A stretch of 64,000 nt of DNA from Humisphaera borealis (GTDB lineage Bacteria > Planctomycetota > Phycisphaerae > Tepidisphaerales > Tepidisphaeraceae): assembly GCF_015169395.1 (NCBI RefSeq), contig NZ_CP063458.1, positions 2,480,001 through 2,544,000 on the forward strand, in the 5' to 3' direction. The notes below the pieces were generated by a model, which saw only the letters and a program-made list of their open reading frames with translations, was not told the origin of the DNA and searched no databases. The stretch's first letter is position 1; every line of letters starts with the position of its first letter. Positions 1 through 64,000 of this stretch are shown one piece after another. The position numbers were made by a program, and so were the translations under genes.

Positions 1-168
1 AACACACGGTACTGGCGTGAGTACGCTCGCTTCGCCACGGTCGTTCGAAACGCCTTGGTCGAATCCAAAACAGCGGTTCGATTATACCCGTGACATTGGA
101 CCCGGTGACGCGCCGATGGTTATACTTCCGGCGGGTTACAGAGACCTTTTACACAGGGAGGCGATCCA

Positions 169-885
169 ATGTCGCAATTTCCGTATCAACAGTCCAAGCC
201 GTTCGACCTCAACTACGCCACCGACGAGAAATCGGTGTTCAACTTCTTCAACGCGGTCTACGCGTGGATGTGCGTCGGTCTGGCGGTGACGGCGGCGGTC
301 GCGTACATCGTCTCGATGAACGTACAGGTCGTGGTGGCGATGAACGCCAAGGGCATCACGATCGCGCTCTTCCTCGGCCTGGCGGTGCTGTCGTACGGCA
401 TTCAGGCGGCGGCGCACAAGATCGGAGCCGGCGCCGCGACGGCGCTGTTCATCCTGTATGCGGCCATCCTGGGTGCGGCTCTCTCGTACATCTTCATCAT
501 CTACAAGATGAGCACGATCGGTGCCGCGTTCGCCATCACCGGCGGCACGTTCGGCGTGATGAGCGTGCTCGGTTACGTCACCAAGCGCGACCTGACCCGC
601 CTGGGCGGCATGCTCACGATGGCGGCGATCGGTTTGTTCATCGCGTCGCTTGTCAACATCTTCATGCAGAGCAGCGGACTGAGCTGGATCATCACCTACG
701 CCGTGGTGATCGTGTTCACTGGCCTGGTGGCATACCACACGCAGAGCCTGCGTGAGATCGCCGTCGCCAACTCGGGCAACCCCCGGGCGCTGGCCAGCCA
801 TGCCATCGTCGGCTCGCTGATCCTGTACGTCGACTTCATCAACATCTTTGTGTCGATCCTGCGAATCCTCGGAAGCCGCAAGTAA
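169..885 (+). CDS. Bax inhibitor-1/YccA family membrane protein
   Basis: 238-residue integral membrane protein. After a soluble N-terminus of about 30 residues it has a run of about seven hydrophobic segments, the layout of the BI-1 (TMBIM/YccA) family. The length matches bacterial members, which are usually 220-240 residues. The start follows a GGGAGG ribosome site with normal spacing. Family members are linked to stress tolerance, calcium or proton leak, or modulation of membrane proteolysis; the substrate here cannot be told. It is a single-gene unit with its own terminator. Assignment rests on overall pattern recognition, so the family is fairly sure and the function is not. Confidence 0.85.
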   Translation: MSQFPYQQSKPFDLNYATDEKSVFNFFNAVYAWMCVGLAVTAAVAYIVSMNVQVVVAMNAKGITIALFLGLAVLSYGIQAAAHKIGAGAATALFILYAAILGAALSYIFIIYKMSTIGAAFAITGGTFGVMSVLGYVTKRDLTRLGGMLTMAAIGLFIASLVNIFMQSSGLSWIITYAVVIVFTGLVAYHTQSLREIAVANSGNPRALASHAIVGSLILYVDFINIFVSILRILGSRK

Positions 886-914
886 CTGACGCGGACGTGT
901 CAAACCAAAAACCG

Positions 915-947
915 AAAGGGCCGCCGTGCAGACACGGCGGCCCTTTT
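915..947 (+). terminator. Rho-independent terminator of the Bax-inhibitor-like gene
   Basis: Perfect 11-bp GC stem (GGGCCGCCGTG pairing with CACGGCGGCCC), four-base loop, then TTTT. It starts 30 bases after the stop codon. The leading AAA can extend the stem, so it may also work on the other strand. Confidence 0.85.
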
Positions 948-980
948 GCTTTGGCCTGTGGCGAGCAAGCCGGCACCGGA

Positions 981-1157
981 ACAAAGAGAACACGAAGGCG
1001 CGAAGGCACGAAGAAGCCACGAAGGTTGGCAAATCGATGGATGGCCACCGGCGATCCGTTTGCGCGCCTGGCATCAGGATTCGGGCCAAGAGCGCCAAAG
1101 GGGCAGGAACTACTTCGCGTTTCCTTCGTGCTTTCGCGCCTTCGTGTTCTCTTCGTC
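981..1157. repeat. Intergenic palindrome with CGAAGGCACGAAGG-type arms
   Basis: The left arm (981-1015) and right arm (1121-1157) are near-perfect reverse complements about 35 bases long. They are built from the word CGAAGGCACGAAG and the flank AAAGAGAACACGAAGG. The 105 bases between the arms look non-coding. It lies between two convergent genes. It belongs with the other word-repeat palindromes of this window, notably the one before the phosphoribosyltransferase gene, which uses the same word. Confidence 0.8.
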
Positions 1158-1182
1158 CCCGGCGTAACCCTTCGTTCGCGTC

Positions 1183-2487
1183 TCACCGCCAGGCCGCCCC
1201 GCCGGGGTAGGTGTGGTCGGCGATCGATCGCGGCTTCATCTCGATGCTGTATCCCGGCAGCGTCGGGCAGGCGTAGCGGCCGTTGACGATGCGGACGGGG
1301 TCGACGAAATGTTCGTGCAGGTGATCGACGTACTCCACCACCCGCCGATCGAGTGAGCCGCTGCAGGCGACGTAATCCCACGTCGACAGGTGCTGCACCA
1401 TCTCGCACAGGCCGACGCCGCCGGCGTGGGGGCAGACGGGCAGGTTGAACTTCCGCGCCAGCAGCCAGACCGCCAGGCATTCATTCACGCCGCCAAGCCG
1501 ACCGGCGTCGGCCTGCACGAACTGCATCGCGCCGGCCGCCATGAACTGCTTGAACATGATCCGGTTCTGGCAGTGTTCACCGGTCGCGACGCCGATGCCC
1601 AGAGGATTGACCGCCTGCGCGATCGCCCGATGGCCGAGGATGTCGTCCGGATTGGTCGGCTCTTCGATCCACATCGGCTTGAAGGGCGCCAGCTCGCGCA
1701 TCCAGTCGATCGCCTGGCCGACCTCCCACACCTGGTTGGCGTCGACCATCAGCGTTCGGGCGGGGCCGACTTCCTCGCGGACGATGCGCAGCCGGCGCAG
1801 GTCGTCCTGCAGATCCCGGCCGACCTTCATCTTGAAGTGCGTGAACCCCTGCCGCATCCCGTGCTGCGCGAGCGATCGCAGCTTCTCGTCGGAGTAGCCC
1901 AGCCAGCCGGCGGCGGTGGTGTACGCCGGGATGCCCTCGCGTCGGACGTGCGCCTCACGCTCGGCTTTGCCGCCGGCGGTTTGTTCCAACAGCCCGATGG
2001 CCTCCTCCGGCGTAAGGGCGTCGGTGATGTAGCGGAAGTCCACACACCGCACGAGCTCGGCCGGCGACAGGTCGGCCAGCAGCTTCCAGAGCGGCTTGCC
2101 TTCGGTCTTTGTCCAGAGGTCCCAGATCGCGTTCAGCACCGCCGACGTCGCCAGGTGAATGATCCCCTTCTCCGGCCCGAGCCACCGCAGCTGGCTGTCG
2201 CCGGTGATCTGCCGGTAGAACGCGCCGAAGTCGGCAGTGATCTCTTCCAGCGATTTGCCGACAACAAAGTGCTTCAGCAGCTCCACCGCCGCCACGCAGA
2301 GGTCGTTTCCCCGGCCGATGGTAAACGTCAGCCCATGCCCCGCCGGCCCGCCGGCGCGATCGGTCTTCAGGACGACGTACGTCGCCGAGTAATCCGGATC
2401 GAGGTTCATCGCGTCCGACCCGTCGAGGTTCCGGCTGGTCGGGTAGCGAATGTCGATGACGTCGAGCGAGATGATGCGCGTGGGCAT
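1183..2487 (-). CDS. fucD: L-fuconate dehydratase (enolase superfamily)
   Basis: 434 residues. The N-terminus has the family phrase RYPTSRNLDGSDAMN, which closely matches the FucD family as I remember it, followed by SATYVVLKT and FTIGRGND. The barrel carries the superfamily acid-base and metal motifs: FKMKVG (Lys near residue 220), VDANQ, IEEPT, TGEHCQNR and PHAGGVGLCE. The enzyme removes water from L-fuconate to give 2-keto-3-deoxy-L-fuconate in the non-phosphorylative L-fucose pathway. The start at 2487 (MPTRIIS) is chosen by homology; the upstream in-frame extension is repeat sequence and no clear ribosome site is visible. A sugar-isomerase relative lies 7 kb away, but no other fucose gene adjoins it. 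Confidence 0.9.
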   Translation of the reverse strand: MPTRIISLDVIDIRYPTSRNLDGSDAMNLDPDYSATYVVLKTDRAGGPAGHGLTFTIGRGNDLCVAAVELLKHFVVGKSLEEITADFGAFYRQITGDSQLRWLGPEKGIIHLATSAVLNAIWDLWTKTEGKPLWKLLADLSPAELVRCVDFRYITDALTPEEAIGLLEQTAGGKAEREAHVRREGIPAYTTAAGWLGYSDEKLRSLAQHGMRQGFTHFKMKVGRDLQDDLRRLRIVREEVGPARTLMVDANQVWEVGQAIDWMRELAPFKPMWIEEPTNPDDILGHRAIAQAVNPLGIGVATGEHCQNRIMFKQFMAAGAMQFVQADAGRLGGVNECLAVWLLARKFNLPVCPHAGGVGLCEMVQHLSTWDYVACSGSLDRRVVEYVDHLHEHFVDPVRIVNGRYACPTLPGYSIEMKPRSIADHTYPGGAAWR

Positions 2488-2510
2488 GGGAGGAAGATTA
2501 ATGGTTGAGA

Positions 2511-2612
2511 GGCACGAAGGCACGGAGGCAATAGGCACGAAGGTTTCCGTGACCTACGCCCTTCGTGCCTGCGTGCCTTCGTGCCTTCGTGCCTTCGTGC
2601 CTTCGTGCCTTC
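2511..2612. repeat. Palindrome and microsatellite with CCTTCGTG words
   Basis: The left part (2511-2533) reads in GGCACGAAGG words. The right part (2560-2612) holds six successive copies of an 8-base unit, CTTCGTGC, one of them changed to CTGCGTGC. The two parts can fold on each other. The tract sits between the divergent fucD and apt genes, ends about 20 bases before the apt start, and may overlap both promoters. Tract length could vary by slippage. Confidence 0.8.
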
Positions 2613-2633
2613 CTCTTTGTACACTCCCCACCC

Positions 2634-3164
2634 ATGACAGATGCCCTCGACCGTCTTCGCCGGCTGATTCGCGACATTCCGGATTTCCCCAAGCCCGGTA
2701 TCCAGTTCCGGGACATCACGCCGCTGCTGGCCGATCCGTCCGGGCTGGCACTGGCGGTCGAGCTGCTGGCCAATCCGTACCGCGGCAAATACATCGATCT
2801 TGTCGTCGGTGCCGAAAGCCGGGGCTTCATCTTCGGCACCGCCGTCGCGTGCTGCCTGTCGGCGGGTTTCGGGCTGGTGCGCAAGCCGGGCAAACTGCCG
2901 TACAAAAAGATCGCCAAGACCTACGACTTGGAATACGGCACTGACACGCTCGAGATGCACGCCGACGGCGTCATCGAAGGCCAGCGCGTGCTGATCGTTG
3001 ACGACCTGCTCGCCACCGGCGGCACGATGACCGCGTGCATCGACCTGGTGAAAAGTCTGGGCGGCGAAGTCGTCGGCGTCGCCGTGCTGATCGAGCTGCT
3101 CGGCCTCAACGGCCGCGACAAACTCGACGTTCCGGATGTGCATTCCGTGCTGACGTACGAGTAA
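2634..3164 (+). CDS. apt: Adenine phosphoribosyltransferase
   Basis: 176 residues, the usual length for Apt. It begins DALDRLRRLIRDIPDFPKPG, the family opening, followed by FRDITPLL. The catalytic PRPP loop is VLIVDDLLATGGT near residues 120-132, and AESRGFIFG is the adenine-side motif. It makes AMP from adenine and PRPP in cytoplasmic purine salvage. The start at 2634 excludes a 23-residue upstream extension that is only a translation of the CCTTCGTG repeat. It is transcribed away from fucD. Very confident. Confidence 0.96.
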   Translation: MTDALDRLRRLIRDIPDFPKPGIQFRDITPLLADPSGLALAVELLANPYRGKYIDLVVGAESRGFIFGTAVACCLSAGFGLVRKPGKLPYKKIAKTYDLEYGTDTLEMHADGVIEGQRVLIVDDLLATGGTMTACIDLVKSLGGEVVGVAVLIELLGLNGRDKLDVPDVHSVLTYE

Positions 3165-3177
3165 CCGGTGACCGATT

Positions 3178-3248
3178 AGCGGGTGGACCGGAGGTCCCCT
3201 CTTTTTGCGCCGTCTGACGCTGCAAAGGGGTCCTGCCGTCCACCCGCT
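3178..3248. terminator. Large hairpin after apt
   Basis: The 11-base arms AGCGGGTGGAC (3178-3188) and GTCCACCCGCT (3238-3248) are exact reverse complements. The pairing continues inward with AGGTCCCCT against AGGGGTCCT (one mismatch) and TTTTTGC against GCAAA. It begins 14 bases after the apt stop codon, so a terminator or RNA-stabilising role is likely. A second small hairpin, GGCGGGCAACGCCCGCC, follows at 3339-3355. Confidence 0.6.
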
Positions 3249-3367
3249 ACTCGGCGACAGGGTTCGGATTCGGCAACGTTTGTGCGATGACTGCAATACT
3301 GCAGGTGCTCGGTTCTCCTGTTTCGAAGCTCATTTCGGCGGGCAACGCCCGCCCTACGGGACCCATC

Positions 3368-4606
3368 ATGAATCGCCGCCAAGCACTCGCCGCCGCCCTA
3401 CTCTCGATCCCGCTGCTGTCGTCCGCTTCGACCGCCGATTGGACGCGCTTTCGCGGCCCCAACGGCGACGGCGTCGTCGAGGGGAAGTTTGCCGACAAGA
3501 TCTCCGAGGGGAACTTCGTCTGGACGGCCGAGCTGCCGGGCAAGAGCCATGCGTCTCCCGTCATCTGGAAGGATCGCATCTACACCACGTCTGCCGATGC
3601 CGACGAAGGCAAACGATACGTCCTGTGCCTGAGCGCCAAGGACGGCAAGACGATCTGGAAGAAGGAATACGACTTCAGCAAGTACAAGCAGCACGCCGAC
3701 AACAGCTTCTCGTCGGCCACGCCGGCGGTGGACGGCCTGGGCGTGTACATCGCCTGGAGCCGGCCGGAAAAGTACGAGCTGTTCGCGCTCGACCACGAAG
3801 GCAAGGAACTCTGGAGCCAGGACCTCGGCCCCTACAAGAGCATTCAGGGATCGGGAACCTCTCCGATTCTGCTGGACGGCACGGTCATTATCGCCAACGA
3901 CCAGGAAGGCCCCAAAAGCAGCCTGATGGCGTTCGAGCACAAATCCGGCGCGATGCAGTGGAAGATCGACCGCAAAAGCGGCGACAAGACGTCCATGTCG
4001 ACGCCGGTGGTGTACAAGCCCAAGGACGGCCCGCAGCAGGTCATCTTCACCTGCAAGGCCGCCGGGCTGAGCAGCATCGACCCGAAATCCGGGCAGATCC
4101 TGTGGGAATCGCCCAAGGTATTCGACGCCCGCACCGTCGGTTCGCCGGTCGTCACCGACGACCTGATCCTCGGTGCCTGCGGCGAAGGGGCCGCCCATCG
4201 CCTGCTGGTCGCCGTCCGCCCGGGCAATCCCGGCGAAGAGCCGGCGCTCGTCTACAAGGTCGAGCGCATCGCACCCTACGTGCCCACGCCGCTGGTCAAA
4301 GGCGACCGCGTCTATCTCTGGGGCGACGCCGGACAGGTCTCCTGCCTGAAACTCGCAACGGGTGAAGAAGTCTGGAGCGACAAGGTTGGCGGCCTGTACT
4401 ACGGCTCACCGGTGCTCGTCGGCGACGTGCTCTGGTGCATGAGCCGCAAGGGCGACCTGATCGGTGTCCGGGCCGGCGAGAAGTTCGAGGAGGTCGCCAA
4501 GATCAACCTCGGCGAACCCAGCCACGCCACGCCGGCCGTGTCGGACGGGAAGATGTACCTCCGAACCCTCTCGAAGCTGATCTGCGTGGACATGTCGCGT
4601 AAGTGA
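3368..4606 (+). CDS. Exported PQQ-like beta-propeller repeat protein
   Basis: 412 residues. The N-terminus MNRRQALAAALLSIPLLSSAS is a typical signal peptide, followed by the planctomycete propeller opening DWTRFRGPNGDG. The rest is a series of blades with the pattern G-x-x-x-W, for example DGKTIWKKEY, EGKELWSQDL and SGQILWESPK. This resembles BamB and PQQ-dependent enzymes, but I see no catalytic dehydrogenase module. It probably acts in the periplasm or at the envelope. The start at 3368 is preferred because the signal peptide begins there. It stands alone and converges on the desaturase gene. Substrate unknown. Three more such proteins lie in this window. Confidence 0.85.
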   Translation: MNRRQALAAALLSIPLLSSASTADWTRFRGPNGDGVVEGKFADKISEGNFVWTAELPGKSHASPVIWKDRIYTTSADADEGKRYVLCLSAKDGKTIWKKEYDFSKYKQHADNSFSSATPAVDGLGVYIAWSRPEKYELFALDHEGKELWSQDLGPYKSIQGSGTSPILLDGTVIIANDQEGPKSSLMAFEHKSGAMQWKIDRKSGDKTSMSTPVVYKPKDGPQQVIFTCKAAGLSSIDPKSGQILWESPKVFDARTVGSPVVTDDLILGACGEGAAHRLLVAVRPGNPGEEPALVYKVERIAPYVPTPLVKGDRVYLWGDAGQVSCLKLATGEEVWSDKVGGLYYGSPVLVGDVLWCMSRKGDLIGVRAGEKFEEVAKINLGEPSHATPAVSDGKMYLRTLSKLICVDMSRK

Positions 4607-4618
4607 TCCGCTTGAATC

Positions 4619-6163
4619 TCACGCCTGCGGAAGCACGTATTCGAGCACCTTCGCGCTGCACAGCACGCCGGGCATGCCGGCACCCGGGTGGGTTCCTGCG
4701 CCGACGAAAAACAGATTCGCGATGTCGTCACTCTTGTTGTGGAACCGGAAATACGCCGACTGGCTGAACGTCGGCTGGATGCTGAAACCCGTCCCGTGGA
4801 GCGTGTTGAGGTTGTCGCGGAAGTGTTCCGGCGTGACGTAGAAATCGACCGCCAGGTTGGCCCGCAGGTTCGGCAGGTGCCGCTTCTCCAGGTCGTCGAT
4901 GATCAAGTCGCGATACTTCGGCCCCATCGTCTTCCAATCAACATCCCCCTGCAGGTTCGGCACGGGGCATAGCACGTAGAAACAGTCGCACCCCGGCGGC
5001 GCCATGCTCGGATCGGTCGCCGTCGGGCGGTGCAGGTAGGTGCTGAAATCGTCGAGCGCGAGCTTCTTCAGGTCAAACATCTCGGCCAGGTGCTCCTTGT
5101 ACCGATCGCCGAGCAGAATCGTGTGGTGGGCGACGTCCGGGTACTGTGTCTTCGTGCCGAAGTAGAGGACGAACAGGCCCATCGAGTATTTGAGCTTCTC
5201 GATCTTCTTGTCGGTCCACTTGGGGCGGAACTCGGACGCGATGAGGTGCTTGTAGACGGCGGGCGCGTCGGCATTGCAGACTAGGGTATCGGCGGAGTGC
5301 GTTTCACCCGAGGCGAGGAGGACACCCGTCACTCGCATGGGGTGCTTGGTGTCCGTCCACTTGCTCGAATTGTCTGGAAAGGACTGGTGCAGCGTCGTAG
5401 TGGACGCGTGCTCGACCAGGATCTGCTCCACCTCCTCTCCGAGCCGAAACTTCACCCCCTCTTCCTCCAACAGCTTCACGATCCCCCGCACGATCGCCCC
5501 TGTTCCGCCCATCGCAAAGTGCACTTTCCATTCGCGTTCCAGGTACTGAATCAGCGAGTAGATGCTCGTCGTATTGAACGGGTTGCCACCGACCAACAGC
5601 GGCTGGAATGAGAAGACCCGCCGAAGCTTGTCGTTCTTCATGTACTTGCACGCCATCTGCCAGACGGTGCGCCACGCGCCGAGCTTGATCATCTGCGGGG
5701 CGACTTTGACCATCGACCCGACGGTACCGAAGGGCTTATCGCCGAGCTGGGTGAAGCCGACGTCGAAGATGCGCTGGGTGTGTTCCAGCAGCCGCAGGTA
5801 GCCGTCGCAGTCGTCCGGTTCGATCTTGCGGATTTCGTCGAGCGTCTGTTCGAGGGTGCCGCCGTAGTTGAAGTAGGTGCCGTCTGCGAAGCCAATGCGG
5901 TACCAGGGGTACACCTCGCGGAACTCGATGTAGTCCTCGCGCTTCTTGCCGAAGAGCGCGAACAGCTCGTCGAACAGGAAGTGTGCCGTGACGACAGTGG
6001 GCCCGGCGTCGAAGATGAAGCCGTCGCGTTCGAACACCGCCGCCCTGCCGCCGGGCTGATTCTGTTTGTCGAAGACAGTGACGTCGTAACCGCGGGCGCG
6101 GAGCCGGGCCGCGGCGGCGAGCCCGCCGAAACCTGCACCGATGACAATTGCTTTGGGATTCAT
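4619..6163 (-). CDS. Phytoene desaturase family flavoprotein (CrtI/CrtN type)
   Basis: 514 residues, the usual CrtI length. The N-terminal dinucleotide-binding motif is VIGAGFGGLAAAARLRARG (residues 6-24), followed by the family signature QPGGRAAVFERDGFIFDAGP. Near the C-terminus FFVGAGTHPGAGMPGV is the second conserved FAD motif of carotenoid desaturases. It would desaturate phytoene or a C30 relative at the membrane during carotenoid synthesis; the sequence does not decide C30 from C40. No phytoene synthase gene is next to it. The start at 6163 is set by the FAD motif; no strong ribosome site is visible. Confidence 0.88.
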   Translation of the reverse strand: MNPKAIVIGAGFGGLAAAARLRARGYDVTVFDKQNQPGGRAAVFERDGFIFDAGPTVVTAHFLFDELFALFGKKREDYIEFREVYPWYRIGFADGTYFNYGGTLEQTLDEIRKIEPDDCDGYLRLLEHTQRIFDVGFTQLGDKPFGTVGSMVKVAPQMIKLGAWRTVWQMACKYMKNDKLRRVFSFQPLLVGGNPFNTTSIYSLIQYLEREWKVHFAMGGTGAIVRGIVKLLEEEGVKFRLGEEVEQILVEHASTTTLHQSFPDNSSKWTDTKHPMRVTGVLLASGETHSADTLVCNADAPAVYKHLIASEFRPKWTDKKIEKLKYSMGLFVLYFGTKTQYPDVAHHTILLGDRYKEHLAEMFDLKKLALDDFSTYLHRPTATDPSMAPPGCDCFYVLCPVPNLQGDVDWKTMGPKYRDLIIDDLEKRHLPNLRANLAVDFYVTPEHFRDNLNTLHGTGFSIQPTFSQSAYFRFHNKSDDIANLFFVGAGTHPGAGMPGVLCSAKVLEYVLPQA

Positions 6164-6316
6164 GGGGGAAACGTGGGAGGACGGGAAAGGTTCGAAGCGT
6201 TTAAAAAGGACTCGCACGGCGGCGGGCGAGCCCACCGGCTACACGGGCGTTCACATGCTCGGTGTTCCATACGGTAGGCTGAGTTCGCCGATTCGTCTTT
6301 TCAGTTCTTCGTGAAA

Positions 6317-6356
6317 CGAAAACGGCCGGGAACGGACACCCATCCGTTCCCGGCCG
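6317..6356 (-). terminator. Terminator of the beta-helix protein gene
   Basis: Perfect 14-bp stem (CGGCCGGGAACGGA with TCCGTTCCCGGCCG), six-base loop, followed on the minus strand by TTTTCG. It lies 52 bases beyond the stop codon of the minus-strand beta-helix gene. Confidence 0.85.
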
Positions 6357-6407
6357 CACCAACGTCTATTGGGTGGGCAGCGCCGTCAGCGCTTGCCCTT
6401 TCCTGCC

Positions 6408-8702
6408 CTACGCGGCGCGTTTCACCTTCAGGAGCTTGGCGAAGTCGTCGCCGCCGATGCGGTCGCGGTCCCCGTCGAGCTGTCGGCCCTGATCGTCGAG
6501 AATGCCCCAGGCATTCAGTCCGACCGTGTACATGCCGCGGGCCAGCCGGCTCGATTCGTCGTCGGCGATCGTCCAGACCGCCGTCCGCTTGCGGGCGTTC
6601 CACTCCAGCGTCATGTCGCTGGTATCGATCACCTGTCCGCCCACGGTCGTCAGCGTCAGGTCGGCCGCGTCGAGCGACTCGCCAACGTCGCGGCTGAACT
6701 TGACGACCAGTGTCTGGTCGCCCCCCTTGTCGCACAGCTTGATCGACTTCACGTACACCGCCGCGTCGGCCTTGCTGACCCAGTCCACGTCGCCAACGGT
6801 CGGGGGAACTGTCGGCGGCACCGCTGGCGGGACAACCGGTGGGACCACGGGAGGAACAACCGGAGGCACGACCGGCGGGACCACCGGAGGCACCGTCGGG
6901 GGAACAACCGGCGGGACAACTGGCGGCACTGTCGGGGGGACGCTCGGCGGAACATTCACCGGCGGAACCGTCGGCGGGATGTTCGTGTTGCTGCCCAGCG
7001 CCGGCAGCCCGAACCCGCCGCGCACGTAATCCACTGGCGACACCGCCGCGTAACGCCAATCCCAGTTTCCCGCGTCGCGCTCCCGCACCTGCACCATGAA
7101 CTGCCACTCGGCCGTGTATCCGCCGAGCGACTTGTTGTACGTCGAAAGCGTGCGGTCCGGGGCGGCAAACCGCGACGCATCGGTCTCGGTCGAACTGGTC
7201 GTGTCGGCGGTGAGATGCGTCCCGTCCAGCAGCACCTGCTTGGTGATCTCCGAGAACCGGTTCCCCTGCAGGATGACGTTCCGGATCTTCTTGTAGCTGA
7301 CCGCCGATGGCGACATCTCCGTGCTGACGCTGACGCCCCGGGCCCACTTGTAGACCACGTTGTCCTTCAGCGTCAGGTCGTTGAGGCCCACGCCGTCGTC
7401 CTGGTGCGTGCCGACGCCGAACTCCAGCGTAATCGCCGGCAGGCCGCCTTCGGCATAGTTCGCGAAGATGTTGCGGGCAAAGGTCGTCCCCGCGCCCGGC
7501 TTGATGTTGCCCACCTGGATGCCGATACCGCGGTTCTGCCCGCTGATGTCGCGCCCGCCGAGGAAGACGTTGTCCGTCACTTGTCCGAACGCCCCGCCGA
7601 TGGTGTTCACGCCGCCGCCGTTGACCAGCCCGTACGACATGCTGATCGGGTTGTTCAGGAACAGGTTCCCGCTGATCACGCCGCCCGACCGGGCCTGCAG
7701 CCCGTGGCTGGAGGCGTTGGAGAAGATGTTCCCCGTCGCGACCAGCCCCGTCGAGTTGCCGGTGATATAGACGTTGTGGTTGAAGATCGTCGCCTGCGCG
7801 CCGGCGAGCGAATCGAGCCAGCCGTTGTGATCGAACGTGTTCTGTTCGAGCGTGATCCCCCGAACGCCGTCGGCGAACAGGCCCTGCGCGTGCAGGCTGC
7901 TTGCCCCGACGTCGAACGCATCAGTGATGATCGATCGGCGAATGGTGACGTCCTGCATCGTGCCCAGGTACGACACCAATGCGACGTTGGTCATGTACTT
8001 CTCGACCTTCACGTCTTCGATCAGCAGCCCCGTTCCCCCGGCGATGCAGTTGATACCGTACGGCACGGCGTACTTGTTGAACCCGGGTGTCGCCGGGTCG
8101 CGGCCGTCGGCCCAGAAGTGCAGGCCGATGATCGACAGGTGGTTCACAGTCTTCACGCTCGCCGAGCCGATGCCAAAGCCGTCGCTGGTGCCGGTCTTGA
8201 TCAGCGGCCGATCGCCCACGCCGTAGGCGCTGATCAGGATCGGCGCATCGGCGCTGCGGCCGCTCTTGGTCCACCGGCCGAAGGTTTCCTTCCAGCTATC
8301 ACCGCGTTTGAGCAGCAGTTGGTCGGCCGAATCGGTACGGACGAGCGAGACACCCCTGGCGATCGATTTCACCGGGCTGTTGGGCGAGAGGCCGGAATTG
8401 CTGTCGGAGCCGCCGGAACTGGAAACGTAGATGATGCGCGAGTCGGCGGAGGGGGTGACGACGGTAAACCCGGCGGCGTCGAGGGAGACGCTCATGAGCT
8501 CGCGGGCTTCGAGCGGCTCGAGCACCGAGCAGGCGTCGGGCGTATGGCGCCGGCCGATGATGGCGTCGCCGACGAGCCCGTCGGCCAGGATCGGCATCGC
8601 CGAGAAGGAGGTGCCGCGCCGCCCGGCCACAAAGGCCGGCCGCTCGCAGAACGCGCCCGCGACCGCCGACAAACCACGCACGTTTGAGTTGGAGTTCGCC
8701 AC
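6408..8702 (-). CDS. Large exported right-handed beta-helix protein with LEPR-XLL type N-terminus
   Basis: 764 residues. The N-terminus carries LEPLEARELMS (residues 61-71), a form of the planctomycete LEPR-XLL motif found at the start of large secreted proteins. Residues about 80-530 have repeated short strands rich in N, G and T (for example ITLEQNTFDHNGW, VATGNIFSNASSHGLQ, SGNLFLNNPIS), the look of a pectate-lyase-like parallel beta-helix. A proline-valine linker of VPP units follows (about residues 574-636). The C-terminal domain of about 125 residues is predicted beta-rich and ends in acidic DGDRDRIGGDD. It may bind or cleave polysaccharide; no catalytic residues can be assigned. A terminator follows it. 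Confidence 0.75.
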   Translation of the reverse strand: MANSNSNVRGLSAVAGAFCERPAFVAGRRGTSFSAMPILADGLVGDAIIGRRHTPDACSVLEPLEARELMSVSLDAAGFTVVTPSADSRIIYVSSSGGSDSNSGLSPNSPVKSIARGVSLVRTDSADQLLLKRGDSWKETFGRWTKSGRSADAPILISAYGVGDRPLIKTGTSDGFGIGSASVKTVNHLSIIGLHFWADGRDPATPGFNKYAVPYGINCIAGGTGLLIEDVKVEKYMTNVALVSYLGTMQDVTIRRSIITDAFDVGASSLHAQGLFADGVRGITLEQNTFDHNGWLDSLAGAQATIFNHNVYITGNSTGLVATGNIFSNASSHGLQARSGGVISGNLFLNNPISMSYGLVNGGGVNTIGGAFGQVTDNVFLGGRDISGQNRGIGIQVGNIKPGAGTTFARNIFANYAEGGLPAITLEFGVGTHQDDGVGLNDLTLKDNVVYKWARGVSVSTEMSPSAVSYKKIRNVILQGNRFSEITKQVLLDGTHLTADTTSSTETDASRFAAPDRTLSTYNKSLGGYTAEWQFMVQVRERDAGNWDWRYAAVSPVDYVRGGFGLPALGSNTNIPPTVPPVNVPPSVPPTVPPVVPPVVPPTVPPVVPPVVPPVVPPVVPPVVPPAVPPTVPPTVGDVDWVSKADAAVYVKSIKLCDKGGDQTLVVKFSRDVGESLDAADLTLTTVGGQVIDTSDMTLEWNARKRTAVWTIADDESSRLARGMYTVGLNAWGILDDQGRQLDGDRDRIGGDDFAKLLKVKRAA
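6794..6982 (-). repeat. In-frame tandem repeat encoding the VPP linker
   Basis: About twenty imperfect 9-base units encoding V-P-P with variable first residues (TVPP, VVPP, SVPP, AVPP). It separates the beta-helix from the C-terminal domain. Unit-number variation between strains would be expected. Confidence 0.85.
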
Positions 8703-9566
8703 AGCCGTCTCCCGTTGCCACGTCCGATCCGGCCCGCGGGTTCACAAACCCGCGGACCTGATCCCATGTGCCGCCCGGCGTTTTCTGGCGACGCCCGGAA
8801 CACATGGATCACAGTCAAAATCGACAGTGGGCGGATGGGGGTTGAGGGACTTCAGATAATCCGGCGGGTATCTGCACTGAAAACGGCGCGGCTATCGGAC
8901 GGGGGTGTGAAGATGTGCGGGGGAGACGGACTGGGGAACCAGCGAACGGATGCGGAGTGATGAACTTCGGACTTGGGAACGCGCTCCGCTTCGCGTCGCG
9001 GCTAACCGGGGTGACCGGAATTCCGTTGCAATCTCCGCGCATGCACCTAACATATATAGAACAATCTCGCGGACTTGCGACGCCGTTGGCACGGCGTCGA
9101 ACTGTCTCTTTGCGCGCGGTCGGGAGGATCGCGCCAGCGGAACATCGGCAGCGTCATCGACGGGCTGTGATCGATCACTTGGGTTCGTTCGGCAGCGTAA
9201 CAGTGTTGGACAGGTGCTGGCGCCTTCCGGGAGGCTCGAGTTCTGGCTCGGTTTCGTACATGAGGAGCCGAGCTGGAGCTCGGCGTTCCCAGGGAAGACC
9301 TCTCGGGTTCGTTCGGCTAACAAGCCGACGGCGCAGCGTACCCGCGGAGCCTCGGGTCTGTGGACAATCTCGGGTTCGTTCGGCGGCGTTGCCTTGGGTT
9401 CGTTTGGCGGCGTTGCCTTGGGTTCGTTCGGCAGTATCGCCTTGGGTTCGTTCGGCGAACTGGTCACCGGGCAAGGGTCGCGAACCGGTGAGCCGCGACG
9501 CGTAGCGGAGCGCGAGCGGTCGGGTATGATTTGCCGCCACTCAACCATCTGAAGGAGATCAGCCAG
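8703..9566. other. Non-coding interval between divergent genes
   Basis: Over 860 bases with no convincing gene. The open frames that cross it are low-complexity readings of repeats. It should contain promoters for both the beta-helix gene and the isomerase gene. An AT-richer stretch is seen at 9048-9062 (ACCTAACATATATAG). The last third is occupied by the repeat described separately. Confidence 0.6.
9178..9458. repeat. Six copies of CTTGGGTTCGTTCGGC, four in a 24-bp tandem array
   Basis: Copies of the 16-base core begin at 9178, 9302, 9369, 9393, 9417 and 9441. The last four are spaced exactly 24 bases apart, with spacers such as GGCGTTGC. Variants are CTCGGG for CTTGGG and CGTTTGGC for CGTTCGGC. 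Read on the minus strand the repeat encodes runs such as ERTQGNAA, but I see no gene for it. Confidence 0.85.
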
Positions 9567-11240
9567 ATGCCGGACGCAGCCCCAGAACAAGCCTCCCGCC
9601 CACCCAAGCTCAAGAAGAAGCAGGTTCAGCTGATCGCCAACGGCGATCTGAGGCTGTCGGCCAACCAGAAGTGCTGGGACGCGCAGGCGCAGATGGAAGC
9701 GGCACTGACGGCCGCCGTCGCCGAGGCCGGGTACGAACTGGTACGTGCCCATCCTTACAAGAGCGACCAGGAGCACGGTTTCATCGGGTCGCAGAAGGAA
9801 GGCATGGAGGTCTTTCGCACCGGGGTCGATCCCGATGCCCCGCTGATCGTCGCCGAGGCCGTCTGGCAGTATTCGCACCACCTGCTGCACGGGCTGATCA
9901 CACACAAGGGCCCGATCCTGACGGTCGCCAACTGGTCAGGGACCTGGCCGGGGCTCGTGGGGATGTTGAACCTCAACGGCTCGCTCACCAAGGCCGGCGT
10001 GAAGTACGGCACGATCTGGAGCGAGGATTTCAGCGACGACTACTTTAAGTCGTACCTCTCCCGCTGGCTGAAGAAGGGACACGCCAAGCACAAGACCGAT
10101 CACGTCGTCGCACTGGCGGACGTCAAGGTGCCGGCAAAGCTCAGGAAGCTCGGGCATTCGCTCGCGAAGGCGCTTCGCCGGGACAAGGCGATAATGGGCG
10201 TTTTCGACGAGGGGTGCATGGGCATGTACAACGCGATCATCCCCGACGAGCTGCTGCACCCGACCGGCGTCTACAAGGAACGACTGAGCCAGTCGGCGCT
10301 GTATTACGAAACGACACAGGTCACCGACGACGAGGCGAACGCCGTCCGCTGGTGGATGGGTGAGCGTGGAATGACTTTCGACACCGGCCCGGACGACGCG
10401 ACGGATCTGACCGACCGGCAGATCCTGCAGCAGTGCAAGATGTACATCGCCGCGGTGCGGATTGCGGACGACTTCGGCTGCGCGACGATCGGCATTCAGT
10501 ACCAGCAGGGGCTCAAGGACCTACTGCCGGCCAGCGACCTGGTGGAAGGCACGCTCAACAACACCGACCGCCCGCCGGTGACGAGCCGCGACGGGTCGCG
10601 TGTGCTGTACGCTGGCGAGCCGCTGCCGCACTTTAACGAGGTGGACGAGTGCGCCGGGCTCGACGGGCTGATGACCTATCGCATCCATAAGGCGTTGGAG
10701 CAGCCGGTGGAGAACACGCTGCACGACCTGCGCTGGGGCGACGCCGATCACAGCGGCACGGTGGACGACTACGTCTGGGTGTTCCTGATCAGCGGGAGCG
10801 CGCCGCCGGCGCATTTCGTCGGCGGTTGGAGCGGCGCGAGCAGCGAGCGGCAGCCGGCGATGTACTTCCGCCTGGGCGGCGGCACGCTGAAGGGAATCAG
10901 CAGGCCGGGAGAGATCGTCTGGAGCCGGGTGTTCGTGGACGACGGCGAACTGAAGATGGACCTGGGCCGGGCCGGCGTGGTGGAACTGCCGGCGGACGAG
11001 ACGCAGCGCCGCTGGAACGCGACCACGCCACAGTGGCCGATCATGCACGCGGTGACGTACGGCGTGACCCGCGACCAGATGATGGCAAGACACAAGGCCA
11101 ACCACATCCAGGTGGCCTACGCGCACAGCGCCGAAGAAGCCGACGCGGCGATGCTCGCCAAGGCCGCGATGGCCGAGGCGATGGGCATGAAGGTGTCGAT
11201 CTGCGGGACGAAAAAGGACGGGAAGAGCTGGGCGCGGTGA
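9567..11240 (+). CDS. Predicted sugar isomerase of the L-fucose/L-arabinose isomerase type
   Basis: 557 residues. [15 protein letters not shown] (near residue 130) and [18 protein letters not shown] (near residue 220) resemble the stretches that build the active site in L-arabinose and L-fucose isomerases. The C-terminal part ([19 protein letters not shown]) looks like the terminal beta domain of that fold. Such enzymes interconvert aldoses and ketoses with Mn2+ in the cytoplasm. The start at 9567 is supported by GAAGGAGA nine bases upstream. The fucD gene is 7 kb away. The superfamily is likely; the actual sugar is not known. Confidence 0.6.
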
Positions 11241-11261
11241 GTGTTCCCGGCCACCCATTAT

Positions 11262-11765
11262 TTACGCGGACATACGCTTGAGCCGGTCTTCCAGGTCATT
11301 GACCAGGGCAAGGTCGGCGTCGGCCAGCAGCTCTTTGGAAATCTGTTCAGCACTGCCGGGGCGGGGCGCCGCGGCCTTGGTGGTTTCGGTCAGCGGCTTG
11401 CCGTTCTCGGCGACTTCGTGCTTGTAGCTCGCGCCGACGGAGTAGAGATTGGCCGACAGCTTGTTGAAGCGGGTGACGGCACACAGCATCTGCCGCTTGG
11501 ACTGCTGGCCTGCCGACGGAAGCATAAGCACGAATTCTTCCCCGATGCCGACCAGCGGCTCGGTCATCAGCAGGCCAATGCCGTTGGCCGAGATGTCCCG
11601 CACGCTGACCGGGTGGATGCGCGTGCCAGACTTGGCTGGCAGCATGATCGAAGAGCGGCCCCGTACGCCGACACGCGGCTTCTTCCGCTGCTCGCGGGCA
11701 GTGCCGGCGTCGTCCGACCGAAGCGACTTAATGATCTGAAGGAACGTTTCGGCGGAGAGATTCAT
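11262..11765 (-). CDS. PilZ domain protein
   Basis: 167 residues. The central part has the PilZ pattern: an arginine-rich start (EQRKKPRVGVRG), then VSVRDISANGIGLLM, matching the D-x-S-x-x-G half of the cyclic di-GMP binding signature, and a beta-barrel segment. The first about 30 residues are a short helix and the last about 40 are likely helical. It probably senses cyclic di-GMP in the cytoplasm. The start at 11765 follows GAAGGGG. HD-GYP and GGDEF genes lie in the same window, and flagellar genes begin 5 kb away. Confidence 0.8.
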   Translation of the reverse strand: MNLSAETFLQIIKSLRSDDAGTAREQRKKPRVGVRGRSSIMLPAKSGTRIHPVSVRDISANGIGLLMTEPLVGIGEEFVLMLPSAGQQSKRQMLCAVTRFNKLSANLYSVGASYKHEVAENGKPLTETTKAAAPRPGSAEQISKELLADADLALVNDLEDRLKRMSA

Positions 11766-11908
11766 GAGCCCCTTCTCTTGGCCGGCTGTCGTGATTGATC
11801 CGGCTGGCACCAGAAATATCGACGGCGCGGGGAGGGGGCTTGATCGACCTGCATCGCGTTTGTGCGCTGCCCCGGTACGGTCACCAGTTGTTTCTTGCGA
11901 TCATCCTT

Positions 11909-13744
11909 TCAGTTGATCGTCACCGGGATGCCCGCCGAGTCGTTCGAAAGGTCTTCGCCGATGCCGGGTTCGGCGGCAGTCACCTTTGCCGACAACTCGT
12001 AGACGCCCGAGGCAAGCCCGGCGGGCAGTTGGAGCCGGACGCGCAAAGGCTTATCGGACTGGCCGGGTATGACCTTTCGAGTCGCCACCGTCTTGATCGG
12101 CGTCGCCTCGCCGCCGCCTTGTGGCGTGATGGAAAACGCGACCTCGGCCCTGCCGGAAAACGCGACGGTGCCGAGGTTTCGCAGGTCGAGCGTCAGCGCG
12201 GGCAGCCGGGCACCCGCGGCCGCCGTGACGGACTGTTGCCGGAAGGCCGGCGAGAGATCGACGGTTGCGGCCGCGATCTGCAACGGGCCGGCAGTGGCGA
12301 GATTGTTGACGGTATTGGCATCGGCAGCGTCGCCGGTGACACCAAGCAGTTCGATCTCGACCGTCCGCTCGCCGGCCACCGCCAGCGGGTAGGCGTATCG
12401 AAGGTTGAGATTGACACCGCCACCCGGCTTCAGCGCGAAGCGGCGCGTGGTTTGGGCAAGAACGTCTGACGGAGGTTCGATGCCCGAAGGATCCGTCAGG
12501 CGCAGCCGGACGGTCAGGCGTTCGTTGACCGCGACGGTACCGGCATTCTCGACACGGACTTTCACGACGTCGCGGTCGAGCTGGATTGGACTGGTGGACG
12601 AAGGTCCCTGGGTCAGGGCGATCGCCAGGTCGGGTGGCGACGCGGCAATGCGTGTGACCTGGCCGGCGTGGTATTCGAGCACGTACGCGGCACCGTCCGG
12701 GCCGACGGCGATGTCGAGCGGGCCGCTCAGTCCGGAGGCGACCGGCGACACCTTTCGCGTAGCGATGTCAAACGACTTGACGAAGCCGGAGCCCCAGTCG
12801 GCGAAAAGGTAGTCGCCGGTCATCGATGCCGGGAAGGATACCGTCGCCGTGATCGGAGGTTCATAGAACGCGCCGCCGGCGATCGATGGTCCTGAGACCG
12901 GCCCGCCGCTGCGGTCGTAGGCGAACAGCGGATCGACGTAGCCGTCCGGTACGTCCTGACCGGCTCCGCGTTTGCCCTCGGTGATCGGCCAGCCGTAGTT
13001 GCCGCCGGCGACGCCAAGGTTGATCTCTTCGAAGGAACTCTGCCCGACGTCGTTGATGTGGATCCGGCCGTCGGAGCGGACGGCGAACGTGTACGGGTTG
13101 CGAAGGCCGCGGGCCCAGATCGCCTCCTGCGCGCCCTGAAGGGCTCGGAACGGGTTGTCGTCGGGGATCGAGCCGTCGGCATTCAGGCGGAGGATCTTGC
13201 CGAGCAGGCTGTCGAGCGGCTGCGCGTTGGCCGGGTCGGCATTGTCGCCGACGCCAATGTAGAGTTTGCCGTCGGTCCCGAAGTGGATTGCGCCACCGTT
13301 GTGGTTGGTCGCACCACTCAGGGTGGGCAGATCGATCAGCACTTGCTCGGAAGCTGGTTCGACCGTGTCGCCGGCGACGGTAAACCGGCTCACCCGATTG
13401 TGAACGGTCGGGGTTTCGGTGGTGTAGTGAAGGTAGATCAGGCCGTTCTGGGAAAAGGAAGGATCGAGCGCCACCCCAATGAGCCCGCGTTCGCCCTGGC
13501 TGTCGACGTCGAGCAGAAGGGCAGGATCGGCAAGGGTTGCGCCATCTTTGATGACCCGCAGAGCACCCCCCTGCTGGGCGACGAACAGCCGACCGTCGGG
13601 CGCGAACGCAAACGCCGTCGGCTGGCTTAAGCCGGTGGCAAAAAGGGTGTCGGCAAAGCCGGCGGCGGCAGCAAAGAGACGTCTGGGTTCCAGGCTCTCA
13701 ACGACCTTGTGGCCTGTTTGGGCTCCCGTAGCAAAATGAGACAT
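11909..13744 (-). CDS. Exported glucose/sorbosone dehydrogenase-like propeller with LEPR-XLL motif
   Basis: 611 residues. The N-terminus has VVESLEPRRLFAAAA (residues 14-28), a clear LEPR-XLL motif. A GSDH-type six-blade propeller follows: PTAFAFAPDGRLFVAQQGG, RGLIGVALDP, NHNGGAIHFGTDGKLYIGVGD, GKILRLNADGS, ARGLRNPYTFAV and NYGWPITEG. This is the fold of PQQ-dependent soluble aldose dehydrogenases. The C-terminal about 230 residues are two beta domains of CARDB-like character. It is probably a surface protein oxidising or binding sugars. The start is taken just ahead of the motif; no convincing ribosome site. Confidence 0.82.
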   Translation of the reverse strand: MSHFATGAQTGHKVVESLEPRRLFAAAAGFADTLFATGLSQPTAFAFAPDGRLFVAQQGGALRVIKDGATLADPALLLDVDSQGERGLIGVALDPSFSQNGLIYLHYTTETPTVHNRVSRFTVAGDTVEPASEQVLIDLPTLSGATNHNGGAIHFGTDGKLYIGVGDNADPANAQPLDSLLGKILRLNADGSIPDDNPFRALQGAQEAIWARGLRNPYTFAVRSDGRIHINDVGQSSFEEINLGVAGGNYGWPITEGKRGAGQDVPDGYVDPLFAYDRSGGPVSGPSIAGGAFYEPPITATVSFPASMTGDYLFADWGSGFVKSFDIATRKVSPVASGLSGPLDIAVGPDGAAYVLEYHAGQVTRIAASPPDLAIALTQGPSSTSPIQLDRDVVKVRVENAGTVAVNERLTVRLRLTDPSGIEPPSDVLAQTTRRFALKPGGGVNLNLRYAYPLAVAGERTVEIELLGVTGDAADANTVNNLATAGPLQIAAATVDLSPAFRQQSVTAAAGARLPALTLDLRNLGTVAFSGRAEVAFSITPQGGGEATPIKTVATRKVIPGQSDKPLRVRLQLPAGLASGVYELSAKVTAAEPGIGEDLSNDSAGIPVTIN

Positions 13745-13966
13745 CCGGCCTCCGGGCTGGGGCGACTCGGGATACCGCTCGCCGATGACAGGACGGCAAG
13801 CGCGACGCATCGCCGGCATTGTACGCCGATCGGTGCCCTGAGGATGTAAGCATCTGTCGGCGGCGGCGGTCATCAAAAACCGAGAATCGGTCGGTTACGA
13901 TCCCAAATACCAATGGGCAGTAGTCTCGTGAGCTAAGGCAAATCGTTTCAGAAAGTGAAGGATCGC

Positions 13967-14776
13967 ATGCTGCGTAATACACACCGGTTTCGATTGTTCT
14001 TCGGCCTCGTGCTGGCTGGTTCCACCGGTCCGGCCTGGTCGGCCGTGACGGTGACGCCGACGCGCGTTCGCGAGACGCGGGTGGTCGCGCTGACCAAGGC
14101 GGACGCCAACGAGTCGCGATTCTTCGACCGCAGCGAGCTCGAGATCACGCTGAAGTTGTCGGGCCCTGAGATGCAGGACGCGACGGAATACAAGATGCCG
14201 ACGATCACCGAAGCGACGGATGACACCGGCGCGTCGCTGCTCCCCAAAGATAAGCCGTTCAGCGGCTTTCAGCAGGTTCAGCGGGATACCTTCGGTTCGT
14301 CGCCGAAAAAGCCGCCGACGACGGATGTTGAGATCCGAACCAATCTTGCGACCGCCGCCCGAAAGGCGACCACGCTCAAGTCGGTCAAGGGATCGCTGCA
14401 GATCCGTGCCGGCGGGGAAAAGAAGCAGGTGGTCGTGAAGGACGTTAAGTCGCTGGCGGGCAAGTCGATCGAGGACCCGGCGCTGGCGGCCGCGAAGATC
14501 GGCGTCAAGGTCGAGCCGGCCAAGCCCAAGAGCGACAGGGAACTGGCGCTGGAGATCACCGGCGACAAATCACCGATCAAGAGCATCGAGGTCGTCGACG
14601 CGGCGGGAAAGGTGGTCAGCAATGGCTACAGCAGCTTTGGTTTCAGCGGGACGACCAAGTACAGCGTATCGCTGGAAAAGCCGCTGGACGCGAGCATGTC
14701 GGTCCGGATCAACATGGTCATCGGTCAGCAACTGATCGACGTTCCGTTCGAGTTCAAGGACCTTCAGTTGCCGTGA
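13967..14776 (+). CDS. Exported protein of unknown function
   Basis: 269 residues. A signal peptide is visible (FFGLVLAGSTGPAWSA, cleavage near residue 28). The mature part is predicted all-beta in two halves joined by a lysine- and proline-rich linker (near residues 180-190). The last half resembles an immunoglobulin-like fold. I do not recognise a family. The ATG at 13967 follows AAGGA; an upstream GTG at 13955 is less likely. It is divergent from the sugar dehydrogenase-like gene and converges on the calpain-like gene with only 27 bases between them. Confidence 0.7.
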   Translation: MLRNTHRFRLFFGLVLAGSTGPAWSAVTVTPTRVRETRVVALTKADANESRFFDRSELEITLKLSGPEMQDATEYKMPTITEATDDTGASLLPKDKPFSGFQQVQRDTFGSSPKKPPTTDVEIRTNLATAARKATTLKSVKGSLQIRAGGEKKQVVVKDVKSLAGKSIEDPALAAAKIGVKVEPAKPKSDRELALEITGDKSPIKSIEVVDAAGKVVSNGYSSFGFSGTTKYSVSLEKPLDASMSVRINMVIGQQLIDVPFEFKDLQLP

Positions 14777-14803
14777 AGTTTGGCGACGCACCCGCAACGC
14801 AGA

Positions 14804-16333
14804 TCAGTAGGTACCGATCGCGTAGCCGAGCAGGGCTTTGGCGGTCTGGTCGGCGGAGATTGTGACGTAACCGTCGTTCAGGCCGTCGGTGCAGGTGTAG
14901 GCGTCAACGCCCCACGGGTTTCGCAGGCGAACGCTGACGGGCTTGCCGTCGGAGCCGAGGTTCACCCGGTCCACGGTGTAGGCGTGCATGCCAACCAGGT
15001 TGCTACCGGAGGGTGGCGTGGCGACGGCGAACGTGACCGATTTGCCGGCGTCCAGGGCCGCCGCCATGCCGGCCAGGATCTGTGCGGCGGTGCCGCTCAT
15101 CACGTTCGTCGCGCCCATGCCCAGGGCGCGATAGGACTCGTCCATCCAGCCGCCGTCGATGGACGCGTAGCTGGCGGCGTTAGTTCGGAAGGAGGCCCAG
15201 GCTTTTTCGATCAGTGCGACCCAGAGCGAGCCCTGAGCGCCGAAATTGACATACGCCAGTCCGCCGCCGGTGGCGGTCGGCAGGTCGGCGTCCACGCGGA
15301 CGTAGGCCTTGGTTGTCCCCTTGGTGAACTGCACGCAATAGGTGCCGTCGCCAAGATCGACGATGGTCTGCTTGAGCCAGCCGGGATTGGTCTTGGCGAT
15401 GGAGGACAGGACCGAAAGGAAGTAGCAGCTGCCGATCTGGCCCTGCTGAATGTCGGTCAACTTCGGGCCGCCGTCGGGGAACAGCATGTGGTCGGCGAAG
15501 TTGGTGTAGCCGGTGGCGGCGCGGGTGAAGGTGGGGTCGACTAACTGCTGTCCGAGCAGTTCCTTGGTCGCCGGGATCACCTTGGTGGTCTGCACCATCT
15601 CGACGACGGTCTTGTTCTTGAGTTTGCCGGCCTTGTTGGCGATCTGCTTGACCGTCTTGACCTTTTTGAGTGTGGTCTCGGTTGCCTTGCTGTTGGAGAA
15701 CTCGGAGATGCGGTGGACCGCACCGCCGGCGGTCTCGGCGGGGCTGACGTCGGTGATGACCTCGGCGGCGTCGGTATCGAGCCAGTAGCTGTCGTTGTCG
15801 AGGCCCCCGATGAGCCGGTCGTTGTTGGCACCGCCGACGGAGACGAGGATGTCGTCGCCATTGGCACCGTAGAGCATGTTGGTGCCGGTGCCGCCGTAGA
15901 TCCGGTCGTGGCCGGAGCCGCCGCTGAGAGAATCGTTGCCGGCAGCACCCTTGATGATGGCGTCGATCATGACGCTCGGATCGAGCGTGATCAGGTCGTT
16001 GCCGTTGCCACCGTCGATGTAGAGACTTTTGAAGCTCTTGCTGTAGGTTTTGGACCAGGAGCCGTTGGTGAGGGTCAGCACGAGCCCGGACTGGCTGACG
16101 TCGAGGCGGTCGCCGGCGTCGGTGCCGATGACCCGCAGCTCGATGCCGCCGCTGATGGACGCCTCGGTAATCGCAAACGGCTGGGCCGCGAGGAGCATTC
16201 GACGCTCGAGCGTCTCAACAGAGGCAGCACCATGGCGATTCGACCGATCCATCAGACTTCTCCAGCGACGTCGCACGAGGGAACGAGCCATGGCCGGGTA
16301 CGAGTGGCGCAAGGCGGGATCCTGCTGTGACAT
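14804..16333 (-). CDS. Calpain-like cysteine protease with RTX repeats and LEPR-XLL motif
   Basis: 509 residues. LEPR-XLL variant LERRMLLAAQ lies at about residues 42-51. RTX-type calcium-binding repeats (GGNGNDLI, GAAGNDSL, GGSGHDRIYGG, GANGDDIL) span residues about 100-170. The C-terminal half is a C2 (calpain) peptidase core: QGQIGSCYFLS with the catalytic Cys near residue 302, GMHAYTVD with His near 448, and RNPWG with Asn near 470, so the triad is complete. It is probably secreted or on the surface and calcium dependent. ATG at 16333 chosen; an in-frame TTG eight codons upstream and an ATG at 16291 are alternatives. Confidence 0.85.
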   Translation of the reverse strand: MSQQDPALRHSYPAMARSLVRRRWRSLMDRSNRHGAASVETLERRMLLAAQPFAITEASISGGIELRVIGTDAGDRLDVSQSGLVLTLTNGSWSKTYSKSFKSLYIDGGNGNDLITLDPSVMIDAIIKGAAGNDSLSGGSGHDRIYGGTGTNMLYGANGDDILVSVGGANNDRLIGGLDNDSYWLDTDAAEVITDVSPAETAGGAVHRISEFSNSKATETTLKKVKTVKQIANKAGKLKNKTVVEMVQTTKVIPATKELLGQQLVDPTFTRAATGYTNFADHMLFPDGGPKLTDIQQGQIGSCYFLSVLSSIAKTNPGWLKQTIVDLGDGTYCVQFTKGTTKAYVRVDADLPTATGGGLAYVNFGAQGSLWVALIEKAWASFRTNAASYASIDGGWMDESYRALGMGATNVMSGTAAQILAGMAAALDAGKSVTFAVATPPSGSNLVGMHAYTVDRVNLGSDGKPVSVRLRNPWGVDAYTCTDGLNDGYVTISADQTAKALLGYAIGTY

Positions 16334-16357
16334 CGAATAGAAACGTGGGTTGGTCAA

Positions 16358-16716
16358 TCACGGAGAGGAGCCGATAACCGCCTGTTTCGACGGGATTCCA
16401 GGGTGTGCGAAATGCAAACACCCCCGGCAAGATTGCCGGGGGTGTCCGTGGACCTGTGAGAAAGAAGCGGAGCGCGTTCGCGTCGTCGCGCGGGCCGGAA
16501 CCATTCGACGCTCCCGCCCGCGACCGCCGCCCTACAACCCGGAGACCGGGCGTGTGGCGTACTAGTCACGAACGAGCCGTAGATATGGCCGCTCGAACCA
16601 CCCGTCGGAGTTACGATCCGAAGGGCTGTCGGCGTGGCCGTGGCGATTGCCGGCTGAGGCGCTCCATAGGGGTCGCCCTCTGCCTGCGATCAATACGCCG
16701 AGGCCGTTTCCGGCGA
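16358..16716. other. Interval between flagellin and calpain-like gene
   Basis: 359 bases without a gene I can support. It holds the flagellin terminator (16418-16445) and should hold the promoter of the calpain-like gene. The open frames across it are arginine-rich shadows. Confidence 0.55.
16418..16445 (-). terminator. Terminator downstream of flagellin 1
   Basis: ACACCCCCGGCAA pairs perfectly with TTGCCGGGGGTGT (13 bp). On the minus strand it is followed by TTGCATTT. It lies 270 bases beyond the flagellin stop codon, so the mRNA would have a long 3' tail. Confidence 0.7.
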
Positions 16717-18156
16717 TTACCGCAACAGGCTGAGGGCGGCCTGAGGGGCCGAGTTCGCCTGTGCGAGAATCTGAGTCGCCGACTGCGACAGAATCTGCGA
16801 CCGCGTGAGCGACGCAGTTTCGGACGCGAAGTCGGTGTCGCGGATGGCGCTTTCTGCGGCCGACGCGTTTTCGAACGCGACGCCGAGCGAGTTCACCGTC
16901 GAACCGATCGTGAACCGCTGGAAGGCGCCCAGCCGGCCGCGAAGGCTGCTGACCTGCTTCGCCGCGGCATCGATGATCTTCTGTGCACCCGAAAGGTCGA
17001 CGGAGCTGAGGCTGTTCGCCCCGCCGCTGCCGATCGAGCTGAGGAAGCCAACGACACCGTTGCCGAGGCTGGAGCTTGACACCGACTTGATGCCGATGTT
17101 GGCCTTGCCGTTCTCGTTGACCTTGGAGCCGAGGCTGAACTTCGCGCCACCCCCAGTGATACCGAAGGTTTTGCTGTTTCCGTTGTTCAAACCGGCGGTC
17201 GTCGCACCATTGTAACCGTTGCTCGTAAGCTGGAATTCGACATCCAGCGACGACGAGCGGTAGGTGACGTCCAGGCCGCTGACGGTCGCCGCTGCACCGT
17301 TGATGGTAACGGCCGCATCGGTGCCGCTGGCTTTGCCGTTGGTGCCGCCGTTGATCGTCAACGCCTGCCCCGCGACGGAGCGGACGGAAACAAAGTTGGA
17401 GCTGCCATACTCCGAGGCCGCAAACGTTAGTGTCGTGCCGCCCGCCGACGCGGTTACTCCGGTCACCGAAGAGATCGCGTTGATGGCGGTGGCGATGTCG
17501 GTGATGCTGGCGCTGCCGGCAAAGCTGAGCTGCTGGGTGCCGTTGGCACCGGCAACTTCGAGCGTGGTGCCGCTGGCGGTCAGCCCTGAGCCGGTGAAGG
17601 TCACCTTGCCCTGGGTGGCGCTGTTGCTGACGGAGACCGTCACGCTCTGGGTCGCTCCACCCGGAATCTGGGCGGAGTTGACCTGGATCGACCCGAAGGC
17701 GCTGGTGGCCGCGCCGCTGGTCGAGTAGTCGTAGTTGCCGTTCAACAGCTTGGCGCCGGCGAAGCTGGTGTTATCGGAGATACGGTTGATGGTGCCCAGG
17801 ATCGAGTCGACCTGGAGCTGGTTTGCCTGACGTTCCTCAGCGCTGAGGCCTGAGCTGTTGGCGGTCTGGTTGACCAGGCCCTGCAGTTCGGTCACCAGGG
17901 AGCTGACTTCCGTCAGACCACCCTCGGCGGTACCAAGGATGTTGCTGGCGCGGCCGGCGTTCTCGATTGCGGTCGAGATGCCCGCCTTTTCACCGCGAAG
18001 GATTTCGCTGGCGATAAGGCCGGCGGGGTTGTCCTTGCCGCTGTTGATGCGGACACCGGTGCTGAGCCGTTCAAGGCTCGAGTTAAGCTGGTCGTTGTTC
18101 TTCTTCAACACGCGCTGAGCGATCAGCGACGTGACGTTGGTGTTAATTCTGCTCAT
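16717..18156 (-). CDS. fliC: Flagellin 1
   Basis: 479 residues. The N-terminal D0/D1 helices are classical (SRINTNVTSLIAQRVLKKNN, then RLSTGVRINSGKDNPAGL). The C-terminus closes the coiled core (ESAIRDTDFASETASLTRSQ, ending ALSLLR). The central domain of about 200 residues is rich in G, S and T and holds one flagellin-IN type motif (near residues 210-270). It is the filament subunit, exported by the flagellar secretion system. Upstream lie a second flagellin, csrA and fliW. The start codon is directly preceded by an SD-sequestering hairpin described separately. It differs from flagellin 2 throughout the centre, so it is not a recent duplicate. Confidence 0.97.
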   Translation of the reverse strand: MSRINTNVTSLIAQRVLKKNNDQLNSSLERLSTGVRINSGKDNPAGLIASEILRGEKAGISTAIENAGRASNILGTAEGGLTEVSSLVTELQGLVNQTANSSGLSAEERQANQLQVDSILGTINRISDNTSFAGAKLLNGNYDYSTSGAATSAFGSIQVNSAQIPGGATQSVTVSVSNSATQGKVTFTGSGLTASGTTLEVAGANGTQQLSFAGSASITDIATAINAISSVTGVTASAGGTTLTFAASEYGSSNFVSVRSVAGQALTINGGTNGKASGTDAAVTINGAAATVSGLDVTYRSSSLDVEFQLTSNGYNGATTAGLNNGNSKTFGITGGGAKFSLGSKVNENGKANIGIKSVSSSSLGNGVVGFLSSIGSGGANSLSSVDLSGAQKIIDAAAKQVSSLRGRLGAFQRFTIGSTVNSLGVAFENASAAESAIRDTDFASETASLTRSQILSQSATQILAQANSAPQAALSLLR

Positions 18157-18157
18157 C

Positions 18158-18185
18158 GGACTGTCTCTCCATGACTGTGCAGTCC
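18158..18185 (-). promoter_or_regulatory. Hairpin over the flagellin 1 ribosome site, candidate CsrA operator
   Basis: On the minus strand GGACTG and CAGTCC (6 bp) enclose a 16-base loop containing the ribosome site ATGGAGAG; the stem ends one base before the ATG. Two GGA triplets are present, one at the stem base and one in the loop. Within the loop a second AGTC can pair instead with the 5' GACT, freeing the ribosome site. CsrA of Bacillus subtilis binds two GGA sites in the hag leader, one over the SD; this arrangement is similar. Confidence 0.55.
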
Positions 18186-18439
18186 CTCGCTGACGCGAAG
18201 TGCTGCAGCCTGCGCGGTGGCATCAGAATGACGCCGGACGGCGATGGTTCCGAGTTTGGACCGGTTTGCTGCCGGTTGGGTGTTGGGTGTTCGGAACACG
18301 CCGCGATCGCGCTTTGTTTTTCATTCCCTTGAGAGGCCCGAGGAGCTTTTCTGCCCTGCTCCCCGCGTCGTTCGTCGCTTCGTCGCTTCAGCAGTTCCGC
18401 CATCTTTCGGCAGAAGCGCAGCGGGTCGAACTCGCATCG

Positions 18440-18589
18440 GCCGAGGATCAAGGGCTACGGATCCTCGGCAACCTTGTCCGGTCTGCGTCCCCCTTGCGGG
18501 ATCGGCGGTTGCCGGTTCGGCTCTTGTGGTGAGTGTGCCTCCTTTCTCACAAGTCCTGGGTTGGTGACGCGTTGGCACGTCGGCAACCC
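18440..18589 (-). promoter_or_regulatory. Structured block in the flagellin 1 leader
   Basis: Three perfect helices are readable. GGGTTG/CAACCC with an inner GACG/CGTC pairs at 18558-18589. CGGCAACC/GGTTGCCG (8 bp) pairs 18507-18514 with 18466-18473. GCCGAGGATC/GATCCTCGGC (10 bp) pairs 18460-18469 with 18440-18449. The last two share four bases and cannot form fully together. Between them and the first lies AAAGGAGG in the loop of a GTGAG/CTCAC hairpin (18530-18551), with no start codon after it. A structured leader or riboswitch-like element is an inference. Confidence 0.35.
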
Positions 18590-18814
18590 GAAGGCGCCCG
18601 TCTCTCCGAGGGGGTCGCCGCCAGAACCGCCGTGGCGCAGTCACTAACTTCACCCGCAGCATCGACCCGGATTTGGGGGGTACTTTAGGTGCGCCGCAAT
18701 TTGCAAATGGACGCGTGGTTATGGGCGAACGCGGAAGAACACCTACTTGCCGCCCCGGAATGCCCCCTGCTTCCGCACCCGCACAATTACCGGACCGCAC
18801 CGCCAGAAACAGAG

Positions 18815-18845
18815 AAAGGGCGGCCTCCGTCGTCGGAAGCCGCCC
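18815..18845 (-). terminator. Terminator of flagellin 2
   Basis: GGGCGGC-TCCG pairs with CGGA-GCCGCCC (11 pairs and one A/C mismatch) around a TCGT loop. On the minus strand it is followed by TTTCTCTGTTTC. It starts 31 bases after the flagellin 2 stop codon. Confidence 0.8.
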
Positions 18846-18875
18846 GTGTCGTTCAGATATTGGGTCGTGCCGCTT

Positions 18876-20303
18876 CTACTGCAGCAGCGACAGGACCTGC
18901 TGCGGCGTCGCGTTGGCCGTGGCCAACACGCTGGTGCCGGCCTGGGTGAGGATCTGCGACCGTGTCAGGGCCGCGGTTTCGGCGGCGAAGTCAGCGTCGC
19001 GGATCGAGCTTTCGCTCGCCGTGACGTTCTCCATCGCGATGTTCAGCGAGTTGATATTGGTGTCGAGCGTGTTCTTCTCGAACGCGCCCAGACGCCCTCG
19101 AAGCACCGCGACCTGTCGGATCGCGGTCTCGAGAATCTTGCTCGCATCGGCCGAGTTTCCGCCGACCAGCGTCGACGTGCCACCGGTCACGACGTCGTTC
19201 AGGAAGCCGACCGTCTTGCTTCCCAGCTTGCTCGCGGCGACCGACTGAATGCCGACGTTGACCTGCTGGTTCGAAGTCACCTTCGCACCCAGCTGGAACA
19301 ACGCACCGCCGCCGGTGATCGCGAACGACGTCTGGCCGATGCCGAACGTTTCGTCGATGGTCATGCTCATCTCGAGCGACGACGTGTTGAGCTTGAGGTT
19401 CAACCCGTCGCCGACGGTGAGCGCGCCGTTGACCGTCGCGGCGACGTCCTGCCCGATGTCACGAGCCTTGCTATTGCCCGCGCTATCGACCGTTCCGAAC
19501 ACGCCGCTTTGTGCAGTCACGGAGACGAACTGCCGAGATCCGTACCCAATCGAGTTAAAGGTGATCCCGCTCGTCGCCGCCGAAGCGGTGATGTACCCGG
19601 CCGTGACGCCGGTAGCGTCGGTCAGGGTGTTCACTGCGTAGGCGATCGCAGAGGTTTTGGTGCCGGCAGTGAACTGCAGGACCTGCACCCCTTCGACGCC
19701 GCCGATCTCCAGCGTGACACCGCTGGCAATCGCCGAGCCGCGGAACTGAAGTTCCGCCGTCTTGGCGCTGGTGATGACATCCACCTGCACCGGGATGCTG
19801 GCGCGGGTGCCGAAGTTGGCCTGGCTGATCTCCAGCGACGTGACGGCCGAGCCGCTGACACCGCTGGTGACGTAGTCGAGACTGCCGTTGATCAGCTTGA
19901 GCCCCGCGAACGTGGTGGTGTTCGCGATGCGGGTGATGCTCTGGACGGCCGAGTCCACCTGCAGCTGATTGGCCTGGATCTCTTCCGGCGACAGTGCGCC
20001 GGTGTTGGCGGCCTGGACGACCAGGCTCTTGATGTTCAGCAGGAGTGAGGCAACCTCATTGAGGGAGCCTTCGGCCGTGCTGATGACATTGCTTGCGCGC
20101 TGCGAGTTATCGATGGCTTGGTTGATGCCTGAAATCTCGCTGCGAAGGCCTTCACTTGCGATGAGACCCGCGGGGTCGTCCGCCCCGCGGTTGATGCGTA
20201 AGCCCGTAGACAGGCGCTGAAGCGTCGAACCCAACTGCTTCTGGGACCGCTGCAGACCACGCTGCGCGGTGAGTGAGGCGACGTTCGTATTGATGCGGGC
20301 CAT
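18876..20303 (-). CDS. fliC: Flagellin 2
   Basis: 475 residues. It begins ARINTNVASLTAQRGLQRSQ, continues with RLSTGLRINRGADDPAGL, and ends with an intact C-terminal core (ESSIRDADFAAETAALTRSQ, then LSLLQ). The central domain has a flagellin-IN type motif (near residues 185-245) and a distinct sequence from flagellin 1, so the filament may be composite. It is directly downstream of csrA by 214 bases and has its own terminator. The start follows GGAGGAT with a candidate CsrA hexaloop. Confidence 0.97.
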   Translation of the reverse strand: MARINTNVASLTAQRGLQRSQKQLGSTLQRLSTGLRINRGADDPAGLIASEGLRSEISGINQAIDNSQRASNVISTAEGSLNEVASLLLNIKSLVVQAANTGALSPEEIQANQLQVDSAVQSITRIANTTTFAGLKLINGSLDYVTSGVSGSAVTSLEISQANFGTRASIPVQVDVITSAKTAELQFRGSAIASGVTLEIGGVEGVQVLQFTAGTKTSAIAYAVNTLTDATGVTAGYITASAATSGITFNSIGYGSRQFVSVTAQSGVFGTVDSAGNSKARDIGQDVAATVNGALTVGDGLNLKLNTSSLEMSMTIDETFGIGQTSFAITGGGALFQLGAKVTSNQQVNVGIQSVAASKLGSKTVGFLNDVVTGGTSTLVGGNSADASKILETAIRQVAVLRGRLGAFEKNTLDTNINSLNIAMENVTASESSIRDADFAAETAALTRSQILTQAGTSVLATANATPQQVLSLLQ

Positions 20304-20306
20304 GTC

Positions 20307-20320
20307 AATCCTCCATGATT
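20307..20320 (-). promoter_or_regulatory. Hexaloop hairpin over the flagellin 2 ribosome site, candidate CsrA operator
   Basis: AATC-ATGGAG-GATT: a 4-bp stem with a six-base loop that fits the ANGGAN loop preferred by CsrA. It covers the SD and ends three bases before the ATG. Confidence 0.5.
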
Positions 20321-20517
20321 AGAGATGGCGCTGCCGGGAAATCCTCCCGGCGGGTGGTGGCCGCTATCCTGCGGCCGATCGAGGTGGCGAGATGTTGACG
20401 GATGGTGGGAATCGTCAGCTCCGGATTGTTTTCCTTGCGGACGTCGGCATCAGGTTGTTTTGATGGGGTCAGCATCTGTTTCAACTTTGCTTCGAACGTT
20501 CCAATCCGGTTCCGAAC

Positions 20518-20775
20518 TCATTGCTTCTTATCCGGCCCCTCCTCCGGCGGCTTCTTGCCCAGCCTTGCGATGCCCGGAATGTCTTCCGGCTTCACCTGGG
20601 CGGCCGCACGGTTCTCGCGGCGGATCGCGTCGTACACTTCTTTACGGTGTACGCTGATCTCCCGCGGGGCCGTGATTCCCAGACGCACCTTGTCTCCGCG
20701 GATGTCCACCACGGTTACCTCGATGTCGTCTCCGATCATGATCGTCTCATCCCGCTGACGGGATAGCACCAGCAT
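20518..20775 (-). CDS. csrA: Carbon storage regulator CsrA
   Basis: 85 residues; the first about 52 are the CsrA fold ([20 protein letters not shown], then [20 protein letters not shown]) with Leu4 and Arg44, key RNA-binding residues, both present. The remaining about 30 are a charged tail ([10 protein letters not shown], then EEGPDKKQ), longer than in enteric CsrA. It is a dimeric RNA-binding protein that blocks ribosome access at GGA hairpins. The start at 20775 follows GGAAGGAG. It is flanked by fliW upstream and flagellin downstream, the context in which FliW titrates CsrA in other bacteria. An AGGAAGGAG pair of GGA sites before its own start suggests autoregulation. Confidence 0.96.
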
Positions 20776-21056
20776 GCTGGCTCCTTCCTGCGTGGCGGGG
20801 GGCGCATCGGCCGCATGGACCTTGATCGTTCCTCGATCGCGGTACCGTCGGCAAATGCACCGCCCGTCGGCACGGGTCGCGGCGTAAAAAGCCGGCCGCG
20901 CCATGGGTTCACGCGACGTCCGTGTCGCGCGGCGATGTCGACGGCCTTCCATGGCCGAACAACACCGCTGGTGGTGCACTGTCGGTCACCTTGATGTCCG
21001 TCTTGCCGACGGCATCAGATGCCAACAACTCTTGCTTGGGTTGAATGCGCTTCGCC

Positions 21057-21506
21057 TCAGGCCGACTTGGCCAGCGGAACGTCGGCGTGCAGCTTCAGCA
21101 GCGGCTGCCGGGTCGTCCACTTCTTTTCGGTGAGCACCACCTGCTGTGCCAGGCGGTTCTCGGCGTTGACGACGATCGGCCCGAGCAGGTTGCCCGTAAG
21201 CCATTCGCCGACCTTGTTGCAGATGACAAAGGACTGAATCGTCCCCGTGTCCGAAATGCTCAACTCCTCGCGCGTTTCCTCGCGAATCGGGACTTCATAG
21301 TCCTTGAAGAAGATGCTCGGATCGGTCACGACAAATGCCAGCGTCGAATCGTCCACCGACTGCAGCCAGAAGAAGTAGTTCTCCTGACTGGTCTGGATCA
21401 GGGCGAACTGGCGATGCTCGGGAAAGCCGAGCAGCCCGTTGGGGAAACTGATGATGCGGTCGTCGTCCACCGACAACCGTCCGAATCGCGAACTGAGGAT
21501 CTCCAT
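21057..21506 (-). CDS. fliW: Flagellar assembly factor FliW
   Basis: 149 residues, the usual FliW length. Recognised by IISFPNGLLGFPEHRQFALI near the N-terminus, followed by FFWLQSVDDSTLAFVVTDP, which are the conserved strands of this single-domain beta-barrel protein. FliW binds flagellin or CsrA; when flagellin is exported FliW is free to inhibit CsrA. The start at 21506 has the SD inside a GGA-loop hairpin, unexpected for a CsrA antagonist and suggestive of feedback. It lies between flgL and csrA. Confidence 0.94.
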   Translation of the reverse strand: MEILSSRFGRLSVDDDRIISFPNGLLGFPEHRQFALIQTSQENYFFWLQSVDDSTLAFVVTDPSIFFKDYEVPIREETREELSISDTGTIQSFVICNKVGEWLTGNLLGPIVVNAENRLAQQVVLTEKKWTTRQPLLKLHADVPLAKSA

Positions 21507-21830
21507 CTGTGAACTCCGTTCTTTCGGGCAGACTCCAGGGTTTTGGGCCGACGCCGGGATGCCGTACCGGCTTGTCGACCGCGGGCGCTGTCCGATTCGC
21601 CCGCCCGATCCCGACCGTTGGCTCGCCATCATGGCGTCGCATCCGGCCGATCGGTCCCGCGAACTCCGCCGCGGGGGATTCTTCGTCTACTTCACTCATC
21701 TGCCGCAGGACTTGCGCCTCGCGGGCAGATGATGCGCTCTGATTCAGATTCTACTGTGATTGCTGCAGTCGCAATGCACATCGCTTATCACACAGCAAGT
21801 CGCGTGCCATTAACAGGTGCCGGTTTATCT
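21507..21830. other. Interval between flgL and fliW
   Basis: 324 bases with no gene. The part near flgL (21740-21830) is richer in A+T, for example TGTGTGATAAGCG on the minus strand, and could hold a promoter for fliW-csrA-flagellin. I cannot assign a sigma factor. Confidence 0.4.
21511..21521 (-). promoter_or_regulatory. GGA-triloop hairpin over the fliW ribosome site
   Basis: GAAC-GGA-GTTC, a perfect 4-bp stem, ends four bases before the fliW ATG; the loop and closing pair are the SD itself (CGGAG). Same design as the hairpins before flgA, flgF and flgJ. Confidence 0.5.
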
Positions 21831-23768
21831 CTAGCCCAGAAAATCCATCAGCGACAGGCTCAGTGATCGCCCACCGGCCTGCATCGCAGCCTGAAGCGAT
21901 GTCTGCAGCGTCTCGAACTTCGCGATCGCACTCGTGAAGTCCGTATCCTGCAGCTCCGACAGCAGCGCCTGCGTGGCAATGTTCTGGTCGTCCAGCCGGT
22001 CCTTGCGGGACTCGAACTCCTGCACGCGGGCACCCGTTTCGCCCCGGGTGCGGACCACGCGGTCGTAGTCCGTCTGCAAATGCTCGCCGCTTTCGGTAAT
22101 CGCGGCGGCGTCGTTGTTCTCGAGCGCGTCACGAAGAGCGGCCAGGTTCGCAAACACGCCCTGCGCCGCGACGGGATTGACGTCACGGCCTGTGAGGACC
22201 GTCCCCGTCGCCGTCACGTCCAGGCCGAGGTCTTTGAGCGCGGTCGAGAAGTTCAACGCCGTAATGCCCGGCGCGCCGACACCGCCTGCGGTGTCGGTCA
22301 GCACGATGCCGTTGCCGGTCGCGGCGACCGACGCGGTCATCGTGCCTAGCGTGTCGGCGGTATTGATCTTGTCGATGACGTCCTGGATCGTGGCCGCACC
22401 GTCGAGATCGACGGTGAAGTTCGTTCCGTCACTTCGGGTAATGCTCAGGTCGTCGCCGGCGACGGTCTTGACGCCCTTGCCGAAGTTCAGCTCCGAAAGT
22501 GGGGTGGTCGCGTTCAAGCTGCGCACGCCCAAGTCCGCTGCGGTGGTGCCGCCGTTCTCCGACACTGTCATCTGTGCCCCCTGGTTGGGGTTGATGATGT
22601 CGATGCCGGTGCCGGCAGCATTGATTCGCGCCGTCACGTCGGCCCCCGAATCGTTGATCGCGTTCAGCAGATCGCCGACCGTCGCGCCCAGGCGTAGCGG
22701 CGGCGAGGTGAAGTTGACTGTGACTGTCTTGGTGCCGCTGGTGATCGTCAAACCACTTGCCACGTCGATGCCTGCACCGCCGTTGAGGGCGGTCAGAGGG
22801 GTCAGATCGGTAACGAGCGGTTGCGTGGCGGTGCCGGTAACCGGCACGCCCGCCCCGCTACCCGTGGTGGTCAGGATGCCGAGTTGCGACGCCATCGACC
22901 CGCCGCTGACTTCGTTGACGGTGATGTTGTCGCCGCCGCCGCCGGTCAGGACCAGGTTGCCGCCGCCGATTGCCGCGGTGATTCCGCCCACCGCCGCTGC
23001 GTTGATCGCCGTCACGACATCGCCAAGGGTGTCGGCGTGCGACAGGTCGACGGTTGTGGAAATGGTCCCGTTGCCCACGACGATCGATCCAGATTTGACG
23101 CCTTCGTTCGCTGCGCCGCGGAGGTCGGATAGCCGCGTGGCGGCCGTCACGCCGGGGGTCAGGTCGGCGGTGCCGGTGATCCGCGTCGAGGTCGCGCCGA
23201 ACACCTCGGCACCATTGGCCATGAACGACAAGCTTGCGTTCTCGTCGACGCGGTTGAGGAGCGTCGTTCCCGACCCGACAAACTTCACGCCACCGTTCTC
23301 GCCAACTTCGAACGGGGGCTCGGTCGCCTTGTCACCGCCGAACAGGTAGACGCCGTTAAACTGCTTGTTGCCGAGCGAAACCGCCTGTTGGTAGATGCTC
23401 TGCACGACCGCGGCGGCAGACTTGCGGGCGTCGGGCGTTACATCCGATCCCACGTTCGCCGATGCGATCGTCTGCGCCTGCTGGAGCAGTGCGCTCAGGT
23501 CGCCCAGCGTGGAGTCGACCTCAGAGAGCTGGCCCTTGGCGGCATCGATGTTGTCGGCGTACGCCTTGCGCTGCTCGAGTACCTTCTGAAGCTGGATTGC
23601 CGCGGACGAATCCCCCGGGTCATCGCTCGGCCGATTGAGCCGTTTGCCGGTCGTCAATTCGTTCTGAACCTGCGCAAGCTGAGCCTGCGTGCGCGAGACG
23701 CTCGACGTGACAAGGCTGCTCCTTGTCAGGTTCGAGACGCGAGCGAGGTTGAGCGGCAGAACTGACAT
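21831..23768 (-). CDS. flgL: Flagellar hook-filament junction protein FlgL, enlarged
   Basis: 645 residues, about twice the enteric FlgL. The N-terminal core is flagellin-like (TQAQLAQVQNELTTGKRLNR, followed by PSDDP) and the C-terminus closes it (SELQDTDFTSAIAKFETLQT). The extra central part (about residues 230-520) has three flagellin-IN type motifs: TLGDVVTAINAAA, TVGDLLNAINDSG and TIQDVIDKINTAD, each followed by NG/GG-rich strands. It connects hook to filament as HAP3 and lies downstream of flgK by 84 bases that hold a palindromic repeat. The start at 23768 has no SD. Confidence 0.93.
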   Translation of the reverse strand: MSVLPLNLARVSNLTRSSLVTSSVSRTQAQLAQVQNELTTGKRLNRPSDDPGDSSAAIQLQKVLEQRKAYADNIDAAKGQLSEVDSTLGDLSALLQQAQTIASANVGSDVTPDARKSAAAVVQSIYQQAVSLGNKQFNGVYLFGGDKATEPPFEVGENGGVKFVGSGTTLLNRVDENASLSFMANGAEVFGATSTRITGTADLTPGVTAATRLSDLRGAANEGVKSGSIVVGNGTISTTVDLSHADTLGDVVTAINAAAVGGITAAIGGGNLVLTGGGGDNITVNEVSGGSMASQLGILTTTGSGAGVPVTGTATQPLVTDLTPLTALNGGAGIDVASGLTITSGTKTVTVNFTSPPLRLGATVGDLLNAINDSGADVTARINAAGTGIDIINPNQGAQMTVSENGGTTAADLGVRSLNATTPLSELNFGKGVKTVAGDDLSITRSDGTNFTVDLDGAATIQDVIDKINTADTLGTMTASVAATGNGIVLTDTAGGVGAPGITALNFSTALKDLGLDVTATGTVLTGRDVNPVAAQGVFANLAALRDALENNDAAAITESGEHLQTDYDRVVRTRGETGARVQEFESRKDRLDDQNIATQALLSELQDTDFTSAIAKFETLQTSLQAAMQAGGRSLSLSLMDFLG

Positions 23769-23770
23769 TT

Positions 23771-23856
23771 GTTGGGTCCGCCTTGGCGGACGCGATTGCA
23801 AACGACTTCAGATTGTTCCGATCAACACCCCGGACGTCCGCCAAGGCGGACCCTAC
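23771..23856. repeat. GTCCGCCTTGGCGGAC repeat pair at the flgK end
   Basis: The left copy (23771-23794) and inverted right copy (23835-23856) face each other across 40 bases. Each copy is itself a palindrome (GTCCGCC, TT, GGCGGAC). The TAG in the right copy, read on the minus strand, is the flgK stop codon. The left copy ends two bases before the flgL start codon. Confidence 0.85.
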
Positions 23857-25553
23857 CGGGCCATGTTGATCACCAGGTCCATTAACTCGTTCACCGTCGA
23901 AATCAGCCTCGCGGCGCCTTGGAACGCGCGCTGCTCGCGCATCAGGTTGACAGCCTCTTCGTCCAGGCTTACGCCGCTAAGCGACTCTCGCTGTGTCTGC
24001 AGTGTTTCGAGGATTCCCTGGGCGGCCTCGGCGTCGTTCTTTGCGCTCCCGGCGGCGGTGGCGACGCTGGTGACGACGCCTTCATACTTGTCCTTCAGGC
24101 TTTGTCCCTGGAAGGCACCGATCGGTTGCGTTTCCATCGCCGCGATCAGCCGAGCCGTCTGGTTGTCGCCCTTCTGTCCGTTCTTGGCCGCGGCAAGCAT
24201 CTGCGGGTTGTCGGCGAGCGTCTGGCTGACCTTGATGTCCCGGGCAGTGCTGCCGGTGAAGAAGTTATTCACACCCAGCGAAGCCAGGACGCCACTGCTA
24301 TCCTGGCTGAAGCTCAGCTCGACTGCGGCCGAGTCGGCGGCAATGGTGAGCTTTCCGGCGCTGATCGTTGCGTTTACACCGGCGATGCCGTCAAGATTCG
24401 TTCGCAGGTCGTCGAGTGTCGTATCGTCGCCGTTCAGGCCGTCGGCATCGATCTGTACCAGTGTGCTGGTCACCAGCCCGGTCGCCTTGTCCTTCACGTG
24501 GACGACGACGCTGCCATTGGCGGGCGGCTGAAGCAGGCCCGACGTCGGATCGGTCAGTGCCACGGTCGGGTCTTCGACCACATTGCTCGCTGTCACGCTA
24601 GCGAAACCTTCAAGACCCTGGCCCGAAGCGTGGATCTTGTTCAGTTCGAAGATCATCGATCCGGCGATCGCATCGACATCCTTGATCACGCCACCAACCG
24701 TCTTCCGCGACTCGACCAAACCAGCGATCTGGCCGCTCTTGAGCGACACCGTACCGAGATTCGCCTTGAACCGAACTTCCGGTAAGGGTTCCTCGGCAGT
24801 GCCGGCGTTAACCAGCGTGAGCCCGCGGGTTTCGCTGCCCAACACCAGCGGCTCGGAACCGACATAGACGTTCAATGTTCCGTTCGGCTGTTCGACGGTT
24901 TTGACGTCGATCAGCGAGGCCAGCTCACGCACAACCGCATCGCGCTGATCGCGGAGATTGTTTGCCTGGCCGGCACCACCCTCGACGGTCGAAATCTGCA
25001 CGTTCAGATCGCCGATCCGTTGCGACAGCGAGTCGGCCTGACTGATCAGTGCCGGCAGACGCTGGTCGATCGTCTGCTGAAGGCTGTCGAGTTGGCCGCG
25101 AGAGTCGTTCAACCAGCTCGCCAGGGCCTGGCCATTTTGAATGACGACCTGCCGAAGGCCGATATCCTGCGGCTTGTTCGCCAGATTCGACCAGCTCGAG
25201 AAGAACGCCGACATGCGGCTCGACAGGTCGGTGTCGCCGAGTTCGTTCAGCACCGATTCCACCTGCCCGAGCCACTGTTGCTGGGTCTGGGCGGCGTCGT
25301 TCTCACTGAGTGCGGCGCGAACGCGGCCTTCGAGGGCTTCGTCAATCTGCCGTCGGACGGCGTCGATCTGGACGCCCGAACCCAAGAAGATCCCATGCCG
25401 CACCATCTGGTCCCGCGACGCCGACAGGTCCGTGACCTGGCGCGTGTAATCGGCGTTGCCGGCATTGCTGATGTTGTTGCCGGTGGTCTGGATGGCGGCC
25501 TGGTGGGCCGTCAGTGCCTGTTTGCCGATGTTGAGGGAACCGATGAGGGACAT
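23853..25553 (-). CDS. flgK: Flagellar hook-associated protein FlgK
   Basis: 566 residues, normal length. It opens with SLIGSLNIGKQALTAHQAAI and TTGNNISNAGNADYTRQ, the rod-hook-HAP1 N-terminus, and closes with LDEEAVNLMREQRAFQGAAR, the HAP1 C-terminal motif. The central region has the usual variable domain. It forms the first junction layer between hook and filament. It follows flgN by 41 bases on the same strand. The stop codon TAG is contributed by the repeat family described separately. No SD is visible upstream. Confidence 0.96.
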   Translation of the reverse strand: MSLIGSLNIGKQALTAHQAAIQTTGNNISNAGNADYTRQVTDLSASRDQMVRHGIFLGSGVQIDAVRRQIDEALEGRVRAALSENDAAQTQQQWLGQVESVLNELGDTDLSSRMSAFFSSWSNLANKPQDIGLRQVVIQNGQALASWLNDSRGQLDSLQQTIDQRLPALISQADSLSQRIGDLNVQISTVEGGAGQANNLRDQRDAVVRELASLIDVKTVEQPNGTLNVYVGSEPLVLGSETRGLTLVNAGTAEEPLPEVRFKANLGTVSLKSGQIAGLVESRKTVGGVIKDVDAIAGSMIFELNKIHASGQGLEGFASVTASNVVEDPTVALTDPTSGLLQPPANGSVVVHVKDKATGLVTSTLVQIDADGLNGDDTTLDDLRTNLDGIAGVNATISAGKLTIAADSAAVELSFSQDSSGVLASLGVNNFFTGSTARDIKVSQTLADNPQMLAAAKNGQKGDNQTARLIAAMETQPIGAFQGQSLKDKYEGVVTSVATAAGSAKNDAEAAQGILETLQTQRESLSGVSLDEEAVNLMREQRAFQGAARLISTVNELMDLVINMAR

Positions 25554-25594
25554 CGAAAACTATTCAGTAGATCGTGATACGTCAGTAGGACCAA

Positions 25595-26095
25595 TCATCC
25601 GACGGCTTCTATGCTGCCTAAGCGCCTTGTAAGCTTTGGCGCGCCGTATTTCGTATAGGTTCCGCCCTTTTCGACTGCACTCGCCAGCAGCCGAACGGCG
25701 GTATTCAGATGCCCCAGGAGCGACTGCGCGATCTTCGCTGTCACGGCGGTCTTGTTCTTGATCTCGGTCGCGAGCGACTTGAGTTCATCCCGCATCGTCA
25801 GGAACAACATCCGGTGCGACGGGAATGCCGTCGCGATTCGGCTCAGCGTGGGTTCGCCGGCAATCTTGGCCTGTCGGGCCAGGTTCGCGACGACCAACCG
25901 CCGCCTGGCTTCCGACTGAATGATCCGCGTGCGGCACTGCTCTTGGGCGGCAGCCAATAGCTCGATCTGGCCGGCATCCATCGCCCGCATCGCCTTGTCA
26001 TGCCGAAGAACGACGTCCAGCAGCCGACGGTGCTCCTCGACGAGTGACTTGAGGCACTCGGACAGGCGATCAAGATCGGAGAGCGGGATGGACAT
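25595..26095 (-). CDS. flgN: FlgN-type flagellar export chaperone
   Basis: 166 residues, mostly helical with a long coiled-coil pattern (LSECLKSLVEEHRRLLDVVL). The C-terminal YTKYGAPKLTRRLGSIEAVG resembles the tail of FlgN-like proteins in other non-enteric bacteria. FlgN holds FlgK and FlgL before export. Position supports this: its 5' end overlaps flgJ by 26 bases and flgK follows 41 bases downstream. Sequence similarity in this family is weak, so context carries much of the call. Confidence 0.8.
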   Translation of the reverse strand: MSIPLSDLDRLSECLKSLVEEHRRLLDVVLRHDKAMRAMDAGQIELLAAAQEQCRTRIIQSEARRRLVVANLARQAKIAGEPTLSRIATAFPSHRMLFLTMRDELKSLATEIKNKTAVTAKIAQSLLGHLNTAVRLLASAVEKGGTYTKYGAPKLTRRLGSIEAVG

Positions 26096-26687
26096 TGATC
26101 TTCACATTCCGGTAGGGGTTGGTGGCTTCCTTGGCGCCGGTGTCGGTTTCAATTCCCGTCGGTCGGCCGGCATTGACCGCGTCGTACGGCCTGCCGGGGA
26201 CTGGCGTCTCGGCCTGACCACCCTTGGCCTGGGTGGCATACGCTTTTTTGGCTTTGGTGAACTTGCTGACGACCGAATCGACCAGCTTCTTTCCGGCCCC
26301 GCGGGACATCTGCTCGACCAGCTTCTGGTCATACATGCTGGAAAAAGCCGCCCCGCCACGACCGCCTTCGAAAAGGTCGCTCTTGAAAGGGCTGTCGCGC
26401 ATCTGCTTCAGCATGGTGCCGAAGAAGGTCTGGCTGACGAGCTGGCGGGCCTGGGCTTCGAGGCGGGCTTCCTGGGTCTGCGCGGGCGCGGCGTTGATCG
26501 GCAGCAACCCCTTGATGTCGTTCACCGGGACCGACGTCGCGGGCATGCTGTCGCGCGGCTTGGCCTGCCGGTAGACAACGCCGGAGAGGTCGAGACCTTT
26601 CAGCTTCTTGTCGAGGGTTCCCTTGGCAACGCCCGGACGTTCGCCGGGGCTGAATGGGAGCAGGCTGGTGGGTGCTTCAATTCGCAT
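26070..26687 (-). CDS. flgJ: Rod-binding protein, FlgJ N-terminal type
   Basis: 205 residues. The segment ARQLVSQTFFGTMLKQMRDS, followed by GGAAFSSMYDQKLVEQMSRG, is the rod-binding (FlgJ N-terminal) domain, residues about 80-150. The C-terminal muramidase domain of enteric FlgJ is absent, as in many bacteria. It caps the growing rod in the periplasm. The start at 26687 lies directly after a GGA-loop hairpin. It is the first gene of the flgJ-flgN-flgK-flgL run. Confidence 0.9.
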   Translation of the reverse strand: MRIEAPTSLLPFSPGERPGVAKGTLDKKLKGLDLSGVVYRQAKPRDSMPATSVPVNDIKGLLPINAAPAQTQEARLEAQARQLVSQTFFGTMLKQMRDSPFKSDLFEGGRGGAAFSSMYDQKLVEQMSRGAGKKLVDSVVSKFTKAKKAYATQAKGGQAETPVPGRPYDAVNAGRPTGIETDTGAKEATNPYRNVKINVHPALRS

Positions 26688-26690
26688 GAT

Positions 26691-26703
26691 GCGTCTCCGA
26701 CGC
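26691..26703 (-). promoter_or_regulatory. GGA-triloop hairpin over the flgJ ribosome site
   Basis: GCGTC-GGA-GACGC, a perfect 5-bp stem, ends three bases before the flgJ ATG. The SD (CGGAGA) is entirely within loop and stem. Candidate CsrA operator. Confidence 0.5.
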
Positions 26704-26948
26704 TCGCCAGCCACTCACACGGGAAGTGGTCCGTGCGGCAGGGCATTTACGGCAGGAATCCTTCCTGCTTCGCGAGGCCTCGATGACCTCGCTCTGCGGG
26801 CATCTCTCCGCCCGCTGCTTTCTTATCGGTCGTCAGGGGTGATTTGCTGCAGCCCCCCGGACAGAATCCATTCGAACGCCAGCGCGGCCCGGCGATATGT
26901 ACGGCAGTAGCCCAGCAATTCTGAACGGCCAACAACAGGATCATGCAC

Positions 26949-28214
26949 ATGAACATCCGGTCCTTCGCAGTCCTTGTCAGCCTCGTGCTGATGACAAACG
27001 CTCCGCTTCCAGCCGCGGAGCAGTCGACCTCGGACTGGCCGATGTGGCGAGGCCCGGCCGGCGATGGGCGCTCGACGGAAGCCGCATTACCGACCAAGTG
27101 GTCTGGCAGTGAAAACATCGCCTGGAAGACGAAGATCCCCGGTGTCGGCCATTCGTCGCCGATCATCAGCGGCGACCATATCTTTGTGACAACGGCGCTC
27201 GAAGAGGAAACCCAGCGGGCGCTGATCTGCCTCGATCGGAAGACCGGAAAGATCATCTGGCAGAAGAACATCGTGCGGTCGATGCTCGAGAAGAAGCACC
27301 GCCTGAACAGCTATGCCAGTGCCACCCCGGCAACTGACGGCAAGCTGGTCTTCGTTACGTTCTTCGAACAGCCGAAGATCCAGATCGCCGCGTTCGATTT
27401 CAAAGGGAATGAAGTCTGGCGGGTGTCGCCGGGCGAGTTCAAGTCGGTCCACGGGTTCTGCTCATCGCCCGTCATCTACAAGGATCTGCTGATCCTCAAC
27501 GGCGATCAGGACGCCGAGGCGTACCTGGTCGCGTATGACAAGGCGACGGGCAAGGAACGCTGGCGGACTGACCGCCCCAACAAGACCCGCAGCTACTGCA
27601 CGCCGGTCATCGTCGAACTGGCCGGCAAGCCACAGATGATGCTGTCAGGGAGCAAATGCGTCGCCAGCTACAACCCAATGACGGGCGAGCAATACTGGAT
27701 CATCGACGGTCCGACGGAGCAGATGGTCGCAAGCCTGGTCCACACCAAAGGGATCGTGTTCGTCACTGGCGGATTTCCGGAGCTGCACGTGCTGGGAATC
27801 GATCCCGCCGGCGCCGGGAATGTCACCAAAACGCACATTCGCTGGCACGACGGCCAGAACAAAGGCGACCGCCGACTGGCCAGCTATGTTCCTTCGCCGG
27901 TGGCGTTCGGCGACTGGTTCTTCCTCGTCTCCGACGGCGGCCTGGCCACCTGCTTTGATGCCCGGTCCGGCGAACGCCTCTGGCAACAGCCACTCGGAAA
28001 ACACCACAGTTCATCGGCGGTAGCCGGCGCGGACGGCATGCTCTACTTCACGAGCGATGCCGGGGAAACGTTCGTCATCAAGGCAGACGGGAAGTTCGAG
28101 CTCGTCGCGAAGAACTCGCTGGGGGAAGACGTCCGTTCATCGCCGGCGATCAGTGGCGGGCAGATCTTCATTCGGGGGGTGGAGAACCTGTATTGCATTG
28201 GGGTGCCCAAATAG
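26949..28214 (+). CDS. Exported PQQ-like beta-propeller repeat protein
   Basis: 421 residues. Signal peptide (MNIRSFAVLVSLVLMTNAP), then DWPMWRGPAGDGRS, the opening shared with the propeller at 3.4 kb. Blades carry KTGKIIWQKN, KGNEVWRVSP, TGKERWRTD and SGERLWQQPL. About eight blades are expected. Periplasmic; ligand unknown. ATG at 26949 is preferred because AGGA is correctly spaced; an ATG two codons earlier is possible. It is divergent from flgJ, separated by 261 bases that contain the small palindrome GCAGGAATCCTTCCTGC. Confidence 0.85.
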   Translation: MNIRSFAVLVSLVLMTNAPLPAAEQSTSDWPMWRGPAGDGRSTEAALPTKWSGSENIAWKTKIPGVGHSSPIISGDHIFVTTALEEETQRALICLDRKTGKIIWQKNIVRSMLEKKHRLNSYASATPATDGKLVFVTFFEQPKIQIAAFDFKGNEVWRVSPGEFKSVHGFCSSPVIYKDLLILNGDQDAEAYLVAYDKATGKERWRTDRPNKTRSYCTPVIVELAGKPQMMLSGSKCVASYNPMTGEQYWIIDGPTEQMVASLVHTKGIVFVTGGFPELHVLGIDPAGAGNVTKTHIRWHDGQNKGDRRLASYVPSPVAFGDWFFLVSDGGLATCFDARSGERLWQQPLGKHHSSSAVAGADGMLYFTSDAGETFVIKADGKFELVAKNSLGEDVRSSPAISGGQIFIRGVENLYCIGVPK

Positions 28215-28231
28215 GATGACTAGGCAGTGAA

Positions 28232-28927
28232 CTAACCTGATGTCATCAGGACGAAGGTCTCTCCGGTCGAATCATCCCATACGATCCTAGTGCTTCGAAT
28301 GGGCCCTCCGCCGGTCGGTGCAACTGAGCTTGTACCGACGGTGTGCAACTTCGGCTGTGCGAGTGGCGGGGCATCCAGCCACCACTCCACTTTCCGAGTG
28401 GACGCGACTGCAAATGTACTGTCCCACAACTGCTTCCATGACATGGTCCCCGCGAGATACGCGTTGTACGAGGAATTCTCTTCAGAACGCGAGGTTGCAA
28501 CAAGCTGCCTGACGATCTGAGGATCGACCTTGAATCGCATCAACGTCATCATGTCGCCGGGGCCACCGGCATAGAACCGCTCGACATACAGATCCTGCAG
28601 TGCAGCCGGTGGGTCAACGCCGAACGCATCGCGAAACGCTCCCCGACGCAGGGCGTCTCGCACCAAGATCGTCTGCACAGCAGCAATGATCAGGGCAACA
28701 GCTCCAACGCGCATCAGCATTCGGCGACTGCGCGGCCGCAACGGATTGCGGGTCATCCAGGCTGCCAACCCGGTCATCACCGCCCCGATAACGCCAGCGC
28801 CAATCGCTGAACAAGCCCAATCGCCGGAATACATCGCAACCGCAGCTCCAGATAAAATGCCGCCGAACATTGCGAACGAAGAAACCCTTCTTGGCGCAAC
28901 CCTGGCCTGCGATTGCGTTCCTGGCAT
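28232..28927 (-). CDS. Membrane protein of unknown function
   Basis: 231 residues. Three hydrophobic segments in the first about 100 residues (SFAMFGGILSGAAVAMYSG, AIGAGVIGAVMTGLAAWM, VGAVALIIAAVQTILV) are followed by a soluble domain of about 125 residues with many aromatic and charged residues (FDRV-free; DLYVERFYAGGPGDMMTLMR is typical). No family recognised. The start at 28927 has GGAGGGA upstream; a GTG seven codons earlier is less likely. It converges on the preceding propeller gene with 17 bases between them and follows the next propeller gene by 33 bases, so it may be co-transcribed with that. Confidence 0.65.
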   Translation of the reverse strand: MPGTQSQARVAPRRVSSFAMFGGILSGAAVAMYSGDWACSAIGAGVIGAVMTGLAAWMTRNPLRPRSRRMLMRVGAVALIIAAVQTILVRDALRRGAFRDAFGVDPPAALQDLYVERFYAGGPGDMMTLMRFKVDPQIVRQLVATSRSEENSSYNAYLAGTMSWKQLWDSTFAVASTRKVEWWLDAPPLAQPKLHTVGTSSVAPTGGGPIRSTRIVWDDSTGETFVLMTSG

Positions 28928-28960
28928 ACTGCTTCCCTCCACTTTCACATCGCTTCCCCG

Positions 28961-30139
28961 CTACTTCGGCTCCAGGCAATACACCGCCCCGCTCGTATCA
29001 CCGACGACCACCACGCCCTGGCCGATCGCGGGCGAGCCTTCGATCGCTCGCGACGCCTGGAACTCGTCGAGCTTTTTCCCGGTCTTGAGGTCCAGTACGT
29101 AGAGTTTCTTGTCCCGGCTGCCGACGTAGACCTTGCCGCCGGCGATGGCAGGACTCGAATTGACTTCGCCCCTGGTCGCGAATGTCCACTTGCCGGCACC
29201 CGTCTGTGCGTCGATCGCGTGAACCAGCCGGTCACGCGCGCCCACGACAACGATTCCTTCCGACACCGCCGACGACGAATAGACCATCGCACCGTCTTTA
29301 ACGTTTTCATAGGTCCAGAGGATTTTCGAGCCGTCAGCGGCGATCGCCAGCACGCGGCCGCCATCGGTGCCGAGGATGATGCGGTCGGGTAGCAGCGCGG
29401 GTGAGCCCGGCGCCAGCGACTGCAACTCGACGGCGAACTTTTCCTTGCCGTTTTCGATCTGGATCGCCCGGAGCTTCGCGTCGCACCCCGAGATGAACGC
29501 CAGGCCGCCGCCAATCGCCGGGGCGGCGTTTACGCGATCGCCGGTTTCAACCTGCCAGACCTTCTTGCCGTCGTCGGCATTCACGCAGATGACGTTTGCA
29601 CCGTCGTCGCCGAAAATCAGCTTGTTTCCGAACACGTTCGCACTGGCATGGATCGGCTGTCCCGATCCCGTATCAAACGTCCAGAGCTTCTTTCCCTCCT
29701 CGGCCGACACGCAATGGAACAGGCCGCCGAGGTCGCCGATGAAGACCTTTCCGTTCACCACCAGGGGGCTGGCTTCAAAGCCTGCCTCGATGGTGTAGGT
29801 CCATTTAGGCTTGCCGGTCGCCAGGTCGAGGCAAAACAGTCGCCCTTTGACGTCGCCGATAAAGACCGAACCGCCGGAGATGACAGCAGAGCCTTCGAAC
29901 GGGCCGGGTTCATCGTGTTTGAACGTCCAGCGGGCGGTCAGCGTGCCGGCTGGAAGCGCCTTGGCTTCGCCGACGAGAGGACCGCCGCCGTGGAACGCCG
30001 GCCAATCCGATGTCGGCGCGGCAGCCGGTGCGGGAGCGGCCGCGGCGGGCGCTGCGGAATCGGCGACGATCAGCCGCGGCAAGGCGACGGCGGCGAACGC
30101 GACACCGGCCACTGCGGCAATCAGAGGTTTCATTCGCAT
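28961..30139 (-). CDS. Exported PQQ-like beta-propeller repeat protein
   Basis: 392 residues. Signal peptide or anchor (residues 5-26) followed by an alanine-proline linker, then DWPAFHGGGPLVG. At least seven blades with the BamB-like pattern: TGKPKWTYTI, EGKKLWTFDT, DGKKVWQVET, DGSKILWTYE, TGAGKWTFAT, TGKKLDEFQA; each is preceded by SPAI or SPLVVNGKVFIG. Most regular of the four propellers in the window. Likely an envelope protein; the membrane protein downstream may be a partner. No ribosome site evident; an ATG two codons in is an alternative start. Confidence 0.85.
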   Translation of the reverse strand: MRMKPLIAAVAGVAFAAVALPRLIVADSAAPAAAAPAPAAAPTSDWPAFHGGGPLVGEAKALPAGTLTARWTFKHDEPGPFEGSAVISGGSVFIGDVKGRLFCLDLATGKPKWTYTIEAGFEASPLVVNGKVFIGDLGGLFHCVSAEEGKKLWTFDTGSGQPIHASANVFGNKLIFGDDGANVICVNADDGKKVWQVETGDRVNAAPAIGGGLAFISGCDAKLRAIQIENGKEKFAVELQSLAPGSPALLPDRIILGTDGGRVLAIAADGSKILWTYENVKDGAMVYSSSAVSEGIVVVGARDRLVHAIDAQTGAGKWTFATRGEVNSSPAIAGGKVYVGSRDKKLYVLDLKTGKKLDEFQASRAIEGSPAIGQGVVVVGDTSGAVYCLEPK

Positions 30140-30395
30140 GGGGTCGTCCTCGGATACTTGCTGTCACTCAATCGGTTAGCGTTCGCATCGCGAGTGCACC
30201 CTTGCGTGTTCGACGAGGGTGTCCTCGCTGATGCAGCATTTTAATGTAACGCAATAGTTAAATGGCCGTCGCTTCGTGATCTAACAGTCTAGACCAGAGG
30301 ATTGTTGAGGGGGAATGGGCGGGGATTAAACGCGGCAAATCCGCCGGACGGCGAGCAAGCTCGCCGGCTACAACTTAGCAAGCTGTTGCCAACCG

Positions 30396-31055
30396 TCACG
30401 CCTTGCGGCCGGACTTGAGTGGATCTGCCTTCCCCGCCTGCTGAAACGCCGATTCTCGCCCGCGGCAGGCTCGGCACGCCCAGCAGGGTTCAGGACCCTG
30501 CTCGCTGCAACTCCACGTTCGGTCGAACGGCGCGGAAATGTTGAAACCGAGGTCAACCACCTGCCAGGGCTCGAGTTCCATCAAGGGAGCCTGGATATCC
30601 AACTGGGGCTGGCCGCAGGTCATCTGGAGCATTTCCTGCCAGACCTGGACGAACTCGGTTCCCTGGGCCAGTTCGTCGGTCAGGTTGCCGATTTGCAGAC
30701 CGAGATAGATGCTCGTCGCGCTGTAGTGGACGGCAAAGCGGGCCGCGACGGCGACGGCGGGCAGAAGATCGACTAGCAGGGGTGCCACACTGGCGGGCGT
30801 TCGAGGGTCAACCGTCGAGGCCTTGGGTTCAACCGCCCCGCCGAGCCCATCAAGGAATCCCATCGGAACGGTGTGCTCCCGATACGGCTTAAAGTGCGCC
30901 ACCTGCTGCTCGTACGCCGCCCGCCTTCGCCCGCCCATCTGGTCCGATGTCTGCACGTGTAGCATCACGGGACGGTACTTCTGGATGGCCAGGGCACAGG
31001 TGACAGCCGAGTTGAGGCTGCCGTTGTTCAGAACGATCGCGAGGTCTTTGGCCAT
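30396..31055 (-). CDS. QueC-like protein with altered PP-loop
   Basis: 219 residues. Overall layout follows 7-cyano-7-deazaguanine synthase: N-terminal nucleotide-binding strand-loop, the phrase ATSIYLGLQIGN where QueC has a similar strand, and a C-terminal zinc site with four Cys (WSCSEQGPEPCWACRACRGR), close to the QueC knuckle. However the ATP PP-loop, SGGxDS in QueC, reads NGSLNS at residues 11-16, so the second Gly and the Asp are replaced. It may be inactive in adenylation or have a new role. No other queuosine gene is nearby. The family is fairly sure. Confidence 0.7.
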   Translation of the reverse strand: MAKDLAIVLNNGSLNSAVTCALAIQKYRPVMLHVQTSDQMGGRRRAAYEQQVAHFKPYREHTVPMGFLDGLGGAVEPKASTVDPRTPASVAPLLVDLLPAVAVAARFAVHYSATSIYLGLQIGNLTDELAQGTEFVQVWQEMLQMTCGQPQLDIQAPLMELEPWQVVDLGFNISAPFDRTWSCSEQGPEPCWACRACRGRESAFQQAGKADPLKSGRKA

Positions 31056-31301
31056 GCTGGCTCGAGGCGTAGGGTCCCAGAAATGTCCGGGCGGGCACGA
31101 ACGATCGCGTGACCGCCCCTATAACCGACGCGGTGTTTGTAACAGCGCACTGCAAACCACCCAAATCCGGGCCGGGTTGCGACAATTCCGGGAACGGCAA
31201 ACATTCCGCCTGTCATCCTGCCAACGTTCCGTAAACGTTTGTCATTAGCCACCCGATAAGAGTTCAGGTGGAGTTCCCGTAACGTCCCGCTCGGCCGCCG
31301 C

Positions 31302-31310
31302 ATCGGAGAT
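31302..31310 (+). promoter_or_regulatory. Small GGA-triloop palindrome at the HD-GYP ribosome site
   Basis: ATC-GGA-GAT, a 3-bp stem, contains the SD of the GTG start at 31314. Weaker than those of the flagellar genes but with the same CGGAG core. Confidence 0.25.
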
Positions 31311-31313
31311 AAC

Positions 31314-31973
31314 GTGCCCCAGAATGTCCTTCCCCATCTCCGGATTTACTCGCTCACCCGCCTGACCGAAGCCCGCGACCCCGAAACGCTGGGGCACGTG
31401 GAGCGGGTTTGCGCCTACGCGGGCATCCTCGCCCGCCGGCTCACGACCCACCGCCGATTCCGCGCGACGGTCGATACGGCGTTTATCCGCCGGCTCACGG
31501 TTGCCGCGGCGTTGCACGACGCGGGAAAGGCGGCGATTCCTTCCAGGATCCTGCTCAAACCAGCGCCCCTGAGCGACTTTGAAGCCGCCATCATGCGACA
31601 GCACACGACGCTCGGCGCTGACGCCGTCCGCGAGATGCTCCGCGATCACGTCGATCCGATGTTCCGCGAGATGGCCGTCGAGATCGCGCTGACCCATCAC
31701 GAACGATGGGACGGCACCGGCTATCCCTATGGGCTTTCCGGGGAGCAGATCCCGGCGAGCGGGCGTATCGTCGCACTGGCGGATGTGTATGACGCACTGA
31801 CGAGCAAACGCACCTACAAGGACGCGTTCAGCCATGAACTGGCCCGCGGCGTGATCCTCCGAGACCGCGGATCGCACTTCGATCCGGCAGTGGTGGATGC
31901 CTTCCTCGCAAGCGAGCAGGCGATGATCGACGCCGCCATCGATTACGCCGAACGCAAACGCCAGGCGGCATAA
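31314..31973 (+). CDS. HD-GYP domain protein, probable cyclic di-GMP phosphodiesterase
   Basis: 219 residues, an HD-GYP domain with almost nothing else. Motifs in order: H28 in ETLGHVERV, H68-D69 in ALHDAGKAAIP, H97 in RQHTTLGAD, H128-H129 in THHERWDGTGYP (GYP at 136-138) and D157 in ALADVYDALTSKRTYKD. All metal ligands expected for an active HD-GYP are present. No sensor domain, so it may respond to a partner. The start is GTG with CGGAGA six bases upstream. Divergent from the QueC-like gene and convergent with flgI; motility genes on both sides make a role in flagellar control plausible. Confidence 0.88.
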   Translation: MPQNVLPHLRIYSLTRLTEARDPETLGHVERVCAYAGILARRLTTHRRFRATVDTAFIRRLTVAAALHDAGKAAIPSRILLKPAPLSDFEAAIMRQHTTLGADAVREMLRDHVDPMFREMAVEIALTHHERWDGTGYPYGLSGEQIPASGRIVALADVYDALTSKRTYKDAFSHELARGVILRDRGSHFDPAVVDAFLASEQAMIDAAIDYAERKRQAA

Positions 31974-31975
31974 GA

Positions 31976-32022
31976 AAGTGCTGAGTGCTGAGTAGAGAAT
32001 CTCTACTCAGCACTCAGCACTT
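31976..32022. terminator. Bidirectional terminator, 23-bp perfect palindrome
   Basis: Two 23-base arms made of GTGCTGAGTGCTGAGT plus AGAGA are exact reverse complements separated by one base. It lies between the convergent HD-GYP gene and flgI and is followed by TTCTTCTCTT on the plus strand. It is one of the word-repeat palindromes. Confidence 0.75.
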
Positions 32023-32048
32023 CTTCTCTTAACGCAGCACTTTGAGCG

Positions 32049-33125
32049 TTACCTCTCCACACCGTTCACAATCAACTTCGCGTGCAGTTTGCCTGTGCGG
32101 TGAAGCTCCTTCACGATCGCGATCCGGTCATCCGGCGGAACCTTGAGCTGGTCAAACGCCAGCGCCAGGTCCTGAAGCTTGGCACCGCCCTGCTGCGTGG
32201 TGTCCATGGCGACAACATCCTTTTGCGTAGTGATCGGCGTTCTGGGCGTGGGGATTGGCTTGGGGTCGATCGTACTGATGGTCAGGCCCTTGTGACTGAT
32301 GACCACCGGGCTGATTTCGACGTCTCCAGTAACGATGATCGTGCCGGTCTTCTCGTTGACGATCACGCGGGCCTCGGTCGGTAACTGCGGAACCGGGAGC
32401 CGCTGCACCCGCGAAATGAACGAATCTGGCCGCTGCCGGTCGGCGGCGGGAATCGTGACGATGATGTTCTTGGCATCCACCGCTACCGCCAGGATCTCGG
32501 CTCCGTCGCCTTCGGCGTCGTTGATTACCTTGGCGATGGTGCTGGCGACCGTCCAGCTGGCGCTGGGTTCTTCCAGGATCAACTCGAACCTGCCTTCCTG
32601 GATCGCCCGGGCCGGCAGGTCGGCTTCCATCACACAGCCACCTTTGACGACGCCGGTCAATGGGTTGGTCGGGTCTTCGATGACGATCGGTCCTTCGCAC
32701 AGCGCCAGCGGAAGTCGGGGCTGGTTGCTCGGCTCGGGCATGGGCCCCTGCATCGGCGTGACGAAGAGGTAGCCGCCGCGCAGCGAGTTGGCCGCGCCCA
32801 GGCTGATCACCCGCACGTCCAGGTGGTCGCCGTCGCGAACACCGTTGCTCGGAATCGTTGCGATCAGGCTGACGATCGCGACGTTCTTCGCATTCTTGAG
32901 GTCGATGGGCATCGTCGGGTTCGAGAACCGCGACAGCATTGCCGCCAGCGGCTTGATCGCCGGCATGAAGTCGCCCCCGTCACCTGAACCCTTCAAGCCA
33001 TACACAAGGCCGACGCCGGTCATGACGTTGGTCCGCTGCCCGCCGATGCGGGTGATGTCAGCAACCTTGACCGCCAAGGCAGGCTGGGCCAGGACAAGCA
33101 CGATGAGGGGGATGAGGTAGCGCAT
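32049..33125 (-). CDS. flgI: Flagellar P-ring protein FlgI
   Basis: 358 residues, normal length. Sec signal peptide (residues 1-18, cleaved after ALA), then VADITRIGGQRTNVMTGVGL and VYGLKGSGDGG, followed by NVAIVSLIATIP and HLDVRVISLGAANSLRGGYL, all FlgI hallmarks. The protein forms the periplasmic P ring around the rod with help from FlgA. Last gene of the flgF-G-A-H-I run. No SD; the region before the start is a word-repeat palindrome. Confidence 0.97.
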   Translation of the reverse strand: MRYLIPLIVLVLAQPALAVKVADITRIGGQRTNVMTGVGLVYGLKGSGDGGDFMPAIKPLAAMLSRFSNPTMPIDLKNAKNVAIVSLIATIPSNGVRDGDHLDVRVISLGAANSLRGGYLFVTPMQGPMPEPSNQPRLPLALCEGPIVIEDPTNPLTGVVKGGCVMEADLPARAIQEGRFELILEEPSASWTVASTIAKVINDAEGDGAEILAVAVDAKNIIVTIPAADRQRPDSFISRVQRLPVPQLPTEARVIVNEKTGTIIVTGDVEISPVVISHKGLTISTIDPKPIPTPRTPITTQKDVVAMDTTQQGGAKLQDLALAFDQLKVPPDDRIAIVKELHRTGKLHAKLIVNGVER

Positions 33126-33129
33126 GGGG

Positions 33130-33238
33130 AGTAGTCAGTACTCAGTAGTCAGTAGTCGGTAGTCGGTAGTCAGAGATCAAAGGTCGGAGGGGCATGCGGC
33201 TTCTCGGACCACTGACCACCGACTACTGACCACTTCTC
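33130..33238. repeat. Palindrome with AGTCAGTAGTCGGTAG words between flgH and flgI
   Basis: The left arm (33130-33175) repeats the words GTAGTCAGTA and GTAGTCGGTA. The right arm (33207-33238) repeats the complement (ACTGACCACCGACTACTGAC). Between the arms is about 30 bases. It separates two genes of one operon. Confidence 0.7.
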
Positions 33239-33239
33239 T

Positions 33240-34055
33240 TCAGAACGGCGAGATTGCGTCCAGGATCTCGTGCAGCCAGCTCCGCTTGGTCGCCGAGCGG
33301 ACTGCGCCCTTGGTGTTCTTCTCGACGCGCAGGTCGTACATCTGGGTGCTCAGGACAGTGTTGTCCGCGATAACGTCTTCGACCCGGCAAGTACCGTTGA
33401 GCACGAACTGTTGCTCTTCGTCATCGGTCTTGATCGTCTTGCGGGCCTGCACCACGAGCGTGCCGTTGGGCTTGACGTCGACAACCTCCCCCGTGATTCG
33501 CGCCGTCAGGCTGTCGGTCCGATTGGCCGTGCCTTCGCTCTTGAAGTCTCGAGTGCCGTTGGCCTTGAGCGAAGGCGGCGTGGGACCGATTCCTCCGCCC
33601 TCCACTTCCCAGTTTTTCAGTCGCAGCTTGATGAACTCGTCGAGGCTCGCTTCGAGAGAGCCTTCCCGCTTGGTGTCGGTCTTGCCCTTGACGGTGAAGG
33701 CACTTTCTTCGCGGATGATGATCGTGATCAGGTCGTGCTTGCGGATCGTCCTGGGCTCGGGCTCGGGGATGGCATAGAAGCTCACCTCGCGGGCCCGCTT
33801 GGCATCGGGCGGGAGCGGCGGCATCGAGCGGATCTGCGCACGGGCGAGCGATCCACCGCTCCGCTGCACTGCAACCGCCGCTTCATTGATCCCCGGATCG
33901 TATTCCATCTTGACCGGCTGCTGGCTTTCCGCGGTCGGGCGACCGGACGGCATCTGCGGCGCCTTGGCTGGTGGATTGGCAGCAAACGCGCCTGTCGCCC
34001 CCAATGCGAGGACGGTGGTCAGGGCGGCGTCCTTCGATCTTGATCGCTTCGACAT
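33240..34055 (-). CDS. flgH: Flagellar L-ring protein FlgH, without lipobox
   Basis: 271 residues. FlgH features: HDLITIIIREESAFTVKGKT (near residue 110), KNWEVEGGGIGPTPPSL, followed by FKSEGTANRTDSLTARITGE and VVDVKPNGTLVVQARKTIKT, ending with VRSATKRSWLHEILDAISPF. The signal peptide ends GATGAFAANPP with no Cys, so unlike enteric FlgH it is not an obvious lipoprotein. It forms the outer-membrane ring. The start at 34055 follows AAGGA in a small hairpin; an upstream in-frame start at 34085 is less likely. Confidence 0.93.
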   Translation of the reverse strand: MSKRSRSKDAALTTVLALGATGAFAANPPAKAPQMPSGRPTAESQQPVKMEYDPGINEAAVAVQRSGGSLARAQIRSMPPLPPDAKRAREVSFYAIPEPEPRTIRKHDLITIIIREESAFTVKGKTDTKREGSLEASLDEFIKLRLKNWEVEGGGIGPTPPSLKANGTRDFKSEGTANRTDSLTARITGEVVDVKPNGTLVVQARKTIKTDDEEQQFVLNGTCRVEDVIADNTVLSTQMYDLRVEKNTKGAVRSATKRSWLHEILDAISPF

Positions 34056-34068
34056 CCTTACGTCCTTT
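34055..34068 (-). promoter_or_regulatory. Hairpin across the flgH start, candidate CsrA site
   Basis: On the minus strand GACG-TAAGGA-TGTC: a 4-bp stem (one G-U pair) with a hexaloop containing GGA, overlapping the ATG. AAGGATGT matches most of the CsrA-selected sequence ending ARGGAUGU. The hairpin includes the first bases of the coding region. Confidence 0.4.
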
Positions 34069-34096
34069 GTGCTGGCACTCGTCATCGCTCCGACGA

Positions 34097-35341
34097 TCAG
34101 GTTCCCATCGACGCTTCCTGCGGGCCGGTGAGAATCACATCAAACTGTTCGTTGGTCGTGTCGTTCTTGACGCGAATCCGCTGCCCCTTCGATCCCGTCT
34201 CCATCGCCCGGACGACGGTCTTCAGTCGCACCGCGCCGTGGGTTGAAGTGACCGTCACCAGTTGCCCGTGTTTGGCCATCGGCACCGATTCGAGCATGCG
34301 GCCGGTCAGCACCATCCCGGGCTTGAGATCCCGGGCCGCCTGCTGCCCGATCGCCTGATCGGAACGAACCAGCGGTTCCTCCGACAACCGATCGACAAGC
34401 GTTCGCTGCTCCTGGACGTCGGCGGCGGAAATCGGTGCCCGCGCCGAAATCGGCCGGGTGACGACCGCCGCCGTCTGCCAGGCGCGGGCATTGGCGGCAA
34501 GGATCGCCCTCTGCGACTTGTCGCCGGCGGCCATCGTGACCGTCCAGCTGACTTCGCCGAGATTACGCACGCGCTGGGGTTCAAGGTTGAACTTGAACTG
34601 CGGCTCGCACAGATTGAGCAGCCGCTCGTCCTTCGGGTTGAACACGACCTGGAGTTGGTCCACGGGCACGTTCAGGCGGGCCGAGAGGTCCTGTACGACG
34701 ATCTCGCGCAAGGTCCGGACGGAAGACGGCTCACTCCCCGTGACGTCAGCACTGCCTGCCTTCGTCGACGCCGCTGTAACGACCGGGTCGCGATCGGTGA
34801 TGACCACCTTCTGCTCACTGGCATCGATCCATTTTGCCAGGGCACCGTCGGTATCGGGCTTGGCGTCCGAACGATTGACCGAACAGCTCATCGGACCGGC
34901 GAACTTAACCAGGCCGATGTTGACGCCGGCGTCGGCGAGGGCTTTGCGGATGTGCTCGATCTCAATGACGCGATAGGGTCCGCGGGCGTCGAGACGGGCG
35001 ATCACCAGTTCACCGGACTGCTCGAAGAACGCCGCGTCCCGGTTGCTCCAGCGTGCGACCTGCTTCAGCCGGACCTCGGGGCCGAATGTGGTTGCTTCCG
35101 CGCGAAGTTCCAGCGTGCCGCCGTCGGCGAGGAAAGGTCGCGGAGAGATGAATCGCTCGGCCGGCATCGCGGGCGACGCAGCGGGCTGGCCGCTGATTTC
35201 GATCGGCGTATTGGTGGCGACTTCCGCGCCGTAGCCCCATTGGGCGAACAACGTCTGCGTCGCCCAGGCGAGGATCGTCAATCCCAGCGAAAGGCGGACG
35301 AGCTGCTTCTTGGTGAGTGGGCGTCCATTCCCGTAGTACAT
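34097..35341 (-). CDS. flgA: P-ring assembly chaperone FlgA
   Basis: 414 residues, longer than enteric FlgA (about 220). Signal peptide or anchor near residues 15-33. The C-terminal about 140 residues are the SAF-type FlgA core: VTRPISARAPISAADVQEQR, DLKPGMVLTGRMLE, GQLVTVTSTHGAVRLKTVVR and GSKGQRIRVKN. The N-terminal extension of about 200 residues has repeated beta-rich stretches (TLELRAEATTFGPEVRLKQV), possibly a duplicated FlgA domain. Periplasmic. The start is directly preceded by a 6-bp GGA-loop hairpin. Confidence 0.9.
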   Translation of the reverse strand: MYYGNGRPLTKKQLVRLSLGLTILAWATQTLFAQWGYGAEVATNTPIEISGQPAASPAMPAERFISPRPFLADGGTLELRAEATTFGPEVRLKQVARWSNRDAAFFEQSGELVIARLDARGPYRVIEIEHIRKALADAGVNIGLVKFAGPMSCSVNRSDAKPDTDGALAKWIDASEQKVVITDRDPVVTAASTKAGSADVTGSEPSSVRTLREIVVQDLSARLNVPVDQLQVVFNPKDERLLNLCEPQFKFNLEPQRVRNLGEVSWTVTMAAGDKSQRAILAANARAWQTAAVVTRPISARAPISAADVQEQRTLVDRLSEEPLVRSDQAIGQQAARDLKPGMVLTGRMLESVPMAKHGQLVTVTSTHGAVRLKTVVRAMETGSKGQRIRVKNDTTNEQFDVILTGPQEASMGT

Positions 35342-35342
35342 G

Positions 35343-35357
35343 GCGACCTCCGGTCGC
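35343..35357 (-). promoter_or_regulatory. GGA-triloop hairpin over the flgA ribosome site
   Basis: GCGACC-GGA-GGTCGC, a perfect 6-bp stem, ends one base before the flgA ATG. The only SD (GGAGG) is in its loop and 3' arm. A sister palindrome with loop AAA instead of GGA lies at 35373-35387. Confidence 0.5.
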
Positions 35358-35372
35358 TGAAGTTAGGAGTTG

Positions 35373-35455
35373 GCGACCTTTGGTCGCAGAAGACGGGAGT
35401 CAGAAGTCGGGAGCCAGGACTCTTTCAGCTTCCGACTTTTGACTTCTGACTTCCG
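35373..35455. repeat. Palindromes upstream of flgA
   Basis: First the duplicate palindrome GCGACC-TTT-GGTCGC (35373-35387), then a larger word-repeat palindrome with arms at 35389-35419 and 35427-35455 built from GTCAGAAGTCGGGAG and its complement. A third small palindrome, CGCGGCTTCAGCCGCG, follows to 35470. Confidence 0.65.
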
Positions 35456-35480
35456 CGGCTTCAGCCGCGTTTAGCCGCTA

Positions 35481-36290
35481 TTAACCACGACGCAGATTCC
35501 CGATCGTCTGCAGGGCCTGGTCGGCGGTCTGGATGCTCTGGCTGTTGAGCTCGAAAGCCCGCTGCGTCTTGATGAGCGTCACGAGTTCTTTCACCGGGTC
35601 GACGTTGCTCGCTTCCAGGAAGCCTTGCAGTAGCTGTCCGGTGCCGCCTTCGCCGGGGACGTTGTCCACCGGCTGGCCCGACGCGCCTGTTTCCGTGTAG
35701 ATGCTGCCGCCTTGCAACTGCAAACCCTGCGGATTGATGAAGCTCGTCACACTCAGCTGGCCGACGTTCTGCTTGGTCGTCTGCCCGCCGATGATGACCT
35801 CGATGTTGCCGTCCTGGCTGATCGAGATTTCGCTGGTGTTGGGCGGAATGGTGATCGGCGGAATCAGCTTGTAGCCGTCACCGATGCCGAGCACGAGTTC
35901 GCCGACGTTGTTGACGAAGAAGTTCCCGTTGCGGGTGTAGCCGGTGCCCCCGCCGATGGAGTCCATGATCTTGACCTTGAAGAACCCCGCGCCCTGGATG
36001 CCGACATCCAGCGGCCGGCCGGTGTTTTCCATCGAACCCTGTTCGAGGTCGAGCTGGCTGTTGGAGATCTTGGTACCCAGACCAACGAAGATACCGGCCG
36101 GCGACACGTCGCCGGCACCGTTGGTCGTACCCGGCTGCCGAAGTGCCAGGTACATGAGATCTTCGAAGTTGAGCCGCGCCCGTTTGAAGGCCGTCGTTTC
36201 GGCGTTCGCGAGATTATTGGCGACGACGTCGATCCGTGTCGAAAGGGCACGCAAGCCCGTCGCGGCGGAGTGGAGTGCGGTGATCGCCAT
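35481..36290 (-). CDS. flgG: Flagellar distal rod protein FlgG
   Basis: 269 residues. N-terminus ALHSAATGLRALSTRIDVVA followed by NNLANAETTAFKRARLNFED is the rod signature. The FlgG-specific loop is represented by RPLDVGIQGAGFFKV, and the C-terminus (VTLIKTQRAFELNSQSIQTA, then LQTIGNLRRG) closes the helical core. It builds the distal rod through the P and L rings. Second gene after flgF, separated by a 219-base palindromic spacer. No SD upstream. Confidence 0.96.
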   Translation of the reverse strand: MAITALHSAATGLRALSTRIDVVANNLANAETTAFKRARLNFEDLMYLALRQPGTTNGAGDVSPAGIFVGLGTKISNSQLDLEQGSMENTGRPLDVGIQGAGFFKVKIMDSIGGGTGYTRNGNFFVNNVGELVLGIGDGYKLIPPITIPPNTSEISISQDGNIEVIIGGQTTKQNVGQLSVTSFINPQGLQLQGGSIYTETGASGQPVDNVPGEGGTGQLLQGFLEASNVDPVKELVTLIKTQRAFELNSQSIQTADQALQTIGNLRRG

Positions 36291-36344
36291 AGGAGTTTTA
36301 TCGGACGTAGAGGAGTGGGAGCTTGAAAGGAAACGTCCGCGGGG

Positions 36345-36499
36345 CGAATGACAAATGGCGAGATGCGAACGACGAGTGAAGTCTCAAATCCGCAGTTCAA
36401 TTCTCAGTTCGGTGAGTTCAGCTCCAGAGTGCCAATTCGAACCTTGGTGATTGGCATTTGCTCACTCATTCGCCATTCGCATTGTGCCGTTCGTCATTC
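36345..36499. repeat. Palindrome with CGAATGACAAATGGCGA words between flgF and flgG
   Basis: The left arm (36345-36376) and right arm (36461-36499) are imperfect complements built on CGAATGAC and GCCATTCGCATT. Inner pairs AATTC/GAATT and TGCCAATTC/GATTGGCA are also present. No gene fits here. Confidence 0.65.
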
Positions 36500-36509
36500 A
36501 GCGAAACGC

Positions 36510-37292
36510 TCAAATCTTCCCCACTTCAATCAGTTTACCCAGCGTCTGATCCTGGTACCGGATCATCTGGGCATTGGCTTCGAGCAACCGCTGCGTCTTC
36601 ATCAGGTCGGTCAGTTCCGTGGTCGGGTCGACGTTGGACCGCTCGAGAAACTCGGCCTGCATGCTCGAATCGACGCGGCGGATGCCGCTCGGTTCGGAGT
36701 ATCCCAGCAGCGTGCCGCCCATCTTCTGCAGCTTGCTCGTGTCGTCGACATTGAACACGCCGATCTGACCAATCAGTTCCTTGCCCTGGGACACCGCACC
36801 GTCGCTGCCGATGTGAAGGGGACCGCCGTCGGCCGTTACGCGGATCGGCTGTCGATTGGTGTCCATCACCCGCTGGCCACGGTCGTTACCGAGTACCATG
36901 TACCCTTCGCCATCAATCATGAACTGCCCGTTGCGGGTTAGCGCCATGGCGTTGGCTTCGGTGCCGGACTTGGCCCGAACCGCAAAGAACCCGTCGCCCT
37001 GGATGGAAACGTCGAGCGGGGCGGACGTGTGTTCGAGGGTTCCCGGCGAGGTATCGACGCGCTGCTTGGAAACCAGCAATCCCCCGCCAATGCCCTCGAG
37101 GATCGAATCGCTCCAACCGGAGCGCCCTTTCCCGGCCCGTGCGGCCTCTGCTTCGGTCATCCGCTGCTGAAACAGCGGAAGATCACGCTTGAAGCCGGCG
37201 GTTTCCGCGTTGGCGAGGTTGTTCGCGATCACGTCCTGCTTGTAAGAGCTGGACATGACGCCCGAGGCGGAAAGATAGAGGCCGTAAATCAT
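36510..37292 (-). CDS. flgF: Flagellar proximal rod protein FlgF
   Basis: 260 residues. It opens IYGLYLSASGVMSSSYKQDV and IANNLANAETAGFKRDLPLF, the rod-protein signature; the conserved middle is APLDVSIQGDGFFAVRAKSG and the end is LMKTQRLLEANAQMIRYQDQ. FlgF forms the proximal rod. Assigned as FlgF rather than FlgG because of its first position and the full-length FlgG downstream. It is the first gene of the second flagellar run, with a GGA-loop hairpin before its ATG. Confidence 0.93.
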   Translation of the reverse strand: MIYGLYLSASGVMSSSYKQDVIANNLANAETAGFKRDLPLFQQRMTEAEAARAGKGRSGWSDSILEGIGGGLLVSKQRVDTSPGTLEHTSAPLDVSIQGDGFFAVRAKSGTEANAMALTRNGQFMIDGEGYMVLGNDRGQRVMDTNRQPIRVTADGGPLHIGSDGAVSQGKELIGQIGVFNVDDTSKLQKMGGTLLGYSEPSGIRRVDSSMQAEFLERSNVDPTTELTDLMKTQRLLEANAQMIRYQDQTLGKLIEVGKI

Positions 37293-37294
37293 GA

Positions 37295-37307
37295 TCGGCT
37301 CCGCCGA
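37295..37307 (-). promoter_or_regulatory. GGA-triloop hairpin over the flgF ribosome site
   Basis: TCGGC-GGA-GCCGA, a perfect 5-bp stem, ends two bases before the flgF ATG; SD = CGGAG within it. Candidate CsrA operator. Confidence 0.5.
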
Positions 37308-37858
37308 GTCGAGGAGCCGAAGATGGAAAATGGAGGATCGAGGGTGGATACCTTCAATCGTCTATTTTCCATCATCGACGCTCATCAGAGATCCCGGTGC
37401 AGGCGGCCTCGCCATCTGTGACGAGGCCGCCCGCCGGGTTACGTTGGAGAGGTTGCGACGGCCGCCACCAGGACTCCGCCCGGAGGTCGGCGACATCGCC
37501 CACCCGCGCCGCCGTCATCGACCTTCGCGTCCCATCGGGCTCCGCCCGTCGGTTATTGAAGGTCGATTTCGGTGAGCGGGTCGACGCGCCGTTGTCGGCG
37601 GGCGGCGGTCGGCATCCGTGCCGGGTACGCCGCGTCGGACCAGCTCCGCTGGTCTCGACCCGCTTCGATTCAGGCCCCCGAAGGTCGCGGTGCTCATCCG
37701 GCATCCGTTCCGACGAGCCACTCGCGAGGGGCCTTGCAATGCTCGGACTGCCGCTGCCGGGCCTTGCGGGACCGACTTACGATCCACACGCCCGATTGCA
37801 ACGGCCTTCCGTGCGCCCTCGGCGGGACTCCGCCACACCTCGGGCACGACATGCTCAA

Positions 37859-37875
37859 TACAAGTGCCGTGCCAG
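37859..37875 (-). promoter_or_regulatory. Sigma-54-like promoter sequence
   Basis: On the minus strand CTGGCACGGCACTTGTA: the GG and GT pairs are ten bases apart as in -24/-12 promoters, with one mismatch (TTGT for TTGC). It points toward flgF but would give a leader of over 500 bases. A chance match cannot be excluded. Confidence 0.25.
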
Positions 37876-38164
37876 AAGCTTCGCGCAAAATGGAATTTTT
37901 CAGCCGACGCGCCGAAATGCCGTCTGCGGAGCACAAAACTGCCGGTGTGAGGCGGGCTGCAATGACGCGGTGGATTGTGCGCCGTCGGTCGGCAACGGCT
38001 GCGCCTTTGCGTTCGGCGCAATCGCTGCGCCCCCGAAGCGCAGGAAGTGCGAGTCAGCAGAAGGAAGTGTCACGAACGAAATCGTGTCGGACGCGAAGGT
38101 GCCATCACGCGGCGACCACCCCTCGCTTCTACCCCGGGATCAAACGATGTCGAATCAAAGCAAT

Positions 38165-38551
38165 TCACTTCGCCGGCGTCTCGGCGACGGCTTCCTGGAG
38201 CAATTGAACCACCCGCGGCGAGCCGATCTCCCGCTTGCCAAACCCCGGCACCGCACCGGCGGCCAGCGCCTGAGCCTGGGTCTCTGGGTAGTTGCTGACC
38301 ATCATCATCCGCGTCGAAGGATAGAAGCGGGCAAGCTTGCCGATGACCTTGACCCCCTCGGTCTCTGCGAAACCGTAGTCGAGAACCCGGTTGAACAACG
38401 CCAGGTCAACGCCGGCCTCGAGCGCGGCCTTCATCGACTCGTCGTCATCAACGGAGACGATCTTCGCGCCGGGAATGGCCTTGGAAACCGCCAGCCGAAG
38501 GTAGCTGCTGTCAGGACCACAATGACCAATAAATGCTACGGTTTTTGACAT
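38165..38551 (-). CDS. Receiver-like domain protein lacking the phosphorylation Asp
   Basis: 128 residues, one domain. Sequence follows a CheY-like fold: first strand TVAFIGHCG, second VSVDDD, third DLALFNRVLDYGF, fourth TRMMMVSNYP, fifth AVPGFGKREIG with the conserved Lys. At the phospho-acceptor site after strand three, where DxxMP is expected, it reads FNRVLD, so Asp is replaced by Asn. It probably signals without phosphorylation, or binds a partner. Divergent N-terminus, no output domain. It lies between flagellar genes and the GroES-like and STAS genes, all on the minus strand. Confidence 0.65.
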   Translation of the reverse strand: MSKTVAFIGHCGPDSSYLRLAVSKAIPGAKIVSVDDDESMKAALEAGVDLALFNRVLDYGFAETEGVKVIGKLARFYPSTRMMMVSNYPETQAQALAAGAVPGFGKREIGSPRVVQLLQEAVAETPAK

Positions 38552-38645
38552 ATCGAGGGTGTTGAAACAGGGAATTTAAGGGGCCGCTGAACTCAGAACA
38601 ACGCAGGGCCCCGGGGAACGTCGACGTCTTCTTCGGCTTCTATTG

Positions 38646-39008
38646 TTAATCCGTATCGCCGTCCGACGCTTTGACCGTCTTGGCGGGATCGGATCGCCGG
38701 AAGATGGCAAGGACCCGGTCGATCGATACGACGTAAAGGCGGTTGTCGTGCTCGAGTTCCACGGGGATGGCCTCTCTCGGATCAAACAGCACCTTGTCGT
38801 ATTGCCTGATCGTCTGATCCTCGTCATTCTCGATTGCCTTGCTCACGGCAATCACCCGACCGGTGATGACGGGAATCTCGTGACTGTCCGGCAACACGAT
38901 TCCGCTCTTGGTTTGCCGCTTGTTGTCGTCCTTTCGAACGACCACGCGTTTACCAATCGGCTCGATCAGGTCGTAGTCACTGCGACTCTTGGCAGGTTGA
39001 GGAGGCAT
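38646..39008 (-). CDS. GroES-like co-chaperonin family protein
   Basis: 120 residues. Cpn10 pattern: GKRVVVRKDD, then TKSGIVLPDSHEIPVITGRV (the mobile-loop region), VIAVSKA, YDKVLFDPREAIPVELE and LYVVSIDRVLAIF. It has an N-terminal extension of about 18 residues and a C-terminal acidic tail absent in canonical GroES. No groEL gene adjoins it, so it may be a divergent second GroES. Cytoplasmic. Planctomycetes are known to carry several such paralogues. Confidence 0.75.
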   Translation of the reverse strand: MPPQPAKSRSDYDLIEPIGKRVVVRKDDNKRQTKSGIVLPDSHEIPVITGRVIAVSKAIENDEDQTIRQYDKVLFDPREAIPVELEHDNRLYVVSIDRVLAIFRRSDPAKTVKASDGDTD

Positions 39009-39100
39009 TGCGGGGGATTATAGCCAGGGAAGGGATCAGAGCGTCGAGGATTGACGATTGAGGGTCACAGGGGGGCGACGGCGCCCCTATTGCGACTTCA

Positions 39101-39451
39101 TCACGCGTCGAGGCTCTTGGGCTTCAGGATCTGCAACGCCGCCTCATCGTCCACGGCGAAAGTGAAGACGCGGTCGAGCTTGCAGCGTCGCAGGACGTCC
39201 TTAAGCAGCGGCGGGACGGAGCAAAGAACCAGGCGGCCGCCGGTCTGTCCGAGCCTCTGGTGTGCCGAAAGCAGCAGGGAGATTCCGGGGGTGGTTACGG
39301 TTTGGACGTCGGCGAGATTCACGACGACCGCGCCGGACCGCGTGGCCGATTCAAAAGGGCGGGTGAGCGGCACGACCCCTTCAAACGTCAGTCCGCCGCC
39401 CAGCTTCAGGAGCGTGACGCCTTCGATCTGTACTTCGCTGATGGTGGCCAT
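39101..39451 (-). CDS. STAS domain protein (anti-sigma factor antagonist type)
   Basis: 116 residues, one STAS domain. ATISEVQIEGVTLLKLGGGL opens the sheet; AVVVNLADVQTVTTPGISLL is the core, with threonine pair TT at the place where SpoIIAA-type proteins have the phosphorylated Ser of DSSG. The end (RVFTFAVDDEAALQIL) matches the family. It likely takes part in partner-switching control of a sigma factor or another enzyme. No kinase gene is next to it. Confidence 0.8.
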   Translation of the reverse strand: MATISEVQIEGVTLLKLGGGLTFEGVVPLTRPFESATRSGAVVVNLADVQTVTTPGISLLLSAHQRLGQTGGRLVLCSVPPLLKDVLRRCKLDRVFTFAVDDEAALQILKPKSLDA

Positions 39452-39485
39452 GGTGGCACCTTTGCGGATCGGACGGTACGAGGGG

Positions 39486-40367
39486 TTATTGCCCCGGCGG
39501 GGCCGTTTGCGCCGGTGTGGCCGGCGCTGGCTCAGCTGGGGCCGGTGCAGTTGGTGCTGGTTCAGCTGGGGCCGGCGCGGGCGAAGCCGGCGGTTCTGTC
39601 GGCGCCGGCACCGGTGAAGGTGCCGGAGCGGGAGCGGGCGTCGGCTGGCCGGGTGCCGATGGCGCAGGTGCCGGTGCCGCGGGATCCGCCGGGGGCGGAG
39701 CCGAGGGCTGTGTTGCCGCCGGCTGCGTCGCCGGTGACGGCTCTGCCCCCGCGTCCAATTCCTTGTTCCGGTCGTAGAGCGTCCCGGCCATCTTGGTCAG
39801 CACGGCACTGGTCGCAGTCACCGCATCGGACACCTGAATCGCATGGTCCACGCCCTTGGTCAGGGGCAGACGCCCCACCGAGGCGGCGAGCGCTTCCATT
39901 CGTTTGGTCAGGTCTTCGTCGACGTAAAACTGCGTGTAGCTCAGGTCGCGCAGTGCGTTGTAGGACGCCAGCAAGCCGTTATCCACCAACGCATCATCAC
40001 TGAGCCGTTCGGGACGATTCGCGATCTGATCGCGCACCTGCACGACCACGGCATACTGGTGATTGAAGACGCCGGTCCGCAACGGTCCCGCCAGCCGCGG
40101 GAGAACTTCGGTCAGTTGACCGAACAGCGTCTTGAGCTGCGGCCGCTGGCGCGTCAGCGGCGCATTCTGAAGCTCTCCGGCAGCAAGCTCGAACTCCAGC
40201 GCCAGCTTCCGGGCCTCTCCGGCGCGGCTGCCCATCTCTGCTCCCGTCGGGAGCGGGGGCAGGCCGGCATTGGGGTCGGCCGGCTTTGACGGACCGCAAC
40301 CCGAGATCAGGGCCGCAAGACCAACAGCCAGGGAAAGTCGCACGAACTTTCGATCCAAACGCTTCAT
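39486..40367 (-). CDS. Predicted lipoprotein with a proline-alanine tail
   Basis: 293 residues. Lipobox LISGC near residue 25 after a basic start (MKRLDRKFVR), so lipid anchored. Residues about 40-205 look helical with no family recognised (ARKLALEFELAAGEL, LKTLFGQLTEVLPRL). The last about 85 residues are a low-complexity tail of PAP and EPAP units, probably a flexible linker reaching into the envelope. The start at 40367 is taken because the lipobox follows at normal distance. Function unknown. Confidence 0.75.
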   Translation of the reverse strand: MKRLDRKFVRLSLAVGLAALISGCGPSKPADPNAGLPPLPTGAEMGSRAGEARKLALEFELAAGELQNAPLTRQRPQLKTLFGQLTEVLPRLAGPLRTGVFNHQYAVVVQVRDQIANRPERLSDDALVDNGLLASYNALRDLSYTQFYVDEDLTKRMEALAASVGRLPLTKGVDHAIQVSDAVTATSAVLTKMAGTLYDRNKELDAGAEPSPATQPAATQPSAPPPADPAAPAPAPSAPGQPTPAPAPAPSPVPAPTEPPASPAPAPAEPAPTAPAPAEPAPATPAQTAPPGQ

Positions 40368-40478
40368 TGATGCTCCGCAAACCGGCATTTGCCGCTGTAC
40401 TTCTGCGAACGGGCTCTAACCCACGTCCGGCGATTCCGTACGACCTCTTAGCACAAACAACTTCGGGGACCCAAGGCG

Positions 40479-41672
40479 TTAACCGATCTCCGCGATCGTT
40501 ACCGGCCTTCGCTGTTCGGCGCTGACGATGGCGGCTTCCAGGACCTGCTGCGTCTTGTAAGCGTCCTCAAAGTCAGGCAATGGGACAGTTGGCGTCGTGC
40601 CGCCGAGCGCCATCATCATATCCGCAACCTGGTTGATGAACCCGTGCTCGTACCCCACCACATGCGCGTCCGGCCACCAGGCGTGGGCGAACGGGTGATC
40701 CGGGGCGTGGGTGACCATGATCTTGGTCCAACCCTGCTGCTTGCGCTCGCTGGTGGCGTCGTAGTATTCGAGCCAGTTCATGTCTTCGAAGTTGAACCGG
40801 ATCGCGCCCTTCTCGCCGTTGATCTCCAGGCCGTTCTTGTTCTGGTTGCCGGTGGCAAAGCGGGTGGATTCGACCGTCGCCACCCCGCCGCCGGACAGCC
40901 GGCCGATGAAGAGCGTGGCGTCGTCAACATCAACCTTGCCCATCTTGCCCTTGGCCGCCTGCGCCCCGCCGGCAATGCCGCCGGCCGAGCCCTGGGCGGG
41001 GATTTCGCGCTCTTCGACGAACGTCTTGGTGATGGCACCCGAAATCTCGGTGAACTCTTCGCCGGTGATGAACCTTGCCATGTCGATGACATGGGCACCC
41101 AGATCGCCGTGGGCCCCGGTGCCACTGACCGCCTTGCTGAATCGCCAGATCAGCGGAACCGACGGGCCGGCCCAATCCTGAAGGTAGAACGCACGGACGT
41201 GATAGATCCGCCCGAGCTTGCCGGACTTGGCCAGTTGGTATGCCAGCGCGACGGCCGGCACCCGACGGTAGTTGTACCAGCAGAAGCTCTTACCCTTGGC
41301 CTTACGGGCGGCGTCGCGCATCTGCCGGGCCTCGCCGATCGTGCCGGCCAGCGGCTTTTCACACGCCACGTGCTTGCCGGCCTCCAGCGCGGCGATCGAC
41401 ATTTCCATGTGGGCGTTATTGGGCGTGCCGACATCGACCAGATCGATATCCGGGTTCTGAACTGCCGACTTCCAGTCGCCGCTGGTGTTCTTCCAGCCCC
41501 AGCGGGCGGCGAACTCGGCAAGTTCCGCCATGTTCCGGCCACAAATCGTGTGCATGACCGGATTCACGGGCAGATCGGTGAAGAACTTGGGCGCCTTGAG
41601 GTAGGCGTTTGAATGGGTCCGCCCCATGAACTTGTGACCGATGAGGCAGACGTTCGCTGACTTCTGAGCCAT
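40479..41672 (-). CDS. Gfo/Idh/MocA family oxidoreductase
   Basis: 397 residues. Rossmann fold with GHKFMGRTHSNAYLKAP at residues 10-26, where GxxxMG replaces the usual GxGxxG. Then VDVGTPNNAHMEMSIAALEA and GKHVACEKPLAGTIGEARQM, where the EKP motif of the family carries the catalytic Lys. The end has WWPDAHVVGYEHGFINQVAD. It is an NAD(P)-dependent dehydrogenase of a sugar or inositol derivative; substrate not known. The start at 41672 follows GGAGGAA. Planctomycetes carry many of these genes. Confidence 0.92.
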   Translation of the reverse strand: MAQKSANVCLIGHKFMGRTHSNAYLKAPKFFTDLPVNPVMHTICGRNMAELAEFAARWGWKNTSGDWKSAVQNPDIDLVDVGTPNNAHMEMSIAALEAGKHVACEKPLAGTIGEARQMRDAARKAKGKSFCWYNYRRVPAVALAYQLAKSGKLGRIYHVRAFYLQDWAGPSVPLIWRFSKAVSGTGAHGDLGAHVIDMARFITGEEFTEISGAITKTFVEEREIPAQGSAGGIAGGAQAAKGKMGKVDVDDATLFIGRLSGGGVATVESTRFATGNQNKNGLEINGEKGAIRFNFEDMNWLEYYDATSERKQQGWTKIMVTHAPDHPFAHAWWPDAHVVGYEHGFINQVADMMMALGGTTPTVPLPDFEDAYKTQQVLEAAIVSAEQRRPVTIAEIG

Positions 41673-41911
41673 GAAGGGGTTCCTCCGCTGAATGCTGAGT
41701 CGGCCGGGCGATATCCTCGAAATCCGCACGAAAACGCCTCGGGAACCGGAGTGTAACGGCGCGGACGGGCGATGCAAGGCAGAACCGGGCTGAGCAACGC
41801 AAGAGGCAAACATTGGCCCGCAAGGCGGTTAGGCACCCAACCCGGGAGCGCTGACGGCCTCGCTTCCAGCGGCAATCGACCCGAATGCCCCCAGCGATTA
41901 CCTTGGATGCC

Positions 41912-42388
41912 ATGACCCGACATCGCGCACCCCACTTCATCGCACTGCTGCTGTTGCCGCTGATCGTCGGCTGCTACGAATGCCGGTGGTCGGCGGCCGG
42001 GAAGGAGGCCATCCCCGCCGGCAGCATCGCCGGGCGTTGGGAAGGCACCTGGAAGAGCGACGCCAATGGGCACAACGGCGGCCTGCGGTGCATCATCAGC
42101 GACGTGACGCCCGACAGCTTTAAGGCCGACTTCCGTGCGACCTACGGCTGGTTCTTCTCGTTCGGCTACGCCGCGACCATGACGATCACCGCCGGCGAAT
42201 CGACTCCCGCCTCGGGGCCGGCCTACATCTACTTCAAGGGGGAACAGGACATCGGATGGCTCGCCGGCGGCGTTTACCAGTATGACGGCAAGGTCGGCCC
42301 GACAGCGTTCTTCTGCAACTACACGTCGAAGGATGACAAAGGCGTCTTTCAGCTTTCCCGCCCGGGCGGGGAAGCAGTCGCGAAGTAA
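41912..42388 (+). CDS. Small predicted lipoprotein
   Basis: 158 residues. Signal and lipobox LLLLPLIVGC (Cys near residue 21). Mature part is beta-rich: GRWEGTWKSDANGHNGGLRC, then YGWFFSFGYAATMTITAGES and DGKVGPTAFFCNYTSKDDKG, with a lipocalin-like alternation. It has five Cys; no assigned family. Convergent with the propeller gene at 42.5 kb. Confidence 0.7.
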   Translation: MTRHRAPHFIALLLLPLIVGCYECRWSAAGKEAIPAGSIAGRWEGTWKSDANGHNGGLRCIISDVTPDSFKADFRATYGWFFSFGYAATMTITAGESTPASGPAYIYFKGEQDIGWLAGGVYQYDGKVGPTAFFCNYTSKDDKGVFQLSRPGGEAVAK

Positions 42389-42409
42389 CCGTCCCGCAGG
42401 CCTGACACC

Positions 42410-42435
42410 GTAGGGTCCGCCTTGGCGGACGCGAC
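42410..42435. repeat. Single GTCCGCCTTGGCGGAC repeat copy
   Basis: GTAGG followed by GTCCGCCTTGGCGGAC and GCGAC. It lies 21 bases after the lipoprotein stop codon, in the gap between convergent genes. No inverted partner is visible here. Confidence 0.85.
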
Positions 42436-42502
42436 AAACGCCGTCACGATGCGTGTCTGCGATACCCGGCGCCCCGCCAGGGCGAACCCTGCTTCGGCAC
42501 GC

Positions 42503-44098
42503 TCAATGAACGCCCGCGGGTTTCTGGACCGCCCAGAGAATGCGGTCTGACGCGATAAACAACGTTCCATTGGCCGCGATCGGCGTGGCGTAGCTCGCAG
42601 AACCCAGGGGACTGAGCGACAACTGGTGTGCCTCCCGCCCCGCTGCCATCACTACCAGGCCCTTCTTGTTCGTCACATACACCTTCCCGTCGGCGACCAG
42701 CGGCGTGCCCCAGGCCTCGGCGTTGGTGTCAAAGACCCAGTACGGCTTGCCCGTCACCACATCCAGGCAGTGAATCCGCCCCGGCAAATCGACCGCGTAT
42801 AGCAGCCCGTCGCTGATCGCGACACTCGCGATCGTTCGCTCGAGCGCGGGGTAGGTCCAGACGATGCCGGTCCCGGTGACGTCACCGGTTTTGCTGGCGT
42901 CGATGCAGGTCAGCATGCCGCGACCGCGCCCGTGCGTGGGGTCCTGGCCGATCGTGCAGTAGACCCGTCCCTCGTGGAACACCGGCGTGGAGATGATCTC
43001 GCTCGGCCCGACAAACGTCCCGTCGTTCTTGTTGGTCGTGTACTTTTTTCGCTTGTCGCCGACGTAGTAATTGATCGCCTTGCCATCGGGCATCCGGTAG
43101 TTCGGCGGCACACAATCACACTGCCAGACCTTTGTCAGGTGGATCGGCGTTTCAGGAAGGCTGGTCAGCGCCTCGAACGCGTAGCAGATGCCATCGGCCC
43201 CGCCGAAGAACACTAGCTTCTTGCCGTTGACGACGCCGATCGACGGCGGCGACCAGAGGCAGTGCCACATGCGTTTGCCGAGGCCTTCGGTATCGGTCGC
43301 GAGCAGCTTGCCGGTCTCGGTGTCGAGCACGATAAAGCTTGGCGCATCCGGCCGCAGACACTTGGCGTGTGGGGCGTCGACGCCGTTGCAACTGACGACG
43401 TAAAGAAATCGCCCGTCGAGCAGCACCGAGCAGGCGGCGACATCGTGCGGGCAGATGCCGAGTTGGTCGATCAGGTCGAACGACCAGAGGATGTCGCCAT
43501 CTTGCTTGCCCACCTTCGCCGGTGGATTGCCGGCACCTGCCATGTACTTGCCCTCATCCTGATAGGTGCCGTCGTTGCCGTCGGCCATGCCGTTGACGTC
43601 AAGACAGAGCACTTCGCACGAGTTGGTCACGACATAGGCTCGCTTCCCCGATACCGCCGGCGATGAACAAACGCCGAGATTCTGCTGGCCGTAGTGAGCG
43701 CCCTGGGGGAGCCGGTCGCGCCCGCGGGGCGGCACCGGAAGCCGCCAGAGCACAACGCCGGTGGCTTCGTCGAGGCATTGCACCATGCCGCCGCGCTGTC
43801 GGCTGAAACGGCTGTCGTTGATGAGGTTGGCATCGTCCGTCCCGATGAAAACCCGTCCGCCGGCGACGGTGGGATTCCCCTCAATCGCGTTGCCGAGCGT
43901 CGCCGTCCAGCGGACGTTTTCCATCGGCGCCCGGGGCTTGAAACCGTCGGCGAGGTTCCGCTCCGGCGAGACCATGTTCCGCCCGAGGTCGCTGCCGCCC
44001 CATTGCGGCCAGTCCGCCGCAACGGCGGCCGAGACCAGACTGGCGGTGGTCGCCGCGATCAGAAGAACACGCAAGCGAACGCGGCGGAAGTGGTTCAT
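42503..44098 (-). CDS. Exported PQQ-like beta-propeller repeat protein, large
   Basis: 531 residues, longest of the four. Signal peptide (LLIAATTASLVSAAVA), then DWPQWGGSDLGRNMVSPERN, and the blades GNAIEGNPTVAGGRVFIGTD, DEATGVVLWRLPV, DGDILWSFDL, TGKLLATDTE, GTGIVWTYPA and TGKPYWVFDT. Insertions between blades make the spacing irregular. Ten Cys are present, more than in the other propellers. Envelope located by inference. Transcribed divergently from prfC across a repeat pair. Confidence 0.85.
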   Translation of the reverse strand: MNHFRRVRLRVLLIAATTASLVSAAVAADWPQWGGSDLGRNMVSPERNLADGFKPRAPMENVRWTATLGNAIEGNPTVAGGRVFIGTDDANLINDSRFSRQRGGMVQCLDEATGVVLWRLPVPPRGRDRLPQGAHYGQQNLGVCSSPAVSGKRAYVVTNSCEVLCLDVNGMADGNDGTYQDEGKYMAGAGNPPAKVGKQDGDILWSFDLIDQLGICPHDVAACSVLLDGRFLYVVSCNGVDAPHAKCLRPDAPSFIVLDTETGKLLATDTEGLGKRMWHCLWSPPSIGVVNGKKLVFFGGADGICYAFEALTSLPETPIHLTKVWQCDCVPPNYRMPDGKAINYYVGDKRKKYTTNKNDGTFVGPSEIISTPVFHEGRVYCTIGQDPTHGRGRGMLTCIDASKTGDVTGTGIVWTYPALERTIASVAISDGLLYAVDLPGRIHCLDVVTGKPYWVFDTNAEAWGTPLVADGKVYVTNKKGLVVMAAGREAHQLSLSPLGSASYATPIAANGTLFIASDRILWAVQKPAGVH

Positions 44099-44129
44099 GC
44101 GAGTCTATACGCCCGGGCCGGCCCTTTGT

Positions 44130-44218
44130 GTAGGGTCCGCCTTGGCGGACGCGCGGGTTCCCACCCTGGCAAACCTTGATCGCCGCCAGCTTGGCTCGTC
44201 GGCCAAGGCGGACCCTAC
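44130..44218. repeat. Inverted pair of GTCCGCCTTGGCGGAC repeats
   Basis: The left copy (44130-44153) and the partial inverted right copy (44202-44218) flank about 48 bases between the divergent propeller and prfC genes. The promoters of both genes must lie close to or within the element. Confidence 0.85.
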
Positions 44219-44273
44219 TAATCGCACCGCGCGGGAATCTCGGCTGTGAATCCGCTAAACTCTTTCAGACCTC

Positions 44274-45875
44274 ATGAGCCTCACCGACGAAATCGCCGTA
44301 CGCCGTACGTTCGCCATCATCTCCCACCCGGACGCGGGAAAGACGACGCTGACCGAGAAGTTCCTGCTGTATGGCGGCGCGCTTCAGTTGGCTGGGTCCG
44401 TGACGGCCCGCAAGAACCAACGCGCTGCGACGTCCGACTGGATGGAACTCGAACGCAAGCGCGGCATCTCCGTCAGCTCGACCGTTCTGCAGTTCGACTA
44501 CGACGGCTTCAAGGTCAACCTGCTCGATACGCCCGGCCACAAGGACTTTTCCGAAGACACCTACCGCGTGCTGACGGCCGTCGATGCTGTCGTCATGGTC
44601 ATCGACGCCGGCAAGGGCATCGAGAGCCAGACGCGCAAGCTGTTCGAAATCTGCCGTCGGCGCGGCGTGCCGATCTTCACCTTCATGAACAAGATCGACC
44701 GGCCGACCAAAGACCTGCTCGGCCTGCTCGATGAGCTGGAATCGGTCCTGGGTATCAAGGCCTATCCCGTCAACTGGCCGCTGGGAACAGGGCAGGATTT
44801 CAAAGGCGTATACGACCGCCAGGCGAAGAAGGTGCACCTGTTCGAGCGATCAGCCGGCGGCACCGGCCGGGCCGGGCTGACGATGCACGAACTGACAGAC
44901 GCGGAGGTTGAAGAAGCTCTCAGTCCGTCGGCGTATGCCACCTCGATGGACGAACTGGAGATGCTGGAGATCGCCGGCGCAGAGTACGACAACGCCGCGG
45001 TGATGTCGGGCAATCTCACGCCGGTCTACTTCGGCAGCGCGGTGAACAACTTCGGCGTTCAGCTCTTGCTGGACGGCTTCCTGTCGCACAGTACGCCCCC
45101 CCGCCCGCGCAACGCCGGCAGCCGCTCCGTCGACCCGGCCGACCCCGCCTTTTCCGGGTTCGTCTTCAAGATCCAGGCGAATATGGACCCGCGCCATCGC
45201 GACCGGATCGCGTTCATTCGCGTCTGCTCGGGCAAGTTCAGCCGTGAAATGGGCGTGACCCATGTGCAGACGGGCAAGCGGGTGCGATTGAACAGTTCGC
45301 ACAAACTCTTCGGCCGCGAGCGCGAGACGGTCGACGAGGCCTACGCCGGCGACGTCATCGGCATCGTCGGGCACGCCGAGTTCGGCATCGGCGACACGCT
45401 GACGGAAGACCCTTCGATCGTCTACAACGAAATCCCCCGCTTCCCGCCCGAAGTCTTCGCGTACATCCACTCGTCCAGCAGCTCGCAGTACAAGCGGTTC
45501 CGCGACGGCCTTGATCAGCTCATGCAGGAAGGCGTGATTCAGATGCTGGAGGTCAAGGGTTCCGTCCGCCGCGAGCCCCTGCTGGCGGCCGTCGGGCCGC
45601 TTCAGTTCGAAGTCGTGCAGTACCGCCTGCAATCGGAGTACGGCGCCGAGTCACGGCTGGAAGGGGCGTCCTGGTCGATCATGCGGTGGGTCGATCCGTC
45701 GATGTCGATCGAGCAGATCGAAGCGACGTTGCCAACAGGCGCGGCGCTGGCGCTAGACACCCGCAAACAGCCGGTGCTGCTTTTCCCCAGTGAATGGGCG
45801 ATGGGCTACTTCCTTCGGCAGAACAAGGACGTGATCCTGTCGGATGTGCCGGTGGATGCGGCGCTGGCGAAGTAA
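44274..45875 (+). CDS. prfC: Peptide chain release factor 3
   Basis: 533 residues, the usual RF3 length. GTPase motifs: SHPDAGKTTLTEK (P-loop, residues 18-30), RGISVSST (switch I), LLDTPGHKDF (switch II), NKIDRPTKD. Middle domain (GFVFKIQANMDPRHRDRIAF) and C-terminal GPLQFEVVQYRL match RF3 rather than EF-G. It recycles RF1 and RF2 from the ribosome after peptide release. No close operon partner; it converges on the HDOD-GGDEF gene with an 88-base gap. Confidence 0.96.
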   Translation: MSLTDEIAVRRTFAIISHPDAGKTTLTEKFLLYGGALQLAGSVTARKNQRAATSDWMELERKRGISVSSTVLQFDYDGFKVNLLDTPGHKDFSEDTYRVLTAVDAVVMVIDAGKGIESQTRKLFEICRRRGVPIFTFMNKIDRPTKDLLGLLDELESVLGIKAYPVNWPLGTGQDFKGVYDRQAKKVHLFERSAGGTGRAGLTMHELTDAEVEEALSPSAYATSMDELEMLEIAGAEYDNAAVMSGNLTPVYFGSAVNNFGVQLLLDGFLSHSTPPRPRNAGSRSVDPADPAFSGFVFKIQANMDPRHRDRIAFIRVCSGKFSREMGVTHVQTGKRVRLNSSHKLFGRERETVDEAYAGDVIGIVGHAEFGIGDTLTEDPSIVYNEIPRFPPEVFAYIHSSSSSQYKRFRDGLDQLMQEGVIQMLEVKGSVRREPLLAAVGPLQFEVVQYRLQSEYGAESRLEGASWSIMRWVDPSMSIEQIEATLPTGAALALDTRKQPVLLFPSEWAMGYFLRQNKDVILSDVPVDAALAK

Positions 45876-45963
45876 TCTGCGGCACGGGCGTCTCGCGCGT
45901 GTTCGCGGTGGGCCGCCGAAACACACAATCATAAATAGGGTTGGGACGGCCGTGCCACGGCGA

Positions 45964-47472
45964 TCACGCCGCTTTGGTGTTCATCGTAAACACGCGGACG
46001 CAATTCCGCCCCGCGTGCTTGGCGGCGTAGACGGCCAGGTCGGCGGCTTTCATGAGGTGAGCGGGAGACGTCAGCGGCGACCCTGCCTCGAACGTCGCCA
46101 CGCCGATGCTCGCCGACACTGCCAGCACCCCCGTATCGATCGGAATCGGCTTGGCACAGATCGCCCGGCGGATGCTCTCGGCGATCGCGGCGGCCGTCGC
46201 CTTGGCGGTGCCGGGGAGCACCAGCACCATCTCCTCGCCCCCATACCGCGCCGCCAGGTCCTGGGCGCGGGCGGCGGTGCCAAGCAGCTTGCCGATCGAC
46301 TTGAGCACCTTGTCGCCCGTCGGGTGGCCGTGCTTGTCGTTGACGCTCTTGAACTTGTCCACGTCCATCATCAGCAGCGACAGCGGCTTGCCCGAGCTCT
46401 TGGCGACGTGCATCTGCTCGGCGATGAATTGGTCGAACCGGGCGCGATTCGCCAGCCCGGTGAGGGCGTCCGTCTCGGCCTTGTATCGCAGGGCCTCGTT
46501 CTGCTGGACGAGCGTGCTCGCCTTTTCCTGCAACGCCGACGCCTGCGCCTGGCTCTGGAGGGTCATCTCCACCAGCGCCTCGTTGGCGCGCTTCAGGATC
46601 GCTTCGTATGCCGCGGTCGAGCCGATGTTGATCTCGAACAGCGTCGCGACTTCCTTGGTCCGCTGACCGATGTCGGCCAGCAGCGCGTCGGCGTCGGCGT
46701 CGGTCAGGCCGTGCTGCTCGCGACAGAGCGATCGGACGGCGGAGATCGGTTCGGCGGCCTCTTCGTCGACGAACACGTCGGCGCACCGCGCCGCCAGGTG
46801 CACCAGCTCGGTGAGCTTGCGCAACTGCGGGTCTTCGACCGACGCAGCGTCGTGGTGCTTGGCGATCGGCGTGGCGAGCAACGGCGGGAGCTTCCACATC
46901 GCGGCCATCACGCCACCGGCGTCTGCATGGGTGAGGCCCAGCGCCGCGGTTTCGGCGATGACCAGCTCCTCGTGCGTCTTGGCCTGGGCGCAGACTGCTC
47001 CGTACTCGTCGCTGATGACCGTATCGAGGACGAGCATCCCGATGTCCATCAGTAGCGCCGCCAGAAACGCTTCCTCTTGCTGCAGGACATTCAGCTTCTT
47101 GGCAATGCTGCGGGCGGCGGTGGCGGCATAGATGCTGTGCTTCCAGTAGCTCAGGTGCTTGAAGCCCTTGCCCTGCGACTTGGAGAGGTTTGTCACCAGC
47201 GAGAAGCCAAGCACCAGCGTTTTGACCGACTGCAGCCCGAGAATCACCAGCCCCTGGCTGATCGTCCCGACGGCCTGCGAGCGGCCGTAGAAGCTGGAAT
47301 TGACGGTGCGAAGAATCTTGCCGGACAGCGCGGGGTCCTGGGAGATCGTCTTGGCGATCTTGGGGATGTCGGCGTCGGGGCTTTGTGCGAGCGTAAGGAC
47401 TTCCATCGCGATGGCAGGCATCGACGGAAGGTTGGGGCACTGCTGAATGCGATCAACGAGCGAGCTGTCCAT
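45964..47472 (-). CDS. HDOD-GGDEF protein, probable diguanylate cyclase
   Basis: 502 residues. N-terminal HDOD domain (residues about 10-210: LPSMPAIAMEVLTLAQSP, ISQDPALSGKILRTVNSSFY, ISQGLVILGLQSVKTLVLGF) followed by a helical linker with coiled-coil pattern (residues 285-335, SQAQASALQEKASTLVQQNE). The GGDEF domain follows: DALTGLANRARFDQFI, MMDVDKFKSVNDKHGHPTGD and RYGGEEMVLVLPG. The active-site motif GGEEM is intact; the RxxD inhibitory site (five residues before it) reads RAQDLAARYGG, so RAQD is present. It makes cyclic di-GMP. Cytoplasmic. Confidence 0.93.
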   Translation of the reverse strand: MDSSLVDRIQQCPNLPSMPAIAMEVLTLAQSPDADIPKIAKTISQDPALSGKILRTVNSSFYGRSQAVGTISQGLVILGLQSVKTLVLGFSLVTNLSKSQGKGFKHLSYWKHSIYAATAARSIAKKLNVLQQEEAFLAALLMDIGMLVLDTVISDEYGAVCAQAKTHEELVIAETAALGLTHADAGGVMAAMWKLPPLLATPIAKHHDAASVEDPQLRKLTELVHLAARCADVFVDEEAAEPISAVRSLCREQHGLTDADADALLADIGQRTKEVATLFEINIGSTAAYEAILKRANEALVEMTLQSQAQASALQEKASTLVQQNEALRYKAETDALTGLANRARFDQFIAEQMHVAKSSGKPLSLLMMDVDKFKSVNDKHGHPTGDKVLKSIGKLLGTAARAQDLAARYGGEEMVLVLPGTAKATAAAIAESIRRAICAKPIPIDTGVLAVSASIGVATFEAGSPLTSPAHLMKAADLAVYAAKHAGRNCVRVFTMNTKAA

Positions 47473-48261
47473 TGAGAAGCTATCCTTCAGCCTTCGATCA
47501 ACCGCATCATGGCACCAACAGGGGCCCGGACTGCCTTGACCGCCGACTCATGACATCCCGGATTGCTCAGACTGCCGCCGATCGGCTCTCTGACACCAAA
47601 GCGATTAGCCGGGGGCGGTGAGACAACCCGCAACGTACATGCTGAAGGTCTTATCGACTTGCGGAACCCGACTCTTTGTCGCCCTGATTTTAGAATTTCC
47701 CCTCGTCTTGCATTGTGGGCCGCTTCATTGGGAACAAAACCTGTGAAGAGCGACGCCAGAAGTTGGAACGGCAGGCGGTTGCGGTTAACCTCCGCCGCGC
47801 GTGTGACTCCTGAAACGTGTGAATCGGATGTGCAGACGAGTGCGACTGTGTGGGTTGTCTTGACCGCGCGGTTCGCGCGCAGTACAAAACGGTCCGCGAC
47901 TTCGTGCCTTTTTTCACGAAGTCAGACGGGACCTGTCGACCACATACGGCGCGGTCCTTGAACGGGACGCTTCTTGAAACCGTTTCTTCGGACGCCCCGC
48001 CGCTGGCGATGCGTCTGGAAACCGCCCGCCATAGTAGGCGGGCACAAATACACGGGATGTGGTGCCCGGGGACGACCCGGGGCCTGCCCGCCGGTTCCTT
48101 AAGAGGTTCCGGTTCCGTGCAGGATCGATGTTCTTATTGGACATGATCCGGCACGCGGTCCCTACACCCTCGATCGACGAGACGCCGGCCCCGGCGAGTT
48201 CAACGGGTCCGAGTCGCGGCGGTCGGAACGAAAGGCCGGCCTCGTCGCCGGAGACTCAGGG
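47473..48261. other. 789-base divergent interval before the respiratory cluster
   Basis: No gene is supported. It contains a hairpin with perfect arms GACTTCGTG/CACGAAGTC and an outer GGTCC/GGACC (47891-47933), with a T-rich loop, and a GC hairpin CCCGGGG...CCCGGGG (48065-48080). It should contain the promoter of the act-cox cluster and of the HDOD-GGDEF gene. The region near 48124-48150 (TTCTTATTGGACATGATCC) is the most promoter-like. Confidence 0.5.
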
Positions 48262-48939
48262 ATGGCTCAGCTCTTTCACCCAAGTGCCAACACACTCGCC
48301 AAGGCGAGCATTGTAGGCGGCGCGTTGTTGGTCGCCCTTCTTGGCGGCATCGGTTGGACGGTCGAAAACTCCGGGTACGTCACCAGCCAGAGTGTGATCC
48401 GCGAACAACCGGTCCCCTTCAGCCATGAACACCATGTCAAGGGGCTGGGGATTGACTGTCGTTACTGTCACACCTCCGTCGAAGACTCCCATTTCGCGGG
48501 TATCCCCGCGACCAAAACCTGCATGACCTGCCACTCGCAGGTTTGGACCAACACCGAGGTCCTGCGGCCGGTGCGACAGAGCTGGGCAACCAACACGCCC
48601 ATCGAATGGAACCGGGTTCACGACCTGGCCGACTTCGCTTACTTCAACCACAGCATTCACGTTGCCAAGGGTGTGGGTTGCTCGACCTGTCACGGTCAGG
48701 TCGACCGGATGCCGCTCATGTGGCAGCACAGCCCGCTCACCATGAGCTGGTGTCTGGAGTGCCATCGGGCACCCGAGAAGTTCGTTCGTCCCCGGGAACA
48801 GATTTACAACATGGATTACCGGGTCGAACGCGACTCCGGCCGGCCTGAAAAGACGCAGGCCGAACTGGGAGCAAAACTGGTCGAAGAGTACCGGATTCGT
48901 AAGGACCAGTTGACCAACTGCTCGACGTGTCATCGGTAA
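48262..48939 (+). CDS. actA: Alternative complex III pentaheme cytochrome subunit ActA
   Basis: 225 residues. One N-terminal membrane segment (residues 15-33) then five CXXCH hemes: residues 66-70, 87-91, 140-144, 164-168 and 220-224. Spacing and FSHEHHVKGLGIDCRYCH fit the ActA family. It carries electrons on the periplasmic side of the quinol:cytochrome c/acceptor oxidoreductase. First gene of the run actA-actB-actC-actD-actE-actF, with 157 bases to actB. Confidence 0.94.
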   Translation: MAQLFHPSANTLAKASIVGGALLVALLGGIGWTVENSGYVTSQSVIREQPVPFSHEHHVKGLGIDCRYCHTSVEDSHFAGIPATKTCMTCHSQVWTNTEVLRPVRQSWATNTPIEWNRVHDLADFAYFNHSIHVAKGVGCSTCHGQVDRMPLMWQHSPLTMSWCLECHRAPEKFVRPREQIYNMDYRVERDSGRPEKTQAELGAKLVEEYRIRKDQLTNCSTCHR

Positions 48940-49096
48940 CCGCAGTGAAGCAGGCAATTGAGCCACGAGGGATTCCGAAGCGACCAACAGGCCGCAGATC
49001 ATAACAGGCTTTAAGACAACGCTTTACGCCTGCCATCCCCATCGTGGTGCTTCGTGCTTCTTCGTGGCTGAGAATCCGAATTAGTGGACTGCAAAA

Positions 49097-52711
<3,615 letters not shown>

Positions 52712-52723
52712 CGAATGCAGCCC

Positions 52724-52812
52724 GTAGGGTCCGCCTTGGCGGACGCGAAAGGCGGAACTAGTCGTAAAGATTCGGGTCGTGAAGGTGTCGCGTCCGCCAA
52801 GGCGGACCCTAC
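52724..52812. repeat. Exact inverted pair of the 24-base repeat between actB and actC
   Basis: The left copy (52724-52747) and right copy (52789-52812) are perfect 24-base reverse complements with 41 bases between. Each holds GTCCGCCTTGGCGGAC or its complement. It lies in the middle of the respiratory cluster, 12 bases after the actB stop codon and 22 bases before the actC start. Confidence 0.9.
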
Positions 52813-52834
52813 GAAGACCGTCCGAAAGGTACCG

Positions 52835-54339
<1,505 letters not shown>

Positions 54340-54343
<4 letters not shown>

Positions 54344-54903
54344 GCAGTGCAACCATGAGTCATTCAGCCAAAGCCAGTGCCCTGTTCGGCGTGATGGGCG
54401 AGTACTCCTGTGAACACGACGTCGTCCACGCCGCCAAGAAGATGTACGAGCTGGGCTACCGGAAGATGGACGGCTACACGCCGTTTCCGGTCCACGGTCT
54501 CGATACCGCCATCGGTCGCGGGCGTACCAAGCTGCCGATGCTCGTGCTGGCCGGTGGTATCGCCGGCGCATGTGGCGGGCTGGGCATGATGTTGTTCAGC
54601 TCGACGATCCACTACCCGATCAACGTCGCCGGCCGCCCCTACTTCTCCTGGCCGATGTTCGTCCCGATCATGTTCGAGTGCACGATCCTGCTCGCGTCGT
54701 TGACGGCGGTGTTCGGGATGCTCGGGCTGAACAACCTCCCGGAGCCTTACCACCCGACGTTCAACGTACCGGCCTTTCTGCGGGCCAGCAGCAACACCTT
54801 CTTTCTCTGCGTCGAATCGACGGATGCGAATTTCGACGTCGAGAAGCTGAAGGCCGACTTCGCCGCCACCCACGCCGAGGGTGTATACGAAGTGCCGACG
54901 TAG
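54340..54903 (+). CDS. actD: Alternative complex III subunit ActD (DUF3341 family)
   Basis: 187 residues with two membrane segments (MLVLAGGIAGACGGLGMMLF and VPIMFECTILLASLTAVFGM). The opening ALFGVMGEYSCEHDVVHAAK is the DUF3341 pattern, and residues PEPYHPTFNVP and the end FDVEKLKADFAATHAEGVYE are typical. It stabilises ActC and ActF. Start overlaps actC by four bases, so they are translationally coupled. Confidence 0.93.
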
Positions 54904-54974
54904 CAACGCGTAGCGGGCAGTATTGAACGTGCCGATTGCCGAGTGCTGAAACGCGATCCGTCATAAGGATTCTG

Positions 54975-55679
54975 ATGCGACGACCGAACCACAACTTCCT
55001 TCGCTCACTGCTGGTCAAGGCTGCCTTGCCGGCTTTGGCGCTGCCGATTCTTGGCGGCTGCAATCTCCGGCAGTACGCCGGGTTTGACATGTACAACCAG
55101 CCCAAGGCCAAGGTGTACCGCAAAAGCGATTTCTTCGAAGACCGTCTCGGCGCCCGCCCCATCGTCAGCGGCACGGTCGCCCGCAGCGAAGTGTATGTGG
55201 ATCGTTCGTCCGTCGGTGTGCAGTACGTGATCCACGCCGGCGACGGCTTCCCCGCCGACGTGCAGAAGAAACTCGACGGGCCTGACCTCAAGGCGACGCT
55301 CGAACGCGGCCAGGTCGTTTACAACGTCTACTGCTCCGTCTGCCATGGGCAGACGGGCCTCGGCGACGGCATGATCGTCCAGCGCGGCTTCACCCGCCCG
55401 CCGTCGTTTGTGATCCCCAGCGAAGCGGCCAAAGACAAGATGCAGAAGGAAGATCCGCATCGCTGGGCGCGGACCGAGTTCATCCAGACCGCCCCGCCGA
55501 GCCACTTTTATAACGCGATCACGCAGGGCTTTGGCGCCATGTACAGCTACGGCGAACGCGTGAAGCCGGCCGATCGCTGGGCGGTCGCGGCGTACATCAA
55601 GACGCTGCAGGCAACGCCCGCCGAGGGCGTCAAGCTAGAACCCCAGCCGACCCCGAACGACCGGCCGGCCGCAAAGTAG
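54975..55679 (+). CDS. actE: Alternative complex III monoheme cytochrome c lipoprotein ActE
   Basis: 234 residues. Lipobox LPILGGC with Cys29. Heme site CSVCH at residues 120-124 in YNVYCSVCHGQTGLGDGM; the axial Met lies near FGAMYSYGERVKPADRWAVA. It is anchored in the membrane and passes electrons to the oxidase. The ATG at 54975 follows AAGGAT; an earlier in-frame start is less likely. The stop codon TAG is part of the GTCCGCC repeat that follows. Confidence 0.93.
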   Translation: MRRPNHNFLRSLLVKAALPALALPILGGCNLRQYAGFDMYNQPKAKVYRKSDFFEDRLGARPIVSGTVARSEVYVDRSSVGVQYVIHAGDGFPADVQKKLDGPDLKATLERGQVVYNVYCSVCHGQTGLGDGMIVQRGFTRPPSFVIPSEAAKDKMQKEDPHRWARTEFIQTAPPSHFYNAITQGFGAMYSYGERVKPADRWAVAAYIKTLQATPAEGVKLEPQPTPNDRPAAK

Positions 55680-55699
55680 GGTCCGCCTTGGCGGACGCG
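55676..55699. repeat. 24-base repeat copy overlapping the actE stop codon
   Basis: The repeat starts one base before the TAG that ends actE. A degenerate second half, CGGCGGACGCGAGG, is at 55720-55733. No inverted partner. Confidence 0.85.
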
Positions 55700-55808
55700 A
55701 TGCTTCGGATGTTCCGCCCCGGCGGACGCGAGGCGTCGAGTGAACGAATCGTAAGAAGACTGACTGTCGAACCGGCGAAAAGTCGCCCGAACGCAGAAAC
55801 GACCCGAC

Positions 55809-57062
55809 ATGAACGGCACCCACGCCATCAACACGGAGCTGATCAGCTACCGAATCCCCCACCTGAAGGTTGCCACACCGGCAGTCGCCATTGGCGGCGG
55901 CGCGCTGATCCTGGCAGTCATCCTGGGGTTCATCGGCGGCTGGGGCAACTTCATGCACGCCTACCTGGCTGCCTACCTCTTCTGGTTCGGCATTACCATC
56001 GGCTGCATCGCGCTGACCATGCTCCATCACCTCACCGGCGGCCGGTGGGGAGATGTCATCCGCCCACTGCTGGAAACCGGCACGCGGAATCTCATCCTCA
56101 TGTTCGTCCTGGGGATTCCGATCCTGATCTTCATGCGGGACATCTATCCCTGGGCACAGCCGTACGAAGTGCTCTCGACCAAGCTGAAGCACCAATACAA
56201 CATGTGGACCAACCCCGCATTCTTCATCGTCCGCTTTGTCGTCTATTTCCTGATCCTGGGCGCGATGGCTGTCGGCCTGAACCGAAAGTACCGCCTTCGC
56301 GATGAGATGGCGGTGAAGAACCCGGCGGACAACACCGGCAGCTTCTTCCGGTTCGTCAGCGGCCCGGGCATGCTGGTCCTGTTCGTCGTCATCACCTTCG
56401 CGACGATCGACTGGGCGATGAGCGTGCAGGCCGCGTGGTTCTCGACGATCTACGGCCTGCATTACATGGCCGGCCAGGGACTCTCGACCGTGGCTCTGAT
56501 GATCATCGTGATCATGCTGATCACCCGTCAGTGGGAATCCAATCGCGCTGATCACAGCCCCCTGATCAATGCCGAGACCTGGCACGATCTGGGCAACCTG
56601 CTGTTCGCGTTCACGATGCTCTGGGGCTATCTGTCGCTGTCCCAGATGCTGATCGTGTACTCCGGCAACCTGCCGTTCGAAGCGGCGTTTTATAAGGCAC
56701 GTAGCGTCAACAACTGGCAGTACATCGGCGGTGCGATGATCGCGCTGCACTTCTTCCTCCCCTTCTCGCTTCTGCTGATGCGGAACCTGAAGCGGGACCC
56801 GAAGAAGCTCATCATCATCGCAGTTCTGATCCTGCTCGTCCGCCAGATCGACTTCTACTACCAGATCCACCCGTCATACGCCGACGGACTGCCGGGCAAG
56901 ACGGATGAAGCCCACCGCGTCATGAGCGCGTTCGGCTGGCACACGGTCCAGAACATCCTCACGCCCGTCGGCATCGGCGGACTCTGGATCGCTTTCTTCG
57001 CTTGGAACCTGAAGGATCGACGCGTACTCCCGGCCCCCGCTCAGGAGGTCCACCATGGCTGA
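55809..57062 (+). CDS. actF: Alternative complex III second quinol-site membrane subunit ActF
   Basis: 417 residues with about ten transmembrane segments, relative of ActC in this complex. Landmark features: FMHAYLAAYLFWFGITIGCI (second helix), ITFATIDWAMSVQAAWFSTI and YGLHYMAGQGLSTV, and INAETWHDLGNLLFAFTMLW. Placed by position after actE and by this pattern. No SD nearby; AGAAACGACCCGAC precedes the start. Overlaps the following small gene by eight bases. Confidence 0.93.
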   Translation: MNGTHAINTELISYRIPHLKVATPAVAIGGGALILAVILGFIGGWGNFMHAYLAAYLFWFGITIGCIALTMLHHLTGGRWGDVIRPLLETGTRNLILMFVLGIPILIFMRDIYPWAQPYEVLSTKLKHQYNMWTNPAFFIVRFVVYFLILGAMAVGLNRKYRLRDEMAVKNPADNTGSFFRFVSGPGMLVLFVVITFATIDWAMSVQAAWFSTIYGLHYMAGQGLSTVALMIIVIMLITRQWESNRADHSPLINAETWHDLGNLLFAFTMLWGYLSLSQMLIVYSGNLPFEAAFYKARSVNNWQYIGGAMIALHFFLPFSLLLMRNLKRDPKKLIIIAVLILLVRQIDFYYQIHPSYADGLPGKTDEAHRVMSAFGWHTVQNILTPVGIGGLWIAFFAWNLKDRRVLPAPAQEVHHG

Positions 57063-57492
57063 ATACATCCGAGATTATCCCGACGCCCCGACCGAAGAAG
57101 AGATCAAGACCGGGTACGCCCCGAGCACGATCACCGCTTCGCCGTTCCTGAAGTTTCTCTTTTGGACATTTGCGGGCCTGGCGATCACCTACTTCATCGC
57201 CTACGGCGTTTATCTGGCACTGGACAAGGTGCAGGTGATGGAGGACGCGCACTACGCCCGTCTTTCCTCGAGGCAGAAGGAAGTCTTCACCGGCCCCCAA
57301 TTGCAGCCGTCGCCGGGGCACGAATCCCTCGACTTCGATGACATGGAATCGCTGACCAAGACTTACAGCGTCCAGTTGAAGAGCAAGAGCCTGTGGCAGG
57401 ACGATCCCCAGAAGCTCAGCACCGGCCGACCGGGAATCTCCGACCGGGCCGTTTCTGAGGCGCGAGTGGTACTGCGTGGCTGGGGCAAGTAG
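57055..57492 (+). CDS. Small membrane protein of the act-cox cluster
   Basis: 145 residues with one membrane segment (FLKFLFWTFAGLAITYFIAY, residues about 31-50). The soluble part contains GPQLQPSPGHESLDFDDMES, similar to a short family found between act and cox genes in Acidobacteria and Planctomycetes. Start AUG follows AGGAGG and overlaps actF. It may help to assemble the act-cox supercomplex; this is inferred from location. Confidence 0.75.
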   Translation: MAEYIRDYPDAPTEEEIKTGYAPSTITASPFLKFLFWTFAGLAITYFIAYGVYLALDKVQVMEDAHYARLSSRQKEVFTGPQLQPSPGHESLDFDDMESLTKTYSVQLKSKSLWQDDPQKLSTGRPGISDRAVSEARVVLRGWGK

Positions 57493-57563
57493 CCAACAGA
57501 GTGCATGATGCTCGTTGCAAAAGTTTAATCCATGTTGGAGAGAGTTCCGTCGTAGAAAGAGTG

Positions 57564-58550
57564 ATGACAAGCCGTAACCCAACAACTCTTCCCCCGCTCG
57601 CCCGGTTCCGTCGGGCGTTCTCACGGCTTGCCATTCCGGCACTGGCCATGGGGTTGTTCGCGGGCGCAGCCTCGGCCCAGTCGCTCAAGCCCGCCGGCGA
57701 CGGCAGCCCCATACTCCCCCCGCCGTCGGCCAAGCCCGTCAGCACTGCCGACGTGGGAATCGATCAGAAGCTCAATACCCAGATTCCCGGCGACCTGGTC
57801 TTCCGCGATGACGCCGGCGAGATCGTCACGCTCTCGAAGTACTTCCAGACCAACAAGCCCGTCCTGTTCACGCTCGTCTACTACGGCTGCCCGCGGCTGT
57901 GCACGACGGTGCTGAACGAGATGAACAAGGCCCTGATGCCGGTAGAGCTCAACCCCGGCAAGGACTTTGAGATCGTTGTCGTCAGCTTCGACCCGCGCGA
58001 GGGCACCGACCTGGCGTACAAGAAGAAGCAGGAATACACGAAGTTCTATCGCCGACCGGGCACCGAGGCCGGCTGGCACTTCCTGACCGGCGACGAAGCC
58101 AATATCAAGAAGCTGACCGAAACCGTCGGCTTCCGTTATGCCTGGGATGAAAAGCATCAGCAGTTCATCCACGCCGGCGGCCTGATGGTGCTTACGCCAG
58201 ACGGCAAGACGTCAAAGTACTTCTACGGCGTTGACTACGTGCCGCGCGATATTCGCCTGTCACTCGTCGAAGCCGGCCAGGGAAAGATCGGTTCGCTGTC
58301 CGACCAGGTGCTGCTTTTCTGTTTTCAGTATGACCCGCACTCCGGGAAGTATTCGCTGGCGGTCCTTAACATCGTGAAAGTCGGCGGGATTCTGACGGTT
58401 TTAGGCCTAGGTACCTTCGTGGTGATGAACCTTCGGAAGGATCGCCGCCGCGTGCCGGTCCCGCCACAAGCCGTCGAGCCATCGAACGACGAACCGTCCG
58501 ATGCAGTGGCATCCCCGGAACGATCCGGTGACGGGACGAGCGAGAAGTAG
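57564..58550 (+). CDS. SCO1/SenC family copper chaperone
   Basis: 328 residues. Signal peptide (LAIPALAMGLFAGAASAQS), then a thioredoxin-like domain with VYYGCPRLC (copper CxxxC at residues 109 and 113) and QFIHAGGLMVL carrying the third ligand His near 203. A C-terminal membrane segment (VGGILTVLGLGTFVVMNLRK) precedes a proline-rich tail, an arrangement seen in SCO-like proteins coded with aa3 oxidases. It delivers copper to the CuA site of CoxB, whose gene follows. The start at 57564 is chosen at the signal peptide. Confidence 0.92.
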   Translation: MTSRNPTTLPPLARFRRAFSRLAIPALAMGLFAGAASAQSLKPAGDGSPILPPPSAKPVSTADVGIDQKLNTQIPGDLVFRDDAGEIVTLSKYFQTNKPVLFTLVYYGCPRLCTTVLNEMNKALMPVELNPGKDFEIVVVSFDPREGTDLAYKKKQEYTKFYRRPGTEAGWHFLTGDEANIKKLTETVGFRYAWDEKHQQFIHAGGLMVLTPDGKTSKYFYGVDYVPRDIRLSLVEAGQGKIGSLSDQVLLFCFQYDPHSGKYSLAVLNIVKVGGILTVLGLGTFVVMNLRKDRRRVPVPPQAVEPSNDEPSDAVASPERSGDGTSEK

Positions 58551-58641
58551 AGAAGACTGTTTCGGGGCAGGAATCGATCCGCCCCAGGATGTCCGCCGAT
58601 GAGCCGTGCGGACGCCGAGCAAGAGGCTGCGTCAGACGTGG

Positions 58642-58722
58642 AAGTGACATTAGAAATCTGAGATCTGATAAGGATCTGAGATCTCAAATCCGGGATGCAG
58701 ACTCTGAAATCCGTGATTTCAG
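58642..58722. repeat. Word-repeat palindrome between SCO and coxB
   Basis: ATCTGAGATC words occur three times in 58650-58690 and are faced by ATCTCAAATCC and CTGAAATCCGTGATTTCAGA (inner palindrome 58703-58722). They form imperfect hairpins within the 209-base gap. Confidence 0.55.
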
Positions 58723-58759
58723 AATCAAAACGCCCGGATCGCAAACGCTGGATTTGCCC

Positions 58760-59806
58760 ATGGACAAGAGTTTTTCATTGTGGCCGACGCAAGCCTCCAA
58801 GCAGGCGCTGCATGTGGACTTGTTCTACATCTTCATGCTGGCGGTGACTGCGTTCTTCACGCTGCTGATCGCAGGGCTCGTGGTGTTTTTCGCGGTCAAG
58901 TACCGTCGGCGGGAAGGGGCACCACCCCCCGAGAAGTTCGAGAACGTCAAGCTCGAACTGGTCTGGACGATCGTCCCCCTGCTCATCTCGGTCGTCATGT
59001 TCGTCTGGGGCGCCAAGCTGGTCGTTGCGTCGAGCAAGCCGCCTGAGAACGCCCTTGAGATCCACGTCATTGGCAAGCAGTGGATGTGGCACGTTCAGCA
59101 CTCCAATGGTCGTCGTGAGATCAACGAGTTGACCGTTCCCGTCGGCCGCCCGGTGAAGCTGACGATGCAGAGCCAGGACGTGATCCACTCGTTCTTCATC
59201 CCGGCCTTCCGATGCAAGCAGGACGTGGTCCCCGGCCGCTTCAGCTATCTGTGGTTTGAACCCTCCGAACCCGGTGAATACCACCTGTTCTGTGCCGAAT
59301 ACTGCGGCCTGCAGCACTCGGGCATGATCGGTAAGGTCAAGGTATTGCCCCAGGCCGATTACGAACGCTGGCTGTCCATGTCGCCGGCCGGTGAAGAATC
59401 GATGCAGGTCGCCGGGGCCAAGCTCTTCAGCCAGTACGGTTGTGCCACCTGCCACTCGCAGCAAGGCCCGTCGATGGCCGGCCTGTACGGTTCCGAGCGG
59501 GTGGTCTGGTCGGGCACGCCCGACAAGGAACAGAAGGTCATCGCCGACGACAACTACCTCCGTGAATCGATTCTTTATAGCAAGGCCAAGATCGTGAAGG
59601 GCTACAGCCCGGCGTTGATGCCGACCTTCCAGGGTCTGCTCACCGAAGAGAACGTTTCGCAACTGATCGCCTACATCAAGACCGTCGGCAAGGATGCCAA
59701 GCTGGGCAATGAAATGACCCCAGGCGGCCGGATGCAGGACCTCCTGCCGCCCCGGCCGGAAATGAAAAGCCGTAACTCCGACTCGGAGAAGCGAGATTAC
59801 AAGTAA
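58760..59806 (+). CDS. coxB: Cytochrome c oxidase subunit II with fused cytochrome c domain
   Basis: 348 residues. Two membrane helices (residues 25-45 and 70-92), then the CuA cupredoxin domain. QSQDVIHSFFIPAFRCKQDV and CAEYCGLQHSGM (CuA Cys near residues 177 and 181) supply the copper ligands. A C-terminal cytochrome c domain has CATCH near residue 228 and a Met ligand in ALMPTFQGLL. This is a caa3-type subunit. The start at 58760 excludes a 57-residue extension that is repeat sequence. Followed by coxA. Confidence 0.95.
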   Translation: MDKSFSLWPTQASKQALHVDLFYIFMLAVTAFFTLLIAGLVVFFAVKYRRREGAPPPEKFENVKLELVWTIVPLLISVVMFVWGAKLVVASSKPPENALEIHVIGKQWMWHVQHSNGRREINELTVPVGRPVKLTMQSQDVIHSFFIPAFRCKQDVVPGRFSYLWFEPSEPGEYHLFCAEYCGLQHSGMIGKVKVLPQADYERWLSMSPAGEESMQVAGAKLFSQYGCATCHSQQGPSMAGLYGSERVVWSGTPDKEQKVIADDNYLRESILYSKAKIVKGYSPALMPTFQGLLTEENVSQLIAYIKTVGKDAKLGNEMTPGGRMQDLLPPRPEMKSRNSDSEKRDYK

Positions 59807-59930
59807 TCAGTAGTCAGTGGTCAGTAGTCGGGAAGTGAAGTCCAGCCGTTCTTCACGACTCACGACTACCGGACGCTGGCTGCCGAGTGACGTTTAGGTT
59901 CTGACTACTGACTACTGACTTCTGACTACG
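59806..59930. repeat. Word-repeat palindrome between coxB and coxA
   Basis: The left arm (59806-59835, AGTAGTCAGTGGTCAGTAGT) and right arm (59897-59930, CTGACTACTGACTACTGACT) are complements built of the word CAGTAGT. The same words occur between flgH and flgI. Confidence 0.7.
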
Positions 59931-59940
59931 GACCCGTCGA

Positions 59941-61664
<1,724 letters not shown>

Positions 61665-61668
<4 letters not shown>

Positions 61669-61792
61669 GGTCCGCCTTGGCGGACCGAAGTCAGAAGCTG
61701 GAAGCTAGAAGTCAGAAGGACGTGGACCGAAGCTAAAGTAGCCCGAAGTAGAAGCATTTTCTCCAGCTTCCGACTTCCGACTCCTGGCTTCG
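61665..61792. repeat. Repeat copy at the coxA stop codon and a following palindrome
   Basis: The GTCCGCCTTGGCGGAC repeat begins at 61665 with the coxA TAG at 61666-61668. After it, arms 61687-61719 (GAAGTCAGAAGCTGG words) and 61762-61792 (CCAGCTTCCGACTTCCGACT) form a word-repeat palindrome. Confidence 0.75.
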
Positions 61793-61810
61793 TCTCCGAA
61801 GGAGACATTA

Positions 61811-62581
61811 GTGACTGAGATCACCGCAAACCCCGCTGCTCACACGGCCCATGAAGAAGAGCACGAAAGCCACGTGCACACCTTCTTTGATAAAGACCAG
61901 TACCCCGCGATGCACTTCGAGGACGCGGGCCAGCAGAAGGAGTCGGCCGCGCTGGGCATGTGGGCCTTCCTCGCGACCGAAGTGCTCCTGTTCGCCGGTC
62001 TGTTCGTCGTCTACGCCATCTACCGCAACGCGTATCACGAAGGCTTCATGCTCGCGAGCCACGAGCTCGACGTGAAGCTCGGCACCATCAACACCTTCAT
62101 CCTGCTGTTCAGCAGCTTGTGCGTGGTGTTCGCCGTCCACAGCGCCCGCACGAACAACAGCAAGGGGATCGTCTTCTGGCTGATCGCGACGATGGTCTTC
62201 GGGATGGCGTTCTTCATCGTCAAGGGGTTCGAGTGGAACCACGATTACCACATCGGCCTGGTTCCCTGGATGAAGTGGGACCCCGCCTTCCTGGCCAACG
62301 TCAAGATGGGCGACGAAGTCCATGACCTGAACTTCCAGGCCCGGATGTTCATGATTCTCTACTTCGTCATGACCGGCACCCACGCCGTCCACATGATCGT
62401 CGGGATGATCATCCTTGCCGTGCTGGCCTACAAAGCGAAGAAGGGTGCCTACAACTCCAAGCGGTATACCTCGCTCGAGAACGGCGGCCTCTACTGGCAC
62501 TTTGTCGATATCGTCTGGGTCTTCCTCGTGCCGACCCTCTACCTGATCGACCTTTACAACCGGACCGGCGGCGGACACTGA
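61811..62581 (+). CDS. coxC: Cytochrome c oxidase subunit III
   Basis: 256 residues with five to seven membrane segments. [20 protein letters not shown] is the typical start of the first core helix; [14 protein letters not shown] and [20 protein letters not shown] are the signature ends of CoxC. The N-terminal about 45 residues are His- and Glu-rich and soluble. GTG start with AAGGAG upstream; GTCTCC and GGAGAC form a 6-bp hairpin over this SD. Followed by coxD. Confidence 0.95.
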
Positions 62582-62595
62582 AGTCGGCTTGCGCC

Positions 62596-62746
62596 GAAAT
62601 GACGAATGACGAAAATCGAATGGCGAATGAATGTCGAAGGTTCAATGACAAAGGCCTAGGGGCCGGAACCGTAAACCATCCCGATCGTCCTTCGAGCTTG
62701 GGAATTGGAGCTTCATTCGTCATTCGCATTTAGTCATTCGTCATTC
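62596..62746. repeat. Word-repeat palindrome between coxC and coxD
   Basis: The left arm (62596-62633, words GACGAATGACGAAA) and right arm (62714-62746, CATTCGTCATTCGC) are complements. The words match those between flgF and flgG. Confidence 0.7.
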
Positions 62747-62787
62747 CTCCCCGATGCCCGATTAGGCCTTACGCTCAACTGATACCC

Positions 62788-63291
62788 ATGAGTCACGACA
62801 CCACACACTCGAACGCAGCCCACGGCCACGACGATCATGCCGAACACGCCCACGGCATTACCGGCTACATCGTGGTCTTCTTCGCACTCATGGTGCTGCT
62901 GGTCGCCACGGTGCTGGTGGCCTACGTCCACCTCGGCGTGTTCAACGTGCCGGTGGCGTACGGGATCGCGGCCCTCAAGGCCGTCCTGATCCTCTGGTTC
63001 TTCATGCACCTGAACGAACAGACCCGCCTGGTGCAGGTTTTCGCGTTCGCGTCGTTCGCCTGGCTGCTGATCTTCCTGATCATGATGTCCGGCGACTACA
63101 TGACCCGCGGCATCCTCCCCCGCGCCGACAAGCTGACGACACTCCGCAAGGTCGATTCCTTCGAGGCACAGAGCGGCTACTACCGCAACCTGCCCCCGGG
63201 CGAACCGAGCCATCGCACCCACGCCGCCGCCGACCACGGCCCGGCCACGCAGCCGACGACCAAACCGACCGCCGGGCACGCCGAGCACTGA
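62788..63291 (+). CDS. coxD: Cytochrome c oxidase subunit IV
   Basis: 167 residues with three membrane segments (near residues 25-47, 55-72 and 84-105), the layout of the prokaryotic COX subunit IV family. LKAVLILWFFMHLNEQTRLV is the family landmark. The His-rich N-terminus (HGHDDHAEHAHG) may bind metal. The C-terminal tail is disordered. Last gene of the cluster; a terminator follows. Confidence 0.88.
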   Translation: MSHDTTHSNAAHGHDDHAEHAHGITGYIVVFFALMVLLVATVLVAYVHLGVFNVPVAYGIAALKAVLILWFFMHLNEQTRLVQVFAFASFAWLLIFLIMMSGDYMTRGILPRADKLTTLRKVDSFEAQSGYYRNLPPGEPSHRTHAAADHGPATQPTTKPTAGHAEH

Positions 63292-63336
63292 TCGCAGGAC
63301 AATCCTTCATCGACGACTACTTCAATTGACGACTCC

Positions 63337-63364
63337 GGGCCGGCGACTTTCGCCGGCCCCTTTT
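63337..63364 (+). terminator. Terminator of the act-cox cluster
   Basis: GGGCCGGCGA pairs with TCGCCGGCCC (10 bp), followed by C and TTTT. It is 45 bases after the coxD stop codon. Confidence 0.85.
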
Positions 63365-63549
63365 CGTTTACCGGTCGCGATCGTCGGCAAATCCCGGTTT
63401 AGGTTGACACAACTTCAGGCGCTGGTTAGCTTTCGGCCCACGCGGTTCCGGGCGGCGGACGGGCGATCCGTCGCTCTGCGACGAACACTCGGCTACGGGA
63501 TCGCATTTCCTGCCGGCGCTACCGGCGACCCATCTTTGGAGAGAAACAC

Positions 63550-64000
63550 ATGGCAGCTGTTCAACCGGCCGTTCCCCTCAACTATGCCGGGGCCGAGCCG
63601 TCCCGCGCCGATAAGATGCTCTTCTGGGGCTGTTTTATCGCGCTGATTACCACCGCGTTCGCCTTCATCAGCCGAATGTTCCTGCTCAACACCTGGGCCA
63701 AGGAGTTCGGACTCGACGGTGCACAGGTGGGCAGCCTTGCCGGCATCGGCATCTGGCCGTTCGCCGTCTCGATTATTGGCTTCTCGCTGATCATCGATCG
63801 CATTGGCTACAAGACCGCGATGATCATCTCGTTCCTCGGTTACGCCATCTGGTCCGTGATGGGCGTCAGCGCCTACTACGTGTCGGCCGGCGGTGACAAG
63901 CAGACGGCCTACCAGCTTCTGTACTGGGGCTCGCTGATCCTGGGCCTCTCCAACGGTACGGTCGAGGCATACATCAACCCTGTCGTGGCGACGATGTTCA
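63550..64000 (+). CDS. MFS transporter, 5' part only
   Basis: At least 150 residues run off the window end. Begins [20 protein letters not shown], then hydrophobic segments ([60 protein letters not shown]) with the [11 protein letters not shown] loop between helices two and three, the MFS G-x-x-x-D-R-x-G-y-K pattern. At least four helices are visible. Start at 63550 with GGAGAG upstream. Substrate unknown; it follows the cox terminator and so is a separate unit. Confidence 0.8.

Follow-up and report, generated by a model that had tools for sequence, protein, structure and literature searches.

A putative CsrA-type hairpin at the flagellin-1 start site of Humisphaera borealis and signs of further conserved structure in its long leader

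Introduction

How the ribosome gains access to the flagellin-1 start site of Humisphaera borealis is a question raised by the letters directly in front of the gene, where the minus strand immediately 5' of the ATG reads GGACTGCACAGTCATGGAGAGACAGTCCG. The gene lies in the window analysed here, a 64,000-nt stretch of a genome of 7.19 Mb in a single contig, and belongs to one cluster in which Pfam recognises flagellin 1, flagellin 2, CsrA, FliW, a flagellin-like protein (ORF 21831-23801), FlgK and FlgN (Table 1); flagellin 3 is located away from this cluster. The csrA reading frame as listed opens at 20979, and the conserved start, MLVLSRQ, is at 20778. A hairpin at the Shine-Dalgarno sequence (SD), together with neighbouring csrA and fliW genes, makes the locus fit control by CsrA and FliW as in Campylobacter flaA. 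Which hairpin this would be, and what else the leader of flagellin 1 may contribute, is considered below.

Table 1. Features of the flagellin locus in the window, with the basis of each assignment.
Feature	Position	Strand	Basis
Flagellin 1	16717..18156	(-)	Pfam Flagellin_N 8.6e-29, Flagellin_C 2.2e-18
Far GGACUG/CAGUCC and near GACU/AGUC hairpins (earlier proposal)	18158..18185	(-)	letters present; chance-level, unconserved, not predicted in context
E, putative SD hairpin of flagellin 1, GUC-(AUGGAGA)-GAC, A-N-GGA loop = ribosome site	18163..18175	(-)	comparison
D, hairpin ACCGG-(CAGCAAA)-CCGGU	18260..18276	(-)	loop motif and covariation in relatives
C, UCUCAAGGGAAUGAAA, candidate upstream CsrA site, loop AGGGAA	18319..18334	(-)	covariation across leaders
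B, hairpin CCGAGGAU/AUCCUCGG, CCCUU in loop (18450-18454)	18441..18468	(-)	loop complementary to AAGGG of C
A, 5' landmark GGACUUGUGAGAAAGGAGG	18538..18556	(-)	found once in genome (15-letter core)
Flagellin 2	18876..20303	(-)	Pfam Flagellin_N 3.3e-30
SD hairpin of flagellin 2, UAAUC-(AUGGAG)-GAUUG	20306..20321	(-)	same hairpin class, covarying stem
Two stem-loops upstream of flagellin 2, GGA in loop, not full A-N-GGA	20333-20351, 20360-20375	(-)	sequence
csrA	20518..20778	(-)	PF02599 3.5e-25, residues 69-120 of long ORF matched
fliW	21057..21632	(-)	PF02623 1.4e-35

Results

The start site was likened in the initial annotation to a translational on/off switch made of two mutually exclusive hairpins, a far one that buries the SD and a near one that leaves it free. 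The complementary segments are real and they overlap (GGACTG/CAGTCC, 18185-18180 with 18163-18158; GACT/AGTC, 18184-18181 with 18176-18173), and in a 51-nt fragment the far hairpin prevails, with a partition-function probability of 0.90. However, this probability drops to 0.00 in fragments of 76, 141, 246, 381 and 471 nt, the ACUGCA letters being captured in the longer fragments by a more stable hairpin with an upstream CUGCAG, and the near hairpin stands at 0.00 in all six fragments from 51 to 471 nt. Shuffling the flanks also produced an SD-enclosing helix of 6 bp or longer in 160/500 trials, and folding z-scores at the flagellin-1 start site range from -0.24 to -1.57. Comparison with related flagellin leaders shows conservation of neither pairing: in 18 relatives, helices around the SD hairpin reach 3-5 bp at most, at unrelated positions (the sole congener in the set, G001, is outside this comparison, its contig stopping at the start codon), while the near pairing, GACT before AGTC, is confined to the window in the 19-leader alignment. 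Because the helix length is at chance level, the pairings are not conserved and both hairpins vanish at 76 nt and beyond, we consider such a switch unlikely, indeed very improbable.

The pairing that is conserved at this site is another one, GUC/GAC, which immediately flanks the SD loop and overlaps letters of both hairpins proposed earlier. The sequence GUC-(U)ANGGA(R)A-GAC recurs in 18/19 flagellin-1 leaders, the remaining one carrying the variant GUCACAGGAAGAC, and by this comparison the flagellin-1 start site appears to sit in a CsrA-type hairpin, E, rather than in the two hairpins of the initial annotation. Two ideas in that annotation thereby survive in part. Its suggestion of CsrA-type control at the SD is borne out insofar as the SD is part of a CsrA-type GGA hairpin, with csrA and fliW close by, but not with the named hairpins as its states. 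The two GGA triplets that it saw as fitting CsrA dimer binding likewise part company in the 19-leader alignment: the GGA of ATGGAGAG is conserved, whereas that of GGACTG is not and has no counterpart beside the SD hairpin, so that GGACTG was dropped as a first CsrA site.

The stem of E in the flagellin-1 group is short (3 bp) and invariant, and its covariation support therefore comes from comparison with the paralogues. We searched 101 genomes, 72 of which gave a match, and took leaders from 110 flagellin genes among the matches listed (30 loci and 80 stretches); 109 remained once a single gene that lacked usable upstream sequence had been set aside. Eighteen of these have the flagellin-1 form, 75 have another A-N-GGA located 4-14 nt from the start and 16 show no ANGGA close to where the start is annotated. 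Of the 75 non-flagellin-1 leaders, 54 close a hexaloop ANGGAN directly with at least 4 bp, compared with a mean of 21.3 and a maximum of 31 in 2000 trials in which the 3' flanks were swapped among leaders; among ORF starts of the window, 2/36 do so, and flagellin 2 itself accounts for one. E is in this respect a member of a set of SD hairpins that extends over flagellin leaders throughout the class. Across 71 distinct sequences the SD hairpin (consensus AUCANGGAGGAU) has a covariation score of 0.368, against 0.152 (sd 0.018) for shuffled alignments, none of 500 of which reached it, and at most 0.093 for slid structures; two-sided changes occur at 5/6 pairs of the stem. These counts and shuffles ignore species kinship, and 3/71 rows of the underlying alignment (A1) are shifted and were left as they are. 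Since the rows were selected for A-N-GGA, the invariance of those letters is no result, but the stem is. In the window's own fold E reaches a probability of at most 0.33, and when it is imposed on a 76-nt fragment, the energy lies 2.2 kcal/mol above the minimum.

A pattern scan of the genome itself for the SD hairpin returned six places, with a stem longer than 3 bp at flagellin 2 only; flagellin 3 starts with TTG and is therefore invisible to this genome-wide pattern. The string GGACCGCAGATCC, searched with one mismatch, fell mostly away from flagellin genes and was set aside as uninformative. Two near-identical genes of the same genome (L202 and L204, at ~5.27 and ~7.17 Mb, 202 and 205 aa) each have TCATGGAGGA before the start, with a stem of only 2-3 bp around it.

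It could be argued that the SD hairpin controls initiation by its structure or by temperature alone, without CsrA, since a stem directly around the SD, which attains 7-8 bp in some species, would by itself slow initiation. This we regard as improbable. The A-N-GGA loop is kept while the stem changes (with the proviso that its invariance within the 75 leaders is built in by selection), A-N-GGA is found in 75 + 18 of 109 leaders with the stem closing exactly on it, and csrA and fliW are members of the same gene cluster. Among the genomes of the family, fliW was found in 22/26. The four others are G009 and G025, which also gave no flagellin match, G001, which is 65% complete, and G006, which has flagellins and the E hairpin but, at a stated completeness of 91%, yielded no FliW; conversely, G021 has fliW and gave no flagellin match. 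In G015 one flagellin reading frame (C242:6755-8176) is interrupted by a single in-frame TAG.

Candidate CsrA sites are not limited to the SD. Farther upstream than the SD hairpin, 21/91 non-flagellin-1 leaders have an ANGGAN hexaloop closed by at least 4 bp; in 200 dinucleotide shuffles this count averaged 1.0 and never exceeded 5. Flagellin 3 of the same genome has such an upstream site, CCGGU-AAGGAU-ACCGG, and flagellin 2 is preceded by two stem-loops of a looser kind (Table 1). Together, an upstream hexaloop and the SD hairpin would make up the two-site arrangement known for CsrA.

Flagellin 1 has a long leader, which, judging from the alignment of 19 leaders, appears to carry further conserved RNA structure beyond E. 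In the flagellin-1 leaders of one family we recognise an element of 150-400 nt that consists of a 5' landmark, A, and three hairpins, B, C and D. With at most one mismatch, A occurs at 19 places in 26 genomes, 12 of which, among them all 8 exact copies, lie at flagellin 1; its distance to the ATG is ~150-320 nt in relatives with a recognisable A and 397 nt in the window, and the flagellin-1 leaders of G018 and G010 contain no recognisable copy. As a class-wide motif A was rejected, the seven places fetched from other families (six with one mismatch, that in G151 with none) apparently not being flagellin leaders, and so was A as the start of an upstream reading frame, the ATG that follows it shortly in some leaders being absent, by eye, from the window and others. 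A G+C-rich hairpin seen by eye right after the flagellin-2 stop codon (18816-18850) is probably the terminator of flagellin 2, in which case transcription of flagellin 1 would start from a separate promoter located between that hairpin and landmark A. On the far side of flagellin 1, the proteins encoded at 14804-16357 and 11909-13876, both on the minus strand, show by eye an N-terminal TLERRMLL and SLEPRRLF, respectively, which we take to be an LEPR/LERR-type sorting motif; the former also contains GQIGSCYFLSVLSS, presumably the active site of a calpain-type cysteine peptidase.

The three hairpins share a pattern in which loops are more constant than stems. Hairpin B folds in 19/19 leaders with its CCC(U) motif (UCCGU in G006) kept unpaired, and its stem varies freely between species. 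Hairpin C has a covariation score of 0.304, against 0.131 for shuffled alignments (reached in 1/500), over 17 distinct sequences with the loop A-N-GGA-N; G014 was left out of this alignment, having A-N-GGA in another register. The C loop keeps A-N-GGA where N differs (ACGGA in G006, AUGGA in G019). In the window C has only three contiguous base pairs (UCA/UGA) and a probability of ~0.08 or less in its own fold. For D, an NNGCAGA heptaloop on a stem of at least 2 bp is present in 16/19 leaders, and the window hairpin, whose loop deviates (GCAAA), is likely its counterpart. Covariation at D is 0.532, against 0.173 shuffled (0/500), in a set of 23 places picked by loop letters alone, some of them stemless. 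The flagellin-1 leaders of G023 and G002 (L013 and L166) have two CCGCAGA-loop hairpins each, at -83 and -40. Combined into one pattern, C and D match in 7/150 genomes of the class, always at flagellin-1 leaders, and the reversed control gives 0; the window itself is missed, since its C and D deviate. The linker between B and C is another variable, with 104 nt in the window and 94 in G018, against 4-45 nt in the remaining leaders. Alignment A4, from which no count was taken, omits G018.

The loop of B (UCCCU(U)G or CCCUGA) is complementary to that of C (CAAGGGA), and the two loops change together between species: CCCUUC/GAAGGG in G003, CCCCUGA/UCAGGGG in G014, CCCUG/CAGGG in G007 and AGUCCGU/ACGGACU in G006. 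Pairing between B and C from the same species is better than in shuffled combinations, which did equally well in 7/20000 cases for all 19 leaders and in 16/20000 for the 17 without twins, these figures ignoring species kinship. Since the segments had been chosen by visual inspection of the alignment, most notably for G006, the test was rerun with fixed-offset segments and without G006; stricter sets gave 232/20000 (16 leaders, without twins and G006) and 207/20000 (15, also without G019, where the two loops pair poorly at -1.9 kcal/mol). Of 33 positions around C, E and A against which the B loop was scanned, only two stand out, both over the C loop (p 0.001 and 0.0018). In the window taken alone, 857/5000 shuffled B loops pair with C equally well. 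A second contact is suggested by the D loop, whose GCAG, replaced by GCAA in the window, matches a CUGC before B by complementarity in 16/17 leaders, the other one forming 3/4 pairs. The one double change is that of the window itself (UUGC/GCAA); as CUGC moreover overlaps the B stem, we treat this suggestive D-loop/CUGC contact as a lead only.

It is possible, if doubtful, that A, B, C and D form a separate regulatory RNA, sensing for example a ligand or a protein, in which the C loop serves RNA-RNA contact and is no CsrA site. Loops that are more constant than stems in B, C and D, the pairing of B with C and the match of the D loop to CUGC would all suit such an RNA, as would the outcome of the Rfam search, which gave no match at the gathering score in window positions 16000-22000 (with E<=1, one snoRNA match far below its cut-off) and only matches below their cut-offs at 12 related loci. 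What speaks against this reading is that the C loop retains A-N-GGA though N changes, as expected for a CsrA site, and that the pattern searches found no second, non-flagellin copy.

Discussion

The reading that we favour, to which we assign a probability of roughly 0.72 as a whole, is that hairpin E is controlled by CsrA and FliW and that flagellin 1 has an additional upstream site at C, at which kissing between B and C would exclude CsrA. It builds on what was computed here, namely the hairpins and their covariation, a complementarity of B and C that shifts concertedly from species to species, and the finding of both csrA and fliW; from these we infer binding and repression by CsrA, a competition of B with CsrA and roles for D and landmark A. 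In E, the short GUC/GAC stem would present A-N-GGA, which is at the same time the SD, in the loop. CsrA, most likely, binds there and thereby blocks the ribosome. Export of flagellin would then release FliW, which would pull CsrA off, so that flagellin may be made only during export. In flagellin 1 the second A-N-GGA loop, C, lies upstream, with a GGA able to pair with the B loop; kissing of the two loops would hide this GGA, making the kissing and the occupation of C by CsrA mutually exclusive. The distance from GGA to GGA between C and E is ~157 nt in the window, and the bridging range reported for CsrA is 10-63 nt (PMC7652899). CsrA could thus bridge C and E directly only if the hairpins between them shortened this distance by folding.

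A more tentative scenario goes beyond this, and we think it rather less than an even bet: the flagellin-1 leader would be an undescribed structured cis-regulatory RNA in which the B-C kiss hides a CsrA site and D with CUGC helps to set the fold, the fold in turn deciding on CsrA loading, such that flagellin 1 is controlled in another way than its two paralogues. Among the papers listed on CsrA/FliW, flagellin leaders and Planctomycetes, no title or opening of an abstract describes a leader of this kind, subscription papers being mostly outside that coverage. If the favoured reading is true, CsrA control by a start-site hairpin, as in Campylobacter and, with two sites, Bacillus, would extend to a distant phylum with strong covariation, and the flagellin-1 leader would be a case of RNA tertiary contacts deciding whether a CsrA site is open. 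The leader is short enough for direct in vitro work.

Several known systems offer points of comparison. CsrA recognises GGA in short hairpin loops, and its SELEX consensus is RUACARGGAUGU (PMC7652899). In the E. coli glgC leader, an upstream GGA hairpin loop is combined with a site over the SD, as in the arrangement proposed for flagellin 1; the glgC case differs in that the flagellin-1 spacing in the window exceeds the reported bridging range and in that fliW is absent from Gammaproteobacteria, going by the passages of PMC7652899 consulted. Another is the hag leader of Bacillus subtilis, to which CsrA binds at two sites, one of them over the SD, with FliW as the antagonist (PMC7652899). The flagellin-1 leader shares with it the candidate CsrA site over the SD and the presence of FliW, a likeness drawn from the description of hag rather than from its sequence, and the portion of that source used here mentions no B- or D-like element. 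A further parallel is the flaA leader of Campylobacter jejuni, which, according to the sections of PMC4894983 covered, has two ANGGA stem-loops, the second over the ribosome-binding site, with CsrA footprinted and FliW acting as antagonist. Both systems have an ANGGA loop over the ribosome site, compensatory changes in the stem and csrA together with fliW. Unlike flaA, for which the same sections give a 5' UTR of 45 nt and demonstrated CsrA binding, the flagellin-1 leaders described here have a landmark ~150-400 nt upstream and contain B, D and A in addition.
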